Source: an uncultured Bacteroidales bacterium (lineage in GTDB: Bacteria > Bacteroidota > Bacteroidia > Bacteroidales > UBA932). From it: a stretch of DNA of 64,000 nt. The notes under the pieces were generated by a model. The model was not told the DNA's origin and made no database searches. It saw only the letters and a program-made list of their open reading frames with translations. Every line of letters begins with the position of its first letter. Within the stretch, counting starts at the first letter, position 1. Shown piece after piece: positions 1 through 64,000 of the stretch. Location of the stretch: contig ONXC01000010.1 of NCBI GenBank assembly GCA_900321715.1, positions 1 to 64,000 of the forward strand, read 5' to 3'. The position numbers were made by a program, and so were the translations under genes.

Positions 1-207
1 TCCCTCATACATCTTATCAAGGAAGCGGAATGCCATGGCGTTGCCGGCCTTCATATAGCCCTTCTCCGTTTCTGTGAGCGATACCTTGGTGATCTGCTCC
101 GTGGGAGTTGGGGACTGGATGGTTATTGGGTCAGTGACTTTTACCTGCTTCTGGCAGGAAACAAGGGCCAGAAGGCCGATGGCTATACAAATAATGGTCT
201 TTTTCAT
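1..207 (-). CDS. Serpin-like lipoprotein, N-terminal fragment
   Basis: The gene runs off the left edge of the window, so only the first 69 codons are visible. The start is the ATG at 207, which gives a lipoprotein signal (MKKTIICIAIGLLALVSC) with the lipobox Cys at residue 18. After a short Thr/Pro linker comes a stretch containing KAGNAMAFRFLDKMYE, which resembles the first helix of serpin-family protease inhibitors as exported by gut Bacteroidota. If so, it would be an outer-membrane-anchored inhibitor acting on host or microbial proteases. That identification rests on about 30 residues and is tentative. Upstream lies a two-block sequence shared with the promoter of the neighbouring ECF sigma operon, so the gene is probably a target of that sigma factor. 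Confidence 0.5.
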   Translation of the reverse strand, partial: MKKTIICIAIGLLALVSCQKQVKVTDPITIQSPTPTEQITKVSLTETEKGYMKAGNAMAFRFLDKMYEG

Positions 208-236
208 CTTTAGAAACGTATAGGTGTTCATCCTTA

Positions 237-262
237 TAACGCAGGGATATGGCAATCCTTGC
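237..262 (-). promoter_or_regulatory. Putative ECF-sigma promoter of the serpin-like gene
   Basis: On the minus strand this reads GCAAGGATT, then 10 bases including ATAT, then TGCGTTA. The same two blocks with the same 10-base spacing occur at 2062-2087 in front of the ECF sigma gene. No TAnnTTTG housekeeping box is seen here. The inferred role is binding of the sigma factor encoded at 1504-2049. Confidence 0.5.
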
Positions 263-283
263 CTACGAAGTTAGCAAAAACTG

Positions 284-1507
284 TTAAAAATGTAAACGAA
301 ATCCCAGAGAAAGCGAGAATGCAAACGGATTGTCGGTATAATAATGGCGGCTTTCTCCCGTGTGGAAATACCAGTCGGCTCCGGGTTCGGCATATATGCT
401 GATAAGTGGAGAGAATGTGTATTCCGCACCTACCCCCAGCCCGCAGGAAAACAGCCAGGGTTTATCAGGGGCATTGCCTGCGAAGCATTTGAGCGCTTGA
501 CCGCCGGCAGACGCATAGAAGGAAAAGTTCCTGGCGCTTCCTATCTTGTAATTCACATAAAGAGGAATACCTAAAAACTCCATCCTCTGCTGCGTATTGG
601 CATTCCAGGAATTGAAATGAATAAATGTCAGTCCCGTATCCATACTCCAACGTTCACTCCAGGAAAAAGACACCCTGGCTCCGATTTGCAGAGGGAAACT
701 ATGAGTCCATCCGGGTGATTCCGTAGTGGCCGGCTGTGTCTGGGCGGCTTTAGTTATGGGCCCCAATGCCTTTGTTTCTTCTTGATCATCATCTTCCGGC
801 TCTTCAGCGGGCGGACTAGTTTCGTCTCCAGAATAATCTGGATTTGTAGTACCTGATGGGAGCTCGGACTTATCATCCAGGGGTTGAGCAGAACCGGCAG
901 AATACCGATTCCCCAGGGGGGAAGTTTGTGCGTAAAACGATGTGGAAATCTTCACTCGGTTCCGCTGTGGAACAGATTCTTCATCTATAATCTTTGCCCA
1001 CTCGTCTTCTACCGGATCGTCCACATTTGTGGACTCGTCAATAAAGACTGTCTCAGATTGGACAGCAGAATCTGGTATTGTGAGCCCGTCACCATCTGTC
1101 TCTTCATTTTCATCTCCCTTCTTTGGAGGTAAAGACTCTTCAGTTTCAATACGGGGAAGCTGAGAAATATTCTGTGCCAGGCGGACAGGCCGATTGCTAA
1201 ATGATGTGGGCGTATTATCTTTATGGGGAGTTTCAGTTATGGGCTCTTCTTCCACGGCGGGCTGTTCTTCCACGGCAGCAACCATTTCCCCCGGACTGAC
1301 GATGATGGGCTCAATGGCGGGTTCCGGCTGCAAAAGAAGCACAATTGTGATAACGGCTGCAGAAGCAAGTGCTGTAAGTACCCACGGCCACCAGCGAATG
1401 CCCGTTTTTACAGAAACCCCCGCAATGCCCGCCCAAAGCGAATCGTCCACCGGCTGCTGAAAACCGGCCATCTTCTGCTTCAAGTTTTTTGCCCAATTCT
1501 CTTTCAT
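284..1507 (-). CDS. Membrane-anchored outer-membrane beta-barrel protein, ECF-sigma partner
   Basis: 407 residues. The N-terminal 40 residues are soluble and contain MKENWAKNLKQKM; one membrane helix follows (about residues 40-60, WWPWVLTALASAAVITIVLL). Next is a long Pro/Glu/Asp/Thr-rich linker (about 60-265). The C-terminal 140 residues look like a small PorT/OmpA-type beta barrel, with alternating polar and hydrophobic strands and a terminal Phe (LGFRLHF). The ATG overlaps the sigma-factor stop by 4 bases, so the two are translationally coupled. Genes in this place often encode the sigma factor's membrane partner, and the cytoplasmic N-terminus could play an anti-sigma or sensory role. No canonical zinc anti-sigma motif is present. 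The function is inferred only from position and topology. Confidence 0.6.
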   Translation of the reverse strand: MKENWAKNLKQKMAGFQQPVDDSLWAGIAGVSVKTGIRWWPWVLTALASAAVITIVLLLQPEPAIEPIIVSPGEMVAAVEEQPAVEEEPITETPHKDNTPTSFSNRPVRLAQNISQLPRIETEESLPPKKGDENEETDGDGLTIPDSAVQSETVFIDESTNVDDPVEDEWAKIIDEESVPQRNRVKISTSFYAQTSPLGNRYSAGSAQPLDDKSELPSGTTNPDYSGDETSPPAEEPEDDDQEETKALGPITKAAQTQPATTESPGWTHSFPLQIGARVSFSWSERWSMDTGLTFIHFNSWNANTQQRMEFLGIPLYVNYKIGSARNFSFYASAGGQALKCFAGNAPDKPWLFSCGLGVGAEYTFSPLISIYAEPGADWYFHTGESRHYYTDNPFAFSLSLGFRLHF

Positions 1508-2049
1508 TGTGCGTTCATTTTAAGTTTCTTACTCAACATTGCCTTGGCTCGATGCAGTTGAGAGGCGGAAGTCCCCTCTGTTATGCCCAATAATGCTGCT
1601 ATTTCTTTATGACTGAGATCTTCAAAGACATAGAGGTTCAATACCGTTCTATAACCATCCGGCAGGGAGCGAATGGCCTCAAATATTACGTCTTGAGATA
1701 AAGCATCATACTCCGGCTCTTCCAAAGATGATTCGTCTATCAGGTCATCTGACAGAGGCGCAAACTTCAACCGTTTCCTTTTCCGAAGCCACGATATGCA
1801 GGCGTTTGTGGTAATTCTGCTCATCCAAGCCTGGAGACTTCCCGGACCTTGATACACGAAGCGGTCAATATTGTCAAATATCGATATGAAACTGGTTTGC
1901 AGGACATCTTGAGCGTCGTCTTTATCGGGGATATACCGACTGACCAGGCCCATCAGAACAGGTGCGCAACCGTCAAAGAGCCGTCTCATGGCGGCGCCGT
2001 CTCTTTTGCGTATTTTCTCCAAAAGCAGTTGTTCCTCTGCAGTTTCCAT
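1504..2049 (-). CDS. ECF-type RNA polymerase sigma factor
   Basis: 181 residues, normal for the ECF (group 4) sigma-70 family. Region 2 is visible around DAQDVLQTSF with the following aromatic/basic stretch (residues 40-80), and region 4 is a helix-turn-helix around LSHKEIAALLGITEGT (about 145-165). There is no region 1 or 3. It directs RNA polymerase to a specialised promoter set, usually for envelope or surface functions. The next gene overlaps its end by 4 bases and encodes a membrane protein, which is probably its signalling partner. A box at 2062-2087 is repeated in front of the serpin-like gene, implying that the factor controls its own operon and that gene. Confidence 0.88.
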   Translation of the reverse strand: METAEEQLLLEKIRKRDGAAMRRLFDGCAPVLMGLVSRYIPDKDDAQDVLQTSFISIFDNIDRFVYQGPGSLQAWMSRITTNACISWLRKRKRLKFAPLSDDLIDESSLEEPEYDALSQDVIFEAIRSLPDGYRTVLNLYVFEDLSHKEIAALLGITEGTSASQLHRAKAMLSKKLKMNAQ

Positions 2050-2061
2050 CTTTCACTCTAT

Positions 2062-2087
2062 TAACGCACACATATTGGAATCCTTGC
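2062..2087 (-). promoter_or_regulatory. Putative autoregulatory ECF promoter of the sigma operon
   Basis: On the minus strand the blocks are GCAAGGATT and TGCGTTA, separated by 10 bases with a central ATAT. They match the element at 237-262 in sequence and spacing. The box ends 12 bases before the sigma-factor start codon. Confidence 0.55.
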
Positions 2088-2107
2088 ACGAAAATACAAA
2101 AAAGTGT

Positions 2108-2115
2108 TAAATTTG
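2108..2115 (+). promoter_or_regulatory. Bacteroidota -7 promoter box (TAAATTTG)
   Basis: It matches TAnnTTTG exactly. Only 5 bases separate it from the ATG at 2121, so transcription would start at or next to the start codon (leaderless). Confidence 0.65.
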
Positions 2116-2120
2116 TGTCT

Positions 2121-3908
2121 ATGAACCTTCTGCAGCTTTTCCGGAACATAAGGCCGTTTGTGAGGCCATACCGCCTGCTGGTGCTCATAACCCTCATCCT
2201 TACCCTGGTGGGGTCAATGATGCAGCAGGTTAACGCCATAGTGCTGGACCGCACCGTGGATGCAATTAACGCCCTTATCGGCACGGATTTCTCCTGGAGC
2301 CAGGCGGCAAGGATCCTTACAATAATATCGGTGGTGCTGCTGGGAAAGGAGGTTTTATCGGCCCTTATCACCTTTGCGCAGAACTACTACGGCGAGCGTA
2401 TGCGCATCTTCGTGTCCAGGGACCTGTCGCAGGCGGTGATTGAGAAGGTACTTACCTTCAGGATGGCTTTTTTCAGTGCCGATGAGAACGCCACCGGCAA
2501 GATCCAAGCCCGTATAGACCAGGGCGTGAGCAGCCTCTCCCGCACGGTCCAGAACTTCTTCATAGACCTTCTGCCACTGTTCACCAGCGCCGCCCTTGCG
2601 CTTATCCTCATGTTTGCGGCAAACGTATACGTTGGGCTTGTTGCCCTGGGCATCGTCCCGGTGTATTTCTGGATAACGGTGAGGCAGGCAAAAAGGCTCA
2701 AGGGATGGCGCCGGGAAATGCGCTCCCATCTTGAAACCAAGAGCCAGGGCATAAAGAACATCATTGATTCCATTAACGTCATAAAGTCCTTCAACCGTGA
2801 GAAGATTGAGGGCCAGAAGCAGCTGGACATCCAGAACCAGGTTACGGCCAACCAGATGAAAACCCGCCGCGTGGCGTTCTATTTCAACGGTCTCAAGAGC
2901 TTTGTAAGGCAGGTGGGGACCGTCCTTGTAATCATCCTCACGGCGTATCTGGTGCTCATAGATTACCCCGGGATGACCATTGGTAAGATAATGTACCACG
3001 TGATGCTCTTCTCCAACGTGGTGGCGCCAATCACCCAGCTCCAGAGGATATTTGACGACGTAAACGACGCCCTCATCTACGCCGAAGGCTTCTTCGACAT
3101 CCTTAACTCTGAGAAAGAGGTTGAGCCCAGCGGAAAATACTGCCCTGATGTTGTTAAAGGCCGATTCGAACTCAAGGGCGTGGACTTCACCTACCCCAAC
3201 GGAACGCAGGCGCTCTTCGGGGTGGATATGGTCATCGAGCCCGGAAAGATAACCGCCCTCGTGGGCCTCTCCGGGGCTGGAAAGAGCACCATCGTGAATC
3301 TTCTTGACAAGTTCTTCGAGCCCCAGGTTGGGACCATCACCCTTGACGGGGTGGACCTTCGGGAATGGGATACGCAGTACCTCAGGGAAAATATCGGCCT
3401 TGTGCTCCAGAAAAACCATATCTTTGACGGCACCATTGAGGAAAACATCCGCTACGGCAAGCCTGACGCCACTTTTGAAGAGGTGGTGGAAGCCGCAAAG
3501 AAATCATACATCTATGACCAGATCATGGCCCTTCCCAAGCAGTTCCAGGGGAAGGCGTCGGACCTTTCCGGCGGTCAGCAGCAGAGGATAGCCATAGCGC
3601 GTATGTTCCTCAAGAACCCTCCCATCATTTTCCTCGATGAGCCCACGGCATCCCTGGACGCCATTGCCACTGAGCAGATCAAAAACAGCATAGAGGCCAT
3701 CAAGAAGGACCGCACCGTGATTATCATCTCACACAGCATCTCCCAGATCATAGACAGCGAGATGGTCTACGCCCTCCAGAAAGGCCGCGTGGAGCAGTCC
3801 GGTCACCCGGATGATGTGTACAAGAAGGGCGGCATCTACAAGGACATCATAGATGCATCGGCCCGAAGCCTCAATATTGAAAAGATTGCAAAGACCCTGG
3901 AGGGCTAG
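2121..3908 (+). CDS. ABC transporter, fused permease and ATPase (exporter type)
   Basis: 595 residues from the ATG at 2121. This start is preferred over in-frame codons further upstream because a TAAATTTG box sits 5 bases before it. Residues 1-320 form a six-helix ABC transmembrane domain of the MsbA/lipid-multidrug exporter type. The ATPase domain follows, with Walker A GLSGAGKST (about 381), signature LSGGQQQR (about 480), Walker B IIFLDEPT (about 501) and an H-loop IISHS. It should work as a homodimer or heterodimer in the inner membrane, exporting a lipid or hydrophobic compound; the substrate cannot be read from sequence. It stands alone, convergent with the gene at 3917. Confidence 0.88.
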   Translation: MNLLQLFRNIRPFVRPYRLLVLITLILTLVGSMMQQVNAIVLDRTVDAINALIGTDFSWSQAARILTIISVVLLGKEVLSALITFAQNYYGERMRIFVSRDLSQAVIEKVLTFRMAFFSADENATGKIQARIDQGVSSLSRTVQNFFIDLLPLFTSAALALILMFAANVYVGLVALGIVPVYFWITVRQAKRLKGWRREMRSHLETKSQGIKNIIDSINVIKSFNREKIEGQKQLDIQNQVTANQMKTRRVAFYFNGLKSFVRQVGTVLVIILTAYLVLIDYPGMTIGKIMYHVMLFSNVVAPITQLQRIFDDVNDALIYAEGFFDILNSEKEVEPSGKYCPDVVKGRFELKGVDFTYPNGTQALFGVDMVIEPGKITALVGLSGAGKSTIVNLLDKFFEPQVGTITLDGVDLREWDTQYLRENIGLVLQKNHIFDGTIEENIRYGKPDATFEEVVEAAKKSYIYDQIMALPKQFQGKASDLSGGQQQRIAIARMFLKNPPIIFLDEPTASLDAIATEQIKNSIEAIKKDRTVIIISHSISQIIDSEMVYALQKGRVEQSGHPDDVYKKGGIYKDIIDASARSLNIEKIAKTLEG

Positions 3909-3916
3909 AGTTTGTT

Positions 3917-4372
3917 CTAGCCCCGGTGACCGTGATGGTGGTGCCCATGGCCCTTGGGATGGTCCTTGGGATGGGACTCGCGCCACTTGGCGTAGAGGTC
4001 ATCGCCAAGGATTTCCTTGAGTTTTTCCTCCTGCTGGAGGGAGTACTCCTTCATCTTTTCAAACTTGGCCTTGTCCTCTTCGGTGAACTCCCTCTCCTTG
4101 TGGTCTTCGCCTTTGAATTCAGGTTTGGGACCTTCCGGGCGCTTGAAGTTTTCATGGCGATATGCCATGTCGTCAAGGAAGAGTTTGTTCAACTGCTCTA
4201 CCTGAGTGTCTGAGAGCTGAAGTTCTGAAGCCATCCTGTCCACTCTTTTCTGGACCATCTGCTCCGGAGAGAGCTTCTCCTTCTTTTCGCAGTTGCATTT
4301 CTTGTCGCCCGTCTGGGCTGCTGCGCCAATGACTATTCCAAGGGCCGCTGCAATGAGTAAGATCTTTTTCAT
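3917..4372 (-). CDS. Periplasmic Spy/CpxP-like protein with His-rich tail
   Basis: 151 residues. A signal peptide (MKKILLIAAALGIVIGAAAQ) is followed by a Cys-containing CNCEKKEK stretch. A charged helical core then carries two repeats of the type (K/E)LSPEQMVQKR...LQLSDTQVEQLNKLF, as in the Spy/CpxP/DUF4890 families. The C-terminus is very basic and ends in a His cluster (GHGHHHHGHRG) that could bind metal. Relatives are periplasmic chaperones or metal-stress proteins, which fits the Cys/His content, but the role here is inference. It converges with the ABC exporter with only 8 bases between the stops. The 13 bases ending in its ATG (GTAGTGTATTATG) recur before the gene at 28108. Confidence 0.65.
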   Translation of the reverse strand: MKKILLIAAALGIVIGAAAQTGDKKCNCEKKEKLSPEQMVQKRVDRMASELQLSDTQVEQLNKLFLDDMAYRHENFKRPEGPKPEFKGEDHKEREFTEEDKAKFEKMKEYSLQQEEKLKEILGDDLYAKWRESHPKDHPKGHGHHHHGHRG

Positions 4373-4465
4373 AATACACTACATTAATTAATTCCGGGAG
4401 CAAGAAAAACAAGTTTCGGACCAAAACGCTATCGGCCCTCAATTGGATAAGTCCCTGGATTTGGG

Positions 4466-4473
4466 TATATTTG
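4466..4473 (+). promoter_or_regulatory. Bacteroidota -7 promoter box (TATATTTG)
   Basis: It matches TAnnTTTG and drives the operon 4501-6213, with a leader of about 25 bases. Confidence 0.65.
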
Positions 4474-4500
4474 CTATCGAAAAACAGAACGACAGAAACC

Positions 4501-4785
4501 ATGAGCGAAGAAAACAAGAATGCATCCTTCCAGGAGCAGGTTAAGGACGCCGCCGACAAAGCGGGTGAAGCCGTGAACGCCGCGGCCGATGCAATCATCG
4601 AGGGCGCCGGAAAGGTGACCGACAAACTGCGTGAGTACAAGGACCTCTCCCCTGAGGAAAAGAAAGCAAAGCAGGAGGAGTGGAACCAAAGAGTCACCAA
4701 GGCTGCCGAAAAAGCCTCCGATGCACTCAAGGAAGGGTTTGAAGAGATAAAGGAGAAGGTCTTCGGGAAGAAAGAGGCGGAATGA
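4501..4785 (+). CDS. Small charged helical protein, unknown function
   Basis: 94 residues from the ATG at 4501; an upstream in-frame codon would fall inside the promoter box and is rejected. The protein is almost wholly helical, Ala/Lys/Glu-rich and without Cys. It has heptad-like repeats (QVKDAADKAGEAVNAAADAI, AAEKASDALKEGFEEIKEKV) resembling CsbD/YtxH-like or apolipoprotein-like stress proteins. There is no signal peptide or membrane segment. It overlaps the next gene by 4 bases, so the two are probably co-translated and may interact through coiled coils. No family can be assigned with confidence. Confidence 0.6.
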   Translation: MSEENKNASFQEQVKDAADKAGEAVNAAADAIIEGAGKVTDKLREYKDLSPEEKKAKQEEWNQRVTKAAEKASDALKEGFEEIKEKVFGKKEAE

Positions 4786-5804
4786 AACCGTTCCTGAAAA
4801 GCAACCTGATAGTTGCCGCCTGCGCCATCCTTATCGCAGTCAACATAGGCGTGTTTATCTTTGTCCCAAAGATTCTCGCGCCGCTGGCCCTCATACTCTC
4901 CAACGTCATCACGGTGATCCTGATGTTCTTAGCGTTCCAGCCCATGAACCACATCATGCAGGCCGCCCTGAAAAAGAAGGAGGAGGAGATATACCAGCGT
5001 AAGAAAGAGGAGGAGGAACTGCGGGAGAAGGTATCGGCCCTGGAGAACAAGACCCGGGAGCTGTCCAGCTGCCTCAGCACCTGGGGACAGATTGCCAGCG
5101 CCCCCATGGAGATGGAACGCGTAAGCGAGTACATCATCGGCCGGCCTTCGTTTGACAACTATATAGTGAAGGAGACGCCCCTTGCCGATCTCCTTGAGGA
5201 TCCCAGGTTCAAGCCCAAGGACCCGGACGGTTTTATGGCAAAGCTTGGAATTACCCTGGACAAATGGAAGGACTGGCTGTTCCACTCCAAGGATAAGACC
5301 GTCCTTTACATAGGCCGGCACCGGGACAAGAGGAGCATAGGGATAAAACTTGACAGCATACGCATTGCGCGTGACGGAGACAAGATTGCGCTCTATGGGG
5401 CAAATATCACGGTGCTGGATCCCATCAAGCTGGAGCCGGATACGGACTCCGTGTCCCACTGCTGGGTGCTGAATAACGACAAAGGAAAAACGCCCTCTGT
5501 CTCTATCAATACGGCCGATATCTACAGCGCCATCCCGGAACTATATGCGCAGAGGTGCCAGGAAGAGGCCCAGGCCGGGTTTGACAGGCAGTTTGAACTG
5601 CAGTGCCAGAAAAAGACAGAGTCCCTCCGGAACCTCCTTTCCGAGTATGTCCCAGGGGTGGTTTTCTATGACTCAATTGACGATACATCGGCCCCGTGGG
5701 TGTCCCTCAGGGACTGCTTCAATGACAAAACGCTGTATCCCGTCCTATCCAGCATCAACCTTATCTGTGACCTTCTCTCCGATTCCGGAAATAATGGCCT
5801 ATAA
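4782..5804 (+). CDS. Membrane-anchored coiled-coil protein, unknown function
   Basis: 340 residues. Two membrane segments lie near the N-terminus (about 8-28 and 32-53). A strongly charged coiled coil follows (about 60-95, KKKEEEIYQRKKEEEELREK). The cytoplasmic C-terminal domain of about 230 residues, with an apparent mixed alpha/beta pattern, is not one I recognise. Its start overlaps the preceding small helical gene by 4 bases, and the next gene begins 4 bases after its stop, so the three form one operon. The architecture recalls scaffold or sensor proteins, but no catalytic motif is visible. Confidence 0.6.
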   Translation: MKPFLKSNLIVAACAILIAVNIGVFIFVPKILAPLALILSNVITVILMFLAFQPMNHIMQAALKKKEEEIYQRKKEEEELREKVSALENKTRELSSCLSTWGQIASAPMEMERVSEYIIGRPSFDNYIVKETPLADLLEDPRFKPKDPDGFMAKLGITLDKWKDWLFHSKDKTVLYIGRHRDKRSIGIKLDSIRIARDGDKIALYGANITVLDPIKLEPDTDSVSHCWVLNNDKGKTPSVSINTADIYSAIPELYAQRCQEEAQAGFDRQFELQCQKKTESLRNLLSEYVPGVVFYDSIDDTSAPWVSLRDCFNDKTLYPVLSSINLICDLLSDSGNNGL

Positions 5805-5808
5805 CCCT

Positions 5809-6213
5809 ATGAAACGTTTGCTCATCATACTGCTTTCCCTCCTTATTGGAGGAAGCCTCTACGCCCAGCAGATAACTAATGCCAGTTACCACACCGTGGC
5901 CCATATCAGCAAGGACGGAACCATTCAGGATGCATCCTACCATACTGTAGGCCATATCCGCAGCGACGGAACGGTGATGGATGCTTCCTACCGCACCATC
6001 GGCCACCTTTACAGCGACGGAACGGTCAAGAATGCCTCCTACAGCACAGTCGGGCACATCCGCACTGACGGGACGGTGATGGATTCCTCCTACCGGACCA
6101 TCGGCCATATCAGGGAAGACGGCACGGTGATGGACGCCTCCTACCACACCATCGGCCACGCCAAAGGCATCCCCCTGGCCTGGGCCGCGCTGTACTTTTT
6201 CTTCAGCAACTAG
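5809..6213 (+). CDS. Secreted 17-residue-repeat protein (five-fold beta-flower type)
   Basis: 134 residues from the ATG at 5809, chosen because it gives a clean signal peptide (MKRLLIILLSLLIGGSLYAQ); an ATG at 5794 in the same frame would add five residues. The mature protein is five full copies of a 17-residue repeat of the form NASYxTVGHIxxDGTVMD, plus a partial sixth. The pattern matches the small beta-flower proteins of Bacteroides, in which each repeat forms one blade. It ends in a short hydrophobic tail (LAWAALYFFF) that may insert in a membrane. No enzymatic residues are apparent. It is the last gene of the 4501-6213 operon. Confidence 0.7.
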   Translation: MKRLLIILLSLLIGGSLYAQQITNASYHTVAHISKDGTIQDASYHTVGHIRSDGTVMDASYRTIGHLYSDGTVKNASYSTVGHIRTDGTVMDSSYRTIGHIREDGTVMDASYHTIGHAKGIPLAWAALYFFFSN

Positions 6214-6293
6214 GCCTCAGACATAGTTGTGGCTGGGGGTGGTGTCGTTTAAGTTTCGGACGGTCAGGATATAACCCTCCACCGCAAAACGGT

Positions 6294-6641
6294 TTATGGC
6301 TTGGGCTTCCTGACCCTGTTAGGAATCACTTCTGGAAGGACCATGGAGAGTTCCATGAAGCCGGCGTACTCGCCCTCGTCATACCAGGGGGTCTGGAAGA
6401 TGAGTTTCTTCACGCCTTCCTTCTCCACGGTGTAGACATTGGTCCTGGGGTTCTCCAGCATATCGGCAAGGAGGCTCCTGGCAGGTTCCGGGTGGCAGTC
6501 CAGGACATTGTTCCCGATGATTTCCGGCATCCCGGGCTTGAGGAAGGTCTTCTTTGACTTGGCGTTCATATCCAGGATGGTGCCATCCTTTGCGCAGACG
6601 GTTACTGCCACGTCCGCGTCTTCAAAGTAGTCGCGTTTCAT
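6294..6641 (-). CDS. Stand-alone PAS domain protein
   Basis: 115 residues, essentially one PAS fold. Recognisable stretches are VAVTVCAKDGTILDMNAKS (first strands and turn), GNNVLDCHPEP (a PAS cofactor-loop-like segment) and the closing strands KLIFQTPWYDEGEYAGFMEL. There is no kinase, HTH, GGDEF or membrane segment. Free PAS domains of this kind can bind haem, flavin or small ligands and signal through partners. The CHPE segment offers a His but no established CXXCH. It sits 7 bases after the HIT gene and is probably co-transcribed with it, although the two have no obvious shared job. Confidence 0.75.
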   Translation of the reverse strand: MKRDYFEDADVAVTVCAKDGTILDMNAKSKKTFLKPGMPEIIGNNVLDCHPEPARSLLADMLENPRTNVYTVEKEGVKKLIFQTPWYDEGEYAGFMELSMVLPEVIPNRVRKPKP

Positions 6642-6648
6642 GGGATGC

Positions 6649-7065
6649 TTACAGCTGGGCCTTTATCTTCTCAATGATGGAGGCGTATTCCTCTTCAGTG
6701 AGGTAAGTCTTCTTGGGGTTCATCTCGAAGGTGCCGCCCCACTCGGGGCCGCCCTCGTACTTGGGAACGATATGCCAGTGTGCGTGCTTGAGGGTGTCGG
6801 AGTATGCCCCGAAATTAATCTTGGCGGGATGGAAGGCCTTGTCTATGGCCTTGGCGGTTTTCCGGACATCCAGCATGAAACGGATGTACTCGTCCTCTGG
6901 GATCTCGAACTGCTGTCCCACGTGGTCCTTGAAGGCAACGACGCAGCGTCCCGGGTGGGTCTGTTCCTTGAAAAGATAAAGAGTTGATACTTCAAGGTCT
7001 GCGATCTTTATCATCAGCGCATCCAGCGCAGCCTTGTTCTGGCAATAGAGGCAATTCTGTGGCAT
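6649..7065 (-). CDS. HIT-family nucleotide hydrolase
   Basis: 138 residues from the ATG at 7065, chosen because a TATCTTTG box lies upstream at 7086-7093 and homology begins here. The histidine-triad motif is HAHWHIV (His 94, 96, 98). The N-terminal CLYC (5-8) may bind zinc, as in Hint/PKCI-type members. These enzymes hydrolyse AMP linked to lysine, amines or dinucleotides and act in the cytosol as nucleotide housekeepers. The PAS gene follows on the same transcript. The family assignment is firm; the exact substrate is not known. Confidence 0.87.
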   Translation of the reverse strand: MPQNCLYCQNKAALDALMIKIADLEVSTLYLFKEQTHPGRCVVAFKDHVGQQFEIPEDEYIRFMLDVRKTAKAIDKAFHPAKINFGAYSDTLKHAHWHIVPKYEGGPEWGGTFEMNPKKTYLTEEEYASIIEKIKAQL

Positions 7066-7085
7066 AGTTATTTGTTTTAGTGACT

Positions 7086-7093
7086 CAAAGATA
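7086..7093 (-). promoter_or_regulatory. Bacteroidota -7 promoter box (TATCTTTG, minus strand)
   Basis: It lies 20 bases upstream of the HIT gene start at 7065, giving a leader of about 15 bases. Confidence 0.6.
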
Positions 7094-7113
7094 GTCATTG
7101 TTTTGATACAAAC

Positions 7114-7150
7114 TGCGGGTAACAGGCACTTTTTAGTCCCGTCACCCGCA
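7114..7150. repeat. Single palindromic unit (TGCGGGT...ACCCGCA)
   Basis: The 10-base arms TGCGGGTAAC and GTCACCCGCA pair at 9 of 10 positions around an A/T-rich centre. The arms match those of the double palindrome at 8604-8702, so this is a solitary or degraded copy of the same repeat. The two lie on either side of the psuK-psuG pair. Confidence 0.55.
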
Positions 7151-7177
7151 CTTCGAACAAACATCCGGATTTTTTTG

Positions 7178-7185
7178 TATATTTG
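7178..7185 (+). promoter_or_regulatory. Bacteroidota -7 promoter box (TATATTTG)
   Basis: It matches TAnnTTTG and lies 31 bases before the psuK start. The predicted transcript begins inside or just at the hairpin 7185-7208. Confidence 0.6.
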
Positions 7186-7216
7186 TTAGCCGCCAAAAAG
7201 CGGCTAACTACTTTTT
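7185..7216 (+). promoter_or_regulatory. 5'-leader hairpin followed by T-run before psuK
   Basis: GTTAGCCGC and GCGGCTAAC form a perfect 9-bp stem around CAAAAA. After it comes TACTTTTT and then the ATG at 7217. Hairpin plus T-tract resembles an intrinsic terminator or attenuator placed at the very start of the mRNA. A comparable arrangement precedes the gene at 30264. Confidence 0.5.
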
Positions 7217-7696
7217 ATGCGTATCTGTGTTATCGGCGGCGCCAATGTGGACATCACCGCTCCATCGGCCCTTGGCTGGCTCATCGATAACTGCAACGGG
7301 CCCCTTTTCATTGATGCGGTCTCTGTGGCCAAGGCTCCGCGCATAGCCGATGCCGTGGAACTCTCACGCAAGAAGGCTTTCTTCGCCCTAAAGAGCAATG
7401 CCCTAGAGAGTCAGGTGCTTGGCTCCCTTCCCGGGGCCGATATACGGCGCCGATATGTGAGTGCCGGCGCCGAGGGCCTGAGGGTTGAGGAGAACGGGCG
7501 GCTGTATGAGTTCCCGGCCCTTCCCTGCATAGTCAGGAACGTCACCGGAGGCGGGGACGCCCTCCTTGCCGGAATTGTGCACGCCGGACCCGGGGCGTCC
7601 GTGGAGGAATCGGCCAGGTGGGGCCTTGAATGCGCCCGCTGCGCCGTAGAGAGCCCGGATGCCGTGAGTAATGAAATAAAGAACATCAAAATATGA
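7217..7696 (+). pseudogene. psuK: PfkB-family pseudouridine kinase, internally deleted
   Basis: 159 residues, about half the usual 300 of PfkB sugar/nucleoside kinases. The first strand (MRICVIGGANVDITA) joins directly to the C-terminal half (LGWLIDNCNGPLFIDAVSVAKA, then LKSNALES). The ATP/anion-hole motif is present as VTGGGDALLAG. The missing centre would hold the lid and most of the sugar-binding residues, including the usual Gly-Gly motif. The reading frame is intact and overlaps psuG by 4 bases, so translation coupling is kept. With psuG next door the ancestor was almost surely pseudouridine kinase. The present product is probably inactive, but a retained short form with another role cannot be excluded. 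Confidence 0.65.
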
Positions 7697-8598
7697 ACAA
7701 GTACCTGGACCTGTCCCCGGAAGTAGCCGAGGCCCTTGCCGCTGGGAAGCCCGTAGTGGCGCTGGAATCAACCATCATATCCCACGGAATGCCCTATCCC
7801 CAGAACGTTGAGACTGCCTTGATGGTGGAGAAGACCATACGTGAGAACGGTGCCGTCCCTGCCACAATCGCGGTCATCGGCGGTCGTCTCAAGGCAGGGC
7901 TTACCCCTGCTGAAATAGAGTATCTTGGAAAGAAAGGCCGTGCCGTTACCAAGGCCTCCCGCCGGGACCTCCCCGTCCTTGTGGCAAGGGGAGAGGATGG
8001 CGCCACCACCGTCACCACCACTATGGTAATCGCCCATCTTGCCGGGATAAAGGTCTTCGCCACCGGCGGAATCGGGGGCGTGCACAGGGGCGCAGAGACC
8101 ACTATGGACATATCGGCCGATCTTGAAGAACTGGCAATGACTCCCGTTATGGTGATCTGCGCCGGAGCCAAGAGCATCCTGGACCTTGGTCTCACCCTGG
8201 AGTATCTGGAAACCAAGGGCGTCCCCGTAATTGGCTATGGAACGGATGAACTCCCCGCGTTCTATACCCGCAGGAGCGGCTTCAAGGTGGATTACAGGAT
8301 AGATACGCCTGAGGAACTTGCCGCAGCCTTCCGCGCCAAACTGGAAATGGGACTCCGCGGCGGAATGCTGGTCACAAACCCCATCCCGGAAGAGTACTCG
8401 ATGGATCCGGACCGCATCAATGCCGCCATAGACCAGGCCATTGCGGAATGCAATGAAAAAGGGATCAAAGGCAAGGACACCACTCCGTTCCTTCTTGCCC
8501 GCATAAAGGACATCACCGGCGGCGACTCCCTGGATTCCAACATCCAGCTTGTCCTCAACAATGCCCGCCTTGCCGCCCGCACCGCCGCTTTGCTGTAA
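7693..8598 (+). CDS. psuG: Pseudouridine-5'-phosphate glycosidase
   Basis: 301 residues, full length for the PsuG/IndA family. It cleaves pseudouridine 5'-phosphate reversibly to uracil and ribose 5-phosphate, the second step of pseudouridine salvage. Family stretches are visible at VVALESTIISHGMPYPQNV, GGRLKAGLT, KASRRDLPVL, TTVTTTMVIAHLAGIKVFATGGIGGVHRGAE and the Mn-binding region near DISADLEEL. It overlaps the upstream psuK remnant by 4 bases. The kinase partner lacks its centre, so this enzyme would depend on another kinase or on imported pseudouridine phosphate. The codb-type permease and udk elsewhere in the window fit a pyrimidine-salvage lifestyle. Confidence 0.93.
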   Translation: MNKYLDLSPEVAEALAAGKPVVALESTIISHGMPYPQNVETALMVEKTIRENGAVPATIAVIGGRLKAGLTPAEIEYLGKKGRAVTKASRRDLPVLVARGEDGATTVTTTMVIAHLAGIKVFATGGIGGVHRGAETTMDISADLEELAMTPVMVICAGAKSILDLGLTLEYLETKGVPVIGYGTDELPAFYTRRSGFKVDYRIDTPEELAAAFRAKLEMGLRGGMLVTNPIPEEYSMDPDRINAAIDQAIAECNEKGIKGKDTTPFLLARIKDITGGDSLDSNIQLVLNNARLAARTAALL

Positions 8599-8603
8599 AG
8601 CTT

Positions 8604-8702
8604 CCCCCTGCCGGTGATGTGACAAAAAAAGTCTCATCTCCCGCAAAAAAGGCCGATTTTTGCGGGTGGTGTGCCAAAAAAAGTCACATCACCCGCAGGG
8701 GG
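8604..8702. repeat. 99-bp double palindrome downstream of psuG
   Basis: Two 35-base palindromes (GCSGGTGATGTGAC, A7, GTCWCATCWCCCGC) flank a linker that holds GGCCGAT. The outer ends CCCCCTGC and GCAGGGGG extend the pairing, so the arms 8604-8623 and 8683-8702 match at 19 of 20 positions. An inner hairpin CCCGCAAAAA/TTTTTGCGGG pairs perfectly. It lies between psuG and the nitroreductase gene. Folded RNA could act as a terminator; its symmetry and the solitary copy at 7114 suggest a dispersed REP-like repeat. Confidence 0.7.
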
Positions 8703-8724
8703 AGGCCGTGACGAGGATTTTTTG

Positions 8725-8732
8725 TATCTTTG
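8725..8732 (+). promoter_or_regulatory. Bacteroidota -7 promoter box (TATCTTTG)
   Basis: Six bases separate it from the ATG at 8739, implying a leaderless nitroreductase transcript. Confidence 0.65.
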
Positions 8733-8738
8733 TACCCT

Positions 8739-9368
8739 ATGGCAGACAATTACTTAGAGAAAAGGGAACAGGAGATACGTGAAGGAAGGCCCAAGGCGGT
8801 GAGGCCGCACCCTTCGCTGGATTCTCTCCTCAAGAAGAACCGCAGTTACCGCGGGTATGATGCTTCAAGGCCGATAACGAAGGAGGACCTCCTGAGACTC
8901 CTGGAGGTGACCCGCTGGGTGGGTTCCGGGATGAACGCCCAGCCGCTCCGCTACCGCCTTGTGTGCGGTCAGGATGCCGCAAAGGTCCACCCCCTTGTGA
9001 AACTTGGCGCGGCGCTCCCGGAGGAGCATCTGCCGCATCCGGGGGAGGAGCCATCGGCCTATATAGTGGTGTGCTCAACAGTGCCTGAGGGCAAGGTTGT
9101 GGACATAGACCTTGGAATTGCCGCCCAGAGCATCCTCCTGAAGGCGGTAGAGGCCGGCTTCGGGGGCATCTTTATCCTGAATTTCCGGGCCGATGACCTC
9201 CGGGAGGCACTGGCCCTTCCGCTCCAGCCAATTGCTGTTATCGGCCTTGGAAAGCCGTCAGAGAGCATTTTCATCACGGACGCAAAGCCCGGTGACTCCC
9301 TTGACTATTACCGCAAGGGCGGCGCCCATTTTGTTCCCAAACTGAAGGTGGAGGACATATTGATATAA
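8739..9368 (+). CDS. Nitroreductase-family NAD(P)H:FMN oxidoreductase
   Basis: 209 residues from the ATG at 8739; the promoter box 6 bases upstream rules out an earlier start. N-terminal NRSYRGYD matches the R-S-hydroxyl FMN-phosphate binding motif of the family. MNAQPLRYR and the C-terminal AVIGLGKPSE are also typical, and the central VDIDLGIAAQSILLKAVEAG is the dimer helix. These dimeric flavoenzymes reduce nitroaromatics, quinones or flavin; the natural substrate is rarely known. It lies alone between a palindromic repeat and cotH, with only 16 bases to the next start. Confidence 0.88.
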   Translation: MADNYLEKREQEIREGRPKAVRPHPSLDSLLKKNRSYRGYDASRPITKEDLLRLLEVTRWVGSGMNAQPLRYRLVCGQDAAKVHPLVKLGAALPEEHLPHPGEEPSAYIVVCSTVPEGKVVDIDLGIAAQSILLKAVEAGFGGIFILNFRADDLREALALPLQPIAVIGLGKPSESIFITDAKPGDSLDYYRKGGAHFVPKLKVEDILI

Positions 9369-9372
9369 TCAC

Positions 9373-9380
9373 TATCTTTG
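9373..9380 (+). promoter_or_regulatory. Bacteroidota -7 promoter box (TATCTTTG)
   Basis: Four bases separate it from the GTG at 9385, which supports that GTG as the start of a leaderless mRNA. Confidence 0.65.
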
Positions 9381-9384
9381 TGCC

Positions 9385-11184
9385 GTGAAAAAACTGTGGC
9401 TCATATTGACTGCTCTTCTCCTCTGGTGCTGCCAGCCGGAGAGCATCATTCCGCCCAGGCCGGAAGAGCCCGCGAAGGAGGAGACAAAACCGGATAAACC
9501 CGACAATCCTGACACCCCGGAAACTCCTGAAACCCCGGAGCAGCCGGAAGAGCCGGAAGTTCCTGGAGAAGTGAGTAAACTTACAGGTACGGTTATCGGC
9601 ACCAGCTCAAGCGTAAACTACGACACCGGGCAGTCAAGCACCACCGTCAATACCCGCGATAACGTCTTTGACGGCAATTTTGACACATTCTTTGCTTCCT
9701 ACGACCGCAGCCGCACCTGGGTGGGCCTGGATCTTGGCACAAAGCATGTCATCACAAAGGTTGGCTACTCTCCCCGCATCTCCCAGGAGAGCCGCGTGGA
9801 ACTTGCCCTCATTGAAGGTGCCAACCAGCCCGATTTCTCCGACGCCCTTCCACTCGCAATCATAAAGCAGAAGGGCATAGCCCGCCAGATGTCCTATATC
9901 GACATCAACTTCTCCCGCGGCGTGAGGTACGTGAGGTATGTCGGCCCCAACAATGCCCGCTGCAACCTTTCAGAACTTGAATTCTACGGTTGGGAGGGTC
10001 ATGGCGATGACTCGCAGCTGTACCAGCTCACGAACCTTCCCACCATTGTAATCAACACCGCCGGAGCCAGGGATATCACCTCCAAGGAAGTGTACATAAA
10101 ATCCAACGCGTACATAGTCTCTGATGCCGGAAAAAGCCTTCTCTCTGCCGCAGAGACAGAGATCAGAGGCCGTGGAAACGCCAGTTGGGACTTTCCCAAG
10201 AAGCCGTACAAGATAAAGTTTGCCGATAAACAGAGCCCCCTTGGCGCCCCCGCCAAAGACCGCACCTGGACCCTCATCAACAACTACGGTGACAAAACCC
10301 TCATGCGTAACATCCTGGCCTTTGAGGTGAGCCGGAGGGTCGGGATGGCCTATACCCCCTTCTGCACCCCCGTAGACGTTATCCTTAACGGAGAGTACGA
10401 GGGCTGCTACCAGCTATGCGACCAGGTTGAGGTGGATGGTCAGAGAGTCCCCGCAAAGGGCGGATACCTTATAGAGATTGACGCGTACAACTATACGGAG
10501 GATGTGAATTTCAACTCTTCCAGAGGAATCCCCGTCACTGTCCATTATCCGGATGCCGATAAGATTACATCGGCCCAGAGGACCTTCATCCAGAACTACT
10601 TCGGTCAGATGGAATCGGCCCTTTTCGGATCCAATTTCAAGGATGCCATTAACGGCTACAGGAAGTATCTGGACGTGGACAGTTTCCTGAAGAACTTCAT
10701 CGTGGGAGAGTTCTGCGGCAACACGGACACCTACTGGAGCACATATATGTACAAGGACGCCGGGAGCGGGGTGCTCTTTACCGGCCCATGCTGGGACTAT
10801 GACCTTGCGTTTGAGAACGACGGCCGCACCTATCCCATCAATAACATCAACGACTACATCTACTGCACCAAGGGCTCCGTCCCCTCGGATGCTGTAAGGA
10901 GTATGGTAACCCGCATTGTGAAGGAAGACTCTGCCGCCCGCCAGCGCCTGAAGACAGTCTGGAGTCAGAGCAAGGGCTCCCTCTCCACTCTCAACGACTA
11001 TGTAGACCAGACAGCCGCGCTCCTGGAGGAGTCACAGCAGCTCAATTTCAAACGCTGGCCCATAATGAACGAGTGGGTGCACCAGAATCCCCGTATCGAA
11101 GGGTCTTACTCCGGGGAGGTGAAGCGCGTGAAGGACTACATCACAAATAGGCTCACAAAGTTTGACCAGCTTGTGAATAAATAA
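9385..11184 (+). CDS. CotH-kinase-domain lipoprotein with F5/8-type domain
   Basis: 599 residues from a GTG. A lipoprotein signal (KKLWLILTALLLWCC) is followed by a Pro/Glu/Thr-rich spacer (about 20-65). A discoidin/F5-F8 type C-like domain comes next (about 70-205, DGNFDTFFASYDRSRTWVGL). A CotH domain follows from about 215, shown by EIRGRGNASWDFPKKPYKIK, LCDQVEVDGQR and GPCWDYDLAFEND, the last resembling the metal-binding loop of these secreted protein kinases. It is likely surface-exposed on the outer membrane, binding carbohydrate through the F5/8 domain. What it phosphorylates, if anything, is unknown. It ends 6 bases before a terminator. Confidence 0.85.
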   Translation: MKKLWLILTALLLWCCQPESIIPPRPEEPAKEETKPDKPDNPDTPETPETPEQPEEPEVPGEVSKLTGTVIGTSSSVNYDTGQSSTTVNTRDNVFDGNFDTFFASYDRSRTWVGLDLGTKHVITKVGYSPRISQESRVELALIEGANQPDFSDALPLAIIKQKGIARQMSYIDINFSRGVRYVRYVGPNNARCNLSELEFYGWEGHGDDSQLYQLTNLPTIVINTAGARDITSKEVYIKSNAYIVSDAGKSLLSAAETEIRGRGNASWDFPKKPYKIKFADKQSPLGAPAKDRTWTLINNYGDKTLMRNILAFEVSRRVGMAYTPFCTPVDVILNGEYEGCYQLCDQVEVDGQRVPAKGGYLIEIDAYNYTEDVNFNSSRGIPVTVHYPDADKITSAQRTFIQNYFGQMESALFGSNFKDAINGYRKYLDVDSFLKNFIVGEFCGNTDTYWSTYMYKDAGSGVLFTGPCWDYDLAFENDGRTYPINNINDYIYCTKGSVPSDAVRSMVTRIVKEDSAARQRLKTVWSQSKGSLSTLNDYVDQTAALLEESQQLNFKRWPIMNEWVHQNPRIEGSYSGEVKRVKDYITNRLTKFDQLVNK

Positions 11185-11190
11185 AAATAA

Positions 11191-11216
11191 GACCGGCTTT
11201 TCAGCTGGTCTTTTTT
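11191..11216 (+). terminator. Intrinsic terminator after cotH
   Basis: GACCGGCT and AGCTGGTC form an 8-bp stem with one G-T pair and a TTTC loop, followed by six T. Confidence 0.8.
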
Positions 11217-11219
11217 CCG

Positions 11220-11302
11220 TGCGGATGATAAGAGTCGAACTTACACGGGCTAATGCCCACCACCCCCTCAAAGTGGCGTGTCTACCATTTCACCACATCC
11301 GC
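11220..11302 (-). tRNA. tRNA-Leu (anticodon GAG)
   Basis: On the minus strand the acceptor GCGGATG/CATCCGC pairs perfectly and is followed by discriminator A; CCA is not encoded. The D arm (GTG...CAC with GGTAGA) is regular. The anticodon stem CCACT/GGTGG encloses TTGAGGG, giving anticodon GAG for CUC/CUU leucine codons. A long class II variable arm (TGGGCATTAGCCCG) confirms Leu. The T arm is GTAAG-TTCGACT-CTTAT. Confidence 0.95.
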
Positions 11303-11365
11303 AATGTATTTGGGACTGCAAAGATAAGTTCTTTTTTTGAATTCCCAACAATTTTTTTGAAAAAA

Positions 11366-12034
11366 TTATATTCCGCGGGTAAATTCCGTGTTGGAAAGGT
11401 TACCTTTGAAGATCATCGCCCAAAGGTCTATGGGCTGCTGGTTGAGGATTACAGTAAGCGTGTAGGACCCCTCAAGATGGTTCCAGCCCACGGTGTTGTT
11501 CTGGGTGCACATGTAAAGAACTGTGTTGTTTGTGGCATAAGTGCAGGAGTAGCCTTCCCTTTCCGTGCGGTTGCCGCTTAGGGTTATGCCCCAGTTATAG
11601 TGGTTTCCGGTGATGAGGGAACCGCGCTTTGCCTTCATTATGAAGTTCACGGGATAGGTGTCTCCAAGAAGGGTATAAGGCCCCTCAAAAGCCATTTCCC
11701 ATGTGTCTGAGCCTATGTTTTTTATGGTCATGCCCTTAAGTGCCCTTTCCTGGGCTGTCACCTTCCATATTACGTCCTGATTGAGGATTGATCCCTGGCT
11801 TATATCAAAGCGGATGCTTGTGGAGTTTCCAAGCTCTTCCACCTTGAACGCGGTTTCAAGTTCATCCAGGACATCGGTGACCATATCGTCCACAATGGCC
11901 ATCATATACTCTTTGGTGGGCTGGTTGGCGTAGTAATTCCCTCCGCCCACAATCTCATATCCGTTGGGGCTGTATGACTTTGTGCATCCTGCAAGGCAGA
12001 CAAGTGCTGCGGCAATAATTGCAATCTTTTTCAT
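11366..12034 (-). CDS. Lipoprotein of unknown function
   Basis: 222 residues. The signal MKKIAIIAAALVCLAGC has a lipobox Cys at 17. The mature part begins with TKSYSPNGYEIVGGGNYYANQPT and then appears to be beta-rich, with a pattern of short strands and Gly/Asn turns typical of periplasm-facing Bacteroidales lipoproteins. No motif I can assign is present. It follows the beta-barrel gene by 12 bases on the same strand, so the two probably form an operon and may form an envelope complex. The tRNA-Leu gene lies downstream on the same strand. Confidence 0.6.
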   Translation of the reverse strand: MKKIAIIAAALVCLAGCTKSYSPNGYEIVGGGNYYANQPTKEYMMAIVDDMVTDVLDELETAFKVEELGNSTSIRFDISQGSILNQDVIWKVTAQERALKGMTIKNIGSDTWEMAFEGPYTLLGDTYPVNFIMKAKRGSLITGNHYNWGITLSGNRTEREGYSCTYATNNTVLYMCTQNNTVGWNHLEGSYTLTVILNQQPIDLWAMIFKGNLSNTEFTRGI

Positions 12035-12046
12035 GCTCCTTTCCTC

Positions 12047-12628
12047 CTAGAATCTGAATCCAATACCAATCCTTACACCCGTGATTACGTTTCCAAGGCT
12101 TACCTCTGCAGTGCCGTAAACAATCTGGCCTCCCCATTCAAAGCCGATGGGAACGATGTCCCATGCAAAGTCTATGGGCATCCCCACTATGGTTTCCCCT
12201 ATGTTGAGGTTGATGCCGGCGGCAGCCTTTGCGTAAAGGCGGAAGTGCCTGGGACTGGGGATGAAGAACTTCACCTGCGGTAGGAAAGCCAGCATAGTCT
12301 GGCTGAATTCCCGCTTGGGGATATTGCCGATATTGTACTTCTTGGTGCCCTTCATAGATGAGTAGTTGCCCTGGATGCCCACTCCCAGCCAGGGAAGCAG
12401 GCGACGGTTTGCATCCAGGGTGAAGGACGGGCCGGAAGTAACCGTGTAATGGGGCTCATATATGGAATAGAGGTCCTTGTGGATGCTCCCCCTGGCCTGG
12501 TCAAGGGATGTATAAGTGGCGTTCATAAAGCCCATATAGAGGTTGACGTCAGTCCTTCCCTGGGCTTTTGCGCCGAAACTGCCGGCGGTGAGAATGGCGG
12601 CAGAGATAAATATCAATAACTTTTTCAT
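12047..12628 (-). CDS. Outer-membrane beta-barrel protein, unknown function
   Basis: 193 residues. A signal peptide (MKKLLIFISAAILTAGSFGAKAQG) precedes a small barrel of amphipathic strands separated by Gly/Asn turns. It ends in VRIGIGFRF, with a C-terminal Phe as expected for BAM-inserted proteins. The size fits an eight-stranded OmpW/OmpX/PorT-like barrel. The ORF has no enzymatic motif. It heads a two-gene operon with the lipoprotein at 11366-12034. No clean TAnnTTTG box was found immediately upstream. Confidence 0.65.
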   Translation of the reverse strand: MKKLLIFISAAILTAGSFGAKAQGRTDVNLYMGFMNATYTSLDQARGSIHKDLYSIYEPHYTVTSGPSFTLDANRRLLPWLGVGIQGNYSSMKGTKKYNIGNIPKREFSQTMLAFLPQVKFFIPSPRHFRLYAKAAAGINLNIGETIVGMPIDFAWDIVPIGFEWGGQIVYGTAEVSLGNVITGVRIGIGFRF

Positions 12629-12713
12629 ACGGTATTAAGATGCAAAGTTTGATGAAAACGTTTCATCGGCCCAAAAATATTTTCAAAGCCCAAAAATTAT
12701 TCTTACCTTTGCG

Positions 12714-12721
12714 GTCCCTCA
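12714..12721 (+). promoter_or_regulatory. Bacteroidota -7 promoter box (TACCTTTG)
   Basis: It matches TAnnTTTG and drives rpsP-rimM through a leader of about 45 A/T-rich bases. Confidence 0.65.
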
Positions 12722-12769
12722 CGAGTTGGGGGAAATACGCATTATTAATTATTAAAGAACAGATTCACA

Positions 12770-13309
12770 ATGGCTGTTAAGATCAGACTCCAGCGCCACG
12801 GTAAGAAGAATTTCGCATTCTTCCACATTGTAGTGGCAGATTCCCGCGCACCGCGCGACGGTAAGTTCATTGAGCTCCTTGGCTCATACAACCCCAACAC
12901 CAACCCCGCTACCATCGTCCTTGATGGTGACAAGGCCCTTGCTTGGCTCAAGGTAGGTGCCCAGCCCACACTGGTTACCCGCCGTATCCTCTCCTATGAG
13001 GGTGTCCTCCTTCGCAAGCACCTTGCAGAGGGTGTTGCAAAGGGTGCTCTCACCCAGGCTCAGGCCGACGAAAAATTCGCTGCCTGGAAGGCCCAGAAGG
13101 ATGAGAAGGTCGCTGCCAAGAAGACCGGTCTCAAGAATGAGGCAATTGCTGCTGCAAAGGCTGCAAAGGCCGCTGAGGCTCAGGTGAACGAGGCCCGTGC
13201 AAAGGCTATCGCCGAAAAGAAGGCCGCCGCTGAGGCCGCTGCCGCTGAAAAGGCTGCAGAGGAACCCGCAGAGGCCGCACCCGCAGAGGAACCCGCAGCA
13301 GAGGCTTAA
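12770..13309 (+). CDS. rpsP: Ribosomal protein bS16 with long C-terminal tail
   Basis: 179 residues. The first 80 or so are canonical S16 ([39 protein letters not shown]), a small-subunit assembly protein bound to 16S rRNA. The remaining 90 residues are an Ala/Lys/Glu-rich low-complexity helix ending [16 protein letters not shown], as in other Bacteroidota. The stop codon overlaps the rimM start as TAATG, which couples an assembly protein to an assembly factor. Codon choice is more biased than in neighbours, as expected for high expression, and no GGCCGAT heptamer lies inside it. Confidence 0.96.
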
Positions 13310-13785
13310 TGCTCAAAATTGCTCAGGTTCTGAAATCCAACGGGACAGACGGAGGGCTGCTTCTCAGTTTCCTTGACGTCTCCCCGGAGGATATTGACCT
13401 TCAGGAACCGGTATTCATCGAATTCGATGGATTGCCGGTTCCCTTTTATTTTGAATCGTTTACGCGCCGCGGCAATAACCGCGCAATAGTTCACATCACG
13501 GGCGTCCATGATCTGAAGGACGCCGATGAACTTGCCGGCGCCTCCGTCTATGCCGATTATTTTGAGGAGGAAGAGGAAGAAGATTTCACCGGCTGGACAG
13601 TAAAAAAGGCCGATGGCACCCCTGTAGGCACCGTTTCCGGCTACGAGGACATCCCCGGCAATCTCTGTATATACGTAGAAACTCCCCATGGAGAGGTGCT
13701 TCTGCCGCTTCATGAGGAGCTTGTAGTTTCCATGGATCCGGAAGGGAAGGTCATTACCCTCACCATTCCGGAAGGCCTCATTTAA
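13309..13785 (+). CDS. rimM: 16S rRNA processing factor RimM
   Basis: 158 residues. It has the N-terminal RimM barrel (KIAQVLKSNGTDGGLLLSF, VFIEFDGLPVPFYFE) and a C-terminal PRC-like barrel (VKKADGTPVGTVSGYEDIPGN, VLLPLHEELV). RimM binds ribosomal protein S19 and helps mature the 30S head. The start ATG shares its A with the rpsP stop, so expression is coupled. The 3' end overlaps the convergent metallo-hydrolase gene by 4 bases, leaving no room for a separate terminator. The length is slightly short for the family, but both domains are complete. Confidence 0.92.
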   Translation: MLKIAQVLKSNGTDGGLLLSFLDVSPEDIDLQEPVFIEFDGLPVPFYFESFTRRGNNRAIVHITGVHDLKDADELAGASVYADYFEEEEEEDFTGWTVKKADGTPVGTVSGYEDIPGNLCIYVETPHGEVLLPLHEELVVSMDPEGKVITLTIPEGLI

Positions 13786-14456
13786 CTTTCTTCAGGTAGA
13801 GGGTCGTTGAAAGGCTCCAGGAAGGGATTTGTCATTCCTTCCCGGCCTATTGTTGTGGGCTGCCCGTGCCCCGGGATGGCATCAGTCTCTCCGGGAAGGA
13901 CCATCACCTTGTGGAGGAGGGAATCCATAAGGACATCGTAATCCCCGCCTGCAAGGTCCGTGCGGCCGATACTCCCCGCAAAAAGGGTGTCTCCGCAAAG
14001 GAGGAGGTTATCCTCCTTTATGTAGTAGCAAACGCTTCCCGGGCTGTGTCCGGGGGTGTGGATCACATTGAAGGTGATGCCTGCAATTGTGAGGATGTCT
14101 CCGCCTGCCACATCAAGGGTGGGGAAGTCGTGGTGGAGGAAGTTGAAGCCCTCGGCAAACCTTCCGGAAGTCATCCTTTCCATGATATCCTTGTCTTCCG
14201 GGTGCTCATAGACTTTGAGGCCCGGGAAGGCGGCGCAAAGCTTCTCCACGCCCCACACGTGGTCAAAATGGCCATGGGTAAGGAGTATTGCCTGAGGGGT
14301 AATCCCCTCCGCCTTTAAAAAAACCGTGAGCTCCCCGCAGCCCTCCGGGGAGGACATTCCTGGATCCACTATGACGCATCCTTTCTCCCCGTCCTGCCAC
14401 AGGACAATGCAGTTGGTCTCCAGGGGATTGAAGGTAAATATTCTTGTGTGTAGCAT
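13782..14456 (-). CDS. Metallo-beta-lactamase-fold hydrolase, glyoxalase II-like
   Basis: 224 residues. The binuclear metal motif is THGHFDH, with later ligands at HTPGHSPGS, CGDTLF and PGHGQPT. This is the compact glyoxalase II-like or persulfide dioxygenase-like subgroup. Such proteins hydrolyse thioesters or related substrates in the cytosol, but the substrate cannot be told from sequence and no glyoxalase I is nearby. A CAAATTTA box (TAAATTTG on the minus strand) sits upstream. Its 3' end overlaps rimM by 4 bases in convergent orientation. Confidence 0.87.
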   Translation of the reverse strand: MLHTRIFTFNPLETNCIVLWQDGEKGCVIVDPGMSSPEGCGELTVFLKAEGITPQAILLTHGHFDHVWGVEKLCAAFPGLKVYEHPEDKDIMERMTSGRFAEGFNFLHHDFPTLDVAGGDILTIAGITFNVIHTPGHSPGSVCYYIKEDNLLLCGDTLFAGSIGRTDLAGGDYDVLMDSLLHKVMVLPGETDAIPGHGQPTTIGREGMTNPFLEPFNDPLPEES

Positions 14457-14476
14457 CGGCCTCTAATTTTCAATTG

Positions 14477-14484
14477 CAAATTTA
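14477..14484 (-). promoter_or_regulatory. Bacteroidota -7 promoter box (TAAATTTG, minus strand)
   Basis: It lies 20 bases upstream of the metallo-hydrolase start and back to back with the promoter of the kinase operon. Confidence 0.55.
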
Positions 14485-14496
14485 CGAAAGATTTTG

Positions 14497-14504
14497 CATC
14501 TTTG
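14497..14504 (+). promoter_or_regulatory. Imperfect -7 promoter box (CATCTTTG)
   Basis: It matches seven of the eight bases of TATCTTTG and lies 21 bases before the first deoxynucleoside kinase gene. Confidence 0.45.
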
Positions 14505-14525
14505 TAATAATGTAACGACAGTCCC

Positions 14526-15137
14526 ATGCATATAGGTATAGCAGGTAATATCGGCGCAGGCAAAACCACGCTTACAACACTTTTGGCCCACCATTACGGC
14601 TGGACGCCAAAATTCGAGTCAGTAACCTACAATCCCTATCTTGAAGACTACTACAAGGACATAAAGCGCTGGTCCTTTGCCCTGGAAATGTATTTCCTCC
14701 AGCAGCGTCTCCATGACGTGATGGAAATACGCAAGTCCAAGGATGTGATCATCCAGGACCGCACCCTCTTTGAGGGCGTCCATATATTTGTTGCCAACAA
14801 TTACGCGCAGGGAAACCTCTCGGAGCGTGACTACAACACGTATATGGACACATACAACGTCATGATGGAAGTGGTCCATGAGCCGGACCTCATGATCTAC
14901 CTCCGCTCCAGCATAGAGCACCTGGTGTCCCAGATCCAGAAGAGGGGAAGGGACTACGAGCAATCAATCTCCATCGAATACCTTGCCGGCCTTAACCAGA
15001 GGTATGAGAAATGGATATCGGAGTACAAGGGCAGGCTCATCATAATAGAGGCCGATAACATGGATTTCCTCAATCGGCCTGAAGATTTTGCCCAGATCAC
15101 GGACCGCATAGACGCAGAACTTTACGGATTATTTTAA
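14526..15137 (+). CDS. Deoxynucleoside kinase, first of a tandem pair
   Basis: 203 residues of the dCK/dGK family. The P-loop is GNIGAGKTT (residues 7-15), the catalytic and base-sensing region is IIQDRTLFEG, and the lid arginines lie in YLRSSIEHLVSQIQKRGRDYEQ. It phosphorylates a deoxynucleoside (purine or dC) to the monophosphate for salvage. The following gene is a close paralogue, with both ends aligning through LYGLF. In some bacteria such tandem kinases form heterodimers with different specificities, and that could hold here. The acyl-CoA ligase behind them is probably on the same transcript. Confidence 0.9.
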   Translation: MHIGIAGNIGAGKTTLTTLLAHHYGWTPKFESVTYNPYLEDYYKDIKRWSFALEMYFLQQRLHDVMEIRKSKDVIIQDRTLFEGVHIFVANNYAQGNLSERDYNTYMDTYNVMMEVVHEPDLMIYLRSSIEHLVSQIQKRGRDYEQSISIEYLAGLNQRYEKWISEYKGRLIIIEADNMDFLNRPEDFAQITDRIDAELYGLF

Positions 15138-15148
15138 AAACGCACAAT

Positions 15149-15772
15149 ATGCATATCGCTATCGCCGGAAATATCGGCAGTGGTAAAACCACCCTTACAA
15201 AGATGCTGGCCGCACATTACGGCTGGACGCCCAAGTTTGAATCGGTAGACTTCAACCCTTATCTGGCCGATTTCTACGAAGATATGGAGCGCTGGTCCTT
15301 CAATCTCCAGGTATACTTCCTGAACAAGCGTTTCCAGGACGTTGTGGAAATCTCCAAGCACAAGGAGGTTATCATCCAGGACCGTACCATCTATGAGGAT
15401 GCCCGTATCTTTGCGCCCAACCTCCATGCCATGGGCCTCATGAGCACCCGTGACTTTGAGAACTATTCAGATTTGTTCGACCTCATGATGTCACTGGTGA
15501 ACCCTCCGGACCTTATGATTTACCTCCGTTCCAGCATCCCCAACCTCATTGCCCAGATCCAGAAGAGAGGACGTGAGTATGAGCGCTCCATCCGCATAGA
15601 CTACATCACGGGCCTTAACCAGCGTTATGAGGACTGGATCAAGGACTACAAGTCCCGCCTTCTCATCGTGGACGTAGACAATATCAAGTTTGAGAGCAAT
15701 CCTGAGGACTTCCAATATATTACAGACAAGATTGACGCAGAGCTTTACGGCCTGTTCCCCTCAGATAAATAA
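15149..15772 (+). CDS. Deoxynucleoside kinase, second of a tandem pair
   Basis: 207 residues, clearly a duplicate of the gene ending 11 bases upstream. Shared features are the P-loop GNIGSGKTT, HYGWTPKFESV, the DRTIYEDA motif in place of DRTLFEGV, and YLRSSIPNLIAQIQKRGREYERS. Differences around the E/D-R-(T/S) motif and the base-binding strand suggest another preferred base. The product is a cytosolic deoxynucleoside monophosphate. Together the pair would cover purine and pyrimidine deoxynucleoside salvage. Which one takes which substrate cannot be read here. Confidence 0.9.
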   Translation: MHIAIAGNIGSGKTTLTKMLAAHYGWTPKFESVDFNPYLADFYEDMERWSFNLQVYFLNKRFQDVVEISKHKEVIIQDRTIYEDARIFAPNLHAMGLMSTRDFENYSDLFDLMMSLVNPPDLMIYLRSSIPNLIAQIQKRGREYERSIRIDYITGLNQRYEDWIKDYKSRLLIVDVDNIKFESNPEDFQYITDKIDAELYGLFPSDK

Positions 15773-15783
15773 TAACCTAAGCT

Positions 15784-17703
15784 ATGGCAGAAAGAATAAC
15801 TATCATTGACTTTGTAGAGCATTATTCCCACAAATATCCAAACCATACTTATCTCCGTGAAAAGGTAGACGGTGCGTGGAAGGAGCTCACCCAGGAAGAG
15901 ACCCGTACAGAGGCATACCACATAGGCGCAGGCCTTATGTCCCTGGGCCTCAAGAAAGGAGACCGCATTGCACTGCTGTCAGAGAGCCGCGCCATGTGGA
16001 TCCTCGCAGAATTGGGCGCAATGTATGCAGGTGCCACGGACGTTCCGCTTTCCGTAAACCTTGGAGAGGGCAAGGACCTTGTTTTCCGTATCAATCACTC
16101 GGAGTCCAAATGGATCTTGGTGTCCGGAAACCATCTTCCCCGTATCCGTGCCGTCCTCCCGGAGTGCCCCGGTGTGGAGAAGGTGATCGTGTTTGACGAT
16201 ACTGCATTTGACTATGACAAACTTGAGCCCAAGGAAATCCGTATCTCTGAGATCCAGAAGATGGGAGACGAGTTCCTGAAGGCCCACAGGGCAGAATTCG
16301 AGGCCCGCTACAAGTCAATCGGCCCCGACGACTACGCCAATATCTCATATACTTCCGGTACCACCGCAGACCCTAAGGGTATCCTCCTTACGCACCGCAA
16401 CTACACCGCAAACGTGGAGCAGGGACGTTCCGTCATCAGCATCCACGAAGGTGCCACCATGCTCATCATCCTGCCCCTGGACCACTGCTTCGCCCATGTG
16501 GCGGGTATGTACACCATGATGTCCTACGGCGGTTCCATCGGCTTTGTCCCTATCGGCAAAAATGCCCTTGCAACGCTGCGTAACGTGCCTGTGGCCATAT
16601 CTGAGGTGCGTCCTCACGTGATGCTTTCCGTGCCCGCCCTGGCCCGTAACTTCAAGAAAAACATTGAGAGCGGCATCAAGAAGAAAGGCCCGTTTGTGGA
16701 GAAACTCTTCAATTTTGCAGTACGTAATGCCATTGCTTATAACAAGGAGTATTACAACCGCGGCACCGGCCTCAGCTGCCTCCGCTGGCCCCTTGTGAAG
16801 CTCTTTGACAAAATCCTGTTCAAGCAGGTGCGTGAAAGCTTCGGCGGCCGCATGCTGTTCTTCGTTGGCGGCGGCGCGCTCCTTGACATTGAGCTCCAGC
16901 GCTTCTTCTGCGCCGTGGGTATGCCCATGTTCCAGGGCTACGGCCTTACTGAGGCAACCCCTATCATCTGCGCAAACTCAGCCGGCCACGCCCGCTTCGG
17001 CTCCTCCGGCCGCATTGTACGTCCCATGGACTGCGTGATTCTGGATGCAGAAGGCAAGGAAGTCCCTCACGGCACCCGTGGAGAAATTGTCATCCGCGGT
17101 GAAAACGTGATGGCCGGTTACTGGAAGAATCCCAAAGCTACCGCCGATACAATCATAGACGGCTGGCTCCACACCGGAGATATGGGTTATATCTGCCCTG
17201 AGGATCCTGAATTCCTCTATGTTGTTGGCCGCTTCAAGAGCCTCCTCATATCATCTGACGGTGAAAAGTACTCCCCGGAAGGCTTCGAGGACAACCTCAC
17301 GGAAACCTCCAAATGGGTAAACGCCTGCGTCCTTCACAATGACCAGAAGCCCTTCTGCGTGGCCCTTGTGGTCCCGGACAAGGCCGCTCTGTCAGAAGCA
17401 GCCACAAAGCACGGTCTTGATCCTGCCACGGAGGAAGGCAAGCGCTTCATGCTGGATCTCATCCAGACAGATGTAGATTCCTACAAGAAGGGTGGCAAGC
17501 ATGAGGGCATGTTCCCTGAGCGCTGGCTTCCTTCCGCAATCGGTGTCTGCGATGAAGAATTCACCATTGCCAACAAGATGATGAATTCAACCATGAAGAT
17601 AGTCCGCGGCAAGGTTGAGGAGCATTACGCCGGCCTGTTGGATTACCTCTACACCGTGGAGGGCAAGGACATCCACAATCCTCGCAACATGGCCGCGCTG
17701 TAG
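15784..17703 (+). CDS. fadD: Long-chain fatty acid-CoA ligase, AMP-forming
   Basis: 639 residues of the ANL adenylating superfamily. Motifs are YTSGTTADPKGILLTH (phosphate loop), GYGLTEATPI (adenine motif), the hinge region WLHTGDMGYI and the C-terminal catalytic Lys near NSTMKIVRGKV. It activates a fatty acid to acyl-AMP and then acyl-CoA on the cytoplasmic face of the membrane. Bacteroidota long-chain ligases of this length act in exogenous fatty acid uptake. It is the last gene of the kinase operon, followed within 30 bases by a hairpin that belongs to a 99-bp repeat. Confidence 0.88.
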   Translation: MAERITIIDFVEHYSHKYPNHTYLREKVDGAWKELTQEETRTEAYHIGAGLMSLGLKKGDRIALLSESRAMWILAELGAMYAGATDVPLSVNLGEGKDLVFRINHSESKWILVSGNHLPRIRAVLPECPGVEKVIVFDDTAFDYDKLEPKEIRISEIQKMGDEFLKAHRAEFEARYKSIGPDDYANISYTSGTTADPKGILLTHRNYTANVEQGRSVISIHEGATMLIILPLDHCFAHVAGMYTMMSYGGSIGFVPIGKNALATLRNVPVAISEVRPHVMLSVPALARNFKKNIESGIKKKGPFVEKLFNFAVRNAIAYNKEYYNRGTGLSCLRWPLVKLFDKILFKQVRESFGGRMLFFVGGGALLDIELQRFFCAVGMPMFQGYGLTEATPIICANSAGHARFGSSGRIVRPMDCVILDAEGKEVPHGTRGEIVIRGENVMAGYWKNPKATADTIIDGWLHTGDMGYICPEDPEFLYVVGRFKSLLISSDGEKYSPEGFEDNLTETSKWVNACVLHNDQKPFCVALVVPDKAALSEAATKHGLDPATEEGKRFMLDLIQTDVDSYKKGGKHEGMFPERWLPSAIGVCDEEFTIANKMMNSTMKIVRGKVEEHYAGLLDYLYTVEGKDIHNPRNMAAL

Positions 17704-17725
17704 TGCGTTTGCATCATAAATCAAC

Positions 17726-17762
17726 AAAAAGGGCAGCTTGCAACCGCAAAGCTGCCCTTTTT
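17726..17762. terminator. Bidirectional terminator hairpin within the repeat
   Basis: AAAAAGGGCAGCTTG and CAAAGCTGCCCTTTTT pair in a strong stem with A and T runs on both sides. It lies between convergent genes ending at 17703 and 17837, so it can end transcription in both directions. Confidence 0.7.
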
Positions 17763-17829
17763 CGGTAACCAGCTGCCCTTTGGGCCGCGCGTAACCTAAA
17801 ATCGGCCCTTTTCCGGTATCCAGCTGCCC
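17731..17829 (-). repeat. REPIN-like 99-bp repeat, subfamily A copy 1
   Basis: Two 48-bp imperfect hairpins are joined by a 3-base spacer (AAA as read on the minus strand). Hairpin ends are GGGCAGC...GCGGCCC and GGGCAGCT...AGCTGCCC. It is the reverse-orientation partner of the copy at 20472-20570 and nearly identical to it. The pair brackets a block holding the gene at 17837, aroK and the RAYT gene. Confidence 0.85.
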
Positions 17830-17836
17830 GTGCCGT

Positions 17837-18913
17837 CTATTTCAAGTGCCGGATAGTGCGTGAAGGGAGTGATATCTTCTTTTTGAACGTGGTTTTGCCC
17901 TTGTAATAGAAGAGGTTGAGGGTGGTGCCATCATTGTCAAAGTAGATTGAACGGATATATGCGTCCGTTTTGCGGTTGCGGCACACGGGCTCACACCAGA
18001 CCAGGGTGTATTCACCGCCGGAAACTGTGCAGATTACGGTGTAGTCACGGATGTCAAATATGGCAGCAGACCGCCCTGAGCCCTTTTCCTTGCGGGCTTT
18101 CTTGCAGGCCTGAACAATGGATGATTCCGGGTCCAGTTTTCCAAACACCAATTTTGCGGCCGATGTCCGTGCGTTGGGATTCTTTTGAAGCCACCACTGG
18201 ATGGAATCGTCGGTGAGGATATCGGCCTTGGAGATTTGGATGAGGTTGGGATTTTCACGGAGGCGGGCTACCAGCCACGCTACCTCTGCCGATATATTTA
18301 CCCCTTCTATCATTTCCGGGCTCTGGCCCTCTATGCGGGTACCGTCCCCTTTCCCATAAAAGAGCGCCTGATGCACAAGGTCTTCCTCCGGGAGGTAGAG
18401 CGCCTCAACGTATTCGTCCGTGCCGCCTCGGTATGCAAAGTGGATGTACTTCCGCTTGCCTCCAAACGGGGAAATGATTTCCATGGGGGTGACAAGGGGC
18501 GGTGTGGCCGATGACATGGTGTACACAGGTATCACGCGGGTATCTTCAAGCGTACCGTCCGGGGAGAGGACGCGGAGGGTAAGGTCCGGATCAAGGGCCA
18601 GGACGTGATCCACGCCATCCTTCTTCCAACCGATTGCATCAACTGCGTTACCGGCAACCGCCATTGCGGCATCCGGGGACATGGTGCTCACGTTGGCCGC
18701 CATGTATTCCGCCATCATTACTGAGTCCTTAAGATGCAGGACCTTGGGGGCATAGACGGAATTAGGGTACTTCTTAAGGAATTTATCGGCAGCCTTGATG
18801 GAGAACTTCCTGACGGTTTTTCCGTAAAGCGATGTTTCCGCTTTGGTCTGTGCGCCAAGGCTCAGCGGGATGGCCAGCAGAGCGGTGGCTATGATGATTT
18901 TTAGCAGTTTCAT
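17837..18913 (-). CDS. Secreted protein of unknown function
   Basis: 358 residues with a signal peptide (MKLLKIIIATALLAIPLSLGAQ) and no lipobox or later membrane helix. The first 60 residues after cleavage look like a short TPR-like pair of helices (FSIKAADKFLKKYPNSVYAPKVL). The rest appears beta-rich, with repeated acidic and Gly turns that could form a propeller or sandwich. I cannot assign a family. It overlaps the end of aroK by 4 bases and is therefore co-transcribed with shikimate kinase, although no functional link is apparent. Its stop lies 7 bases from the subfamily A repeat. Confidence 0.6.
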   Translation of the reverse strand: MKLLKIIIATALLAIPLSLGAQTKAETSLYGKTVRKFSIKAADKFLKKYPNSVYAPKVLHLKDSVMMAEYMAANVSTMSPDAAMAVAGNAVDAIGWKKDGVDHVLALDPDLTLRVLSPDGTLEDTRVIPVYTMSSATPPLVTPMEIISPFGGKRKYIHFAYRGGTDEYVEALYLPEEDLVHQALFYGKGDGTRIEGQSPEMIEGVNISAEVAWLVARLRENPNLIQISKADILTDDSIQWWLQKNPNARTSAAKLVFGKLDPESSIVQACKKARKEKGSGRSAAIFDIRDYTVICTVSGGEYTLVWCEPVCRNRKTDAYIRSIYFDNDGTTLNLFYYKGKTTFKKKISLPSRTIRHLK

Positions 18914-19407
18914 AGGCAGTCAATGATTATTTCATCGGCAATCTGGTCCGGGGACAGAGCATCCGTATCAATTGTTACGTGGGCGGCGGCTTCATAAAGT
19001 GGCTCACGGGCGGCGAGACGCTCCTCAAGGCCCTCCCTGGCAAGCGGGCGGCCGGCCATTTGGCCTTCAAGCCGTGCCTGGAGTGTCTCCAAAGATGCTT
19101 TAAGGTATATGCACAGCGTCTTTTCCTGCAACAGCTTCACGGCGCCGGGCACCGTTACCGTACCGCCGCCTAAAGCCAATACGGCTGTAGACTCACCATA
19201 TTTTGAGATGGCTTCTTCCAATGCCTTCTTTTCAAGGCGGCGGAAGGCGGCTTCTCCATCGGCCTCAAAAATTGCCGGGATGGAGCGGCCGGCTTTACGG
19301 GCAATGACCTCATCCAGATCTATGAACGGGCACCCCAGCGCATCCGAAAGAATGCGCCCCACAGTGGTTTTTCCGCTTCCCATGAAGCCTTCTAGAGCAA
19401 TCAGCAT
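18910..19407 (-). CDS. aroK: Shikimate kinase
   Basis: 165 residues from the ATG at 19407. That start is chosen because a TATTTTTG promoter box lies only 4 bases upstream; a start five codons earlier would fall within the box. Motifs are the P-loop GFMGSGKTTVGR, the shikimate-binding DLDEVI and GGGT, and the lid GRPLA. It phosphorylates shikimate at the 3-OH in chorismate and aromatic amino acid synthesis. The downstream secreted protein overlaps it by 4 bases. Confidence 0.95.
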   Translation of the reverse strand: MLIALEGFMGSGKTTVGRILSDALGCPFIDLDEVIARKAGRSIPAIFEADGEAAFRRLEKKALEEAISKYGESTAVLALGGGTVTVPGAVKLLQEKTLCIYLKASLETLQARLEGQMAGRPLAREGLEERLAAREPLYEAAAHVTIDTDALSPDQIADEIIIDCL

Positions 19408-19411
19408 ATAG

Positions 19412-19419
19412 CAAAAATA
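19412..19419 (-). promoter_or_regulatory. Bacteroidota -7 promoter box (TATTTTTG, minus strand)
   Basis: It lies four bases before the aroK ATG at 19407, consistent with a leaderless transcript. Confidence 0.6.
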
Positions 19420-19557
19420 CACAAAAAAGCGGATTTTCGTGCAAAAGTGGGCAAAAATCCATATAAAAGATATGGCTCACACACTACCGGAATGCCTTTT
19501 ATCCGTTTCATTCGTTTCACAACGTTTGAAACCGATAACTTTTCTCAACTTTGTGAT

Positions 19558-20505
19558 ATGAGAAACTATAGGAAACAGCGGGAGGAGTACCGCAAGATGG
19601 GAAAAGGATATTACCACCTAGTTACAGACGGGTGGAAGGATGGCTGTATCTTCAATAGTATTGCACAGTTTGCTTACGGAATGATGTTGATAGGTCTGAT
19701 AACCTTGAGATACTCAATAGTTATCTATGATTTCACTCTGATGCCAAACCACATTCATATTATACTGAGCGGCACCGGGAATGATGCCGTTGAAGCATTC
19801 CTGTATCTGAAGCGTAAACTGAATCTAAGGCTTGTCGCCGATCATTACAAGCCCTTGCCTGAAGACTACGGCTTCAAACTTATCCCTATTGAAGACAAAG
19901 CGCAGATGAAGGAACTTATTATTTACCTGGACAGAAACCATTATGAAAAAGAATTTGCAGTCCCTGGCGGATATCCTTGGGGAAGTGGTTATCTGCATTA
20001 CTCCTTGTTTGCCGATTTGCTTCACGGAAAACGTGTTTCCGAGTTCGGATCTAAAGAATTGGAGGCACTGACCGGCTGTAGGATTGAACTGCCGGCACAT
20101 TGGGAAATTCACCCCGTACTGGGTTTACTCCCAAAGTCATTTGTCAATACCCGGCTGGTGAGGCAGCTGTTTACCGGGCCTAAGGACTATATGACCAAGC
20201 TTGTCAAGGATTACGAATCCTTTGTAGCAATTGCGCGGAAATGCGGAGAAGAGAATGAATACGGCAGCAGTGAACTGACAGATATTGTATCACAAGTACT
20301 CCTGATGGACTTTGAGGGAAAGTCTCTTTCAAAATTGAATAAAGATGAGATGGCACGCCTTGCCGTGAAACTTTCAAAGCAATTCAATATAAAAGCCCAA
20401 TCCATAGCGGAGAGTCTTGGCGTTTCCATTCATCTTATCAATCAGTTCTTACGTTCAAAGGATTATGGGAGGGGCAGCCGATTACCGGAAAAGGGCCGAT
20501 TTTAG
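19558..20505 (+). CDS. REP-associated tyrosine transposase (RAYT, Y1 family)
   Basis: 315 residues from the ATG at 19558, 4 bases after a CAACTTTG box; an in-frame start at 19447 is possible. The HUH metal-binding motif is MPNHIHIIL (His 65 and 67). The likely nucleophile is Tyr 123 in IIYLDRN, matching the YIxRN helix of RAYTs, and YPWGSGYLHYS follows. The C-terminal DnaA-like helix-turn-helix (IKAQSIAESLGVSIHLINQFL) is typical. The enzyme nicks and joins single-stranded DNA and is thought to move REP hairpins. Its last residues (RGSRLPEKGRF) and stop codon are encoded inside the 99-bp repeat. The gene is visibly AT-richer than its neighbours and contains no GGCCGAT before the repeat, suggesting horizontal arrival. 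Confidence 0.88.
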   Translation: MRNYRKQREEYRKMGKGYYHLVTDGWKDGCIFNSIAQFAYGMMLIGLITLRYSIVIYDFTLMPNHIHIILSGTGNDAVEAFLYLKRKLNLRLVADHYKPLPEDYGFKLIPIEDKAQMKELIIYLDRNHYEKEFAVPGGYPWGSGYLHYSLFADLLHGKRVSEFGSKELEALTGCRIELPAHWEIHPVLGLLPKSFVNTRLVRQLFTGPKDYMTKLVKDYESFVAIARKCGEENEYGSSELTDIVSQVLLMDFEGKSLSKLNKDEMARLAVKLSKQFNIKAQSIAESLGVSIHLINQFLRSKDYGRGSRLPEKGRF

Positions 20506-20570
20506 GTTACGCGCGGCCCAAAGGGCAGCTGGTTACCGAAAAAGGGCAACTTTGCGGTTGCAAGCTGCCC
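20472..20570 (+). repeat. REPIN-like 99-bp repeat, subfamily A copy 2 (at RAYT 3' end)
   Basis: It has 48 bp, AAA, then 48 bp, with hairpin ends GGGCAGC/GCGGCCC and GGGCAGCT/AGCTGCCC. The first unit provides the RAYT stop codon (TTTTAG). It differs at only a few positions from the copies at 17731 and 23184. Confidence 0.88.
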
Positions 20571-20648
20571 GGAGAGTCTGTAAGAGCGTATGATGGAATA
20601 GCATAAGTTATTTGCGGCCGGTCCCTTGCAATTATAAAGCGGATTCGT

Positions 20649-20656
20649 TATCTTTG
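20649..20656 (+). promoter_or_regulatory. Bacteroidota -7 promoter box (TATCTTTG)
   Basis: It lies seven bases before the recJ ATG at 20664, so the transcript has almost no leader. Confidence 0.65.
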
Positions 20657-20663
20657 TAAGACT

Positions 20664-22400
20664 ATGGCCTTATCAGACAAACAGTGGACACTGAAACCGG
20701 CGGCCGATCCCGAAAAATCGGCCCGTCTGGCGGCAGAACTTGGCATTGACCGGGTTCTGGCAGAGCTGCTTGTCCAAAGGGGCGTGGAAACCTTCGAGCA
20801 AGCCCGCAGCTTCTTCCGCCCCAGCCTGGAAGAGCTCCATGACCCCTTCCTCATGAAGGACATGGACAAGGCCGTGGAAAGGCTCCATCAGGCAATTGTG
20901 GGCCAGGAGCACATCCTTGTCTACGGAGACTATGACGTTGACGGCACCACCGCCGTAGCGCAGCTGTACTCATTTGTGAAGCAGTTCACATCCAAGGTTG
21001 ATTTCTATATCCCGGACCGTTATGATGAAGGCTACGGCCTTTCATACAAGGCCCTTGACTGGGCCGGAGACAATGGTGTGGACCTTGTGATTACGCTGGA
21101 CTGCGGCATCAAGGCCATTGAAAAGGTGGAATACGCCAGGGCCAAAGACATTGATGTAATCATCTGCGACCACCACCTCCCGGAGAACGAACTTCCCGGT
21201 GCCGTAGCTATCCTGGACCCCAAGCGGGAAGACTGCAATTATCCCTTCGACGACCTTTGCGGCTGCGGGGTTGGCTTCAAGCTGGCCCAGGGATACGTTC
21301 AGAAATACAATCTGGATCCTGCAATCCTGGAACCGCTGCTGGACCTTCAGGTGGTGTCCATCGCATCAGACCTTGTATCCATGACCGGAGAGAACCGCAT
21401 CCTGGCACACTTCGGCCTCAAACGCCTCAATGAGAATCCCCGCAAGGGCCTTCTGGCAATGATAAATCTTGCCCAGCTGGAACCCGGGCATATCTCAATT
21501 GACGACATTGTGTTCAAGATCGGCCCGCGTATCAATGCTGCAGGCAGGATGGAAAGCGGCCGCCTTGCCGTAGAACTTCTCACCGCCACTGACGACAGAA
21601 CGGCCTTCCGCATCGGGGAGCAGATCAACGACAACAACAATGAGCGCAAGTCCATAGACCGTGAAATCACCCAGGAAGCACTTATGATGGTGCAGAACGG
21701 AACGGCACTTGAAACGGAGAACGTAACCATCGTCTACAATCCCACCTGGAACAAAGGTGTGGTTGGAATTGTGGCCTCACGTCTCGTGGAGGCCTATTAC
21801 AAGCCCACGGTGGTTCTCACCAAGAGCAACGGCTTTGTAACCGGCAGCGCCCGCAGCGTGCAGGGCTTTGACCTATATTCCTCCATTGAAAGCTGTGCCG
21901 ATCTACTTGAAAACTTCGGCGGCCACGTATATGCGGCCGGCCTTACAATGAAGGAAGAAAACCTGGAGGAGTTCTGCCGCCGTATGAACAAGTTTGTGGC
22001 TGGGAACATCACCCGTGAGGAACTAACCCCCGTGGTGGAAATTGACACCAGCCTCAACTTCTCACAGATCACCCCCAAGTTCACCCGCATCCTAAAGCAG
22101 TTCCAGCCATTCGGCCCCGGCAACAGCAATCCAGTGTTCCTTACGGAAGACGTATATGATGCCGGTAATGGCCGCAAGGTGGGAGCCGGCGGCGTGCACC
22201 TTAAGCTGGACCTCATGCAGGAGAGTCAGCCCTACAGGCAAATTGCGGCTATCGGCTTCAATATGGCCCAGTTCTATGACCACATCAAGGCCGGTAACCC
22301 CATTGATATCTGCTATTCAATTGTAGAGAATTTCTACCGCGGCTCTTCCACGGTGCAGCTACGGCTGAAGGATATCCGGGAGAGGGACGAACTCATATAA
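20664..22400 (+). CDS. recJ: Single-stranded-DNA-specific exonuclease RecJ
   Basis: 578 residues of the DHH phosphoesterase family. Metal-binding motifs are YGDYDVDGTTA, TLDCGIK, CDHHLPEN and the DHHA1 region with GGHVYAAGLTM. An OB-fold domain lies toward the C-terminus. It degrades single-stranded DNA 5' to 3' in recombination and repair. It overlaps the convergent birA gene by 8 bases. The window also holds recQ and an SSB-like protein, which act in the same pathway, but they are not linked in an operon. Confidence 0.95.
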   Translation: MALSDKQWTLKPAADPEKSARLAAELGIDRVLAELLVQRGVETFEQARSFFRPSLEELHDPFLMKDMDKAVERLHQAIVGQEHILVYGDYDVDGTTAVAQLYSFVKQFTSKVDFYIPDRYDEGYGLSYKALDWAGDNGVDLVITLDCGIKAIEKVEYARAKDIDVIICDHHLPENELPGAVAILDPKREDCNYPFDDLCGCGVGFKLAQGYVQKYNLDPAILEPLLDLQVVSIASDLVSMTGENRILAHFGLKRLNENPRKGLLAMINLAQLEPGHISIDDIVFKIGPRINAAGRMESGRLAVELLTATDDRTAFRIGEQINDNNNERKSIDREITQEALMMVQNGTALETENVTIVYNPTWNKGVVGIVASRLVEAYYKPTVVLTKSNGFVTGSARSVQGFDLYSSIESCADLLENFGGHVYAAGLTMKEENLEEFCRRMNKFVAGNITREELTPVVEIDTSLNFSQITPKFTRILKQFQPFGPGNSNPVFLTEDVYDAGNGRKVGAGGVHLKLDLMQESQPYRQIAAIGFNMAQFYDHIKAGNPIDICYSIVENFYRGSSTVQLRLKDIRERDELI

Positions 22401-23145
22401 TATATCCCACTTCCTTGAAGCGGTAGTAGCGGATAGGTTTTTCCGGAGTTTCCAGATCCCAGATCATAAGGCGTCCGTCTTCCGAGACGCCTTTTATTAT
22501 GCCCGTATACTCACGTTCCTCAATATAATCATGGTAACGTGCATTCACGTCCAGATTGAAAAGGCGGCGGGAATAGTGTGAAAAGAGGGACTGACGTTTG
22601 TCCTTGTCCTGAAGATACGGGAGCCATCCCTCAATAAGGGTAAGTACTTTTTCAAGGCATTCCTCCAGCGGGTGTTCCTCGCCGGTCAGGCTCCACAGGG
22701 ATGTGGCATTTGCCAGCTGGGGAAACTCCCGCTGATTAATATTAAGGCCGATGCCAATGACAGATGCGGCAAGACCATTCCCTGTGAGCGCATTCTCAAT
22801 GAGGATTCCGCATATCTTGTTCTTCCCCACATAAACATCATTGGGCCATTTCACCTTGCACCAAATGGCGTGGCTTTGAAGGAAATCCGCCACGGCAACG
22901 GAAATGACGTAATTGAGCCAGAATGCGTCTGTGGCCCGGAGGGGCGGAAGACCGCCCTCCCCGAATTTCAGGACTATGCTGAACGTGAGGTTCTTGCCGG
23001 GCTCCGTGAACCAGGTATTTCCACGTTGCCCCCTGCCGGCGGTTTGCTCACGCGCCGCCAGCACGGTACCGCTCTCAAGCTCAGGCAAGCGCCTCAGCGC
23101 CTCCGAATTTGTGGAGTCAATTGTATCCAGCCAGATAACTTTCAT
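22393..23145 (-). CDS. birA: Biotin-[acetyl-CoA-carboxylase] ligase
   Basis: 250 residues, catalytic type only: there is no N-terminal repressor helix-turn-helix, so it should not regulate biotin genes. The biotinyl-AMP loop is AREQTAGRGQRGNTW, followed by KWPNDVYVGKNKICGILIE and IGIGLNINQREFP. A small C-terminal SH3-like domain follows. It attaches biotin to the carboxylase carrier protein. An imperfect -7 box (GACATTTG on the minus strand, 23150-23157) sits 4 bases before the ATG. Its 3' end overlaps recJ by 8 bases. Confidence 0.93.
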   Translation of the reverse strand: MKVIWLDTIDSTNSEALRRLPELESGTVLAAREQTAGRGQRGNTWFTEPGKNLTFSIVLKFGEGGLPPLRATDAFWLNYVISVAVADFLQSHAIWCKVKWPNDVYVGKNKICGILIENALTGNGLAASVIGIGLNINQREFPQLANATSLWSLTGEEHPLEECLEKVLTLIEGWLPYLQDKDKRQSLFSHYSRRLFNLDVNARYHDYIEEREYTGIIKGVSEDGRLMIWDLETPEKPIRYYRFKEVGYII

Positions 23146-23183
23146 GACACAAATGTCGGCAATAAGTTTATCATTTGCAATAA

Positions 23184-23282
23184 GGGCCGCTGATTACCGG
23201 GAAAGGGCCGATTTTAGGTTACGCGCGGCCCAAAGGGCAGCTGGTTACCGAAAAAGGGCGGCTTTGCGGTTGCAAGCTGCCC
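23184..23282 (+). repeat. REPIN-like 99-bp repeat, subfamily A copy 3
   Basis: It has the same 48+AAA+48 layout as the copies at 17731 and 20472, starting GGGCCGC and ending AGCTGCCC. It lies between the birA start and the parC stop. The second hairpin with the following TTTT may end transcripts running rightward. Confidence 0.85.
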
Positions 23283-23308
23283 TTTTGATGGTAAAGTGGT
23301 GTCCTTGG

Positions 23309-26104
23309 CTAGAAGAGTGTGGGTTCCCAGTCGTCAAAGTCAACGGCACCGGAGTCTGAGGCGTCTTCCGGGGCGTCATGAACGTCTTCGGAGGGCTCAG
23401 AGGCCGGGGCGGCGTATGCGGCCGGAGCATCGGGGTCAACGGGGGCCTTGGGCTGGACCTGGTCCACGGCATCATCGGCCATATCATCATCCCCGTCAAA
23501 AGGCTCTGCGATGGCTTCTCCTGGGGCTTCCGGCTCATCCTTTTCCAGCGGCTCCCCAAACTCCACAGCCTTGAGGTCATACGGTGAGCACTTCTTGCCC
23601 TTTGCCGTGATGCCCTTCTTGGCAATGAATTCTGCAACGTCCACGGTCTCAGGCTCCCTGTGGGCGTATTTGCCACCGAAGGTGAGAACCAGTTGAGGAT
23701 AGTCATCTGAGGAGATGTCCACCAGTTTTGACCCGCGGGCGTCAGAGATGAACAGCACGGGGGAGTTGTTGCTTTCCGTAAAGCTGAAGCGCTTCACGTA
23801 ATATGCCTTGGCGGCATTGTCCCAGTACACCACGGTGTATACCTTGGAGGTGTCCAGCTTCTCAATGCGGATCACGTCTCCCTGGTACTTGTTCACCAAA
23901 TCATATGTTGTGGTGTAGTAGGAACCATCGGCAAAGATTGCCAGTACGCGGTCTTCGCCGGAGAACTTTCCAAGGTGGTCTCCGCGGCCGTCCTCGTTGA
24001 GGCGCTGGATATCGGGGTCATACCATATATCCTTGCCCTCCAGGGTGGTGATACCCTTGGACTTGAGCTGGATACGTGCAATGGCGTTCTTGGTTACCAG
24101 GTTACCGCGGGAAGCGCGTCCCTTGATTGCAAGGGCAGAGAAATCCCATTCCAGCTGAGTTTTCTTGAGGCCCTTCTTGGGACGGAGATTGATCTTTACG
24201 GTCTCTGCCTCACCATTATGGTTCACGGTGAACCAGAGGATCTTGGACTCAGGCTCGCCGGTTGTAATGTCGTAATCCTTGTCACGGGTTACGGAGGTGA
24301 TGGCAAAGCGCTTGGCATAGTGTGCTGGGCCCTTGCCGTCACGGTAAATCACGTTGTAGATGGTGCGTTCGTCACCGCGGTTGAAAACGCCGGCATAAAG
24401 GAGGTCCTTTCCAAAGAAAGCCTTGTCCTGCACCTTTGTGACGCGGAATTTACCATCCCGGCCGATAACTATGATCTCTGAAAGATCGGAGCATTCGCAC
24501 ACATATTCACCCTCGTCTCTCTTGAGGCCGATACCAACAAATCCCTCCTCCAGGTTTGCATAGAGTTTGGCGTTGTTGGAGACAACCTTGGTGACGGTGA
24601 TGTTCTCAAGGGATGAGATTTCAGTAAGGCGGGGCCATGCGGCGCCGTACTTCTTCTTGAGATTCCTGAACCAGTCTATGGTGAATTCCGTGATATGCTC
24701 AAGGTGGTCCTTGACCTCCCTCATCTGGTCCTCGATAGCGTAAATCTTCTCATCCAGGGCCTTGGTGTCAAACTTGGAGATCTTGCGCACCGGCTTTTCA
24801 ACCAGTTTCAGGATGTCCTCCATCACGATGGGCCTGTGCAGGAGGTCCTGGTACTGGAGCATCTGGGACAGGATGTCCTGCAGCTGCTCTTCCCAGGTCT
24901 TCTGGTTCTGCTCCAGAACCTTGTAGATACGGTTTTCAAAGAAGATGCGCTCCAGGGAACTGTAATGCCAGTCGTTCTCCAGTTCTCCAAGTTTCACCTC
25001 AAGTTCCGCCTTAAGGATGTCCCTTGTATGATAAGTGTCATACTCCAGGATCTCATCCACGGTAAGGAACACGGGCTTGTTCTCACGGATGACGCAGGCG
25101 TTGGGAGAGATTTTGGTCTCACACTCCGTAAAGGCATAGAGAGCGTCAATGGTCTTGTCGGGGGAGACATCGGCCGGAAGATGGATGATAATCTCCACTT
25201 TGTCGGTGGTCATATCGTCAATCTTCTTGATGTTGATCTTCTTCTTCTCCTTGGCCTTGATAATGCTGTCTATGATGCCCTGGGAGGTTTTTCCGTAGGG
25301 GATTTCAGTTATGGTGATGGTGCTCTTGTCCACTTTGTTGATGCGGGCGCGAACCTTTACCATACCTCCGCGCTTGCCCTTGTTGTACTTTGAGCAGTCT
25401 GCGATGCCGCCGGTAGGGAAGTCCGGGAGAATCTCATAAGGCTCACCCTTCAGGATGGCGATGGAGGCGTCTATGAGCTCGTTGAAATTGTGGGGCAGGA
25501 TCTTGGAACTGAGACCGGCTGCAATGCCTTCAGTGCCTTGTGCAAGCAGCAGCGGGAAGCGCACTGGGAGTTCAGTTGGCTCCTGGTTACGGCCGTCGTA
25601 GGAAGTCATCCAGGGGGTTACCTTGGGATCAAAGACAACTTCCTTCGCAAACTTTGAGAGGCGGGCCTCAATGTAACGGGGCGCAGCATTGGAGTCTCCG
25701 GTAAGGATGTTACCCCAGTTACCCTGGCAGTCTATGAGGAGACCCTTCTGACCCAGCGTCACAAGGGCGCCAAGGATGGAGGCGTCTCCGTGGGGATGGT
25801 ACTGCATGGCCTGGCCCACAATGTTGGCAACCTTTGTGTAGCGGCCGTCGTCCATTGTGGCCATAGTGTGCAGAACACGCCTCTGAACGGGCTTGAAGCC
25901 GTCTACGATGTGCGGCACGGCCCTGTCCAGGATGGTATATGAAGCGTAGTCCAGATACCACTCCTTGAACATTCCGGAGAGCTTGTACTTGCGGCTGTCT
26001 CCGCCCAGGAGTTTATCAAATTTCCCGGACGCGGCAGCGTCTTCTCCAAGTTCCTCGTCTTCGTCTTCAGGTGCGTTTTTGATGTCGTCCCAATCGTCTG
26101 CCAT
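23309..26104 (-). CDS. parC: Type IIA topoisomerase subunit A (topoisomerase IV ParC type)
   Basis: 931 residues. The catalytic Tyr 144 lies in AAPRYIEAR, preceded by the winged-helix segment QYHPHGDASI and GNWGNILTGD. The coiled coil and a C-terminal beta-pinwheel follow. No canonical GyrA box (QRRGGKG) is seen, which supports topoisomerase IV over gyrase. The last 70 residues are an acidic Pro/Ala tail ending DFDDWEPTLF. It relieves chromosome linking at segregation with ParE, which is not in the window. It is the third gene of the rluB-era-parC run, 10 bases after era. Confidence 0.9.
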   Translation of the reverse strand: MADDWDDIKNAPEDEDEELGEDAAASGKFDKLLGGDSRKYKLSGMFKEWYLDYASYTILDRAVPHIVDGFKPVQRRVLHTMATMDDGRYTKVANIVGQAMQYHPHGDASILGALVTLGQKGLLIDCQGNWGNILTGDSNAAPRYIEARLSKFAKEVVFDPKVTPWMTSYDGRNQEPTELPVRFPLLLAQGTEGIAAGLSSKILPHNFNELIDASIAILKGEPYEILPDFPTGGIADCSKYNKGKRGGMVKVRARINKVDKSTITITEIPYGKTSQGIIDSIIKAKEKKKINIKKIDDMTTDKVEIIIHLPADVSPDKTIDALYAFTECETKISPNACVIRENKPVFLTVDEILEYDTYHTRDILKAELEVKLGELENDWHYSSLERIFFENRIYKVLEQNQKTWEEQLQDILSQMLQYQDLLHRPIVMEDILKLVEKPVRKISKFDTKALDEKIYAIEDQMREVKDHLEHITEFTIDWFRNLKKKYGAAWPRLTEISSLENITVTKVVSNNAKLYANLEEGFVGIGLKRDEGEYVCECSDLSEIIVIGRDGKFRVTKVQDKAFFGKDLLYAGVFNRGDERTIYNVIYRDGKGPAHYAKRFAITSVTRDKDYDITTGEPESKILWFTVNHNGEAETVKINLRPKKGLKKTQLEWDFSALAIKGRASRGNLVTKNAIARIQLKSKGITTLEGKDIWYDPDIQRLNEDGRGDHLGKFSGEDRVLAIFADGSYYTTTYDLVNKYQGDVIRIEKLDTSKVYTVVYWDNAAKAYYVKRFSFTESNNSPVLFISDARGSKLVDISSDDYPQLVLTFGGKYAHREPETVDVAEFIAKKGITAKGKKCSPYDLKAVEFGEPLEKDEPEAPGEAIAEPFDGDDDMADDAVDQVQPKAPVDPDAPAAYAAPASEPSEDVHDAPEDASDSGAVDFDDWEPTLF

Positions 26105-26114
26105 AGGTTAAGCC

Positions 26115-26996
26115 TTAAAATTCATATCCAAACCGGCGGAGTTCCTTGCGGTCCTCCCTCCAGTCAGGGTCCACTTTTACAAATGTAGAGAGGAAGACCT
26201 TCTTCTGGAAGAAGTCCTCCATGTCTATGCGGGCCTCGGTGCCCACTTTCTTGAGCATGGCGCCTTTTTTGCCGATGATGATGCCCTTCTGGGACTCCCT
26301 CATAACATAGATTACGGCGCTTATCTCATAACGTTCCTCGCCTTCGTGGAAGGACTCTATCTCCACCTGGCAGCTATACGGAATCTCTTCCGAGTAGTTG
26401 AGGAAGATCTTCTCACGGATGATCTCCGATGCAAAGAAGCGGAGGTTCTTGTCCGTGAACTGGTCCTTGTCAAACCAGGCCGGGGCTTCCGGAAGCCTTG
26501 ATGAAACGGCCTCCATGATGCTCTCAAGATTGAATTTCTCCTGGGCCGATGCCGGAATGACCTCTGCCTTGGGAAGCCTTTCCTTCCACCACTGCATGAG
26601 CTCCACCACCTTTTCCTGGGTGGAGAGATCAATCTTATTGAGCACAACCACAACGGGGCAGTCCACCTTGGAGAGCTTCTCAATGTATGCGTCGTTTTTA
26701 TCGGCCTTCTCGACGGTGTCCGTCACGTAGAGGATAATATCGGCATCCCCTATTGCGGTGTCGACAAACGAGAGCATGTTTTCCTGAAGCCTGTAGTTGG
26801 GCTTGAGGATGCCGGGGGTGTCGGAGTACACAATCTGGAAGTCTTCTCCGGAGACGATACCCATGATGCGGTAACGGGTGGTCTGGGCCTTTGCCGTCAC
26901 AATTGAGAGCTTCTCACCCACAAGGGCGTTCATCAGCGTGGATTTGCCCACGTTGGGATTGCCGATGATATTTACGAATCCTGCCCTGTGTGCCAT
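26115..26996 (-). CDS. era: Ribosome-assembly GTPase Era
   Basis: 293 residues, full length. GTPase motifs are GNPNVGKST (G1), DTPGI (G3) and NKIDLS (G4), with the C-terminal KH domain around GIIIGKKGAMLKKVGTEAR. Era binds the 3' end of 16S rRNA and checks 30S maturation. The ATG shares one base with the rluB stop, so translation is coupled to another rRNA-modifying enzyme. This operon arrangement places two ribosome-maturation genes ahead of topoisomerase IV. Confidence 0.96.
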   Translation of the reverse strand: MAHRAGFVNIIGNPNVGKSTLMNALVGEKLSIVTAKAQTTRYRIMGIVSGEDFQIVYSDTPGILKPNYRLQENMLSFVDTAIGDADIILYVTDTVEKADKNDAYIEKLSKVDCPVVVVLNKIDLSTQEKVVELMQWWKERLPKAEVIPASAQEKFNLESIMEAVSSRLPEAPAWFDKDQFTDKNLRFFASEIIREKIFLNYSEEIPYSCQVEIESFHEGEERYEISAVIYVMRESQKGIIIGKKGAMLKKVGTEARIDMEDFFQKKVFLSTFVKVDPDWREDRKELRRFGYEF

Positions 26997-28108
26997 TATA
27001 CGTATGCTCCCATTTTGAGGATGTTCACCTCGCCCTCGGTGAGGTAACGCCAGTCGCTCTTCTTGAGGCCTTTCTTGGTGAGGCCGGCAAAGTACACGCG
27101 GTCAAGGGCGCGGACTTCGTAGCCCAGGGCCTCGAACATGCGGCGCACGATCCTGTTCTTTCCGGAGTGGATCTCAATGCCAAGCTGGCGGTGGTCGTGG
27201 GCGTCGATGTACTCAAGTTCATCGGCCTTTGTTACGCCGTCACTGAGCTCTACGCCTTCCAGGAGCTTCTCCTTGTCCTCTTCCTTGAGGGGGGAGTCCA
27301 GGACCACCTGGTAGATCTTTTTCTTGTTGTAGGAGGGGTGGGTGAGTTGTTCGGCCATCTCTCCGTCGTTGGTGAACATGAGGACGCCGGTGGTGTTCTT
27401 GTCCAGACGGCCAACGGGGAATACCCTGGTGGGGCAGCCCTTGAGGAGATCCATCACTGTTTTCTCTGCGTGAGGGTCGCTGGCGGTGGTGACATAGCCC
27501 TTGGGCTTGTTCATCACGATATAGACCTTCTCTTCACCCTTGAGGCGCTGTCCGTTGAAGCGGACGTCGTCAGTGAGGATGTTCACCTTGGTGCCAAGTT
27601 CCGTCACAACCTCTCCGTTCACGGTTACAACACCGCTCTGGATCATTGTATCGGCCTCCCTGCGGGAGCAGACGCCGGAATTGGCGATGAATTTGTTGAG
27701 GCGCACCACTTCCTTTATTTCGGTGGGGGCGGTGTCGTTGTCACTGTAATGGCCGTTCACCTGGGGCTTACGGCGAAGCATGGCGTCCATGCCTTCCTTG
27801 GCGCCGTCCCTCTTCTTGAAGGGATTGCCATATCCGGATCCGCTGCGGGAACTTCCGGGTTTTGAATAGCCGCTACGGGCCGATGAAGATCCGCCGCTTC
27901 TGCGCTCACCGTATGAGCTTCTTTCGGGGCGGCCGCCTTCACGGCGCTCTCCGTAAGGAGTACGCTCATTGCGTCCTGCACCACGGCGCTCACCCTGCTG
28001 GGGTGCACCGTTTCTTCTTGCGGGACGGTCTCCGTCGGAGAAACTGCGGCTTGTAGAATAATCTGCTTTTGAAATGCGAGGCCTCTTGCCTCTTTTATTG
28101 TCTTCCAT
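26996..28108 (-). CDS. rluB: rRNA pseudouridine synthase, RluB/RsuA type, with RG-rich N-terminus
   Basis: 370 residues. The first 105 are a basic Arg/Gly/Ser-rich disordered tail with RRxGG-like repeats, probably binding RNA. An S4 domain follows (RLNKFIANSGVCSRREADTMI), then the catalytic domain with GRLDKNTTGVLMFTNDG containing the catalytic Asp, and the C-terminal motif GKNRIVRRMFEALGYEV. It isomerises uridine in 23S (RluB) or 16S (RsuA) rRNA. The 13 bases ending at its ATG (GTAGTGTATTATG) match those in front of the gene at 4372. The preceding tonB-like gene is 26 bases away. Confidence 0.9.
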   Translation of the reverse strand: MEDNKRGKRPRISKADYSTSRSFSDGDRPARRNGAPQQGERRGAGRNERTPYGERREGGRPERSSYGERRSGGSSSARSGYSKPGSSRSGSGYGNPFKKRDGAKEGMDAMLRRKPQVNGHYSDNDTAPTEIKEVVRLNKFIANSGVCSRREADTMIQSGVVTVNGEVVTELGTKVNILTDDVRFNGQRLKGEEKVYIVMNKPKGYVTTASDPHAEKTVMDLLKGCPTRVFPVGRLDKNTTGVLMFTNDGEMAEQLTHPSYNKKKIYQVVLDSPLKEEDKEKLLEGVELSDGVTKADELEYIDAHDHRQLGIEIHSGKNRIVRRMFEALGYEVRALDRVYFAGLTKKGLKKSDWRYLTEGEVNILKMGAYV

Positions 28109-28134
28109 AATACACTACTTTACGACTCACGTCG

Positions 28135-28926
28135 TTACTTAAGTTTGAAAATATATGTGATGGTGCCGGTCTGGAGGGCCGGAGCATCAGCTTTCATGTT
28201 AAAGTGAGCCTTCATTGCGGCGTTACGGGCCGCGTTCCAAAGCTCCTTGTTTGTTACGGTGGTGCCTTCCGCGCCGGGGATGGCTTCCGTTACCTCTCCG
28301 TACTGGTTAACCTTGATCTGGACAACCACAATTCCTTCGGCCTGGATGCCGTAGGAGGGCTTGGGCAGTGATCCTACCACGGAGCGGCCCTGGAGGTGGG
28401 CGTTGGCCGATCCTTCCACTTTACCTTCCTTGGTGTTGCCGTCAGGCTGCCCGGCCTTGAAGCCTTCCGATGCCTCAGAGGCGCTGTGGGGCGCAGTGGC
28501 GCTGTTGTCCTTCCTGCTCATTCCGGGGAACGCGGCCCTGGGGTCTAGCTTGGGCTCTTCCTCCTGCTTGGGAGTGGGAACCTCCACGTCTCCAACGGGA
28601 TCCGGCTTTGTGGCCGGCGTTACGTTTGGAACGGGATTCACGTGGGGTGATTCCGCTTTCTGGACCAGTTCCACTTCCTTTTGAAGGTCCACTTCCTCTG
28701 CCTGGGGCTGCCTGCCAACGCGTGTCTGGACGGGCTTTACCATCTCTTCCTCTTCCTCGAACTCTATCACAAGGGAGGTGCGCTCCGGCGGCGGGGGATC
28801 AAGGTATGTGAGGCCGCTTGTAAGGCAAAGCACCAGCGCGGCGGCATGAACGCCCAGCGTAACCAGGATGCCGGTCACGTTGGCGTTTTTCTCGCTCTTT
28901 TTCTGTGTGCGCTGGTATGGCTGCAT
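28135..28926 (-). CDS. Energy transducer TonB-like protein
   Basis: 263 residues. One N-terminal membrane helix (VTGILVTLGVHAAALVLCLTSGL) with the His-containing face typical of TonB is followed by a Pro/Glu/Val-rich periplasm-spanning region (about 45-165). The last 85 residues resemble a TonB C-terminal domain in reduced form (GIQAEGIVVVQIKVNQYGEV...MKAHFNMKADAPALQTGTITYIFKLK). It transmits proton-motive force to outer-membrane transporters. With the ExbD- and ExbB-like genes upstream it forms a complete energising complex (exbB-exbD-tonB order). Confidence 0.85.
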   Translation of the reverse strand: MQPYQRTQKKSEKNANVTGILVTLGVHAAALVLCLTSGLTYLDPPPPERTSLVIEFEEEEEMVKPVQTRVGRQPQAEEVDLQKEVELVQKAESPHVNPVPNVTPATKPDPVGDVEVPTPKQEEEPKLDPRAAFPGMSRKDNSATAPHSASEASEGFKAGQPDGNTKEGKVEGSANAHLQGRSVVGSLPKPSYGIQAEGIVVVQIKVNQYGEVTEAIPGAEGTTVTNKELWNAARNAAMKAHFNMKADAPALQTGTITYIFKLK

Positions 28927-28930
28927 AGTG

Positions 28931-29341
28931 CTATTCCGGTTGCGTTGCCAGGATTACCTTATAGTGGTTCCTCTTTGCTATATTCATTACCTGGACCACC
29001 TCTCCCACAGGGACTGTCTGGTCACTGTAGATGGAGAAGGTAGGGTCTTCCTCTGCGGAAAGAAGGCCGATAAGCTCATCCTCCACATCCTGGAACTGGG
29101 TGGGCTCCTGGTCTCCGTTGATGTGGTAGGTGTAGGTCTGGTCTCCCCAGTCCTTGATGCTCACGCTCACCGTTGCCTTTGCGTTCACCTGCCCGGTTGA
29201 TTTAGGGAGGAGAAGCTTCAGGGCGTTGGGGTTAATGAGCGTAGAGGTCACAAGGAAGAAGATAAGAAGCAGAAACACGATATCAGTCATACTGGATACC
29301 GAGAACTGCGCGTCTACCTTTGTGTTTCTCTTCAGTGCCAT
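28931..29341 (-). CDS. exbD: ExbD/TolR-family biopolymer transport protein
   Basis: 136 residues. One membrane helix (SVSSMTDIVFLLLIFFLVTSTL) carries the conserved proton-path Asp in MTDIVF. A small periplasmic domain follows, ending in VVQVMNIAKRNHYKVILATQ. It is the stator partner of the ExbB-like protein, and its start codon overlaps the exbB stop by one base. It powers the TonB-like protein encoded 4 bases downstream. Confidence 0.9.
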   Translation of the reverse strand: MALKRNTKVDAQFSVSSMTDIVFLLLIFFLVTSTLINPNALKLLLPKSTGQVNAKATVSVSIKDWGDQTYTYHINGDQEPTQFQDVEDELIGLLSAEEDPTFSIYSDQTVPVGEVVQVMNIAKRNHYKVILATQPE

Positions 29342-30072
29342 TACTTCTCAGATGCTGAGGGTTCGTTTATCACGATGTCTATGAACTCCATGGTGGAGCT
29401 TTCCATCTGGTACACAAGGTCTCCCACCTTTCCGGTGAGCCAGTTGTAGCCGAAGTAAGCGATGATACCCACGATGAGGCCGCCCACGGTGGTGAGCATA
29501 GCAGTGTAGATACCGCCGCTGAGGAGGGTGATGTCAATGTTGTTTCCGGCCTTGGACATATTGAAGAAGGCCTGGACCATACCCATCACGGTGCCAAGGA
29601 AACCAATCATAGGGGCGCCGCCGGCTATTGTTGCAAGGAGGGGAAGGCCCTTCTCAAGGCGTGCGACCTCTACGTTGCCGATGTTTTCTATGGCGCTCTG
29701 GATATCGGCCATGGGCCTGCCCATACGGTTGATGCCGGTCTCGATCATGCGGGCCACGGGGTTGTCGTATTTACGGCAGAGGGTAACGGCGCTCTTGGTT
29801 TTGCCGTCTGTGATATAATCCCTGATGTCCTTCATGAAGTGGGGATCAATCTTGGATGCGTTCTTGATGACCCACCATTTACGGCCTATAAGATAGATGG
29901 CAAGGATTGAGAGGGCAAGGAGGACCCACATGAGGGGACCGCCCATTGTGAACATTGAGAAAAGGCTCTCTGACATCTGCTGGGGCTCTGCGGCCACAGG
30001 AGCATCTGCTGCCTGATTGATGGCATCTGCAAGGGCCTCCAGGGTGTCTGCTTGAAGAAGATGGAATAGCAT
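29341..30072 (-). CDS. exbB: ExbB/TolQ/MotA-family proton channel protein
   Basis: 243 residues. A short periplasmic N-terminus precedes a first helix (GPLMWVLLALSILAIYLIG), then a cytoplasmic segment and two long helices. These carry the family stretch LPLLATIAGGAPMIGFLGTVMGMVQAF and GIYTAMLTTVGGLIVGIIAYFGYNWL. It forms the pentameric inner-membrane channel that drives ExbD and TonB. A TATCTTTG box on the minus strand lies upstream at 30110-30117, making this the first gene of the exbB-exbD-tonB operon. Confidence 0.92.
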   Translation of the reverse strand: MLFHLLQADTLEALADAINQAADAPVAAEPQQMSESLFSMFTMGGPLMWVLLALSILAIYLIGRKWWVIKNASKIDPHFMKDIRDYITDGKTKSAVTLCRKYDNPVARMIETGINRMGRPMADIQSAIENIGNVEVARLEKGLPLLATIAGGAPMIGFLGTVMGMVQAFFNMSKAGNNIDITLLSGGIYTAMLTTVGGLIVGIIAYFGYNWLTGKVGDLVYQMESSTMEFIDIVINEPSASEK

Positions 30073-30109
30073 ATCTTAGTACTTTGTTATATATTCTTTT
30101 ATTAACCTG

Positions 30110-30117
30110 CAAAGATA
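30110..30117 (-). promoter_or_regulatory. Bacteroidota -7 promoter box (TATCTTTG, minus strand)
   Basis: It lies upstream of exbB with a leader of about 35 bases. Confidence 0.6.
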
Positions 30118-30224
30118 CTAAAAAAACTGCTTTGTTCCAATAATGCTATTTGTCAAAAACCATAACCCCGCACGGAATGCGCAATTGTGCTCAGAATCTT
30201 CTTGTTAGTTTCTTTTTTTTTGCA

Positions 30225-30232
30225 TACATTTG
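30225..30232 (+). promoter_or_regulatory. Bacteroidota -7 promoter box (TACATTTG)
   Basis: It matches TAnnTTTG. The predicted start site is near 30236, so the leader would consist only of the hairpin at 30234-30263. Confidence 0.6.
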
Positions 30233-30233
30233 T

Positions 30234-30263
30234 ATCCCGGTTAGCTCTTAATCGGGATTTTTT
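30234..30263 (+). promoter_or_regulatory. Terminator-like leader hairpin abutting the start codon
   Basis: ATCCCG and CGGGAT pair around a 13-base loop and are followed by six T that run directly into the ATG at 30264. It may be an attenuator or a translation-blocking hairpin. The layout parallels 7185-7216. Confidence 0.5.
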
Positions 30264-31352
30264 ATGTCCAAATACTTACAGGACGCGAGCCTCCGCTATG
30301 CAGGCTTGCTGGATGATACAAGTATATATCAGCTGCACTCAAGGCAGCTTTCAAACCGGTATTTCGTTCTAAGCAATGACGGGACCCGAAGGCTGATGGC
30401 CTTCCCTGAAGTTGTCGGCTATGATTCCTACCTGTCAATGCTTCCCGCCACCGTCGCCGCCCTCCGCCATCTGTTTCCACAAGGCCAGGGCGGCGACGTT
30501 GATATACTCACTATCCTTCGCGGCGGCCTCAACTATCCCATAGAAGAGGCCTGCTACCGCTGCGGCATAAGGGTGAGGGACATCCATTTCCTTTCCTGCG
30601 AAAGGATCATTGAAGACCATATCATCACCGGCCTTGAAATCAAATATGAGAAACTCCGCGTAAAGAAGGACTGCACTCTTGTGATTGGAGACATAATTGC
30701 CACCGGAGACACCCTAAGGCTATGTCTGGACCAGGTTGTAGACCGTTTCAGGCGGCGTGGCGGAAGTATCCGGAAGATTGTCTTCTTCACAATCGGAGGC
30801 ACCCGGGCCATAGAGCTCATGGAAGCCAAAAGGGAGGAGATCCGGAAGATTTTCCCGGAGTTCGAGGGCTTTGAATGCTTCTTCTACGAGGGCATCTTCA
30901 CGGTGTATACCAGCCCTGGAGCTACCGGCATAAACGTCCCTGACATTGACTTTGGCTGGAAGGGTGGAGCCGTTTCACCTGAGTTCAGAAGGTTCGTCCT
31001 TGATCACCCCTACTCCATCCTTGAAAAGTGCATAATCTATGACGGCGGAGCGCGCCGCTATGAGATCCCTGTCCACTTCAGGGAGGCCCTGGAATACTGG
31101 GAAGGCGTCTGGGGCAGGGCCGATATTATCGATCCATCGGCCCTCGTTGGGGAAAAACTGGGCTACGACAGCCCCTTAAGCTTCAAGGCCTGGCTTGAGC
31201 TGAACCACTTCAAGGACCTCAAAGACAGCACTCTGGAGCAGCTTTGGGCCGATGAAAAGGCCCTCCTTGAGAACGCCGCCGCCCTGTCACTTGAGACAAT
31301 TGCCGGGCAGCGCATAAATGCAATCAACACAATACTACAGCAATATGAATAA
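30264..31352 (+). CDS. Phosphoribosyltransferase-like protein linked to CodB
   Basis: 362 residues. The PRPP-binding loop is LVIGDIIATGDTL (139-151), the standard type I PRTase signature with acidic pair and Thr. ILTILRGGLNYPIEEA (81-96) resembles the RGG/RAG loop of uracil and adenine PRTases. The C-terminal 150 residues are an extension I do not recognise. The stop overlaps the start of codB by 8 bases, so the likely job is conversion of the imported base (cytosine, uracil or a purine) to its nucleotide. That is inference; neither cytosine deaminase nor upp is in the window. The promoter and hairpin leader suggest regulated expression. Confidence 0.7.
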   Translation: MSKYLQDASLRYAGLLDDTSIYQLHSRQLSNRYFVLSNDGTRRLMAFPEVVGYDSYLSMLPATVAALRHLFPQGQGGDVDILTILRGGLNYPIEEACYRCGIRVRDIHFLSCERIIEDHIITGLEIKYEKLRVKKDCTLVIGDIIATGDTLRLCLDQVVDRFRRRGGSIRKIVFFTIGGTRAIELMEAKREEIRKIFPEFEGFECFFYEGIFTVYTSPGATGINVPDIDFGWKGGAVSPEFRRFVLDHPYSILEKCIIYDGGARRYEIPVHFREALEYWEGVWGRADIIDPSALVGEKLGYDSPLSFKAWLELNHFKDLKDSTLEQLWADEKALLENAAALSLETIAGQRINAINTILQQYE

Positions 31353-32601
31353 GAACAAAGGAGCAGACATCGACTACACTAACAAGCCGGTGGACAAACA
31401 GGGACGCAAGAGCAACCTGAGTATGTTTATGGTAATGCTGGGCTTTACCTTCTTCAGCGCCAGCATGTGGGTGGGACAGCAGCTGGCCGCCGGCCTTGAC
31501 TGGTGGGACTTCATCTGGGCCCTCCTCCTTGGCGGTCTTATCCTTGCGGCCTACACCGGCGCCCTGGGCTGGATTGGCGCAGAGAGCGGCCTCTCGCTGG
31601 ATATGCTCTCCAGAAGGAGCTTTGGAACAAAGGGCAGCTGGCTTCCAAGCGCCATGATAAGCTTTACCCAGACCGGGTGGTTCGGCGTGGGCCTTGCGAT
31701 GTTTGCCATTCCTGTGGCTAAGGAGCTCATGGGCCTTGAGGTCACCCCCGACAGCATGCCCTGGCAGGGATATGTGCTTGTGGGGGTTGCAGGCATCCTT
31801 ATGACCGCAAGTGCATACTTCGGCATTAAGAGTCTTACCATTGTGAGCTACATAGCAGTTCCCGCCGTGGCAATCCTTGGTACCGTGGCAATGATACTGG
31901 CTATCCGGCACGGAGACGCCGGCCTTGTGGAGCAGTTTGCAAAGGGCTCCAAGGACCTTGGAATCATAGCCGGAGCCGGACTGGTTGTGGGTAGCTTCGT
32001 GTCCGGAGGCACGGCAACACCAAACTTCACCCGCTTTGCAAAGAGCGGAAAGGTGGGACTCATAATCACCGTGATCGCATTCTTCCTTGGAAACAGCCTC
32101 ATGTTCCTCTTTGGCGCTGTCTCAAGCATATACGTGGGCGGAAATGACATCTTTGAGGTGATGCTCAACCTCAACCTCTTCTACCTTGCCGTGCTGGTCC
32201 TTGGCCTCAACATCTGGACCACTAATGACAATGCGCTTTACACCGCAGGCCTTGGCCTTTCCAACATCTTCGGCCTCAGCAAGAAGACCATGGTCATCAT
32301 CTCCGGTATCATCGGCACTGTTGCCGCCGTATGGCTTTACTGGAACTTCTGCGGCTGGCTCAACGTCCTCAACTGCACCCTGCCGCCGGTGGGCATCATC
32401 CTTATCCTCCACTACTTTGCAAATCGCGGAAAGGAAGTCCCGGAAAAGCAGGTGGACTGGAGCGCAATAGCAGGTGTTGTGTGCGGCGCCGTAGTGGCCA
32501 ACCTCGTCCACTGGGGATTCGCCTCCATCAACGGTATGGCGGTTGCCGCTCTTTGCTGGGGAATCGGCCGTCTTATCAAGACTTCCATAAAGGACCGTTA
32601 A
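31345..32601 (+). CDS. codB: Cytosine permease CodB-like transporter
   Basis: 418 residues from the ATG at 31345. It has about 12 membrane helices of the NCS1 family. Strong similarity to E. coli CodB is recognisable, for example MVMLGFTFFSASMWVGQQL, RRSFGTKGSWLPS, QTGWFGVGLAMFAIPV and GLNIWTTNDNALYTAGLGLSNI. It imports cytosine with sodium or protons. It overlaps the PRTase-like gene by 8 bases and ends at a strong terminator. Usual partners are cytosine deaminase genes; here the partner is a phosphoribosyltransferase, which makes the pathway unusual. Confidence 0.88.
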   Translation: MNKNKGADIDYTNKPVDKQGRKSNLSMFMVMLGFTFFSASMWVGQQLAAGLDWWDFIWALLLGGLILAAYTGALGWIGAESGLSLDMLSRRSFGTKGSWLPSAMISFTQTGWFGVGLAMFAIPVAKELMGLEVTPDSMPWQGYVLVGVAGILMTASAYFGIKSLTIVSYIAVPAVAILGTVAMILAIRHGDAGLVEQFAKGSKDLGIIAGAGLVVGSFVSGGTATPNFTRFAKSGKVGLIITVIAFFLGNSLMFLFGAVSSIYVGGNDIFEVMLNLNLFYLAVLVLGLNIWTTNDNALYTAGLGLSNIFGLSKKTMVIISGIIGTVAAVWLYWNFCGWLNVLNCTLPPVGIILILHYFANRGKEVPEKQVDWSAIAGVVCGAVVANLVHWGFASINGMAVAALCWGIGRLIKTSIKDR

Positions 32602-32630
32602 ACTTAAACGCTTGATTATACGCTAATTAT

Positions 32631-32668
32631 ACAAATTACTCCCGTCAAATTTGATGGGAGTAATTTGT
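32631..32668. terminator. Bidirectional intrinsic terminator
   Basis: ACAAATTACTCCC and GGGAGTAATTTGT pair perfectly over 13 bp between the convergent codB and bat operons. Confidence 0.85.
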
Positions 32669-32712
32669 ATAAAGCATTGATAATAGGCGACTTAGCGATC
32701 ACGCCTGAGAAA

Positions 32713-35322
32713 CTATATAACTTCTACATCTGATGAGGGGAGCCAGCCCTGGCGGCCGTCGGCGAGTTCCACATTGGAGAAGCCGCCAACGTTGTCCAGG
32801 ATGCGGACACGGGTGCCTTCGTGGAGGATGAAAAGGTCTTTTGCGCCTTCTGCGGCGGGGGAACTCTTGACGGAGGTCACGGGCCGCATCACAATGGCCT
32901 GGTCCTGGCGGAGGGCCTCGGTGCGCTGCCACTGGGCAAAATCCCAGCCAAGAAGCGCTACAAGAAGGAACGCAATACCCAAAAAGAAGCCAAGTTTACG
33001 CCTTCCCTGAGTGCTTCCAAGGAGGAAAAGCAGCACGCATGCAACCATTAGCGCAAAGCTCATAAGGCCTATCACAGCCCAGGCATTAGACGGCAGAAGG
33101 TAGCATATGGATCGGCCCCACTGCTCAAAGAAAATCTCCGGAACCTCATCTATGCGGTCCTGGGTGAGGGCGCGGGCATAATCCAGATTATACCTTACAT
33201 CGGCATCAGAAGGGTCAAGCCTCAGGGCCCTTTCGTACCACAGGATAGCCGGGGCAATTTCCCCGCTCTTGAAATGGGCGTTTCCAAGGTTGTAGTACAG
33301 TTCCTTGGACATAAGGCCGGTGGCGCGGACATCTTCAAAGTCCTGAAGGGCCTTTGCATAGTCTCCTGCAGTATATGCTTCTATGCCGGAGTGCCAGAGG
33401 GAATCGGGGTAGGATTCAGCTGCCTTGGCACCGAACGGAATCAGAAGCAGGAGGGCAACAACGGCGGCGCCTGCCCCCGAAGAAGGTCTTTTCTTCATGG
33501 AAGAATCTATGGCCGTGATAAGGGAGACGGCCTGCTCATAATGTTTATTCATTGCATCGTGGCCGGCGCTGGGGGAGTAGCGGGCTTCCTCGCAGGCGGC
33601 AAGAAGGCCGGTAAAGTCATCGGCCACGCTCTGGGCCACACCGCCGGAAACAAGAGCTTCCGCTATGTTCTCCTTGTTTTGATCGGCCATATCCATAGCA
33701 AGTTTGTCGCCAACAAAGCCAAGGAGGGAGCGGTGAAGTTCCTCGTAGAAGGCCGTGTAGAGGTCCTTCCCAAGGAAGTCGTGGGCCTGGGCAAGGCGCT
33801 TCATCGCCTGCTTGGTGGCCTTGCGGTTACGGGAACCCACAATGTCTGCCCTTCGGGCGGCAACCTTACGGAAGCCAAGCCAGAAGCCGCAGCCGGCAAG
33901 AAGCAGGAACACAAGGATTCCCCACCAGGCCTTTGAGTATACCAGGAAGCCGTTATCGGCCGATAAATCCGTCTTTGTGCGAATGAAACGGATGTCCTCA
34001 CCAAGGTTCTTGACACCCTTGCGGTCCACTACCAGAGTATTTCCTCCGGTGCTTTCCGGTGCCACGGAAGTTGCGGAACGGGCTACGGAAATGGGCAGCG
34101 CAGCCGATGAGACGGTCTCATACCTCCTGGCGTTGACATCGTAGTAAGAGAACTGCACGGGGCCCATGGTGAAGTCTCCGGGACTTCTTGGGATGAACGG
34201 GTATTCGAAGGTCTTGGAGCCGGAAGTTCCGCTCTTATCCGTGTTTACGCTTGTCTTGACGTCATACACCTCAAAATCCGGCGGGAAGGCAATCTTGGGG
34301 GCCTCCACAAGGGCAATGTTACCCTTTCCGGTTACGGTCACAATGAGCGATGCTGCATCGTGGGTCTTGAGGGAATCCTTGCTCACGCGGGCGCTGACCT
34401 TGAACTGACCCACGCCGCCTGAAAAGCTTGCCGGAGCACCGGCCGGTAGGGCCGATACATGCAGCGACCGCGCCGGAGTAGTAACCCTCTGGCGGGTGGT
34501 GACGTAGCCTGTCCCAAAGAAATCGTCAAACGGGGAGCCGGAGCTGCGGGGACGGCGGACATTCACCAGGCACACCACCTCTGCGGGCTCTATGGGCTGA
34601 TCTCCGGACTTCTGGGGGATGATTATCCAGCGGCGAAGAACCGCGCTGTTGTACATCACGCCGTCCACTTGTTCACGCTGGAACTCTATGTTTGAAGGTG
34701 CCTCCACTTCCTGGCTCCAGAAGCCCTTGAAGGAAGGGAACTTTGCGTTTTCAAAGCCTGCGAGGTTGGCCCTGTGGTAGATTTTTAGGGTGGCCGTGAC
34801 GGGCTCTCCCACAACCACTGAATTGCGGCTGAGGGACAGTCTCATGAATATGTCGGAATCTCCGCGTGAGACCTGCTGGGTGTCGTCACGCGCGGCCTGA
34901 CCGGGCGTCTGCTGGGATGAACCCTGCTGGGAGCCGCTTCCGCTGCCCACAACCTGAATCTGGACGGCCTTTGACTGGATCTGGGAGCCCTTTATGCGGG
35001 CAGTTGCCGGAGGCAGCGTGAAGGTTCCGGTCTTACGCGCCTGAAGGATGTAGGTGTAGGTGGTCTGGGATGTGCGGGTGGTTTTGCCGTTAATGATCTG
35101 GATGCTTGTGGAAGAGCCCTTCTGGGGGCCCCACACCACGGTGAAATCGTCTCCGGCTTCCCATTGGAAGTCACTGGGGGAGTTCTCTCCCTCCACCACG
35201 AAACCCACATTGAACCTTTCCTGAAGCTCAACTATATTGTGAACTTCCACGCGTATTGACGGCTGCGCCCACGCGGCAATGGCCACGAGGGCAGCGGCTA
35301 TGATGCTTACAATCCTTTTCAT
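32713..35322 (-). CDS. BatD-BatE fusion protein
   Basis: 869 residues. Residues 1-600 are BatD: a signal peptide (MKRIVSIIAAALVAIAAWAQ), a series of beta-sandwich domains, and one helix (AWWGILVFLLLAGCGFWLGF) with a cytoplasmic helical segment. Residues 609-869 look like a complete BatE: MKKRPSSGAGAAVVALLLLI resembles a signal peptide, followed by two TPR units (SLWHSGIEAYTAGDYAKALQ, LYYNLGNAHFKSGEIAPAI), two membrane helices and an SH3-like end (GTRVRILDNVGGFSNVELADG). Elsewhere the two are usually separate genes. The Met at residue 609 (codon 33496-33498) could still start an independent BatE. The Bat proteins with MoxR are linked to aerotolerance or envelope stress in Bacteroides. Confidence 0.82.
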   Translation of the reverse strand: MKRIVSIIAAALVAIAAWAQPSIRVEVHNIVELQERFNVGFVVEGENSPSDFQWEAGDDFTVVWGPQKGSSTSIQIINGKTTRTSQTTYTYILQARKTGTFTLPPATARIKGSQIQSKAVQIQVVGSGSGSQQGSSQQTPGQAARDDTQQVSRGDSDIFMRLSLSRNSVVVGEPVTATLKIYHRANLAGFENAKFPSFKGFWSQEVEAPSNIEFQREQVDGVMYNSAVLRRWIIIPQKSGDQPIEPAEVVCLVNVRRPRSSGSPFDDFFGTGYVTTRQRVTTPARSLHVSALPAGAPASFSGGVGQFKVSARVSKDSLKTHDAASLIVTVTGKGNIALVEAPKIAFPPDFEVYDVKTSVNTDKSGTSGSKTFEYPFIPRSPGDFTMGPVQFSYYDVNARRYETVSSAALPISVARSATSVAPESTGGNTLVVDRKGVKNLGEDIRFIRTKTDLSADNGFLVYSKAWWGILVFLLLAGCGFWLGFRKVAARRADIVGSRNRKATKQAMKRLAQAHDFLGKDLYTAFYEELHRSLLGFVGDKLAMDMADQNKENIAEALVSGGVAQSVADDFTGLLAACEEARYSPSAGHDAMNKHYEQAVSLITAIDSSMKKRPSSGAGAAVVALLLLIPFGAKAAESYPDSLWHSGIEAYTAGDYAKALQDFEDVRATGLMSKELYYNLGNAHFKSGEIAPAILWYERALRLDPSDADVRYNLDYARALTQDRIDEVPEIFFEQWGRSICYLLPSNAWAVIGLMSFALMVACVLLFLLGSTQGRRKLGFFLGIAFLLVALLGWDFAQWQRTEALRQDQAIVMRPVTSVKSSPAAEGAKDLFILHEGTRVRILDNVGGFSNVELADGRQGWLPSSDVEVI

Positions 35323-35323
35323 C

Positions 35324-35998
35324 CTACCAATTCTTTTCTTTCTGCCTTGACTTCAGGGCTGCGGCCTTTTTCTCATCTACCTTCTCCTGAGTCTGCTTTT
35401 CCTTTTCCTGTATGGCCTGGAGCAGCTGCTGGGCCTGCTGGGCCGATAATTCCTGCTGCTCCTGTTGCTGCTGCTGGTCCTGGTCTTTATTCTGATCCTG
35501 CTGATTCTGCTGCTGATCCTGATTTTGGTCCTGGTCCTGCTGGTCCTGATTATCCTGATTCTGATCCTGGCTCTGCTGCTGCTCCTGTTGCTGCTGCTCC
35601 ATCAGTTTGTTACGGGCATAGATGTAATTCTCCTTGGCCTTAAGGTCTCCGGGATCCTGCAGGAGGCACTCCTTGAAGGAGTCTACTGCCGTTTTCCAGT
35701 CCTCCTTTGCTATTGCAACGTCTCCACGGTTGAAGCATGCGGCGGCATCGGGATTCTCTATGCCATCCAGCATCTTGGCGGCCTCGTCAAAGCTTTCCTG
35801 GCGGTAAAGGTTGTTTGCCAGGTTGTATTTGGCCGCAACGGAGGAAGTGTCTTTGAGAAGGCCCTTGCGGTAGCTTATATCGGCCTCCCCATATTCTCCT
35901 TTACGGAACTCACGGTTGCCCTTCCTGAGGTCTGCTTTCTGACCCCAGGCGCTTACAGACGCCAGCGTGAGCAATATTATAAGTACTGACTTTCTCAT
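35324..35998 (-). CDS. batC: TPR protein BatC with Gln-rich tract
   Basis: 224 residues. A signal peptide (MRKSVLIILLTLASVSAWGQ) precedes three TPR-like units (about 25-125, KADLRKGNREFRKGEYGEAD and FNRGDVAIAKEDWKTAVDSF). A long Gln/Asp/Asn low-complexity tract follows (about 130-185), then a charged helix. It is periplasmic and probably scaffolds BatA, BatB and BatD/E. It starts 4 bases inside the batB end and stops 1 base before batD/E. The CAG/CAA-type tract is a likely site of slippage and length variation. Confidence 0.82.
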   Translation of the reverse strand: MRKSVLIILLTLASVSAWGQKADLRKGNREFRKGEYGEADISYRKGLLKDTSSVAAKYNLANNLYRQESFDEAAKMLDGIENPDAAACFNRGDVAIAKEDWKTAVDSFKECLLQDPGDLKAKENYIYARNKLMEQQQQEQQQSQDQNQDNQDQQDQDQNQDQQQNQQDQNKDQDQQQQQEQQELSAQQAQQLLQAIQEKEKQTQEKVDEKKAAALKSRQKEKNW

Positions 35999-36999
35999 AC
36001 CTCAAACAGTTTGCGGCGGGGTTTACGTGACCCTGTAACCATCTGGATCACAAAGCACAGAAGCGCAAGACCAAGGAAGTACATATACTGCTCGTCGTAC
36101 TCCTCAAACACCACGCTTCCAAATTCCTCGTCCTCCATGCGGCGGATGTCGTCAATGATGGGATTGAGGCCGAATTCCTCTGTCCCGGCGTGAATGTACG
36201 CGCCGCCTCCGGCCGATGCTACCTTGCGGAGAGTCTCCTCATCCAGCTTTGTTACAACTATGTTTCCGTCCCTGTCCTTCATCAGGCCATCGGCCGTAGG
36301 AATGGGCTGGCCCTCGGCGGAGCCAACGCCAATTGTATAGACCTTTATTCCAAGATCGGCCGCTTCCTTTGCCGCGGCAATGGGGTCATCCTCGTGGTTC
36401 TCACCGTCCGAAATGACCACAATCACGCGGCTTTTTTCGCTCTGCGCGCTGAAACTCTTGATACACAGGTGTATAGCATCTCCAATGGCCGTTCCCTGGA
36501 CGGGAATGGACCCCGTATCTATGGACCCGAGGAACATCTTGGCGCTGATATAGTCCGTGGTGACGGGCAGCTGTACAAAAGACGTTCCGGCAAAGATTAC
36601 AAGGCCGATGCGGTCCTGCTGGAGTTTGTCCGTAAGGCGCGCTATGGCAAGTTTTGCCCTTTCCAGCCTATTGGGGGAATAATCCTGCGCAAGCATGGAA
36701 TTGGAAACGTCCAGGGCAACCAGTATCTCAGCGCCCTTAGTCTTTTTCTCGGCCAGCCTGGCACCCGTCTGTGGCCTTGCAAGGCCGATAATGAGGAACA
36801 TGAGGCCAAGGCAGAAGAAGGATATCCTTATCCAGCCTTTAGCGCGTGAGGCCGATGGCATGAGTTCCTTCACAAGAGCCTCATCTCCAAGGGCTTTCAC
36901 CCTCCGTCCCCTGAGGTGCCGGAAGATTCCATATCCCACCAGGATGAGCGGGATAAGGATGAGAAGGTACAGAAACTTGTAATTGGCAAATAGTAACAT
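35995..36999 (-). CDS. batB: von Willebrand factor A protein BatB
   Basis: 334 residues. An N-terminal pair of helices precedes a vWA domain whose metal-ion site starts at ALDVSNSMLAQDYSPNR. SDGENHEDD supplies the third motif. A C-terminal helix (MYFLGLALLCFVIQMV) anchors it. It sits in the inner membrane with the vWA domain facing the periplasm and likely pairs with BatA. It overlaps batC by 4 bases and batA by 1. Confidence 0.88.
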   Translation of the reverse strand: MLLFANYKFLYLLILIPLILVGYGIFRHLRGRRVKALGDEALVKELMPSASRAKGWIRISFFCLGLMFLIIGLARPQTGARLAEKKTKGAEILVALDVSNSMLAQDYSPNRLERAKLAIARLTDKLQQDRIGLVIFAGTSFVQLPVTTDYISAKMFLGSIDTGSIPVQGTAIGDAIHLCIKSFSAQSEKSRVIVVISDGENHEDDPIAAAKEAADLGIKVYTIGVGSAEGQPIPTADGLMKDRDGNIVVTKLDEETLRKVASAGGGAYIHAGTEEFGLNPIIDDIRRMEDEEFGSVVFEEYDEQYMYFLGLALLCFVIQMVTGSRKPRRKLFEV

Positions 37000-37982
37000 T
37001 ACGGCAGCCTCCTTAAAACTATGGCAATGAGTAGCCCGGCCAGAAGGCAGATGAGGGCTGCCAATGCGTAACCATGATACAGATCCTTGTAAACGGGGAA
37101 TGAATCCACCGTGGTCCTGGTCTTTTCCATCTGGCCGATTTCCGCATAGATCTCTGCCAGCTTGGTGTTATCCGTGGCGCGGAAATACTTGCCTCCGGTG
37201 CCGTCTGCGATGCTTTGGAGAAGAGGCTCGTCAATTTCCACGGGGATGTTTCTAAGTTCTACGCCCCACGGTGTCTGGACGGGGTAGGGGGCGGTGCCGT
37301 TTGCGCCAACACCAATGGTGTAAACCCTTATGCCATAGGTCTTGGCAATCTCCGATGCCATTGAAGGGTCTATCTCTCCCATGTTGTTAACGCCGTCCGT
37401 GAGGAGGATGATGACGCGGCTCTTGGCGTCTGAATCCTTCATTCGGGCCACGGCGGTAGCAAGGCCGTTTCCTATGGCGGTGCCGTCCTCAATTAGGTCT
37501 GTCTGGACCTCCTTCATGAGGTTTATGAGGGTGGCCCTGTCCGTTGTAAGCGGGCACTGGGTGTAACTCTCTCCGGCAAATACCACTATTCCCATACGGT
37601 CCGTGGGCCTCTGGGATATGAATTCTATTGCAATGTCCTTGGCTGCGCTGAGGCGGTCCGGGGTGAAATCCCTGGCCAGCATGGACGTTGAGACGTCCAT
37701 TGCAAACACTATGTCAATGCCCTCTGTGTCCACCTTTTCCACCTGGGTGGATGAGCGTGGACGGGCAATGGCTACAACAAGCAGCACAAGCGCCGCTTCC
37801 TGAAGGACAAATGGGATGTGCCTTATCCATTCCAGCACACTCCTTCCTCCGGCGGTCCACTGACTGAGGCTGGAGACCCTCATATGGGGCTCCCGGTCCT
37901 TCAGCTCAACATAAAGGTACCGTCCCAGCAGCAGCACCGGAATGGCCAGCAGCCACAGAAGATATGGATACTCAAAAAACAT
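36999..37982 (-). CDS. batA: von Willebrand factor A protein BatA
   Basis: 327 residues, paralogous to BatB. Helices lie at the N-terminus (YLLWLLAIPVLLLGRYLY and one more) with a last one near the C-terminus (GYALAALICLLAGLLIAIVL). The vWA domain has the complete metal site FAMDVSTSMLARDF and later LLTDGVNNMGEIDP. It is the partner of BatB in the membrane complex controlled by MoxR. It shares one base with each neighbour, indicating strict coupling. Confidence 0.88.
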   Translation of the reverse strand: MFFEYPYLLWLLAIPVLLLGRYLYVELKDREPHMRVSSLSQWTAGGRSVLEWIRHIPFVLQEAALVLLVVAIARPRSSTQVEKVDTEGIDIVFAMDVSTSMLARDFTPDRLSAAKDIAIEFISQRPTDRMGIVVFAGESYTQCPLTTDRATLINLMKEVQTDLIEDGTAIGNGLATAVARMKDSDAKSRVIILLTDGVNNMGEIDPSMASEIAKTYGIRVYTIGVGANGTAPYPVQTPWGVELRNIPVEIDEPLLQSIADGTGGKYFRATDNTKLAEIYAEIGQMEKTRTTVDSFPVYKDLYHGYALAALICLLAGLLIAIVLRRLP

Positions 37983-38953
37983 TATTTATTCTCATTGACG
38001 GTTTTTCCGTCATTGCTTGCCTGATCGGCAATCTCCTGCTCATACGTTGTTGTCACAAACCTCACGGCAAGGGGAAGCACCTGGGCATTTTCCTCGTCGG
38101 TTGCCGTGAATTTGGCAAATTTCACAAAGTCTGACCGCTCAAATAGGTCTTTGAGGTCAATATAAAGCTCTTTTGAGAGATCTGTTTTCTTGAGGTCCTC
38201 AAAAATCTCGGCGGTGGTGGATTCCATGGCGTCCACACCATAGCGGGCGGCCATATATTCCCTGAGGGTGTCCGTTACGCCGGAATAGAATGCCTTCTGA
38301 TGCTCCGGTTTCCAGAATTTGTCTCCGCGGAAAGAGTCCAGTTTACGGAGGGCCCTTATGTGGGCGGGCTCTGCGTTAAGCGCCTCTTCCTCAATCTTTT
38401 TGCGGCGCTTTACAAGCCAGTACACGAGCGCGGCTATGGCTCCTGCAATAAGGAGACCTCCGGCAACCCATGGAAAGACTTCCTTGAAAGTATAAGGGAA
38501 CTTTATCTGGGGCTTTATGTCATTGGGCTGGAAGGATTCCATATCCACGGGAAGCTCCTTGATTTCAAGAGGTTCCGCGGCCTTGAACACAAGGGTGTCC
38601 TGGTCCAGAAGAACGGGGATGTCAGGAAGTTCAACGGTGCCGCCCATAAAGGACGCAAGGGTTAGATATGCCTTTATGTCATATCTGGCGGGTGTTTCCT
38701 TTTTCTTTGAAACCCTTGTTGAATCCAGCTGCCATTCCTTTACAATCACAAGAGGGGAGTTTTCCTCATCTTCCATCTTGAACTGCGGAAGGGCAAGGGG
38801 AGTGCCTTCAGTCACGTTCTCCAGAACCACGCCGTAGCGGATCTGGTCTGCGATGAGGATGGAATCCCTCTTCTGAACCTGCTCCACAAAGGCTTCCTGG
38901 GCCCCTGCGGCAAAAGGAACAAGCAAACTTAATATGAGGAGAATAAACTTCAT
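37982..38953 (-). CDS. Membrane protein of the bat operon, BatD-like
   Basis: 323 residues. A signal peptide (MKFILLILSLLVPFAAGAQ), a beta-rich periplasmic domain of about 130 residues, one membrane helix (FPWVAGGLLIAGAIAALVYWLV) and a cytoplasmic helical domain with ALRKLDSFRGDKFW and TDTLREYMAARYG follow in that order. Genes in this place usually encode a short BatD-like or DUF4381-like protein. The cytoplasmic part resembles the corresponding segment of BatD/E. It is coupled to DUF58 (4-base overlap) and batA (1-base overlap). Its exact role in the complex is unknown. Confidence 0.75.
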   Translation of the reverse strand: MKFILLILSLLVPFAAGAQEAFVEQVQKRDSILIADQIRYGVVLENVTEGTPLALPQFKMEDEENSPLVIVKEWQLDSTRVSKKKETPARYDIKAYLTLASFMGGTVELPDIPVLLDQDTLVFKAAEPLEIKELPVDMESFQPNDIKPQIKFPYTFKEVFPWVAGGLLIAGAIAALVYWLVKRRKKIEEEALNAEPAHIRALRKLDSFRGDKFWKPEHQKAFYSGVTDTLREYMAARYGVDAMESTTAEIFEDLKKTDLSKELYIDLKDLFERSDFVKFAKFTATDEENAQVLPLAVRFVTTTYEQEIADQASNDGKTVNENK

Positions 38954-39830
38954 TTTCCTTGAAACAGTGTAATGAGTCCTTTTACAAAGTCCTGGTCCGT
39001 GCTTATGTCCACGTGCCCTACCTTGTAGCGGATGAAGAGTTTATCGGCCCCCAGTGTAGCAGTGCTGAACCACTTGGAATATGCTTCACGGGTGGCCCTG
39101 GAGCCGGTGTTGATCCAGCGCGAGGCGCCGGATTCCGCGTCCTTGGCATGCACAAGGCCAACGTTGGGGAGCACCTTCTCGCGGGGGTCCGTGACCCTTA
39201 TGACGGAGATATCGTGGCGGTTTACGGCTACTTTGAGTGCGTCCTCGTAGCGGGGAGTAGCATCGGCCTTCACATCCAGCATATCACTGAGGATGAAGGC
39301 GGTGCACTTTTTCTTGATGGCGCCGGTAAGGTAGCGGAGCGCTTCCCCTATGTCTGTGCCGTTGTGCTGGGGCTCATATTCCAGGATTTCACGTATGATC
39401 CTGAGGAAATGCGTGCGGCCCTTTGCCGGCGGGATGAATTTCTCCACCCTGTCACTGAACAGGATGCAGCCCACTTTGTCGTTGTTGAGGATGGCGCTGA
39501 AGGCAAGGGTTGCGGCAATTTCCGCAATCTGCTCACGCTTTGTCTTTACCGCCGTTCCAAAAAGGCCGCTCCGGGACACGTCCACCATCAGTACCACGGT
39601 GAGTTCACGCTCCTCCTCAAACACTTTCACGTAGGGCGCGCTCATACGCGCCGTCACGTTCCAGTCCATGGAGCGGACGTCGTCTCCGTAGCTGTACTCC
39701 CTAACCTCGCTGAAGGCCATACCACGCCCCTTGAAGGCAGAGTGGTACTCTCCGGCAAAGATCTGGTGGCTGAGAGCCTTTGTCCGGATCTCAATCTTGC
39801 GGACCTTCTTTATGAGTTCTTCAGGTGTCA

Positions 39831-39831
<1 letters not shown>
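38950..39831 (-). CDS. DUF58 (vWA-like) protein partner of MoxR
   Basis: 293 residues, soluble. The DUF58 signature GEYHSAFKGRGMAFSEVREYSYGDDVRSMDWNVTAR is clear, followed by a vWA-like half with LMVDVSRSGLFGT. Such proteins are almost always paired with MoxR ATPases and are thought to be chaperone targets or adaptors linking MoxR to the Bat membrane proteins. It shares one base with moxR and 4 with the next gene. Confidence 0.87.
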
Positions 39832-40823
<992 letters not shown>

Positions 40824-40832
40824 ATAAAATGT

Positions 40833-40840
40833 TAAATTTG
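40833..40840 (+). promoter_or_regulatory. Bacteroidota -7 promoter box (TAAATTTG)
   Basis: It lies three bases before the truA ATG at 40844, implying a leaderless transcript. Confidence 0.65.
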
Positions 40841-40843
40841 CAT

Positions 40844-41749
40844 ATGCGTTATTCAATCTGTCTCTCATATAATGGGGCCGATTTCTGCGGCTGGCAGATC
40901 CAGCCCTCCGCTCCGTCTGTGCAGGCAGCCCTTGAAGGGGCTCTTTCCCGCCTTCTGGGCGGCCCCGTTGCCGTTACCGGCGCCGGCCGCACAGACACCG
41001 CCGTGAATGCCGTGGGCTACATTGCCCACTTTGATTTTGGCGGTCCCCTGCCATTTGAGACATCAGATTTTATCTACAAATTAAATGCCATTCTGCCCCG
41101 TTCAGTAGTGGTTCATGAGGTCATTCCGGTGCCCGATGATTTCCATGCCCGCTTTGGCGCCCGCCGCCGTGAATATACCTACTTCATTCACAGGCAAAAA
41201 GACCCTTTCGTGGCCCCCTGGAGCTGGCAGTGCGGTTATCCCGCCCTGGATTTTGATGCAATGAATGAGGCCTGCAAGTACCTTCTTGGCACCCACGACT
41301 TCTCCTGCTTTGAAAAAACCGGCACAGACAACAAAACCTCCATCTGCACCGTCTTCGACGCCTTCTGGAAGCCCTACACCCCGTCACATCTCCAGGTAAT
41401 GTGTTCAGAGGCAGGAGGCACAGGTGCGGGGGACTCCGTTCCGCTTCGCTCCACTCCGGCCCCTCCCACTGCCTGCGGCAGCGGGCCCCTCCCCCTACCC
41501 TTGTGCGGGGGTGCACAAGCCCCCGCACCTGTGCCTCCTGCCTCTGAGCTCTCCTACTGGTACTTCCGCATTGCGGCAGACAGGTTCCTGCGGAACATGG
41601 TACGTGCTACGGTTGGGTCACTGATAGAGGTGGGCCGGGGGAAACATCGGCCCGAATGGATTGCGGAACTCATTGAGAGCGGCACGCGCGGAGATGCCGG
41701 CGAATCCGTCCCCGGAAACGCCCTATTCCTGAACAAAGTCCTGTATTAG
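40844..41749 (+). CDS. truA: tRNA pseudouridine(38-40) synthase with in-frame palindromic insertion
   Basis: 301 residues from the ATG at 40844. The catalytic Asp 51 is in GAGRTDTAVNA. FHARFGARRREYTYFI and ADRFLRNMVRATVGSLIEVG are typical of the family. It modifies the anticodon arm of many tRNAs. Residues 188-235 are not part of the usual fold. They form a Pro/Ala/Gly-rich loop (STPAPPTACGSGPLPLPL in its core) encoded by a 144-bp palindrome at 41405-41548, in a variable surface loop just before the RNA-contacting strand. Without it the protein would be about 253 residues, normal for the family. The same element interrupts metG. Confidence 0.93.
   Translation: MRYSICLSYNGADFCGWQIQPSAPSVQAALEGALSRLLGGPVAVTGAGRTDTAVNAVGYIAHFDFGGPLPFETSDFIYKLNAILPRSVVVHEVIPVPDDFHARFGARRREYTYFIHRQKDPFVAPWSWQCGYPALDFDAMNEACKYLLGTHDFSCFEKTGTDNKTSICTVFDAFWKPYTPSHLQVMCSEAGGTGAGDSVPLRSTPAPPTACGSGPLPLPLCGGAQAPAPVPPASELSYWYFRIAADRFLRNMVRATVGSLIEVGRGKHRPEWIAELIESGTRGDAGESVPGNALFLNKVLY
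41405..41548 (+). mobile_element. In-frame palindromic insertion in truA
   Basis: Perfect 28-bp inverted arms (41405-41432 and 41521-41548) enclose 88 bp. The core reads CGCTTCGCTCC, then CCGGCCCCTCCCA, hairpin CTGCC-TGC-GGCAG, then GGGCCCCTCCCCCTACC, hairpin CTTGTGC-GGGGGT-GCACAAG. The length is 48 codons exactly and begins on a codon boundary. A related core, with other arms, lies in metG at 53054-53176. It resembles Rickettsia palindromic elements in placement, but I know of no described family that it matches. Confidence 0.8.
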
Positions 41750-41750
41750 G

Positions 41751-43001
41751 CTACCAGATGGATTTTGAGCTGCTCTCGGCGGCGTCCTGTAACTCTTTGG
41801 GGACGTTTACGTAGAAATCAAAGCCGGAACGCTCTTCAATGGCGTCTATTGTAGTGATGCCCTGGGAATAACTCATTCCCTTGTGGCTCTCGTTGGTGAA
41901 GATATATGCACATCCCTTTGCGGCAGTCATATCCCCGGAAGTGTTGAAACTGCACTTCATAAGGAGTTTATAAAAGTGGCTGGGGCAGGGGACGCCACTA
42001 ATGGTTTTGCCATCTTCATAGAGCAGTCCCACAACCACGTACAGGGTGTCACTTCCGGAGGGAGCGTTCTTCACCACGGCATTTTCCAGGCTGTTCCATA
42101 CACCGTCATTGAACTGGGTCTGATATTGGAGAGCCTGGTTGGTGTAGTAGAAAGTCTGGTTGTTGGCATCGTCGCAGGTCTGGCGGTAATTGGAGGCTAC
42201 CAGATGGCCACGGCTGTAACCGCTGCTGGAGAAGCAGCTCTGCCAGGATGAAGGTATGCCGGGATCTTCTTTCCAGCTGTTTGATCGGCCGGCACCGTTG
42301 TCAGGGTAAGCGCTGCTGTGCATCACGAAGGCGTCCCACAGCGGGGCCTTCTTTTCCTTGTCTATGAGGGCAGTCCAGTTGCGGTATATCTTTCCGTTAT
42401 ACTTGTAGGTATGGGTAACCACCATCTGGTTGCTGTTGGTGGTCTCATAGTTGTACCATTTTGTGCCGCCGCTGCGTTCCGGTCCGGAGCCGCTGCAGGC
42501 ATCTGTGCTCTTAAGGCTTATTGCCGGAATCTCATAGCCGCCAAGGTACTGGAGGCCGGAAACTGGCTGGGGATTGTCCTGAGGGAGCTCCTCTTCCCCT
42601 CCGGTTGTGGTGAATGACTGCACGCCGCCTTCAATATCCACATAATTGCCGCTGGCACTGTCCATCACAGTTACATACGCCTTGAAGAAATACGTCTTTC
42701 CGGGCTCAAGACTGGAAATGGTGGCAGAGAAATCGGCGGTCTGGTCAGAACTGCTGTTAAGGCCAAGCTGTTCTGTCATGGAGGACTCAGAAGTTCCCCA
42801 GTAAAAACCGTGGTCTCGGACTTCTGTTGTGACTCCGGAATATCGGCCAGAAAGAATGGCCGATGTGTTTGTAATCTCGGAGGCTTTCCAGGTGACCACT
42901 TTCACGGCTTCCTGGTTCTGGGGCTGCTGCGCCTGGGTGCAGGAGGCGGCGGCAATCCATACGGCCAGGATAACAGGGAACTTTTTCATGAGACCTTTCA
43001 T
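41751..43001 (-). CDS. Secreted DNA/RNA non-specific endonuclease with FnIII-like domain
   Basis: 416 residues with a lipoprotein-like signal (MKKFPVILAVWIAAASC). A fibronectin III-like or Ig-like domain follows (about 35-130, TWKASEITNTSAILSGRYSG). The NUC1 domain comes after about 150. Its catalytic motif, normally DRGH, reads YSRGHLVASNYRQT, keeping Arg, Gly and the general-base His. The metal-binding Asn is in NNQTFYYTNQALQ. It probably degrades nucleic acids outside the cell or in the periplasm for nutrient use. It lies 4 bases after a second, larger nuclease on the same strand, so the two form an operon. The truA stop is one base from its own stop. Confidence 0.85.
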   Translation of the reverse strand: MKGLMKKFPVILAVWIAAASCTQAQQPQNQEAVKVVTWKASEITNTSAILSGRYSGVTTEVRDHGFYWGTSESSMTEQLGLNSSSDQTADFSATISSLEPGKTYFFKAYVTVMDSASGNYVDIEGGVQSFTTTGGEEELPQDNPQPVSGLQYLGGYEIPAISLKSTDACSGSGPERSGGTKWYNYETTNSNQMVVTHTYKYNGKIYRNWTALIDKEKKAPLWDAFVMHSSAYPDNGAGRSNSWKEDPGIPSSWQSCFSSSGYSRGHLVASNYRQTCDDANNQTFYYTNQALQYQTQFNDGVWNSLENAVVKNAPSGSDTLYVVVGLLYEDGKTISGVPCPSHFYKLLMKCSFNTSGDMTAAKGCAYIFTNESHKGMSYSQGITTIDAIEERSGFDFYVNVPKELQDAAESSSKSIW

Positions 43002-43005
43002 ATGG

Positions 43006-44958
43006 TTACTTGTTAGAGGCGGTTACATTCCAGTCTGAAGGGTCATAGGCGGCCTTGGGCGCATTAGGAACGTTGGGGAAGAAAGTGAGGCCGGTGAGCT
43101 GTTCCAGTTCACTCACGCTCATGAGGTCTTCCTCGTAAACATAACGCTTGCCGGTAGAGTACTTTCCGGAGCCTTTAAGCTTGTCTATGGCCGATTTAAG
43201 GTCGTTGGTATGGGGACGCACCACTGCTACGCACTGAAGTTCATCTGCCGTGCAGCTTGAGATCACCTTTCCGGTGTTTCCGTCCTTTGTGCGCAGAAGT
43301 ACATAGTAGAACATGGTGGGACGCACCACGTCATCCCTTCCGCCAAAACTTATTGTAGCAGGTTCTACGGTATATCCCCAGCCCTTGCTTTCATATTTTT
43401 CGAAGTATGTGCCGATAACCTCGAAGAGGGTGTCCTGGCAAACTTGGTCGTCTACCCAGTCTTCCACGGTATTCCAACCGCCGCCGCCGGTGTTGAAGCC
43501 GCTGCTCAGCTGAGGGGCTATGTTGGAATAATAGAAGACCTGCTCATTGGTAAGCCTTGAGGCAAGGCGCTCGGCCGATCCCAGCATGTGCCCCTTGTTG
43601 CATCCGCCACCGGTGGATTTGGACTTGTACTGGATGTCCGAGGGCATCTTGGGATCCTGCTTGTAGGCATCTGTCCTGTCTACGTTCTTCTGGGCATACA
43701 TGCTGTGCCTTGGCGCGGCAATCCACAGCGGGCAGTGATACGTTGCGCTGTAGCAGGCCGTATAGTTGCGGGCTTTGCCGCCACCGGGGCCGTCAATGTC
43801 TGTGTAATGCCATGAGTAGTACTGGGTCCTGTCATGGGCATTTACAAGGTAATCCCTGTCACGGTCCAGATGCATTACCGGAAGCTCCGTCCACTGGGGT
43901 ACGCCTGACGGGGGAGCCTCGGGTGCCAGGGTTTCAAAGCTGCGGGTGCTTCCGTAGAAGTACTTGATGTTGTCTCCGTCCTGGAGCACCACGTATGCCC
44001 TGTACCAGTAAACTGTGCTGGGCGTGAGGTCCATGAGGTTCTCCTTGAAGGAAGCGGCCACGTAGGATGCCTGGAGGGTGTTTCCAAGGTCTTCCGTGGT
44101 GCCCCATTCAAAGCCTGCTTCACGGATGGAGGCGTTGGCGTTGAGGAAGGACCCGTTGAGCGTTGCCATGTGGGCGGTCCTGGGGGAAGCCTCTCCGGTG
44201 GTTATCTCAACGCTCAATTCCTTCTCTTCTTCCTCTCCCGGGCCGATTACAGTTCCGCTGGATTCGCTCCTCCTGTACAGAGTGATTGATTCCTGGCTGT
44301 ACTCATATGATGCAAAACGAGGACGGGAAGCGTTGTATTCTATGCATCGGCTATACTGTCCAACATTCCAGAGGCACATTTCTCCATCGTCAAAATCGGG
44401 GTCCCAGAGGTAGGCGTCACCGGTTGCGGTGCTGCTTTTCCATAGCTGGTTGGCGTTTTCCTCCACGCCAAGGTACCCGAATCCGCTGAAAAAGATGGTG
44501 TAGAAACTGTCTTGATGGAGCAGGGTGACCTTGTAGGGGTCCATGATTTCTGCCGGGAAAGTGCCGTCCTCTGAGAGATCGGCCCTGAAATCCTTCTTGT
44601 TTTCCGGGCCGCCTACAGGGACTGCGTATGAGGTGCCGTAGGAGTCGTCTCCCCATTCTCCCATCACGAAGATGCCTTCAGATGTCTCTGCGGTGATGAC
44701 ATACTCTCCGGCCCAGTCGTCAAGGGCTTCTGTGACTTTGACATAACGGATTACGGAAGGGTCCTCTCCGGGTGTATCACCGGGATCATCACCAGGTGTG
44801 TCACCGGGGTCTTCGCCTGGCTTCTCACCGGGGTCTTCGCCTGGATCTTCCGCAGGCGTTTCACTTTCTTCGGGCTTATTGTCTTCAGTTTTGGGCGATG
44901 GCGCACAGGCGCTGATGGCAACAGCCAGCGTGGATATCAGCAGGTATTTTAATTTCAT
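43006..44958 (-). CDS. Large secreted DNA/RNA non-specific endonuclease
   Basis: 650 residues. A lipoprotein signal (MKLKYLLISTLAVAISAC) is followed by a repeating DPG/EDPGE/DTPGD spacer (about 30-68), encoded by a GGxGTCxxCxCC-like direct repeat that may vary in length. Then come a domain of unknown type (about 70-230), an FnIII-like domain similar to that of the neighbour (about 245-340), and a NUC1 domain. In the NUC1 domain the DRGH motif is CNKGHMLGSAER, so Asp becomes Asn and Arg becomes Lys while His is kept. EQVFYYSNIAPQ supplies the metal-binding Asn. It likely arose by duplication with the following gene. The altered motif may change activity. Confidence 0.82.
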   Translation of the reverse strand: MKLKYLLISTLAVAISACAPSPKTEDNKPEESETPAEDPGEDPGEKPGEDPGDTPGDDPGDTPGEDPSVIRYVKVTEALDDWAGEYVITAETSEGIFVMGEWGDDSYGTSYAVPVGGPENKKDFRADLSEDGTFPAEIMDPYKVTLLHQDSFYTIFFSGFGYLGVEENANQLWKSSTATGDAYLWDPDFDDGEMCLWNVGQYSRCIEYNASRPRFASYEYSQESITLYRRSESSGTVIGPGEEEEKELSVEITTGEASPRTAHMATLNGSFLNANASIREAGFEWGTTEDLGNTLQASYVAASFKENLMDLTPSTVYWYRAYVVLQDGDNIKYFYGSTRSFETLAPEAPPSGVPQWTELPVMHLDRDRDYLVNAHDRTQYYSWHYTDIDGPGGGKARNYTACYSATYHCPLWIAAPRHSMYAQKNVDRTDAYKQDPKMPSDIQYKSKSTGGGCNKGHMLGSAERLASRLTNEQVFYYSNIAPQLSSGFNTGGGGWNTVEDWVDDQVCQDTLFEVIGTYFEKYESKGWGYTVEPATISFGGRDDVVRPTMFYYVLLRTKDGNTGKVISSCTADELQCVAVVRPHTNDLKSAIDKLKGSGKYSTGKRYVYEEDLMSVSELEQLTGLTFFPNVPNAPKAAYDPSDWNVTASNK

Positions 44959-44963
44959 CTAGT

Positions 44964-46307
44964 CTAGTATCTGTTCAGTGGACGGCCGGCGGTCATCATG
45001 TTCACCTTGCGGCGGACCTCGTCAAGGACCATCTTGTGGGCTATACGCTCTGCGGTCTGCTGCTCAGTGGGCTCCTTGGCGGTGATGGCGTCAAAGTGGT
45101 CCGAAGCGCTCTGGAGAACGGTGTCTATGAGGTCCACGATGGTCTTCATATCCTTTTCCTCAAAGCCACGGGAGGTGACTGCAGGGGTGCCTACGCGGAG
45201 GCCGCTGGTTGCAAAGGCGCTGCGGGTGTCGAAGGGCACCATGTTCTTGTTCACGGTAATATCGGCCCTTACAAGTTCCTTTTCAGCCACGCGGCCGGTG
45301 AGGTTGGGGAATTTTCCCCTTAAGTCAATGAGCATGAGGTGGTTGTCGGTGCCGCCGGAGATGATCTTGTAACCTTTGCCGATAAACTCCCGGCACATGG
45401 CTGCGGCGTTGGCAATTACCTGCTTCTGGTACTCCACATATTCCGGCTGGGCGGCCTCCCAGAAGGCCACTGCCTTGGCGGCGATGACATGCTCCAGCGG
45501 ACCTCCCTGGATGCCGGGGAAGACGGCGGAGTTGAGGATGGCGCTCATCATTTTTACCTCTCCCTTTGGAGTTGTGAGGCCCCAGGGATTCTCAAAGTCC
45601 TTGCCCATGAGGATGATGCCGCCGCGGGGACCGCGGAGGGTCTTATGGGTGGTGGAAGTAACTATGTGGGCGTATTTTACGGGGTTCTTGAGGAGACCTG
45701 CGGCAATGAGGCCGGCGGTGTGGGCCATGTCAATCCAGAGGATGGCGCCCACTTTGTCGGCAATCTTTCTCATGCGCTCGTAGTCCCATTCGCGGGAATA
45801 GGCCGATGCTCCGCCGATTATGAGCTTGGGTTTACACTCAAGGGCTTTACGCTCCATTTCGTCGTAGTCTACGCGGCCGGTTTCCGGGTTCAGGCCATAA
45901 GCTACGGGATGGTAGAGGATGCCGCTGGCGTTTACGGGGCTGCCGTGTGTGAGATGACCGCCCATTGAGAGATCCAGGCCCATGAAGGTGTCTCCGGGTT
46001 TCAGGATGGCCATGGTTACGGCCATGTTTGCCTGCGCACCGGAATGGGGCTGGACATTGGCGTATTCTGCGTCGTAGAGGGCCTTCACGCGGTCAATTGC
46101 AAGCTGCTCAATCTTGTCCACTACCTCGCAGCCGCCGTAATAGCGTTTGCCGGGATAGCCTTCTGCGTATTTATTGGTGCATACGGAGCCCATTGCAGAA
46201 AGGACTTCGTCGGTTACATAGTTTTCAGACGCAATGAGTTCAAGCCCTGCGGCCTGACGCTCCTGCTCCTTCTTGATCAACTCAAATAGTTGTATGTCTT
46301 TTTTCAT
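44964..46307 (-). CDS. glyA: Serine hydroxymethyltransferase
   Basis: 447 residues. The PLP-binding Lys lies in [15 protein letters not shown], the family motif. [32 protein letters not shown] and the C-terminal [14 protein letters not shown] are also clear. It interconverts serine and glycine with tetrahydrofolate as carbon carrier and is the main one-carbon source. A TATATTTG box on the minus strand lies at 46329-46336. The nuclease gene starts 5 bases after its stop, so read-through is likely. Serine synthesis genes are 3 kb away. Confidence 0.97.
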
Positions 46308-46328
46308 GTGGTTTTTGTTATTGGTCTA

Positions 46329-46336
46329 CAAATATA
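46329..46336 (-). promoter_or_regulatory. Bacteroidota -7 promoter box (TATATTTG, minus strand)
   Basis: It lies upstream of glyA with a leader of about 18 bases. Confidence 0.65.
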
Positions 46337-46359
46337 GTCATAATTATTGGGAAAAACTT

Positions 46360-46367
46360 TAACTTTG
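46360..46367 (+). promoter_or_regulatory. Bacteroidota -7 promoter box (TAACTTTG)
   Basis: It lies five bases before the GTG at 46373, supporting this GTG as the start of a leaderless mRNA. Confidence 0.65.
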
Positions 46368-46372
46368 CTCCC

Positions 46373-46912
46373 GTGAAAGACAGAAAACTTCTAAACAGGG
46401 AACTGGGCCGGATATCGGCCAGTGAATACCGTACTGTAAGGCCCTCCAGCGGCATTGTGCTGGTGCTGGACAACGTCCGCAGCGCCCATAATGTGGGCAG
46501 CGCCTTCCGCACGTCGGATGCCTTCGGCGTGGATAAGGTCTATCTTTGCGGGATATGCCCCGTGCCGCCATCGGCAGAACTAAGGAAAGTGGCCCTTGGC
46601 GCAGAGGTAGTTGTGCCGTCGGAGCACGTGGATGATGCCGTGGACCTGGTCCACCGCCTTCAGGCCGATGGCTACACCGTCATTGCCGTGGAACAGACTG
46701 TGAATTCCGTCAAACTGGATGCCTTCCACCGTGCCCCCGGCGCCAAGTACGCCCTTGTCTTTGGTAATGAGGTTGAAGGCGTGCAGCAGTCCGTTGTGGA
46801 TGCCTGCGACTTTTCCCTTGAAATTCCCCAGCAGGGCACCAAACACTCCCTCAACGTCTCCGTCTCCGTGGGCGTGGTCCTGTGGGGTCTGATTAGCGTA
46901 GAATGTAAATAG
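46373..46912 (+). CDS. SpoU/TrmH-family RNA methyltransferase
   Basis: 179 residues from a GTG placed 5 bases after the promoter box. The three SPOUT motifs are present: LDNVRSAHNVGSAFRTSDAFG (motif 1), ALVFGNEVEGVQQSVVDACD (motif 2) and LEIPQQGTKHSLNVSVSVGVVLW (motif 3). The fold contains a trefoil knot that binds S-adenosylmethionine, and members methylate the 2'-OH of ribose in tRNA or rRNA. There is no extra N-terminal RNA-binding domain, as in TrmL-like and TrmH-like short members; the target is uncertain. A terminator follows at 46934. Confidence 0.9.
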   Translation: MKDRKLLNRELGRISASEYRTVRPSSGIVLVLDNVRSAHNVGSAFRTSDAFGVDKVYLCGICPVPPSAELRKVALGAEVVVPSEHVDDAVDLVHRLQADGYTVIAVEQTVNSVKLDAFHRAPGAKYALVFGNEVEGVQQSVVDACDFSLEIPQQGTKHSLNVSVSVGVVLWGLISVECK

Positions 46913-46933
46913 CTGATAATTAGTAAGATAAGC

Positions 46934-46966
46934 AAAAACCCCTATGCATATTTACATAGGGGTTTT
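46934..46966. terminator. Bidirectional terminator after the SpoU gene
   Basis: AAAACCCCTATG and CATAGGGGTTTT form a 12-bp stem around a short loop. It lies between the convergent SpoU and DUF1015 genes. Confidence 0.85.
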
Positions 46967-47010
46967 CTGCTAAATTACTGATACTCAGTAGATTCCATTC
47001 AACGCGATGC

Positions 47011-48273
47011 TTAGTCCAGCGAGTGGATTGCCAGGCCGCTGCGGAGCTTGGGCTCGAACCAGGTGGTCTTGGGAGGCATGATGTTGCCGGTATCGGCAAT
47101 ATTTATGAGCTGGTCCATTGAAACGGGATACAGCGCAAAGGCCACCTTCATTTCTCCGGAGTCTACGCGGCGGGAAAGCTCTCCAAGGCCGCGGATACCG
47201 CCAACAAAGTCTATCCTCTTGTCTGTGCGGAGGTCCTTGATTCCAAGGATCTTGTCAAGGACAAGGTTACTTAGGATAGTGACGTCAAGAACGCCGATAG
47301 GATCTTCGTCATTGTACCTTCCGGGCTTTGCCGTAAGGCTGTACCACTTGTCTCCAAGATACATTGAGAAATTATGAAGGCCGATAGGGGCATACGGCTT
47401 TGCCGGACGCCCGCAGCGGGGCTTGGTGGCGACGGCTACATCGAAATCCTCCTCCAGTGCCTTCAGGAACTCTTCCTCCGAAAGGCCGTTCAGGTCCTTC
47501 ACCACACGGTTATAATCAATGATTGCGAGGTGACTTTGAGGGAAGCACACTGCCATGAAGTAGTTGTACTCCTCATTTCCCGTGTGGTGAGGATTCTGAG
47601 CTTTCTTTTCTGCGCCTACGCGTGCGGCAGCGGCGGTACGGTGGTGACCATCGGCCACATAGAAGGCGTCTATGTCATTTGTGAAGATTTCAGTGATACG
47701 CTTGATTACTGCGTCGTCCGAAATTACCCAGAAGGTGTGGGTGAACTTGTTCTCGTCCACAAACTTGTATTCCGGCTTTCCGGCTGCGGCATTGGCCACA
47801 ATCTTGTTGAGTTCATCGTTGTCCTTGTAGGCAAAGAACACGGGCTCGATATTGGCGTTCTGGATACGGACATGGACCATTCGGTCGTCTTCCTTGTCCT
47901 TGCGGGTGAGTTCATGCTTCTTGATGATGCCCTGGGCGTAGTCATCCGTGTGGGCGCAGAGGACAAGACCGTACTGGGTACGTTTTCCCATGGTCTGGGC
48001 ATACACATAGTATTTCTCCTTGTCCTCACGGACCAGCCAGCCGCGCTCTTTCCAGGCCTTGAAATTCTCCACGGCTTTGTCGTAGGTGCGTTGCTCGTGC
48101 TCACCGGCAATGGGATTGAAGTCTATTTCCGGCTTTGTGATATGCAGGAGGCTCTTTTCTCCGGCCATAGCCAGTGCTTCCTCAGAGTTAAGGACATCGT
48201 AGGGCGGAGCCGCTACTTCAGTGACCAGGTTCTTGGGCGGGCGTATTGCCGCAAAGGGTTTTACACGTACCAT
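47011..48273 (-). CDS. DUF1015 protein of the serine biosynthesis operon
   Basis: 420 residues. Conserved DUF1015 stretches are VKPFAAIRPPKNLVTEVAAPPYDVL near the start, YVADGHHRTAAAARVG (about 210) and a C-terminal LVLDKILGIKDLRTDKRIDFVGG. DGHHR recalls the ParB/SerK fold, in which an analogous motif handles serine or phosphoserine. The gene follows serA by one base in the order serC-serA-DUF1015, a linkage common in Bacteroidota. No phosphoserine phosphatase is in the window, so a role in the last step or in regulating serine synthesis is plausible. That role is inference. Confidence 0.85.
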   Translation of the reverse strand: MVRVKPFAAIRPPKNLVTEVAAPPYDVLNSEEALAMAGEKSLLHITKPEIDFNPIAGEHEQRTYDKAVENFKAWKERGWLVREDKEKYYVYAQTMGKRTQYGLVLCAHTDDYAQGIIKKHELTRKDKEDDRMVHVRIQNANIEPVFFAYKDNDELNKIVANAAAGKPEYKFVDENKFTHTFWVISDDAVIKRITEIFTNDIDAFYVADGHHRTAAAARVGAEKKAQNPHHTGNEEYNYFMAVCFPQSHLAIIDYNRVVKDLNGLSEEEFLKALEEDFDVAVATKPRCGRPAKPYAPIGLHNFSMYLGDKWYSLTAKPGRYNDEDPIGVLDVTILSNLVLDKILGIKDLRTDKRIDFVGGIRGLGELSRRVDSGEMKVAFALYPVSMDQLINIADTGNIMPPKTTWFEPKLRSGLAIHSLD

Positions 48274-48274
48274 A

Positions 48275-49195
48275 TTACTTGTTTACTTGGAATTTACGGT
48301 TGCCGGTTGCGAAGAAGTCCACAATCTGGCGGGCGGCGGCAAGGCCGGCGTTCACGTTTGCCTCGGCGGTCTGGGCACCCATCTTCTTGGGAGTTGCAAA
48401 GACGCGGTATCCGAAGTTCTTGGTGAGGCGGTCGTAGTTGTCCGGCATAACGTCCGTGACATATTTGAGGTCTTCGCGCTCTGAAAGTGCCTGGAACAGG
48501 CCGTCTTCATCGATGACTTCCTTACGTGCTGTGTTCACAAGGGTAGCGCCCTTTGGCATACGCATTATAAGGTCATAGCCGATGCTCTTAATGGTGGAAG
48601 GAAGGGCCGGGATATGGATTGAAAGGTAATCGGCCGATGCATAAAGCTCTTCCACGGAATGGACGGGCTGGGCGCCGCCGGAGATAATCTGCTCATCCGT
48701 AAGGAAGGGGTCCAGGGCCGATATTTCCATCCCCAGGGCCTTTGCCTTCTGGCCCACCAGACGGCCCACGTTTCCGTAGGCCTGGACACCAAGGCGCTTG
48801 CCCTGGAGCTCTGAGCCAGTTGCGGGAGTAAAGTGGGTGCGGGCCATGAAGATCATAAGGCCAAGTGCAAGTTCTGCCACGGCATTTGAGTTCTGGCCGG
48901 GGGTGTTCATCACAACCACGCCGTGGGCGGTTGCTGCCTCAAGGTCCACGTTGTCAAATCCGGCTCCTGCGCGCACCACGATCTTCAGTTTGGGAGCGGC
49001 GTCAAGTACCTCTGCGGTCACTTTGTCGGAGCGGATGATGAGGGCCTCGGCGTCTGCGACTGCAGCCACAAGATCCTTCTGCTCCGGATACTTTTCAAGT
49101 TTTACAACCTCATGGCCTGCGGCCTTGAGGATATCTTCAATGCCTTTTACAGCTGCCGCTGCAAAGGGCTTCTGGGTTGCTAATAATACTTTCAT
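48275..49195 (-). CDS. serA: D-3-phosphoglycerate dehydrogenase, short Lys type
   Basis: 306 residues with no C-terminal ACT domain, so serine feedback through that domain is unlikely. NAD-binding residues are in GVQAYGNVGRLVGQKAKALG. Arg of VRAGAGFDNVD and the segment VNTARKEVIDEDG are typical. The usual catalytic His of the HIGAQT motif is replaced: here ATPKKMGAQTAEAN has Lys, as in the type IIIK enzymes described for Entamoeba. It oxidises 3-phosphoglycerate to phosphohydroxypyruvate, the first step of serine synthesis. It lies downstream of serC with touching ends. Confidence 0.9.
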   Translation of the reverse strand: MKVLLATQKPFAAAAVKGIEDILKAAGHEVVKLEKYPEQKDLVAAVADAEALIIRSDKVTAEVLDAAPKLKIVVRAGAGFDNVDLEAATAHGVVVMNTPGQNSNAVAELALGLMIFMARTHFTPATGSELQGKRLGVQAYGNVGRLVGQKAKALGMEISALDPFLTDEQIISGGAQPVHSVEELYASADYLSIHIPALPSTIKSIGYDLIMRMPKGATLVNTARKEVIDEDGLFQALSEREDLKYVTDVMPDNYDRLTKNFGYRVFATPKKMGAQTAEANVNAGLAAARQIVDFFATGNRKFQVNK

Positions 49196-50271
49196 TATTT
49201 ATGAAGTTTTTCAAATTCCTGCATGCAGTCTACAAGTGCCTGGACGTCTTCCACGGTGCAGGCGTTGTACAGGGAGGCGCGGAAACCGCCTACGCTGCGG
49301 TGGCCCTTGATGCCCACCATGCCGCGTTCCTTGGCAAAGGCAAAGAAGGGATCGAAGATGTCCTCGTGGCCTTCTGAAGGCACAAAGCATACGTTCATGA
49401 GGGAACGGTCCTCCTTAGCTGCAGTGCCAACGAACAGGCTGTTGCGGTCAATCTCATTATATAGAAGATCGGCCTTCTTCTGATTGATCTTCTGGATGGC
49501 CTCCACGCCGCCCATGGACTTGATCCACTTGAGGGTTTCCTTCATCACGAAGATGTTGAAAACGGGAGGAGTGTTGAACATTGAGAGCTTGTCAATGTGG
49601 GTGCGGTAATCCAGCATCGTGGGGATGTGGCGGGTTACGCGGCCAAGGGAATCCTTCCTGATAATTGCGAATATGACGCCTGCAGGACCCACGTTCTTCT
49701 GGGCGCCGCCGTAGATGAGGTCATACTTACTGACATCCACAGGACGGGACATGATGTCCGATGACATATCGGCAATAAGGGGACAGGGGACGTCAAGGTC
49801 CTCTTTTATCTCCGTACCGTAGATTGTGTTGTTGGTGGTGATGTGCAGATAATCAAGGTCTGCGGGGACATCAAATCCCTTGGGGATATAGGTGTAGTTC
49901 TTGTCCTTGGAGCAGGCTATTGCATAGGCGTCTCCTATGCCCTGGGCCTCTACAAGGGCCTTGTGAGCCCATACGCCGGTGTCCAGGTATGCGGCCTTCT
50001 TCTCAAGGTAGTTCATTGCCACATAGAGGAACTGCAGGGAGGCGCCACCGCCAAGGAAAACTACCTCATGGGTATCCGGGATATTGAGGAGCTCCTTCCA
50101 GAGGGCGCGGGTTTCATCCATTACGGCATCCCACTCCTTGGTGCGGTGAGAGATTGATATGAGGCTGATTCCGGTACCGCTAAAATCCTTCAGGGCCTCA
50201 ATTGCATTGTCAATGGCAACCTGCGGAAGAAGGCAGGGGCCAGCATTGAAAACATGAACTTTCTTGGACAT
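49195..50271 (-). CDS. serC: Phosphoserine aminotransferase
   Basis: 358 residues from the ATG at 50271; upstream in-frame codons lack family similarity. The start fits [16 protein letters not shown]. The PLP-linked Lys lies in [14 protein letters not shown]. It converts phosphohydroxypyruvate with glutamate to phosphoserine. A TAACTTTG box lies at 50308-50315, making this the first gene of serC-serA-DUF1015. Confidence 0.96.
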
Positions 50272-50307
50272 ATTATTTAGGTTATATTCTGTATTAATTA
50301 TGGTTTT

Positions 50308-50315
50308 CAAAGTTA
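50308..50315 (-). promoter_or_regulatory. Bacteroidota -7 promoter box (TAACTTTG, minus strand)
   Basis: It lies upstream of serC with a leader of about 35 bases. Confidence 0.6.
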
Positions 50316-50335
50316 CGGATTATTATTGTGAAAAC

Positions 50336-50935
50336 CTATATTTCTTTCAATTCTGCAATCCCAAAAAGTCTTTCCTTAAAACTCTCATCCTGGGCAAGGC
50401 GTACGCGCGTGACAAGTGAGCACTTCTCTCCAAAGTCCTGACCGCTCTGGGGAAGGTCCATGTCCTTGAGCACCTTCATTACGGCGTTCATGCTCATGTA
50501 ATCGAAGGAAATCCTGTAGTTCCGTCCCGCAATCTTTGGAACCACGGTGGCGGCCGAGAGGGCATCGGCCGTAGAAGTCTTGTAGGCGCGGATGAGCCCG
50601 GGGATACCCAGTTTGATGCCGCCGAAATAGCGCACCACCACCACCAGGACGTCGCTCAGCTCCAGGGAATCTATCTGCCCCAGGATGGGCCTGCCGGCGC
50701 TTCCGGAAGGCTCTCCGTCATCTGAAGCCCTCCAAACATCTCCTTTAAGGCCGATACGGTATGCGTAGCAGTGATGCCGGGCGTCGTGGTACTCTTTGCG
50801 CAGGGATGCCACGATCTCCTTCACCTCTTCCTCCGTTTCCACGGGATACGCAAGCGCGATGAAGCGGGACCCGTTGTCCTTGAAAAGGCCCTCCGACGGC
50901 GCGGCTATGGACTTATATGAATCCTGAATTTCCAC
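50336..50935 (-). CDS. YigZ/IMPACT-family protein
   Basis: 199 residues from a GTG at 50935. That start is preferred because a near-match -7 box (TATTTTCG on the minus strand) lies 5 bases upstream; an ATG at 50971 would add 12 residues upstream of the family start. The IMPACT N-terminal domain shows GSRFIALAYPVETEEEVKEIV, ARHHCYAYRIG, SDDGEPSGSAGRPILGQI and VVRYFGGIKLGIPGLIRAY. A small C-terminal DUF1949-like domain follows. The biochemical role of the family is unsettled (translation-related regulation or RNA binding). It is divergent from the gene at 51115. Confidence 0.85.
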   Translation of the reverse strand: MEIQDSYKSIAAPSEGLFKDNGSRFIALAYPVETEEEVKEIVASLRKEYHDARHHCYAYRIGLKGDVWRASDDGEPSGSAGRPILGQIDSLELSDVLVVVVRYFGGIKLGIPGLIRAYKTSTADALSAATVVPKIAGRNYRISFDYMSMNAVMKVLKDMDLPQSGQDFGEKCSLVTRVRLAQDESFKERLFGIAELKEI

Positions 50936-50990
50936 AACAACGAAAATAATATATTTCGATAAAAATTGCAATTAAACAAGGAAAAAGAAT

Positions 50991-50998
50991 TACCTTTG
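50991..50998 (+). promoter_or_regulatory. Bacteroidota -7 promoter box (TACCTTTG)
   Basis: It matches TAnnTTTG. The transcript would start near 51002 and carry a leader of about 110 bases containing the structures at 51008-51079. Confidence 0.65.
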
Positions 50999-51007
50999 TA
51001 TATAAGT

Positions 51008-51040
51008 CCCTCCCCCGAGGGGAGGGGTTTCGGGAGGGGG
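51008..51040 (+). promoter_or_regulatory. 5'-leader hairpin overlapping a possible G-quadruplex
   Basis: CCCTCCCC and GGGGAGGG can form a perfect hairpin. The G-rich half also holds four G-tracts (51019-51022, 51024-51027, 51032-51034, 51036-51040) separated by A, TTTC and A, which fits a four-layer or three-layer quadruplex. The two folds are mutually exclusive. Confidence 0.5.
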
Positions 51041-51042
51041 TA

Positions 51043-51079
51043 ACGTAAACAGTCGCAGGGTGGGCTTGCGCGTTTACGT
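51043..51079 (+). repeat. Second leader hairpin before gene 51115
   Basis: ACGTAAAC and GTTTACGT pair perfectly over 8 bp, with an inner CGCA/TGCG stem. It lies between the G-rich element and the coding region. No function is assigned. Confidence 0.45.
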
Positions 51080-51114
51080 GATGAGGTTGTTTTTTTTGAT
51101 GACGGTTTAACTGT

Positions 51115-51660
51115 ATGGTTTTTAAGATTCGCGTTACCCTTGCGGGTATTAAAGGCTTTTATCGCCTATATCATGTCAACGGCGCCACAACGCTGTACGA
51201 CATCCATAAGCAGCTTCGCAGTGACCTGGAGTTCGCCCAGGATCAGATAATAATGTTCAAGGCCCTGGACGTGACGGGTGGCGTAGTTGCCCGCTACGGC
51301 CTCTTTGACCTTGGCAGCGGCACCGTAGACCGCATAACGCTTGAAGACACCGTCAAGGCCGGCACGGACAGCATGGTGTACTTCTATGACGTCACCAACA
51401 AGAAGAGCGTCATCCTCACCGTAGAGGGTGAAGCGGAAGGTGAGCGCGTCACGGGCCTTGTCCTCAAGGAATCCAAAGGTCCCAATCCCATAGAGTTTGA
51501 AAACGGCTACGTGGCCTACGAGGACCTCCCTGAGCGTCAGCGTTATCTCCCCGGGGAAGAACCGGAAGACGACGATGATGACTTTGATGATGAGGAGGAA
51601 GAGGATGATGAGGACGACGACGAAGACGGCAAGGAAATCTTTGACGAGGGTGAGGAGTAG
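51115..51660 (+). CDS. Plasmid pRiA4b ORF-3-like protein with acidic tail
   Basis: 181 residues. FYRLYHVNGATTLYDIHKQLRSDLEF and the Gly/Asp-rich middle match the PF07929 (pRiA4b ORF-3 / IS1096 TnpR-like) family, which occurs as a free-standing chromosomal gene in Bacteroidota. About 25 Asp/Glu residues form the C-terminal tail. There is no transposase or recombinase motif, so the historical name does not imply mobility. It precedes miaA with a 1-base overlap (TAGTG), suggesting a tie to tRNA modification or translation. Its leader is unusually structured. Confidence 0.75.
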   Translation: MVFKIRVTLAGIKGFYRLYHVNGATTLYDIHKQLRSDLEFAQDQIIMFKALDVTGGVVARYGLFDLGSGTVDRITLEDTVKAGTDSMVYFYDVTNKKSVILTVEGEAEGERVTGLVLKESKGPNPIEFENGYVAYEDLPERQRYLPGEEPEDDDDDFDDEEEEDDEDDDEDGKEIFDEGEE

Positions 51661-52520
51661 TGCCGCACAGGGTTGAGATAATACTGGGCCCCACCGGCGT
51701 GGGTAAAAGTGCCTACGCCATCAAACGTGCCCTGGAGGTAGGCTCACCCGTCATAAACTGCGATTCCCGGCAAATATATAAGGAACTGTGCATCGGCACG
51801 GCGGCCCCCTCGCGTAGGGACATGGCCACCGTGAAGCACTACTTCACCCGCTGCATTCCCATCACGCGCAACTATACCGCCGGAATTTATGAGGCCGATG
51901 CCCTGGCCCTTGTGAACAAGCTGTTTGATCAGGGCCACGAAACCCTTGTGATGTGCGGCGGTTCAATGATGTACATAGATGCCTTCTGCTACGGCCTTGA
52001 CGATTTTCCGGAGGTCCCGCTGCAGCTGCGCCAGCACCTTATGGAGTGCCTCCGTGAGGACGGCGTGGAGTCCCTTGCAGCGCAGCTCAAGGAACTGGAC
52101 CCCGTCTCCTATGAGGAACTGGACCTTTCAAACGGTCAGCGTGTCATAAGGGCCCTGGAGGTGAGTATGTACACAGGTCAGCCGTTCTCTTCCTTCAAGA
52201 CCAGAAGCTTCAAGGAAAGGGACTTCGAAATTGTTAAAATCGGCCTTGAAAGGCCCAGGGAAGAGCTTTATGACCGCATCAACCAGCGGGTTCTCCAGAT
52301 GATGCGCCGAGGCCTTGAGGCCGAGGCCCGCCGTATGCTTCCATACCGTGACCTTCCCGCCCTCCAGACTGTTGGCTATAAGGAAATGTTCGACTACTTT
52401 GATGGCGTCACAGACCGTGAAGAAGCCGTCCGCCGCATCCAGGTGAACACCCGCCACTACGCCAAGCGCCAGCTTACCTGGTGGCGCCGGGACAACACTA
52501 TCCAGTGGATGAACGTTTAA
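51660..52520 (+). CDS. miaA: tRNA dimethylallyltransferase
   Basis: 286 residues from a GTG that overlaps the upstream stop by one base. The P-loop is [23 protein letters not shown] and [13 protein letters not shown] are family hallmarks, as are YTGQPFSSF and the C-terminal [16 protein letters not shown]. It adds dimethylallyl to A37 of tRNAs reading UNN codons. It lies downstream of the acidic PF07929 protein and converges with metG, whose stop overlaps its end by 4 bases. Confidence 0.96.
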
Positions 52521-54802
52521 CCTATCTGGGCGCCGTTCACAACGGCTTCCTCAGGGGTGATGAAGCGCATCTTGCCGTCACCCTGCTTTGCCATAAGGAT
52601 CATACCCTTTGACTCTATGCCGCGGATCACGCGGGGAGCGAGGTTTGCAAGGATGCAGATCTGCTTACCCACCATGTCTTCCGGTGAATAGTACTCTGCA
52701 ATGCCGGACACAATTGTGCGCTGGTCAATGCCCGTGTCAATTGTGAGTTTGAGGAGTTTATCCGTCTTGGGAACGCGTTCTGCGGCAAGAACCGTTGCCG
52801 TGCGGATATCCATTGCGCCAAACTGCTCAAAGGTAACCTCAGGCTTTTGAGGCTCAATCTTCTTTGCGGCTTCTGCAGCGGCCTTTGCGGCCTCGGCCTC
52901 CTCACGGGCCTTCTTGATGGCCTCCAGCCTTGCAATCTGGGCCTCTACCTCTGCATCCTCAATCTTACGGAACAGCAGCACCGCCTCTCCAATCTGGTGC
53001 CCGGCCGGCAGCAGTTCTGCGTTACCCAGCATGTCCCATGACAGGATGATTGAGCCAGCGGCAGTGGTGTGCAAATCCGTGGCCACCCTCGGCCCCGTAA
53101 GAGGGAGGGGCCCATCGCTTGCGATGGGAGGGGCCGGAGCGACAGCGGAGGCGATTTGCACACCACTGCCGTTGGCGTGGACCGTGTGCACGGCCTTGCC
53201 TTCATCGGCCTTGTAGAAATTGACGGTAGGAGTGCCTTCGCCGGCGCGGTAGTCCCATCCGGCGTTTACGCCAACGCGGAGAATGTCGCGAAGCTTCTGG
53301 GCGCTGAAGGGGGTGAACGGCTCAAAGGCAATGGCAAGATCGGCACAAATCTGAAGGCAGGTGTAAAGGATGGAGGCGCAGCGGTCCATGTCTTCCTTTG
53401 CAACCTTCCAGGGCTCCATGTCGGAGATGTATTTGTTGCCTATACGCGCCATGTTCATAGCCTCCTTCAGGGCCTCCCTGAAGTGGAAGGTCTCAATGTA
53501 CTTCTCAAGGGCTTCACGGCAGGGCTTAAGGGCCTCAAGAGTCTCTGCATCAATTGCTTCCGGTTTCTTGTTCTGAGGTACTGCGCCGCCAAAGTACTTA
53601 TGGGTGAGCACCACGGCGCGGTTCACGAAGTTTCCAAAGACGGCAAGGAGTTCAGAGTTGTTGCGGCTCTGGAAGTCCTTCCAGGTGAAGTCGTTGTCCT
53701 TGGTTTCGGGGGCATTGGCGGTGAGGACATAACGCATGACGTCCTCGCAGCCCGGGAACTGCTCCTCATATTCATTAACCCAAACAGCCCAGTTGCGGGA
53801 AGTGGAAATCTTGTCACCTTCAAGGTTAAGGAACTCATTGGAAGGGACATTGTCCGGAAGGATATAAGTACCTTCGGCCTTCAGCATTGAAGGGAACACG
53901 ATGCAGTGGAAAACAATATTATCCTTGCCGATAAAATGCACCAGACGCGTCTCAGGGTCTTTCCACCACTTCTCCCAGCTCTGAGGCAGGAGTTCCTGGG
54001 TGTTTGAAATATAGCCGATGGGGGCGTCGAACCACACATAGAGGACCTTTCCCTCTGCGCCATCTACCGGAACGGGAACGCCCCAGTCAAGGTCACGGGT
54101 GACGGCACGGGGCTGGAGGCCGCCGTCCAGCCAGCTCTTGCACTGGCCGTAAACGTTGGTTTTCCACTCCTTGTGCTGCTCCAGGATCCAGTCACGGAGC
54201 CAGGGTTCATACTTGTCAAGGGGCAGATACCAGTGCTTGGTCTTCTTCTTCACGGGAGTTGAACCGCTTAACTTGGATTTAGGGTCCAGAAGTTCTTCCG
54301 GGGAAAGGGTGCTGCCGCATTTCTCGCACTGGTCACCATAGGCGTGGGGATTGCCGCATTTGGGGCAGGTACCCTCTATGAGACGGTCCGTGAGGAACAT
54401 GTGGGCCTGCTCGTCATAGAGCTGCTCACTTTCCTGAGTGATGAAATCGGCCTGGTCATAAAGCTTACGGAAGAACTCGGAGGCGTTCTTTGCGTGAACC
54501 TCCGATGATGTGCGGGAATAGATGTCAAAATTGATTCCGAGGCCCGTGAAGGCGTCCTTCATTATCTTGTGGTACTTGTCCACAATGTCCTGGGGAGTTA
54601 CGCCCTGGTCCTTGGCCTTGATGGTGATGGGCACGCCGTGTTCATCTGAGCCGCACACAAACACCACGTCTTCCCCGCGCATTCGGAGATAACGCACATA
54701 GATGTCTCCGGGGATGTAGGCACCGGCAAGATGGCCGATATGTACGGGACCGTTGGCATAGGGGAGTGCGCAGGTCACCAGGGTTCTTTTGTAACTGCTC
54801 AT
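52517..54802 (-). CDS. metG: Methionyl-tRNA synthetase with in-frame palindromic insertion
   Basis: 761 residues. HIGH (21-24), a zinc knuckle (CPKCGNP...CEKCGS) and the KMSKS counterpart DKISTSRN are present, and the C-terminal EMAPII-like tRNA-binding domain starts near [10 protein letters not shown]. Residues 543-583 ([20 protein letters not shown] and the following GPLPL segment) come from a 123-bp palindrome at 53054-53176. They lie in the linker between the anticodon-binding domain and the region before the EMAPII domain, where relatives have a short loop. The enzyme charges tRNA-Met and must stay active. The start overlaps the dnaG end by 4 bases. Confidence 0.95.
53054..53176 (-). mobile_element. 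In-frame palindromic insertion in metG
   Basis: The 24-bp arms (53054-53077 and 53153-53176) pair with one mismatch. On the coding strand the core is CCGCTGTCGCTCC, GGCCCCTCCCA, hairpin TCGC-AA-GCGA, GGGCCCCTCCCTCTTAC, hairpin CGGGGCC-GAGGGT-GGCCACG. It spans exactly codons 543-583. Linkers match the truA element (41405-41548); stems are paired but unlike in sequence. Reading frame relative to the core is the same in both genes. Confidence 0.8.
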
Positions 54803-56769
54803 TTCTTTATTCTTCCTAGTTTTATGTTGATAGTCTTCTTGAGGGCGTTTACGCTGCTCAGTTCACTGAGAAGCTGGTTTGCCTCTTCCGGGGTTGCCTG
54901 TGCCAGGCGGCGGTTTATATCGGCCTGCTTTGCCTGCAGGCGTTTGTCGTGGTAAGCAAGGATGGCGCGGGGCACATAGGTTACCAGCCAGGAATCCGTA
55001 GTGGTGAGGGCGTCGGAGAAGTTATGGACGGTGAGTTCATACTTTTCCTCGGCAAGGTCTGCCACCACGCCGGCAACCGTGCGGTCTTCACCGTTTAGGA
55101 GGGAACGCACTATGCTGTCCTGGTCCAGGCCTTCGTCGTAGAGGGCGAAATATGCGTTGTAGGCTGCCTGAAAGGCAGGGTTAGAGAACGCGGCGCTGTC
55201 TCCGGTGAGGGCGGAGTCTATGAATTCCGCCACTGTCTGGGAACCGTCAGGGTTATAGAACTCCGAGTCTGTTTCAAACTTGAGTTCCGAGCATCCGTGC
55301 CTGAGGATGAATCCCAAAAGTTCACGCTCGGATGGCTCTGTTATATTGCCGATTCTTGGCGCTGCGGCTTGAGATGGCCGATCGGTGTCGGTCATGACGT
55401 GTTCCTCACGACCCTGACCGTCGGCCTGTCCTCTGCCGTCATGCCCGGCCCGACCGGACATCTCCTTCCGGGCGTTCTCCCGGGTTTTCCGCACGCGGTC
55501 CTGGATTATATCGGCCTCAATGCCAAAGCGGCGGGCAACGGTGTCCACGTATACCTGGCGCTTGATGGCATCAGGGATATCGGCCACGGTATCTGCTATC
55601 TCGTTTATTAGGTTGGCCTTCTTGAGGGGGTCGTCGCCGGCTTCTGAAAGCAGAAGGTCTGTCTTGAAAGCAATGCCGTCCTGCTCATGGGACTCAATGA
55701 ATTCCTGGATCTCCTCCAGCGTGTGCTTACGGGAGAATGAATCAGGGTCATCGCCGTCCGGGAGGAACACAACCTTGGGGTTCATGCCTTCCTTGAGGAT
55801 AAGGCCGATAGCCCTCAGCGCTGCGTGGAGGCCAGCCTTATCACCGTCGTACATGATGGTGATGTTCTCCGTGAAGCGCTTGATGAGGCGGATCTGCTCT
55901 TCCGTGAGGGAAGTGCCGCAGGAAGCCACTACGTTGGTGATGCCCATCTGGTGCATCATCACAACGTCCACGTTGCCTTCTACAAGGATGCAGCGGTCCT
56001 GCTTTGCTATCTCGCTCTTTGCAAGATAGATTCCAAGGAGGTTTTTGCTCTTTATGTAAATCTCCGTTTCCGGGGAGTTTACGTATTTTGCGGGGTTGTC
56101 ACTCTTGAGGGTACGGCCGCTGTAGGCAATCACGCGCCCGCTCACGGAGTGGATGGGGAACATCACCCTCTCACGGAACTTGTCAATGAGGGTGCCGTCT
56201 TCCTGCTGGATGGCAAGACCTGCTGCCACAAGGAATTCGTCCTTGTAACCGGCTGCACGGGCGGCCTCCACAAAGGTGGCCTTACCGGACGGAGCCCAGC
56301 CAAGGCTCCACTTTTCAATGGTGGCGTCCTCTATTCCGCGCTCACGGTAATAGCGGTAACCAACAGCGCGGCCTTCTCCGGTCTTGAGTTGGTCTTGGAA
56401 GAACTGACGGGCAAATTCAGATACCGCCATCAGGCTCTCATGGCGCTGGCGGGCAGCAATCTGTTCTGCGGTCTCTTCCTCTTCCTTTACCTCAATATTG
56501 TATTTCTTTGCAAGATAGCGGAGGGCTTCAGGGTACGTGAGATGGTCATAATCCATAAGGAAACCCACGGCGCTTCCTGCCTTGCCGCAGCCGAAGCACT
56601 TGTAGATACCCCTTGACGGGGTTACGTGGAATGACGGGGTTTTCTCATTGTGGAACGGACAGCAGGCCACATAGCTGGACCCGCGGCGCTTAAGCGTCAC
56701 GAAATCCCCTATAACCTCCTCTACCCGGGCGGTGTCAAGGATGAGGTCTACCGTTTCCTTAGGAATCAT
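54799..56769 (-). CDS. dnaG: DNA primase DnaG
   Basis: 656 residues. The zinc-binding [19 protein letters not shown] with KCFGCG, the RNA polymerase core, and the TOPRIM motifs [15 protein letters not shown] and [11 protein letters not shown] are clear. A helicase-binding C-terminal domain follows. Between them (about residues 440-470) is a Gly/Arg/Asp-rich linker encoded by an imperfect palindrome at 55378-55457. It makes the RNA primers for replication. It is the second gene of an operon with the protein at 57065 and metG, both junctions overlapping by 4 bases. Confidence 0.95.
55378..55457 (-). repeat. Imperfect palindrome in the dnaG linker
   Basis: The arms 55378-55399 and 55437-55457 pair at most positions, with about three mismatches and one gap (TCATGACG/CGTCATG core). 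It encodes a low-complexity stretch ([19 protein letters not shown]) not expected in the conserved domains. The core does not match the truA/metG elements, so it may be a different or decayed insertion, or a chance inverted repeat. Confidence 0.35.
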
Positions 56770-57065
56770 TCCTTTGTATAATCCACTTCTTTGGCATCTG
56801 ACAGGTTGGTGATGGTTACCTTGCCATCATCTGCGGGGGCCTGGGTGGTGGGTCCGTCCTTAGGGGCCTCAGGAGCCTTGTAATGCTTCTCCTGCCACAG
56901 GGCCTTTGCCTGGAAATAGGCGTCACGCCCATACCAGAACGCTCCAAGCGCTCCAATAATGAATGCAAATATGCTGTGCCTTGTAAGTATCCAGATCGCC
57001 AGGGCTACAAAGATTATGTCCTTTGCAAGCCTCAGCCACCTATTGTTATATCCAATATTCATCAT
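56766..57065 (-). CDS. Small two-helix membrane protein upstream of dnaG
   Basis: 99 residues from the ATG at 57065; the next codon is also ATG, and a TATCTTTG box lies 6 bases upstream, so earlier starts are excluded. A short membrane segment pair (LAKDIIFVALAIWILTRH, SIFAFIIGALGAFWYG) with a polar cytoplasmic C-tail is predicted. No known motif is seen. It overlaps dnaG by 4 bases and is the first gene of the (57065)-dnaG-metG transcript. No function can be suggested. Confidence 0.65.
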   Translation of the reverse strand: MMNIGYNNRWLRLAKDIIFVALAIWILTRHSIFAFIIGALGAFWYGRDAYFQAKALWQEKHYKAPEAPKDGPTTQAPADDGKVTITNLSDAKEVDYTKE

Positions 57066-57071
57066 AGCCCA

Positions 57072-57079
57072 CAAAGATA
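57072..57079 (-). promoter_or_regulatory. Bacteroidota -7 promoter box (TATCTTTG, minus strand)
   Basis: It lies six bases before the ATG at 57065 and drives the dnaG-metG operon as a leaderless transcript. Confidence 0.65.
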
Positions 57080-57169
57080 CAAAAATCCTGCGAGAATCCA
57101 TGCCGATGACATATTGTCATATGTTTGCCGCTTAATGTGTGATCAAAACAGCCGCCCACTCCAGTTGCT

Positions 57170-57268
57170 GGGCCGCTGGTAACCTAAAAACGCCCCTTTC
57201 CCGGTAACGGGCTGCCCTTTGGGCCGCTGGTAACCTAAAAGAGGCTGTTTTACGGTAATTAGCTGCCC
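57170..57268 (-). repeat. REPIN-like 99-bp repeat, subfamily B copy 1
   Basis: Two 48-bp hairpins with AAA between them. The sequence variant GGTTACCAGCGGCCC replaces GGTTACGCGCGGCCC of subfamily A, and CCGTAAAACAGCC replaces the A-type centre. The inverted partner is at 60867-60965; together they bracket recQ, the FKBP gene and the DUF3127 gene. Confidence 0.85.
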
Positions 57269-57278
57269 ACGGCGGGCA

Positions 57279-59477
57279 CTAATTAGCTACTTCGCAGAGG
57301 AATTTCAGCCTTACCAGGCGAATTTCGATATCCTCGTAATCGGCCGATAATTCCGCGCGGGCATCGGCCAGAGAATCCGATGCAGCGTCATTCTTGAACC
57401 AGTCGTAGAGCTCCTGAACCACATCAGGATCAAGGTTTTCTGAAATATAATATCCAAGATTGAGCCTTGTGCCGGTGCTCACAATAGCCTCCATTTCAGT
57501 GAGGAGCTGGTCCATGTCAAGGTCCTTGGCACGGGCTATGTCTTCCAGAGGGAGTTTACGGTCAATGGACTGGATTATATAAACCTTGTTGCCGGATTTG
57601 GACGCCACGCTCTTGACCACAAAATCGTCTGGTCTTTCAATCTCATTCTCCTCTACATACTTGCCTATGAGGTCTATGAACGGCTGGCCGAACTTCCGGG
57701 CCTTGCCCTCTCCCACGCCCTGGCACTTTTCCGAGAGTTCCTTGAGGGTAAGCGGATAGACTATGGTCATATCCTCCAGGGAAGGGTCACTGAACACCAC
57801 CCATGGCTGGACCCTCATCTTGCGGGCAACGTCCTTGCGGAGGTCCTTGAGCATGGCAAGGAGGGTCTGGTCCCCGCCGCCACCACCGCGGACTGCCGCG
57901 GCGTCTTCTTCATCGTCGTCCTCACCTTCGGAGAATGTGCGGTCCTCAACCAGCATGAGTTCCTTTGGATGCATATAGAACTCAAGTCCGGCGTCTGTCA
58001 CTGAAATGAGGCCGTAGTTCTCAATGTCCTTTTCAAGGAAATGGAGTATGAGGCCCTGATGGATTACAGCAGCCCAGAAGCGCTGGTCATGGTCCTTGCC
58101 GGCGCCAAACAGGGGAAGCTGGTCATGCTGATAAGACTTTATGAGTGCACTGGCCTCCCCGGCAAGGATGCCGGTAAGGTGTTCCAGTTTGAAATGCTCC
58201 TTGAGGGACTCTATGAGTTCAATGACAAGGCACATCTCCTCATGGCCGTCAAAGCGCACCTTGGGATGCAGGCAGTTGTCACAGGCGCCGCAGTTATCCT
58301 GAGTGTAATCCTCTCCAAAATAGTTCAGGAGGAGTTTACGGCGGCACTGGCTGGACTCGGCATAGGCAACAGTCTCTTTCAGGAGCTGCTTGCCGATCTC
58401 CTGCTCTGCTACAGGCTTTCCCTGCATGAACTTCTCCAGTTTCTGGATGTCCTTGTAGCTGTAATATGTGATGCAGGTGCCTTCCTGGCCGTCTCGGCCG
58501 GCGCGGCCGGTTTCCTGATAATAGCCCTCTATGCTCTTGGGGATGTCATAGTGGATGACAAAGCGGACGTTCTGCTTGTCTATGCCCATGCCAAAGGCGA
58601 TGGTGGCAACAATGACGTCTATCTCCTCCATCAGGAACTTATCCTGGTTATCGGCCCTTGTCTTTGCGTCCAGACCGGCATGGTACGGGAGAGCCCTGAT
58701 GCCGTTTATGGCAAGGAGCTGGGCCAGTTCCTCCACCTTCTTGCGGCTGAGGCAGTAGATGATGCCGCTCTTGCCGGGATTCTGGCGGATAAAACGGATT
58801 ATGTCCTTTTCAGGTTCCACCTTGTCCCTTACCTCATAATATAGGTTGGGCCGATTGAAGGAGCTCTTGAAAATGGTGGCGTCCTGGATGCGGAGGTTCT
58901 TGAGGATATCGGACTGGACCTTGGGCGTTGCCGTTGCGGTAAGGGCAATAACCGGGGCCGGCTGGATTATGTCTATGATGGAGCGGATCTTGCGGTATTC
59001 CGGACGGAAATCATGGCCCCATTCTGATATGCAGTGGGCTTCATCCACTGCGTAGAAGGATATCTTGATACTTTTGAGAAGGGCAATATTCTCTTCCTTT
59101 GTAAGGGATTCCGGAGCAACGTAAAGGAGCTTTGTAACGCCCCTCAGGAGGTCTTCCTGAACCTGGGCTATCTCTACCCGGCTAAGGGAAGAATTAAGGA
59201 AATGCGCAATGCCTTCCTCAGAGGATTCAAATCCGCGGATGGCATCTACCTGATTCTTCATCAGGGCAATAAGCGGGGATATGACAATTGCGGTGCCTTC
59301 CATCACCAGGGCAGGCATCTGGTAGCAAAGGGACTTGCCGCCGCCGGTGGGCATGAGCACAAAAGCGTTCCCGCCTTCAATCAGATGGGTGATGATATCA
59401 AGCTGATCACCCTTGAAGGCATCCCAACCGAAGAAAGTCTTCAGCTTTGAGTGAAGGATATTGGGATCTATTGGCAT
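57279..59477 (-). CDS. recQ: ATP-dependent DNA helicase RecQ
   Basis: 732 residues from the ATG at 59477; an earlier start would be a TTG. Walker A is MPTGGGKSLCYQM, the box is DEAHCISEWGHDFRPEY, and the zinc-binding RQC segment is CRRKLLLNYFGED...CGACDNC. Winged-helix and HRDC domains follow (KARKFGQPFIDLIGKYV). It unwinds DNA in recombination, restart and repair, often stimulated by the SSB tail. It is divergent from the FKBP and DUF3127 genes, the latter with an SSB-like tail. The repeat 57170-57268 lies just beyond its stop. Confidence 0.95.
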   Translation of the reverse strand: MPIDPNILHSKLKTFFGWDAFKGDQLDIITHLIEGGNAFVLMPTGGGKSLCYQMPALVMEGTAIVISPLIALMKNQVDAIRGFESSEEGIAHFLNSSLSRVEIAQVQEDLLRGVTKLLYVAPESLTKEENIALLKSIKISFYAVDEAHCISEWGHDFRPEYRKIRSIIDIIQPAPVIALTATATPKVQSDILKNLRIQDATIFKSSFNRPNLYYEVRDKVEPEKDIIRFIRQNPGKSGIIYCLSRKKVEELAQLLAINGIRALPYHAGLDAKTRADNQDKFLMEEIDVIVATIAFGMGIDKQNVRFVIHYDIPKSIEGYYQETGRAGRDGQEGTCITYYSYKDIQKLEKFMQGKPVAEQEIGKQLLKETVAYAESSQCRRKLLLNYFGEDYTQDNCGACDNCLHPKVRFDGHEEMCLVIELIESLKEHFKLEHLTGILAGEASALIKSYQHDQLPLFGAGKDHDQRFWAAVIHQGLILHFLEKDIENYGLISVTDAGLEFYMHPKELMLVEDRTFSEGEDDDEEDAAAVRGGGGGDQTLLAMLKDLRKDVARKMRVQPWVVFSDPSLEDMTIVYPLTLKELSEKCQGVGEGKARKFGQPFIDLIGKYVEENEIERPDDFVVKSVASKSGNKVYIIQSIDRKLPLEDIARAKDLDMDQLLTEMEAIVSTGTRLNLGYYISENLDPDVVQELYDWFKNDAASDSLADARAELSADYEDIEIRLVRLKFLCEVAN

Positions 59478-59600
59478 TTGCCTTGTCAATGTGGTTGCAT
59501 AAAATTAGTCACAAAAAATGTAAAAAACAAATATTTTTGCAGTTCAGCGCCTATTTTTACCACTCGTCGTAATAATCTATGAATTGTTCCAAAAGTTTTG

Positions 59601-59608
59601 TATATTTG
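59601..59608 (+). promoter_or_regulatory. Bacteroidota -7 promoter box (TATATTTG)
   Basis: It drives the FKBP gene with a leader of about 55 bases that contains a short GAGC/GCTC hairpin. Confidence 0.6.
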
Positions 59609-59667
59609 CAGGTTGAGCGCATGAAAGCTCACAATTTTTGAATTTTAACTTAAAAACAATTGATAAA

Positions 59668-60411
59668 ATGAAGATTTCTAAGATTCTTGCCATCGCCGGC
59701 GCAGCCGCTATGCTGATGGCCTGCGGTTCTCCCAAGGTGGAGGGCTCAAAGGAAGTTCGCGACCTTCTCCCTAACAAGGGCCAGATCGACACCGCTTCTT
59801 ACCTCCTTGGCGTTAACTTCGGTCTTGTCATGACCCAGAACGGCTTCGGTGAGCTCAATATGGCCCAGGTGAAAAAGGGTATGAATGACGCTCTGAAGGC
59901 CAAAGAAGGTGAGCCCATGGACTCCGTATTCGTAAAGCAGTTCAAGATTGATCCTTCAACCATGAACATGGTCCTCAACGAGTTCCTCCGCAAGCGCACC
60001 GCTTACGAAGGCGCCCTGAACAAGGAAAAAGGTGATGCTTTCCGCAAGGATTTCTATGTGAAGAACAGCGCAGACTCCACCGCTTCCGGTATCGTTTACC
60101 TCATCCAGGACAGCGGCTCAGAGGTCAAGGCTGTTTCTGACCGTGACACCGTGAAGGTTAACTATCGCGGCACCCTCATTGACGGTAAGGAGTTTGACGC
60201 CAACGAAGGCATCGAGTTCTCTCTCAACCGCGTTATCCGTGGCTGGACAGAGGGTATGAAGCTTGTTGGTGAAGGTGGCAAGATCACCCTCGTGATTCCT
60301 GCAAACCTTGCTTACGGTGAGCGTGGTCCCCGTAACATCGGCCCCAACTCCACCCTTATCTTTGACGTAGACCTCCTTGAGGTTCACCCTTACGTAGAGA
60401 AAGAGAAATAG
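59668..60411 (+). CDS. FKBP-type peptidyl-prolyl isomerase lipoprotein
   Basis: 247 residues from the ATG at 59668. The lipoprotein signal (MKISKILAIAGAAAMLMAC) has a lipobox Cys at 19. A helical FkpA-type N-terminal dimerisation domain (about 40-150) precedes the FKBP domain (DRDTVKVNYRGTLIDGKEFD, VIRGWTEGMKLVGEGGKITLVIPANLAYGE). It is anchored at the outer membrane facing the periplasm, where it isomerises prolyl bonds and acts as a chaperone for secreted proteins. The DUF3127 gene starts one base after its stop. Confidence 0.93.
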   Translation: MKISKILAIAGAAAMLMACGSPKVEGSKEVRDLLPNKGQIDTASYLLGVNFGLVMTQNGFGELNMAQVKKGMNDALKAKEGEPMDSVFVKQFKIDPSTMNMVLNEFLRKRTAYEGALNKEKGDAFRKDFYVKNSADSTASGIVYLIQDSGSEVKAVSDRDTVKVNYRGTLIDGKEFDANEGIEFSLNRVIRGWTEGMKLVGEGGKITLVIPANLAYGERGPRNIGPNSTLIFDVDLLEVHPYVEKEK

Positions 60412-60412
60412 T

Positions 60413-60823
60413 ATGGCACTAGAACTGGAAGGAACGCTGAGGCACAAACTGGCTTCGCAGCAGGGAACATCGGCCCGCGGCGCCTGGGCAAAACAGGAGT
60501 TCATCCTGGAATACCCTGACGGCAACTTCACCGCACAGGCATGTTTCACTGCATTTGGCCAGGACAAGGTGGCAGAACTGGACAAGTACCAGATTGGAGA
60601 CCGTATCCGGATCTCCTTCAACATCAGAAGCCGCGAATACAACGGCCGCTGGTACAATGACCTCCAGATCTGGCGCATTGCTCCGGCCGGCCAGCCAACG
60701 GCAGCACCCGCTGCACCTCAGGTTCACGCCGCTCCGGCTCCGGCCCCGGCGTTTGATGAGGCCCCGGCTCCAACCCTGGACGACATGCCGGGGGACAGCC
60801 CGGAAGAAGACCTTCCGTTCTGA
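60413..60823 (+). CDS. DUF3127 protein with OB-like fold and SSB-like acidic tip
   Basis: 136 residues. Residues 1-100 match the DUF3127 type: LEGTLRHKLASQQGTSARGAW, KQEFILEYPDG, and FNIRSREYNGRWYNDLQIWRI, a small OB-like barrel. A Pro/Ala linker follows, and the tail ends DDMPGDSPEEDLPF. SSB proteins end in an acidic tip such as DDDIPF that recruits RecQ, RecJ, primase and others; EEDLPF here has the same acidic-hydrophobic-Pro-Phe layout. It may therefore bind single-stranded nucleic acid and recruit those partners. This is inference. It is co-transcribed with the FKBP gene, and recQ lies across the promoter. Confidence 0.75.
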   Translation: MALELEGTLRHKLASQQGTSARGAWAKQEFILEYPDGNFTAQACFTAFGQDKVAELDKYQIGDRIRISFNIRSREYNGRWYNDLQIWRIAPAGQPTAAPAAPQVHAAPAPAPAFDEAPAPTLDDMPGDSPEEDLPF

Positions 60824-60830
60824 ATCTTTA

Positions 60831-60858
60831 GGGTGACCGTTTTGGTCACCCTTTTTTT
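60831..60858 (+). terminator. Intrinsic terminator after the DUF3127 gene
   Basis: GGGTGACC and GGTCACCC form an 8-bp stem around a short GTTTT-type loop, followed by seven T. Confidence 0.85.
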
Positions 60859-60866
60859 GTCCGATA

Positions 60867-60965
60867 GGGCAGCTAATTACCGTAAAACAGCCTCTTTTAG
60901 GTTACCAGCGGCCCAAAGGGCAGCCCGTTACCGGAAAAGGGGCATTTTTAGGTTACCAGCGGTCC
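60867..60965 (+). repeat. REPIN-like 99-bp repeat, subfamily B copy 2
   Basis: It has the same 48+AAA+48 layout. It differs from 57170-57268 (opposite orientation) at only a few bases. It lies between the terminator of the DUF3127 gene and the stop of the convergent M16 peptidase. Confidence 0.85.
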
Positions 60966-60972
60966 GGAAGGG

Positions 60973-62223
60973 TTAAAGATATATTAAGGAAGATAGGTTG
61001 TCCGGAGAGAACAGCCTTATAGCCATGGCCTGGAGCTGCTCTGCGGTTATGGCGTCAATTATGCTGCGGGTCCTGGCCGATGTCATGACTTCACCCCATG
61101 CAAGCATACTCTTTCCAAGTGACAGGCACTGGGCCTCGCCGGCTTCGGAGCTTATAGCAAGCTGCCCCAAAAGCTGTTTCCGGTAAGCTTTGAGGCGTGC
61201 GTCCGTGAGCGGTTTGTCCCGAAGCCCGGCAAGAATCTTATCAATGGCTTTCATGCAGTTGTCAAGATTTGGTTTGTCACAGCCAAAGGATATGGCAACC
61301 ACCCCAGTGTCGGCATACTGGGTATAATTGCACTCAATCCCGTACACCCATCCGCGTCTTTCACGGAGCTCGGCGTTCAAAAGCGAATTTGACGCCGGCC
61401 CGCCAAGGATATTACAGAGCATTGCCGCGATGAGCCTGTCCGGCATCTCATACAGCGACGGCGCCAGACCTCCAATCACGGCATTAACCTCATGGTTGTG
61501 CTTGTCAAGGACCTTGCCAAAACAGACAGGGGAGACCTTTTCCGGAGCATTTGCCCGGACAGGGTTGCGAAGCAACGCGGAGGAAAAGGTCTTCCCTGTC
61601 TGTCTTAAAACAACCCTTTCAAGCTTCTGAAGGTCTATATCGGCCACAACGGAAAGGGCCATGCGGGAGGGAATGAACTTCTCCCGGACAAAGCGGCGGA
61701 GCATATCCGGCTTTATCTTTTTGACAGAGGCCGATGTCCCGAGAATTGGCGTTGACAGCGGGTGGCCTTCAAAGAGCATAGACTCGAACTTGTCATAGAC
61801 GTCCTCTGCGGGGTTGTCCTTGTAGGAGATAATCTCGTCAAGCACAACGCCGCGCTCTGTCTCAATCTCATCCTCCGGGAAAACGGAGTCCGTGGCAAGT
61901 TCAAAAAGAAGGCCGATAGCCTTGGGGAGATCCTCCCTCAGGACGGTTGCGTGAAGCACTATCTCCTCCTTGGTGGTAAAGGCGTTCAGCTCCCCGCCAA
62001 GGCGGTCGAGGTATGAACTTATCACCTTGGCGCTCTTACGGGACGTGCCCCTGAATATGTTGTGCTCAGTAAAATGGGCTATTCCGGCGGGAAAACCGGC
62101 TTCGTCGCGCGTGCCGGCGCCTATGGAGAGGGCGCACCAGGAAACCTGGCCGGAAGACCTTCTTAGGGCATATTTAACACCGGAAGGCGCCGTGCCGCAC
62201 CTTATCTTTTCTCCGCCAGCCAT
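60973..62223 (-). CDS. M16-family zinc peptidase (single-domain)
   Basis: 416 residues. The inverted zinc motif HFTEH (in GIAHFTEHNIFRGT) and the later Glu of ETERGVVLDEI complete the site, so it should be active. The second half has the degenerate M16 C-terminal domain. Single-chain members of this kind are processing peptidases or oligopeptidases; no signal peptide is visible, so it is likely cytosolic. The start lies 22 bases inside the end of the TonB-domain gene. The subfamily B repeat begins 8 bases beyond its stop. Confidence 0.9.
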   Translation of the reverse strand: MAGGEKIRCGTAPSGVKYALRRSSGQVSWCALSIGAGTRDEAGFPAGIAHFTEHNIFRGTSRKSAKVISSYLDRLGGELNAFTTKEEIVLHATVLREDLPKAIGLLFELATDSVFPEDEIETERGVVLDEIISYKDNPAEDVYDKFESMLFEGHPLSTPILGTSASVKKIKPDMLRRFVREKFIPSRMALSVVADIDLQKLERVVLRQTGKTFSSALLRNPVRANAPEKVSPVCFGKVLDKHNHEVNAVIGGLAPSLYEMPDRLIAAMLCNILGGPASNSLLNAELRERRGWVYGIECNYTQYADTGVVAISFGCDKPNLDNCMKAIDKILAGLRDKPLTDARLKAYRKQLLGQLAISSEAGEAQCLSLGKSMLAWGEVMTSARTRSIIDAITAEQLQAMAIRLFSPDNLSSLIYL

Positions 62224-63629
62224 TTGATGTCAGATAGAAGGAATCCGGCCATACTGCGGGGCCTGATCCTGTGACGTGAAATATAGAAGAGTTCAAGGGT
62301 GTCGGCCTTGAAAAGAAGCTGATAGCTATATGATGCGGCCGATGGATCCACCGGCGCGATGGAGTAGCTTACAAGTGTGTTCACAGGTGCTTCCACAAAG
62401 ACTTCATCGGCCTTTGAGGCATCACAGAGGATGAAATCCATGTCCATGAATTTCAAAAGGTCCTGGTCCTTGACGGAAAGGGACACGTCTTCCCGGGCCA
62501 TGTAGATTGTCATCATGCGGCCCCATTTGGCGTAATTGGCGTTGAACCATTTGTCCGGGGCATAGGCCGTTTTCTCGCTCTCCATTGCCGCAAGGGTGTA
62601 GTCCTGGATGGCCTTTACAAGGGCCCCAAGGTAAACAAGCTCACGGCCGGAGCTGTCGTCGGCGGGAGCAAGGGGAAGGGAAATAACCTCATGATTCTCA
62701 CCCTTCAGGAGGCTGAGGAACAGGAGTCCCGGCTCTTTCTCGCCCTTGAACTTGAAAGCCCGGATGGTAAGGAAATAGTAGTCCTTGGAGCCTTTCAGGG
62801 CCTCAAACTCCTCCTGGGTGCAGAATTCAAAGGCCGATGCACTCCAGAGGCTCACCACCTCCTGCCTGAGGGCGCTCTGGAGGAAGACATCTTCCGGGAT
62901 AACCACCTTTGTGACCTTGTCCTGGAAATCCGATAATTCGTATGTAATTGTGCCCATCTGGCGGGCGGGGGCCTCCGGTGAAGCGTTGAACTTGGAGAGT
63001 CTGGCGGCGCGTACGGCAAACGTGCGTATGCAGTTATCCGTGGCCGATATCTTCTCATCCACCTTGGCGTTTACCACGTCTCCCTGGTTGTTGACGGTGA
63101 TTATGACCGTAACCTCTCCGGCACCGTAACAGCGGTATGCCGGTATGGGAAGGCGGGTGGCCTTGCGGCCGTCAAGGCTCCATGAAAGCACGGATGGGCC
63201 GCTGTAAGGCCTTACCTCCTCCTGCTTCTTTGGATCATCCTTCTTTATGGGCTCTACGGCTATCTCCTCAACTTCCTGAGGACGCTCCTGCCCATCCTTC
63301 AATTCCTGGGCCAGGCGCTCCGCTTCCTTGTAAAGTTCATCGGCATCAGTGCCTCTGTCATCCTTGAGGGCACTCCTTTCAACCGTAACGTTGCGTACCG
63401 GTACTCCGGCAGCGGCTATCATCTCCTCAAGCTGCTCAGCGGCGCTCTTCAGGAGTTCCTCCTTCTTCTGAAGTTCCTCCAGTTCCTCCTGCTTTGTGAA
63501 ATCCAGGACAAAGCTGTTCTCCTTCTGGACCTCCATTCCTATCCGCACCAGAAGCAATACGATAATCACCGCGAGATGGATGCTCACGGTGATGTAAATA
63601 CCTGCTTTCTGGTCCGGAGTCAGTTTCAT
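62202..63629 (-). CDS. TonB-domain protein with C-terminal extension
   Basis: 475 residues. An N-terminal membrane helix (AGIYITVSIHLAVIIVLLLVRIG, with a TonB-like His), a coiled coil (about 45-75), and a Lys/Glu/Asp-rich spacer precede a TonB C-terminal-like domain (about 160-235, RCYGAGEVTVIITVNNQGDV). A further 240 residues follow that I do not recognise (KGEKEPGLLFLSLLKGEN). The added domain is unusual for energy transducers. It may be a regulated TonB or a TonB-like envelope sensor. It overlaps udk by 4 bases and the M16 gene by 22. Confidence 0.78.
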   Translation of the reverse strand: MKLTPDQKAGIYITVSIHLAVIIVLLLVRIGMEVQKENSFVLDFTKQEELEELQKKEELLKSAAEQLEEMIAAAGVPVRNVTVERSALKDDRGTDADELYKEAERLAQELKDGQERPQEVEEIAVEPIKKDDPKKQEEVRPYSGPSVLSWSLDGRKATRLPIPAYRCYGAGEVTVIITVNNQGDVVNAKVDEKISATDNCIRTFAVRAARLSKFNASPEAPARQMGTITYELSDFQDKVTKVVIPEDVFLQSALRQEVVSLWSASAFEFCTQEEFEALKGSKDYYFLTIRAFKFKGEKEPGLLFLSLLKGENHEVISLPLAPADDSSGRELVYLGALVKAIQDYTLAAMESEKTAYAPDKWFNANYAKWGRMMTIYMAREDVSLSVKDQDLLKFMDMDFILCDASKADEVFVEAPVNTLVSYSIAPVDPSAASYSYQLLFKADTLELFYISRHRIRPRSMAGFLLSDIKWLAEKR

Positions 63630-64000
63630 TTCTTGGTGCGGCGTTTCCTTTGGTGGAGGGCCTTCTCAATGGTATTTGAGATTATGTCAATGGCCACTTT
63701 GTTGTGGCCGCCCTGAGGCACTATAACATCGGCATAACGCTTGGAGGGCTCAATGAACTGGAGGTGCATGGGCTTCACTGTGTCGCAGTAGTGCTCTATG
63801 GCCGTTTCTATGGTGCGGCCGCGCTCTGCTATGTCGCGGACCATGATTCTGAGGACCCTGTCGTCGTCATCGGCGTCTACAAAGATCTTGATGTTCATCT
63901 GGTCACGGAGCTCCTTGCAGGTGAAGATGAGGATTCCTTCAATAATAATTACCTCTGCGGGCTCCACGGTGATGGTTTCCGTTGTGGAACGGGAGCAGGT
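63626..64000 (-). CDS. udk: Uridine kinase, C-terminal part
   Basis: The start is beyond the right edge; 124 codons are visible. VIIIEGILIFTCKELRDQMNIKIFVDADDDDRVLRIMVRDIAERGR is diagnostic, with IIPQGG-like VIVPQGGHNKVAIDII at the end of the fold and a basic tail RKRRTKK. It phosphorylates uridine and cytidine in pyrimidine salvage. It is the first visible gene of the operon with the TonB-domain and M16 genes, joined by a 4-base overlap. Confidence 0.93.
   Translation of the reverse strand, partial: TCSRSTTETITVEPAEVIIIEGILIFTCKELRDQMNIKIFVDADDDDRVLRIMVRDIAERGRTIETAIEHYCDTVKPMHLQFIEPSKRYADVIVPQGGHNKVAIDIISNTIEKALHQRKRRTKK

Follow-up and report, generated by a model that had tools for sequence, protein, structure and literature searches.

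Two protein-coding genes, truA and metG, each harbour a palindromic element within the window--that is, within the whole 64,000-nucleotide stretch of DNA analysed here, which comprises positions 1-64,000 of the forward strand of contig ONXC01000010.1 (assembly GCA_900321715.1) from an uncultured Bacteroidales bacterium (UBA932). The positions of these genes and of the parts of each element are given in Table 1.

Table 1. Coordinates of truA, metG and the component parts of their elements in the window
Feature	Position	Strand	Remarks
truA (tRNA pseudouridine synthase)	40829..41749	+	ORF stays open across element; PF01416
truA element, 5' outer arm	41405..41432	+	28 nt
truA element, first inner hairpin region (P1b)	41433..41457	+	variable subtype
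truA element, linker 1	41458..41467	+	GGCCCCTCCC; terminal CCC pairs with GGG at P2 3' base
truA element, P2 hairpin	41468..41485	+	CTGCC/GGCAG, GGG base
truA element, linker 2	41486..41499	+	pseudoknot side CCCCC at 41491-41495
truA element, P3 hairpin	41500..41519	+	CTTGTGC/GCACAAG, loop GGGGGT; other pseudoknot side GGGGG at 41507-41511
truA element, 3' outer arm	41520..41547	+	
metG (methionyl-tRNA synthetase)	52517..54802	-	ORF stays open across element; PF09334, PF01588
metG element, 5' outer arm	53153..53176	-	
metG element, first inner hairpin region (P1b)	53133..53152	-	
metG element, P2 hairpin	53111..53128	-	CCCATCGC/GCGATGGG
metG element, linker 2	53098..53110	-	pseudoknot side CCCTC at 53101-53105
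metG element, P3 hairpin	53078..53097	-	CGGGGCC/GGCCACG, loop GAGGGT; other pseudoknot side GAGGG at 53086-53090
metG element, 3' outer arm	53054..53077	-	

On inspection the two elements are as the first-pass annotation described them: their outer stems, P2 and P3 differ in sequence while pairing is kept, and both have the linkers and the complementarity between CCCYC in the linker and GRGGG in the P3 loop. Complementarity between the outer arms is 100% over 28 nt in truA and 96% over 24 nt in metG. Both elements are predicted to fold as RNA more stably than shuffled sequences (z = -7.15 and -7.61), the stability coming chiefly from the outer stem. For the inner part, the minimum-energy fold departs from the proposed P2 and P3 pairs (in truA other GGCC pairings are used), so that energy alone is no proof of P2, P3 or a pseudoknot. 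Because the truA and metG elements by themselves prove little, the analysis was widened to more copies.

The two elements are members of a dispersed repeat family, with 28 model matches in their own genome. Among the matches listed, an element with its arms is about 120-190 nt long; the core between the arms is mostly 65-92 nt and consists of an optional first hairpin, a linker, a variable P2, a second linker and P3. A single genome holds several core subtypes, P2 types and linker/loop types. Copies occur in at least 33 of the 37 searched genomes of the genus, and four further genera within the order carry them too; G002, G010, G018 and G025 are among the genomes that yielded no match. The hosts are thus, presumably, Candidatus Cryptobacteroides and a few other Bacteroidales. 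Most of the genomes used are incomplete metagenome-assembled genomes, and the scans of more than 40 genomes applied stricter filters and scored few candidates; hence absence from a genome is weak evidence. Alongside this dispersal, sites lacking the element are seen in relatives. Eleven loci gave no Rfam 15 covariance-model match at E-values up to 1, and the three hits in the window, all below the gathering score, overlap neither element. The element is called undescribed here solely on the basis of a literature search, among whose listed results no paper describes it. Two places were considered as a possible autonomous parent and rejected: a pair of facing type-B copies 3.8 kb apart (locus L021), which by eye flank apparently ordinary genes, and locus L051, where nothing beyond the element was seen.

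Across copies, the stems and the pseudoknot covary far above shuffled controls, which is the statistical check that the first-pass annotation had called for. Among 285 parsed copies (of 294 distinct ones, nine being unparsable), 569 of 570 variable cells of the linker/loop helix are Watson-Crick, as against a mean of 276 and a maximum of 326 in 1000 shuffles; the remaining three pairs of this helix are set by the search pattern and excluded from the count, and gathering copies by pattern biases the sample toward intact cores. One pair position shows all four types (T-A 161, G-C 79, A-T 27 and C-G 18). Within the element's own genome, 20 of the 26 pattern-found copies were compared (five with a long P2 and one with a rearranged P3 being left out): 89.1% of stem cells pair versus 66.1% in shuffles, 227 cells are double changes versus 72.0, and none of 500 shuffles matches any of five measures, while shifting the partners by 1-3 columns reduces pairing to 37-46%. 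The proposed pseudoknot is real and the covariation is genuine. In the inner stems, P2 pair 4 is A-C in 130 and G-T in one of 282 copies, but G-T occurs 17 times at P2 pair 5 and 11 times in the lower P3 pairs, neither of which has any A-C.

The core is also conserved in place at the nucleotide level, as had been supposed. Seven orthologous pairs lie in ORFs and have an arm identity of 0.85 or more; in these, changes occur at 4 of 104 four-fold sites in the core versus 296 of 1036 in the flank; these totals are summed over rows in which some copies recur, and they exclude metG. For metG, comparison of its own genome with G101 gives 2 changes at 24 sites in the element and 168 at 297 in the flank. 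Some ortholog pairs with lower arm identity have a changed core (3/3, 2/3 and 4/10), and in one pair the core (1/8) is no different from the flank (10/74); because ortholog pairs share copies, they are not independent. Conservation in place could reflect exchange of cores among copies instead of selection.

The outer arms appear to have a different history. In 254 of 293 copies (39 being left out for a weak stem or for arms identical to those of another copy), 5280 of 5613 arm pairs (94%) are Watson-Crick, a figure raised by scoring each stem at its best register and trimming it. A-C accounts for 135 pairs and G-T for 59 (1%), a share that is not scaled to G-U in selected RNA stems; the excess of A-C lies largely at arm positions 10-14. 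The wobble signals as to which strand folds thus conflict, A-C exceeding G-T in the arms and the opposite holding at P2 pair 5 and in lower P3. Among 22 ortholog pairs, whose rows share copies, 40 arm changes are paired (19 of these being transversions), a pattern such as arm homogenization in template-switch palindromes would leave; 29 single-sided changes and 7 unpaired doubles in the same pairs speak against it. By eye the arms follow a loose consensus, about GGAGGGTATTGTNTCYCAAACC, so that most of them look like diverged relatives. Hence the earlier argument that locus-specific arms speak against copying holds in part: the arms are indeed rewritten in pairs, but they share a consensus and apparently a common ancestor. 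The outer ends of some arms suggest, by eye, a mirrored host flank (L040, L041 and L208/L232): at L040 one arm contains the end of a gene, CTGTAA, and the opposite arm contains TTACAG, and a relative has a gene that terminates at this same position in TTATAA. The mirrored flank is absent from the own-genome site without an element that corresponds to L208, so that the mirror there is ambiguous and may be what remains of a copy that G061 has lost. That whole arms are inverted copies of host flank was rejected, mirroring being suggested at outer ends alone.

The core has, moreover, been turned round between arms that were kept. Both orientations occur in 6 of 19 arm-matched locus groups; and among pairs in which both arms are at least 19/24 identical, the core lies the same way in 17 and the opposite way in five (from four loci), a comparison whose stem threshold excludes weak stems. 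These five pairs have the form expected of spacer inversion, except that the core is sometimes another one. At L046/L326, with arms 18/24 identical, a near-identical core is turned round. Of eight turned-round pairs inspected, two differ in P1b subtype (L208/L232 and L141/L304) and several in P2; simple spacer inversion therefore cannot explain all of them.

These observations are best accommodated, at roughly even chances, by a non-autonomous dispersed palindromic repeat, resembling the RPE repeats described below, that has a conserved pseudoknotted core and arms kept palindromic by template switching. Core and arms would then be two parts with different histories. The core would act as a single-stranded DNA or RNA fold recognised by some trans-acting enzyme or host factor, and copies would spread through that recognition. 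The arms, about 20-30 bp, would be kept palindromic during replication by copying of one arm onto the other, a process that might also extend the arms into host flank and turn the core round. Within genes, to judge from the open frames, the element would sit in tolerant loops and be translated as extra in-frame residues, in whichever open frame it happened to land. The mobility that this reading supposes is deduced rather than seen in action.

The first-pass annotation had favoured selection on RNA structure, possibly a ribozyme-like, bypassing or intervening RNA. A stable structure within essential genes would suit an intron, a ribosome-bypassing sequence or a self-splicing RNA; yet among 138 copies examined, 42 lie sense and 31 antisense in ORFs (mechanically called as stop-free stretches), host ORFs read the element in each of its three sense frames and in two antisense ones, and the truA and metG frames of the window are read straight through, which together make any such element very unlikely indeed. 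No stop codon occurs in any metG match among the matches listed, and, of 69 host ORFs, one reads the element in the frame where the element itself supplies a TAA, a count biased by calling ORFs as stop-free. A functional or selfish RNA, whose folded transcript is selected for self-cleavage, protein binding or mRNA stability and in which this selection alone keeps all stems, arms included, is a broader proposal that we nevertheless regard as unlikely. It would account for the pseudoknot covariation, the compensated changes in every stem, the constraint on the core in place, the stable folds, and the occurrence of G-T but not A-C in lower P3 and at P2 pair 5. Against it stand the 31 antisense copies--so that the element is often represented in host mRNA by its complement--the arms, poor in G-T pairs and rich in paired transversions, the turning round of the core between kept arms, and the absence of an Rfam match. 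Selection on RNA structure may still act on the core. In the arms, the scarcity of G-T, the high share of transversions among paired changes, and cores that have been inverted or replaced while the arms stayed are features of DNA template switching, and outer-stem covariation looks more like arm-to-arm copying of DNA through template switching than like evidence of RNA selection.

Conservation of the core might instead be due to concerted evolution, in which gene conversion between dispersed copies keeps cores alike without function while the arms are not part of the exchanged segment. Orthologous copies whose arms are the same do differ in P2 or P1b, and close species share similar P2 hairpins across loci; however, core subtypes, P2 and linker/loop types vary inside one genome, metG orthologs keep their own P1b and P2, and the paired pseudoknot changes are left unexplained, so that this explanation seems improbable. 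As to mobilisation, no mobilising enzyme was found, and the evidence concerning Y1_Tnp transposases is mixed. The element could be a MITE-like passenger of a single-strand transposase (of the HUH, IS200/IS605 or RAYT type) that recognises the folded core. Y1_Tnp is found above cut-off in 21 of 30 genomes and is missing from G018 (no listed element), G012 (one) and G013 (seven weak ones); and across 12 genomes 3 of 39 Y1_Tnp rows (at G106:C3, G106:C11 and G101:C12) fall within 2 kb of a listed element, where about 1.3 are expected. Within 10 kb, however, the excess is small (6 of 39 versus about 5.9), and eight scanned Y1_Tnp loci (of 67 rows) have no element within about 1.5 kb. The content of single genomes also speaks against it: G001 lacks Y1_Tnp yet has 10 listed elements, in G009 four Y1_Tnp accompany a single element, G125 and G324 carry one and two Y1_Tnp, respectively, but no listed element, and the four carriers outside the genus have no Y1_Tnp. 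By eye, the own-genome Y1_Tnp gene inspected sits among other repeats. Element orientation, moreover, is unrelated to GC skew (31 of 61 of the same sign, in 40 stretches from three genomes). A passenger of this kind is accordingly a doubtful prospect. In the same stretches orientation has the sign of GC3 skew in 26 of 61 cases, which together with the GC-skew count leaves a replication-orientation bias unsupported; orientation matches the local coding strand in 41 of 61.

A more far-reaching possibility, put forward tentatively, is that these elements represent a new class of structured mobile nucleic acid, in which a pseudoknotted core set in palindromes would be recognised as a single strand by an enzyme and could be replaced or inverted within arms left at the locus, and in which template switching would build and extend the arms, a new peptide being added to conserved proteins on either strand. 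More generally, stem covariation, which is usually taken as proof of a functional RNA, can here be separated into probable DNA copying (the arms) and a constrained fold (the pseudoknot). Because many of the palindromes are orthologous, one can measure how arms are corrected, cores inverted and elements inserted into conserved proteins, and this in a widespread, little-studied gut lineage with dozens of folded repeats, some within essential genes.

Several known repeat systems resemble the element in part. REP/RAYT and CGTC-tagged repeats are, according to PMC3733652, likewise palindromic, present in high copy and sometimes intragenic; but REPs are described there as measuring 20-40 bp and bearing a tag, GTAG or CGTC, whereas the elements here are about 120-190 nt with arms, and the association between element and Y1_Tnp gene appears weak. 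Copy length and anatomy do not fit a REP hairpin (20-40 bp, GTAG tag). MITEs, which according to PMC10969869 have terminal inverted repeats and, as long as they are young, direct repeats on either side, and the enterobacterial RU repeats are also small inverted-repeat elements that are sometimes intragenic (PMC10969869, PMC2759123). In contrast to the alike terminal repeats and target site duplication of a MITE, the arms here vary between copies around their loose consensus, and no consistent direct repeat or target site duplication was seen by eye at the compared sites, so that the element does not conform to a MITE in these respects. Template switching between inverted repeats is known from a yeast study (PMC8604942) to homogenize arms and invert spacers within coding DNA, and the patterns expected of both are seen here. 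The quasipalindromes of that account are, however, short chance repeats in yeast genes, with spacers of up to 70 nt and inversions altering 2-5 bp, whereas those examined here form a repeat family having a conserved core and spacers mostly of 65-92 nt. RPEs (Rickettsia palindromic elements), as described in PMC10969869, are dispersed palindromic repeats of about 150 bp that lie in frame within unrelated genes; set beside that description, the element is likewise a dispersed palindrome inserted in frame into genes, and it is distinguished from the RPE so described by its pseudoknotted core, by arms rewritten pairwise and by a core that has been turned round.

The strongest evidence for structure in the dispersed palindromic repeats that lie within truA (forward strand), metG (reverse strand) and elsewhere is covariation in a crossing helix, in which linker 2 (CCCYC) pairs with the loop of hairpin P3 (GRGGG). 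This pseudoknot, proposed in the first-pass annotation, is real: 285 of 294 distinct copies could be parsed, and of their 570 variable cells 569 form Watson-Crick pairs (the single failing cell is C-A). Seven complementary combinations of dinucleotides occur, and one position shows all four types of pair. A five-base helix of this kind would be hard to account for by hairpin copying. Computed on 20 of the 26 copies from the own genome, each of the five measures of pairing came out higher than in any of 500 shuffles or any slid control. Because minimum-energy RNA folds of the truA and metG elements miss part of the inner structure, the structural case rests on covariation.

Both elements, when re-read in sequence, agree with their initial description, and the order of parts is: outer arm, first hairpin, CCCTCCC, P2 hairpin, GGGCCCCTCCC plus a short variable linker, P3, and the other arm. 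The P2 base (CCC/GGG) is invariant in 20 aligned copies, the body of the hairpin ranging in length between a few nt and about 50; P3 has a non-canonical position facing an A in most copies; and the first hairpin is missing from distant copies in two genomes (G226, in three of five, and G128). Searching the own genome (GCA_900321715.1) with the linker sequence gave 38 matches, of which 26 were retained as copies after their surroundings were read; a covariance model trained on 20 of these 26 returned 28 matches there at E <= 0.1, among them weak, truncated copies and a single fragment of 31 nt. Two variant copies (L031, L214) have a larger domain inserted between linker 2 and P3; in five others (L010, L014, L022, L023, L028) P2 gives way to an inner hairpin some 50 nt long that is shared or similar among them (GCAAGCTTGC and kin) and may be a nested repeat; and at L021 tracts in which ACCTGCGACG-like motifs recur adjoin the type-B copies.

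Within the genus (Candidatus Cryptobacteroides by inference), 33 of 37 genomes, the own one counted, contain matches; in the same scan, none of 24 genomes from other families does. In a sample taken across the order, 5 of 295 genomes match (the own genome, one from another genus of its family, and three from other families); phylum-wide, the own genome is the sole match among 395. A scan of named genomes gave at least 120 stretches, and of the 80 listed two are Candidatus Cryptobacteroides records (L264, L303), the rest being Bacteroidales, Bacteroidia or Bacteroidaceae records; the genus name used here for the window is derived from this.

Pairing of the outer arms was likewise confirmed, and the reading of their covariation as evidence for RNA is weakened. 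A stem that is distinct and could be scored is present in 254 of 293 copies. Of the 5613 arm pairs in these, 5280 are Watson-Crick, 135 A-C, 59 G-T and 139 other; RNA stems under selection are usually richer in G-U. Across 22 orthologous pairs (arm identity >= 0.68; some copies shared between rows), arm changes comprise 40 paired (21 transitions and 19 transversions), 29 single, and 7 double but unpaired. Read by eye, some arms seem to mirror host sequence. At L040, also by eye, one arm contains the gene end CTGTAA and the opposite arm TTACAG, the gene end in a relative lacking the element being TTATAA. At L208, GGTTCTGCGGAG occurs once in a relative lacking the element (G061) and occupied loci carry CTCCGCAGARCC at the far arm; the mirrored sequence is missing at the own-genome site, so the G061 site may be a relic. 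Within truA of another genome (G019, L127) lies an imperfect palindrome resembling the arms, without any core, possibly a relic or precursor.

The core, in place, changes little. Between the metG elements of the own genome and G101, four-fold sites changed at 168 of 297 flank positions versus 2 of 24 element positions; over the 22 arm positions four changes are paired, two are single and one is double but unpaired, and three core-adjacent arm differences are matched by a change on the opposite arm. Seven other ortholog pairs with arm identity >= 0.85 sum to 4/104 core and 296/1036 flank sites changed. Pairs of lower arm identity mostly agree; one lacks contrast (core 1/8, flank 10/74) and three, with few core sites each, disagree (3/3, 2/3 and 4/10 changed). 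Such sameness could be explained by selection or by exchange between copies. P2 differs between orthologous loci whose arms are the same, and has thus been exchanged or rebuilt; the first-hairpin subtype differs within each of two locus pairs (L208/L232, L141/L304), so that core replacement or exchange also occurs. Cores also reverse: L046 and L326 carry a nearly identical core in opposite directions; orthologous loci with both flanks matching give 107 pairs of the same and 83 of opposite orientation; pairs with both arms at least 19/24 identical give 17 and 5 (the five from four loci); and 6 of the 19 groups matched by their arms contain both orientations. Template switching between inverted repeats has arm homogenization and spacer inversion among its known outcomes (PMC8604942).

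The best-supported reading is a non-autonomous repeat, whose pseudoknotted core would be recognised by a putative enzyme and whose arms would be kept matching by template switching. Within the genus, the occurrence of Y1_Tnp genes (single-strand transposases such as RAYT) hints at a link, with exceptions; the four carriers from other genera have none. At best, these genes lie near elements slightly more often than expected. Three are 0.8-1.8 kb away from one, where chance would give about 1.3.

Coordinates of Y1_Tnp genes and of ORFs downstream of truA
Feature	Location	Remark
Y1_Tnp gene near an element	G106:C3:18613	
Y1_Tnp gene near an element	G106:C11:30702	
Y1_Tnp gene near an element	G101:C12:22676	
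Y1_Tnp gene, own genome (L433)	G000:C16:84220	ORF 366 aa; by eye, amid other repeated motifs (ATCGGCC, CAATCAG)
Two adjacent ORFs downstream of truA	window 41751-44958	presumably akin, by motif, to secreted DNA/RNA non-specific endonucleases

Among 138 copies that have wide flanks, 42 are inside ORFs in sense orientation and 31 in antisense, and 65 fall between ORFs; if the neighbour on the left points towards the copy, a median of 3-4 nt separates its end from the scored element. All three sense frames (13, 14, 12) and two of the antisense ones (11, 18) are used by host ORFs. The remaining antisense frame is open in 7 of 138 copies and serves 1 of 69 ORFs, a number subject to bias from the way ORFs were called. 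TruA and MetG retain their Pfam domains; the metG matches listed (97 of 101 genomes) contain no stops, and two of the truA rows listed for other genomes contain one TAA. The same sites in relatives hold other short insertions, including TGTCATT...AATCT palindromes (CHSERSEES and kin), and are therefore tolerant loops. In metG and truA orthologs (e.g., L084, L100, L101, L117, L120, L126) other short in-frame palindromes at these sites are of the types TGTCATTCTGAG..GAATC and GTCATTCCCGG..GGGAATCT, with translations CHSERSEES, VISSEVEKS and VIPGLTGNP; these may belong with the CGTC-tagged repeats of PMC3733652.

Compared with known repeat classes, the element falls outside the definitions of REP and of MITE that were applied; it resembles RPEs in its effect on genes, a likeness drawn independently of RPE sequence, and template-switch palindromes in the behaviour of its arms.
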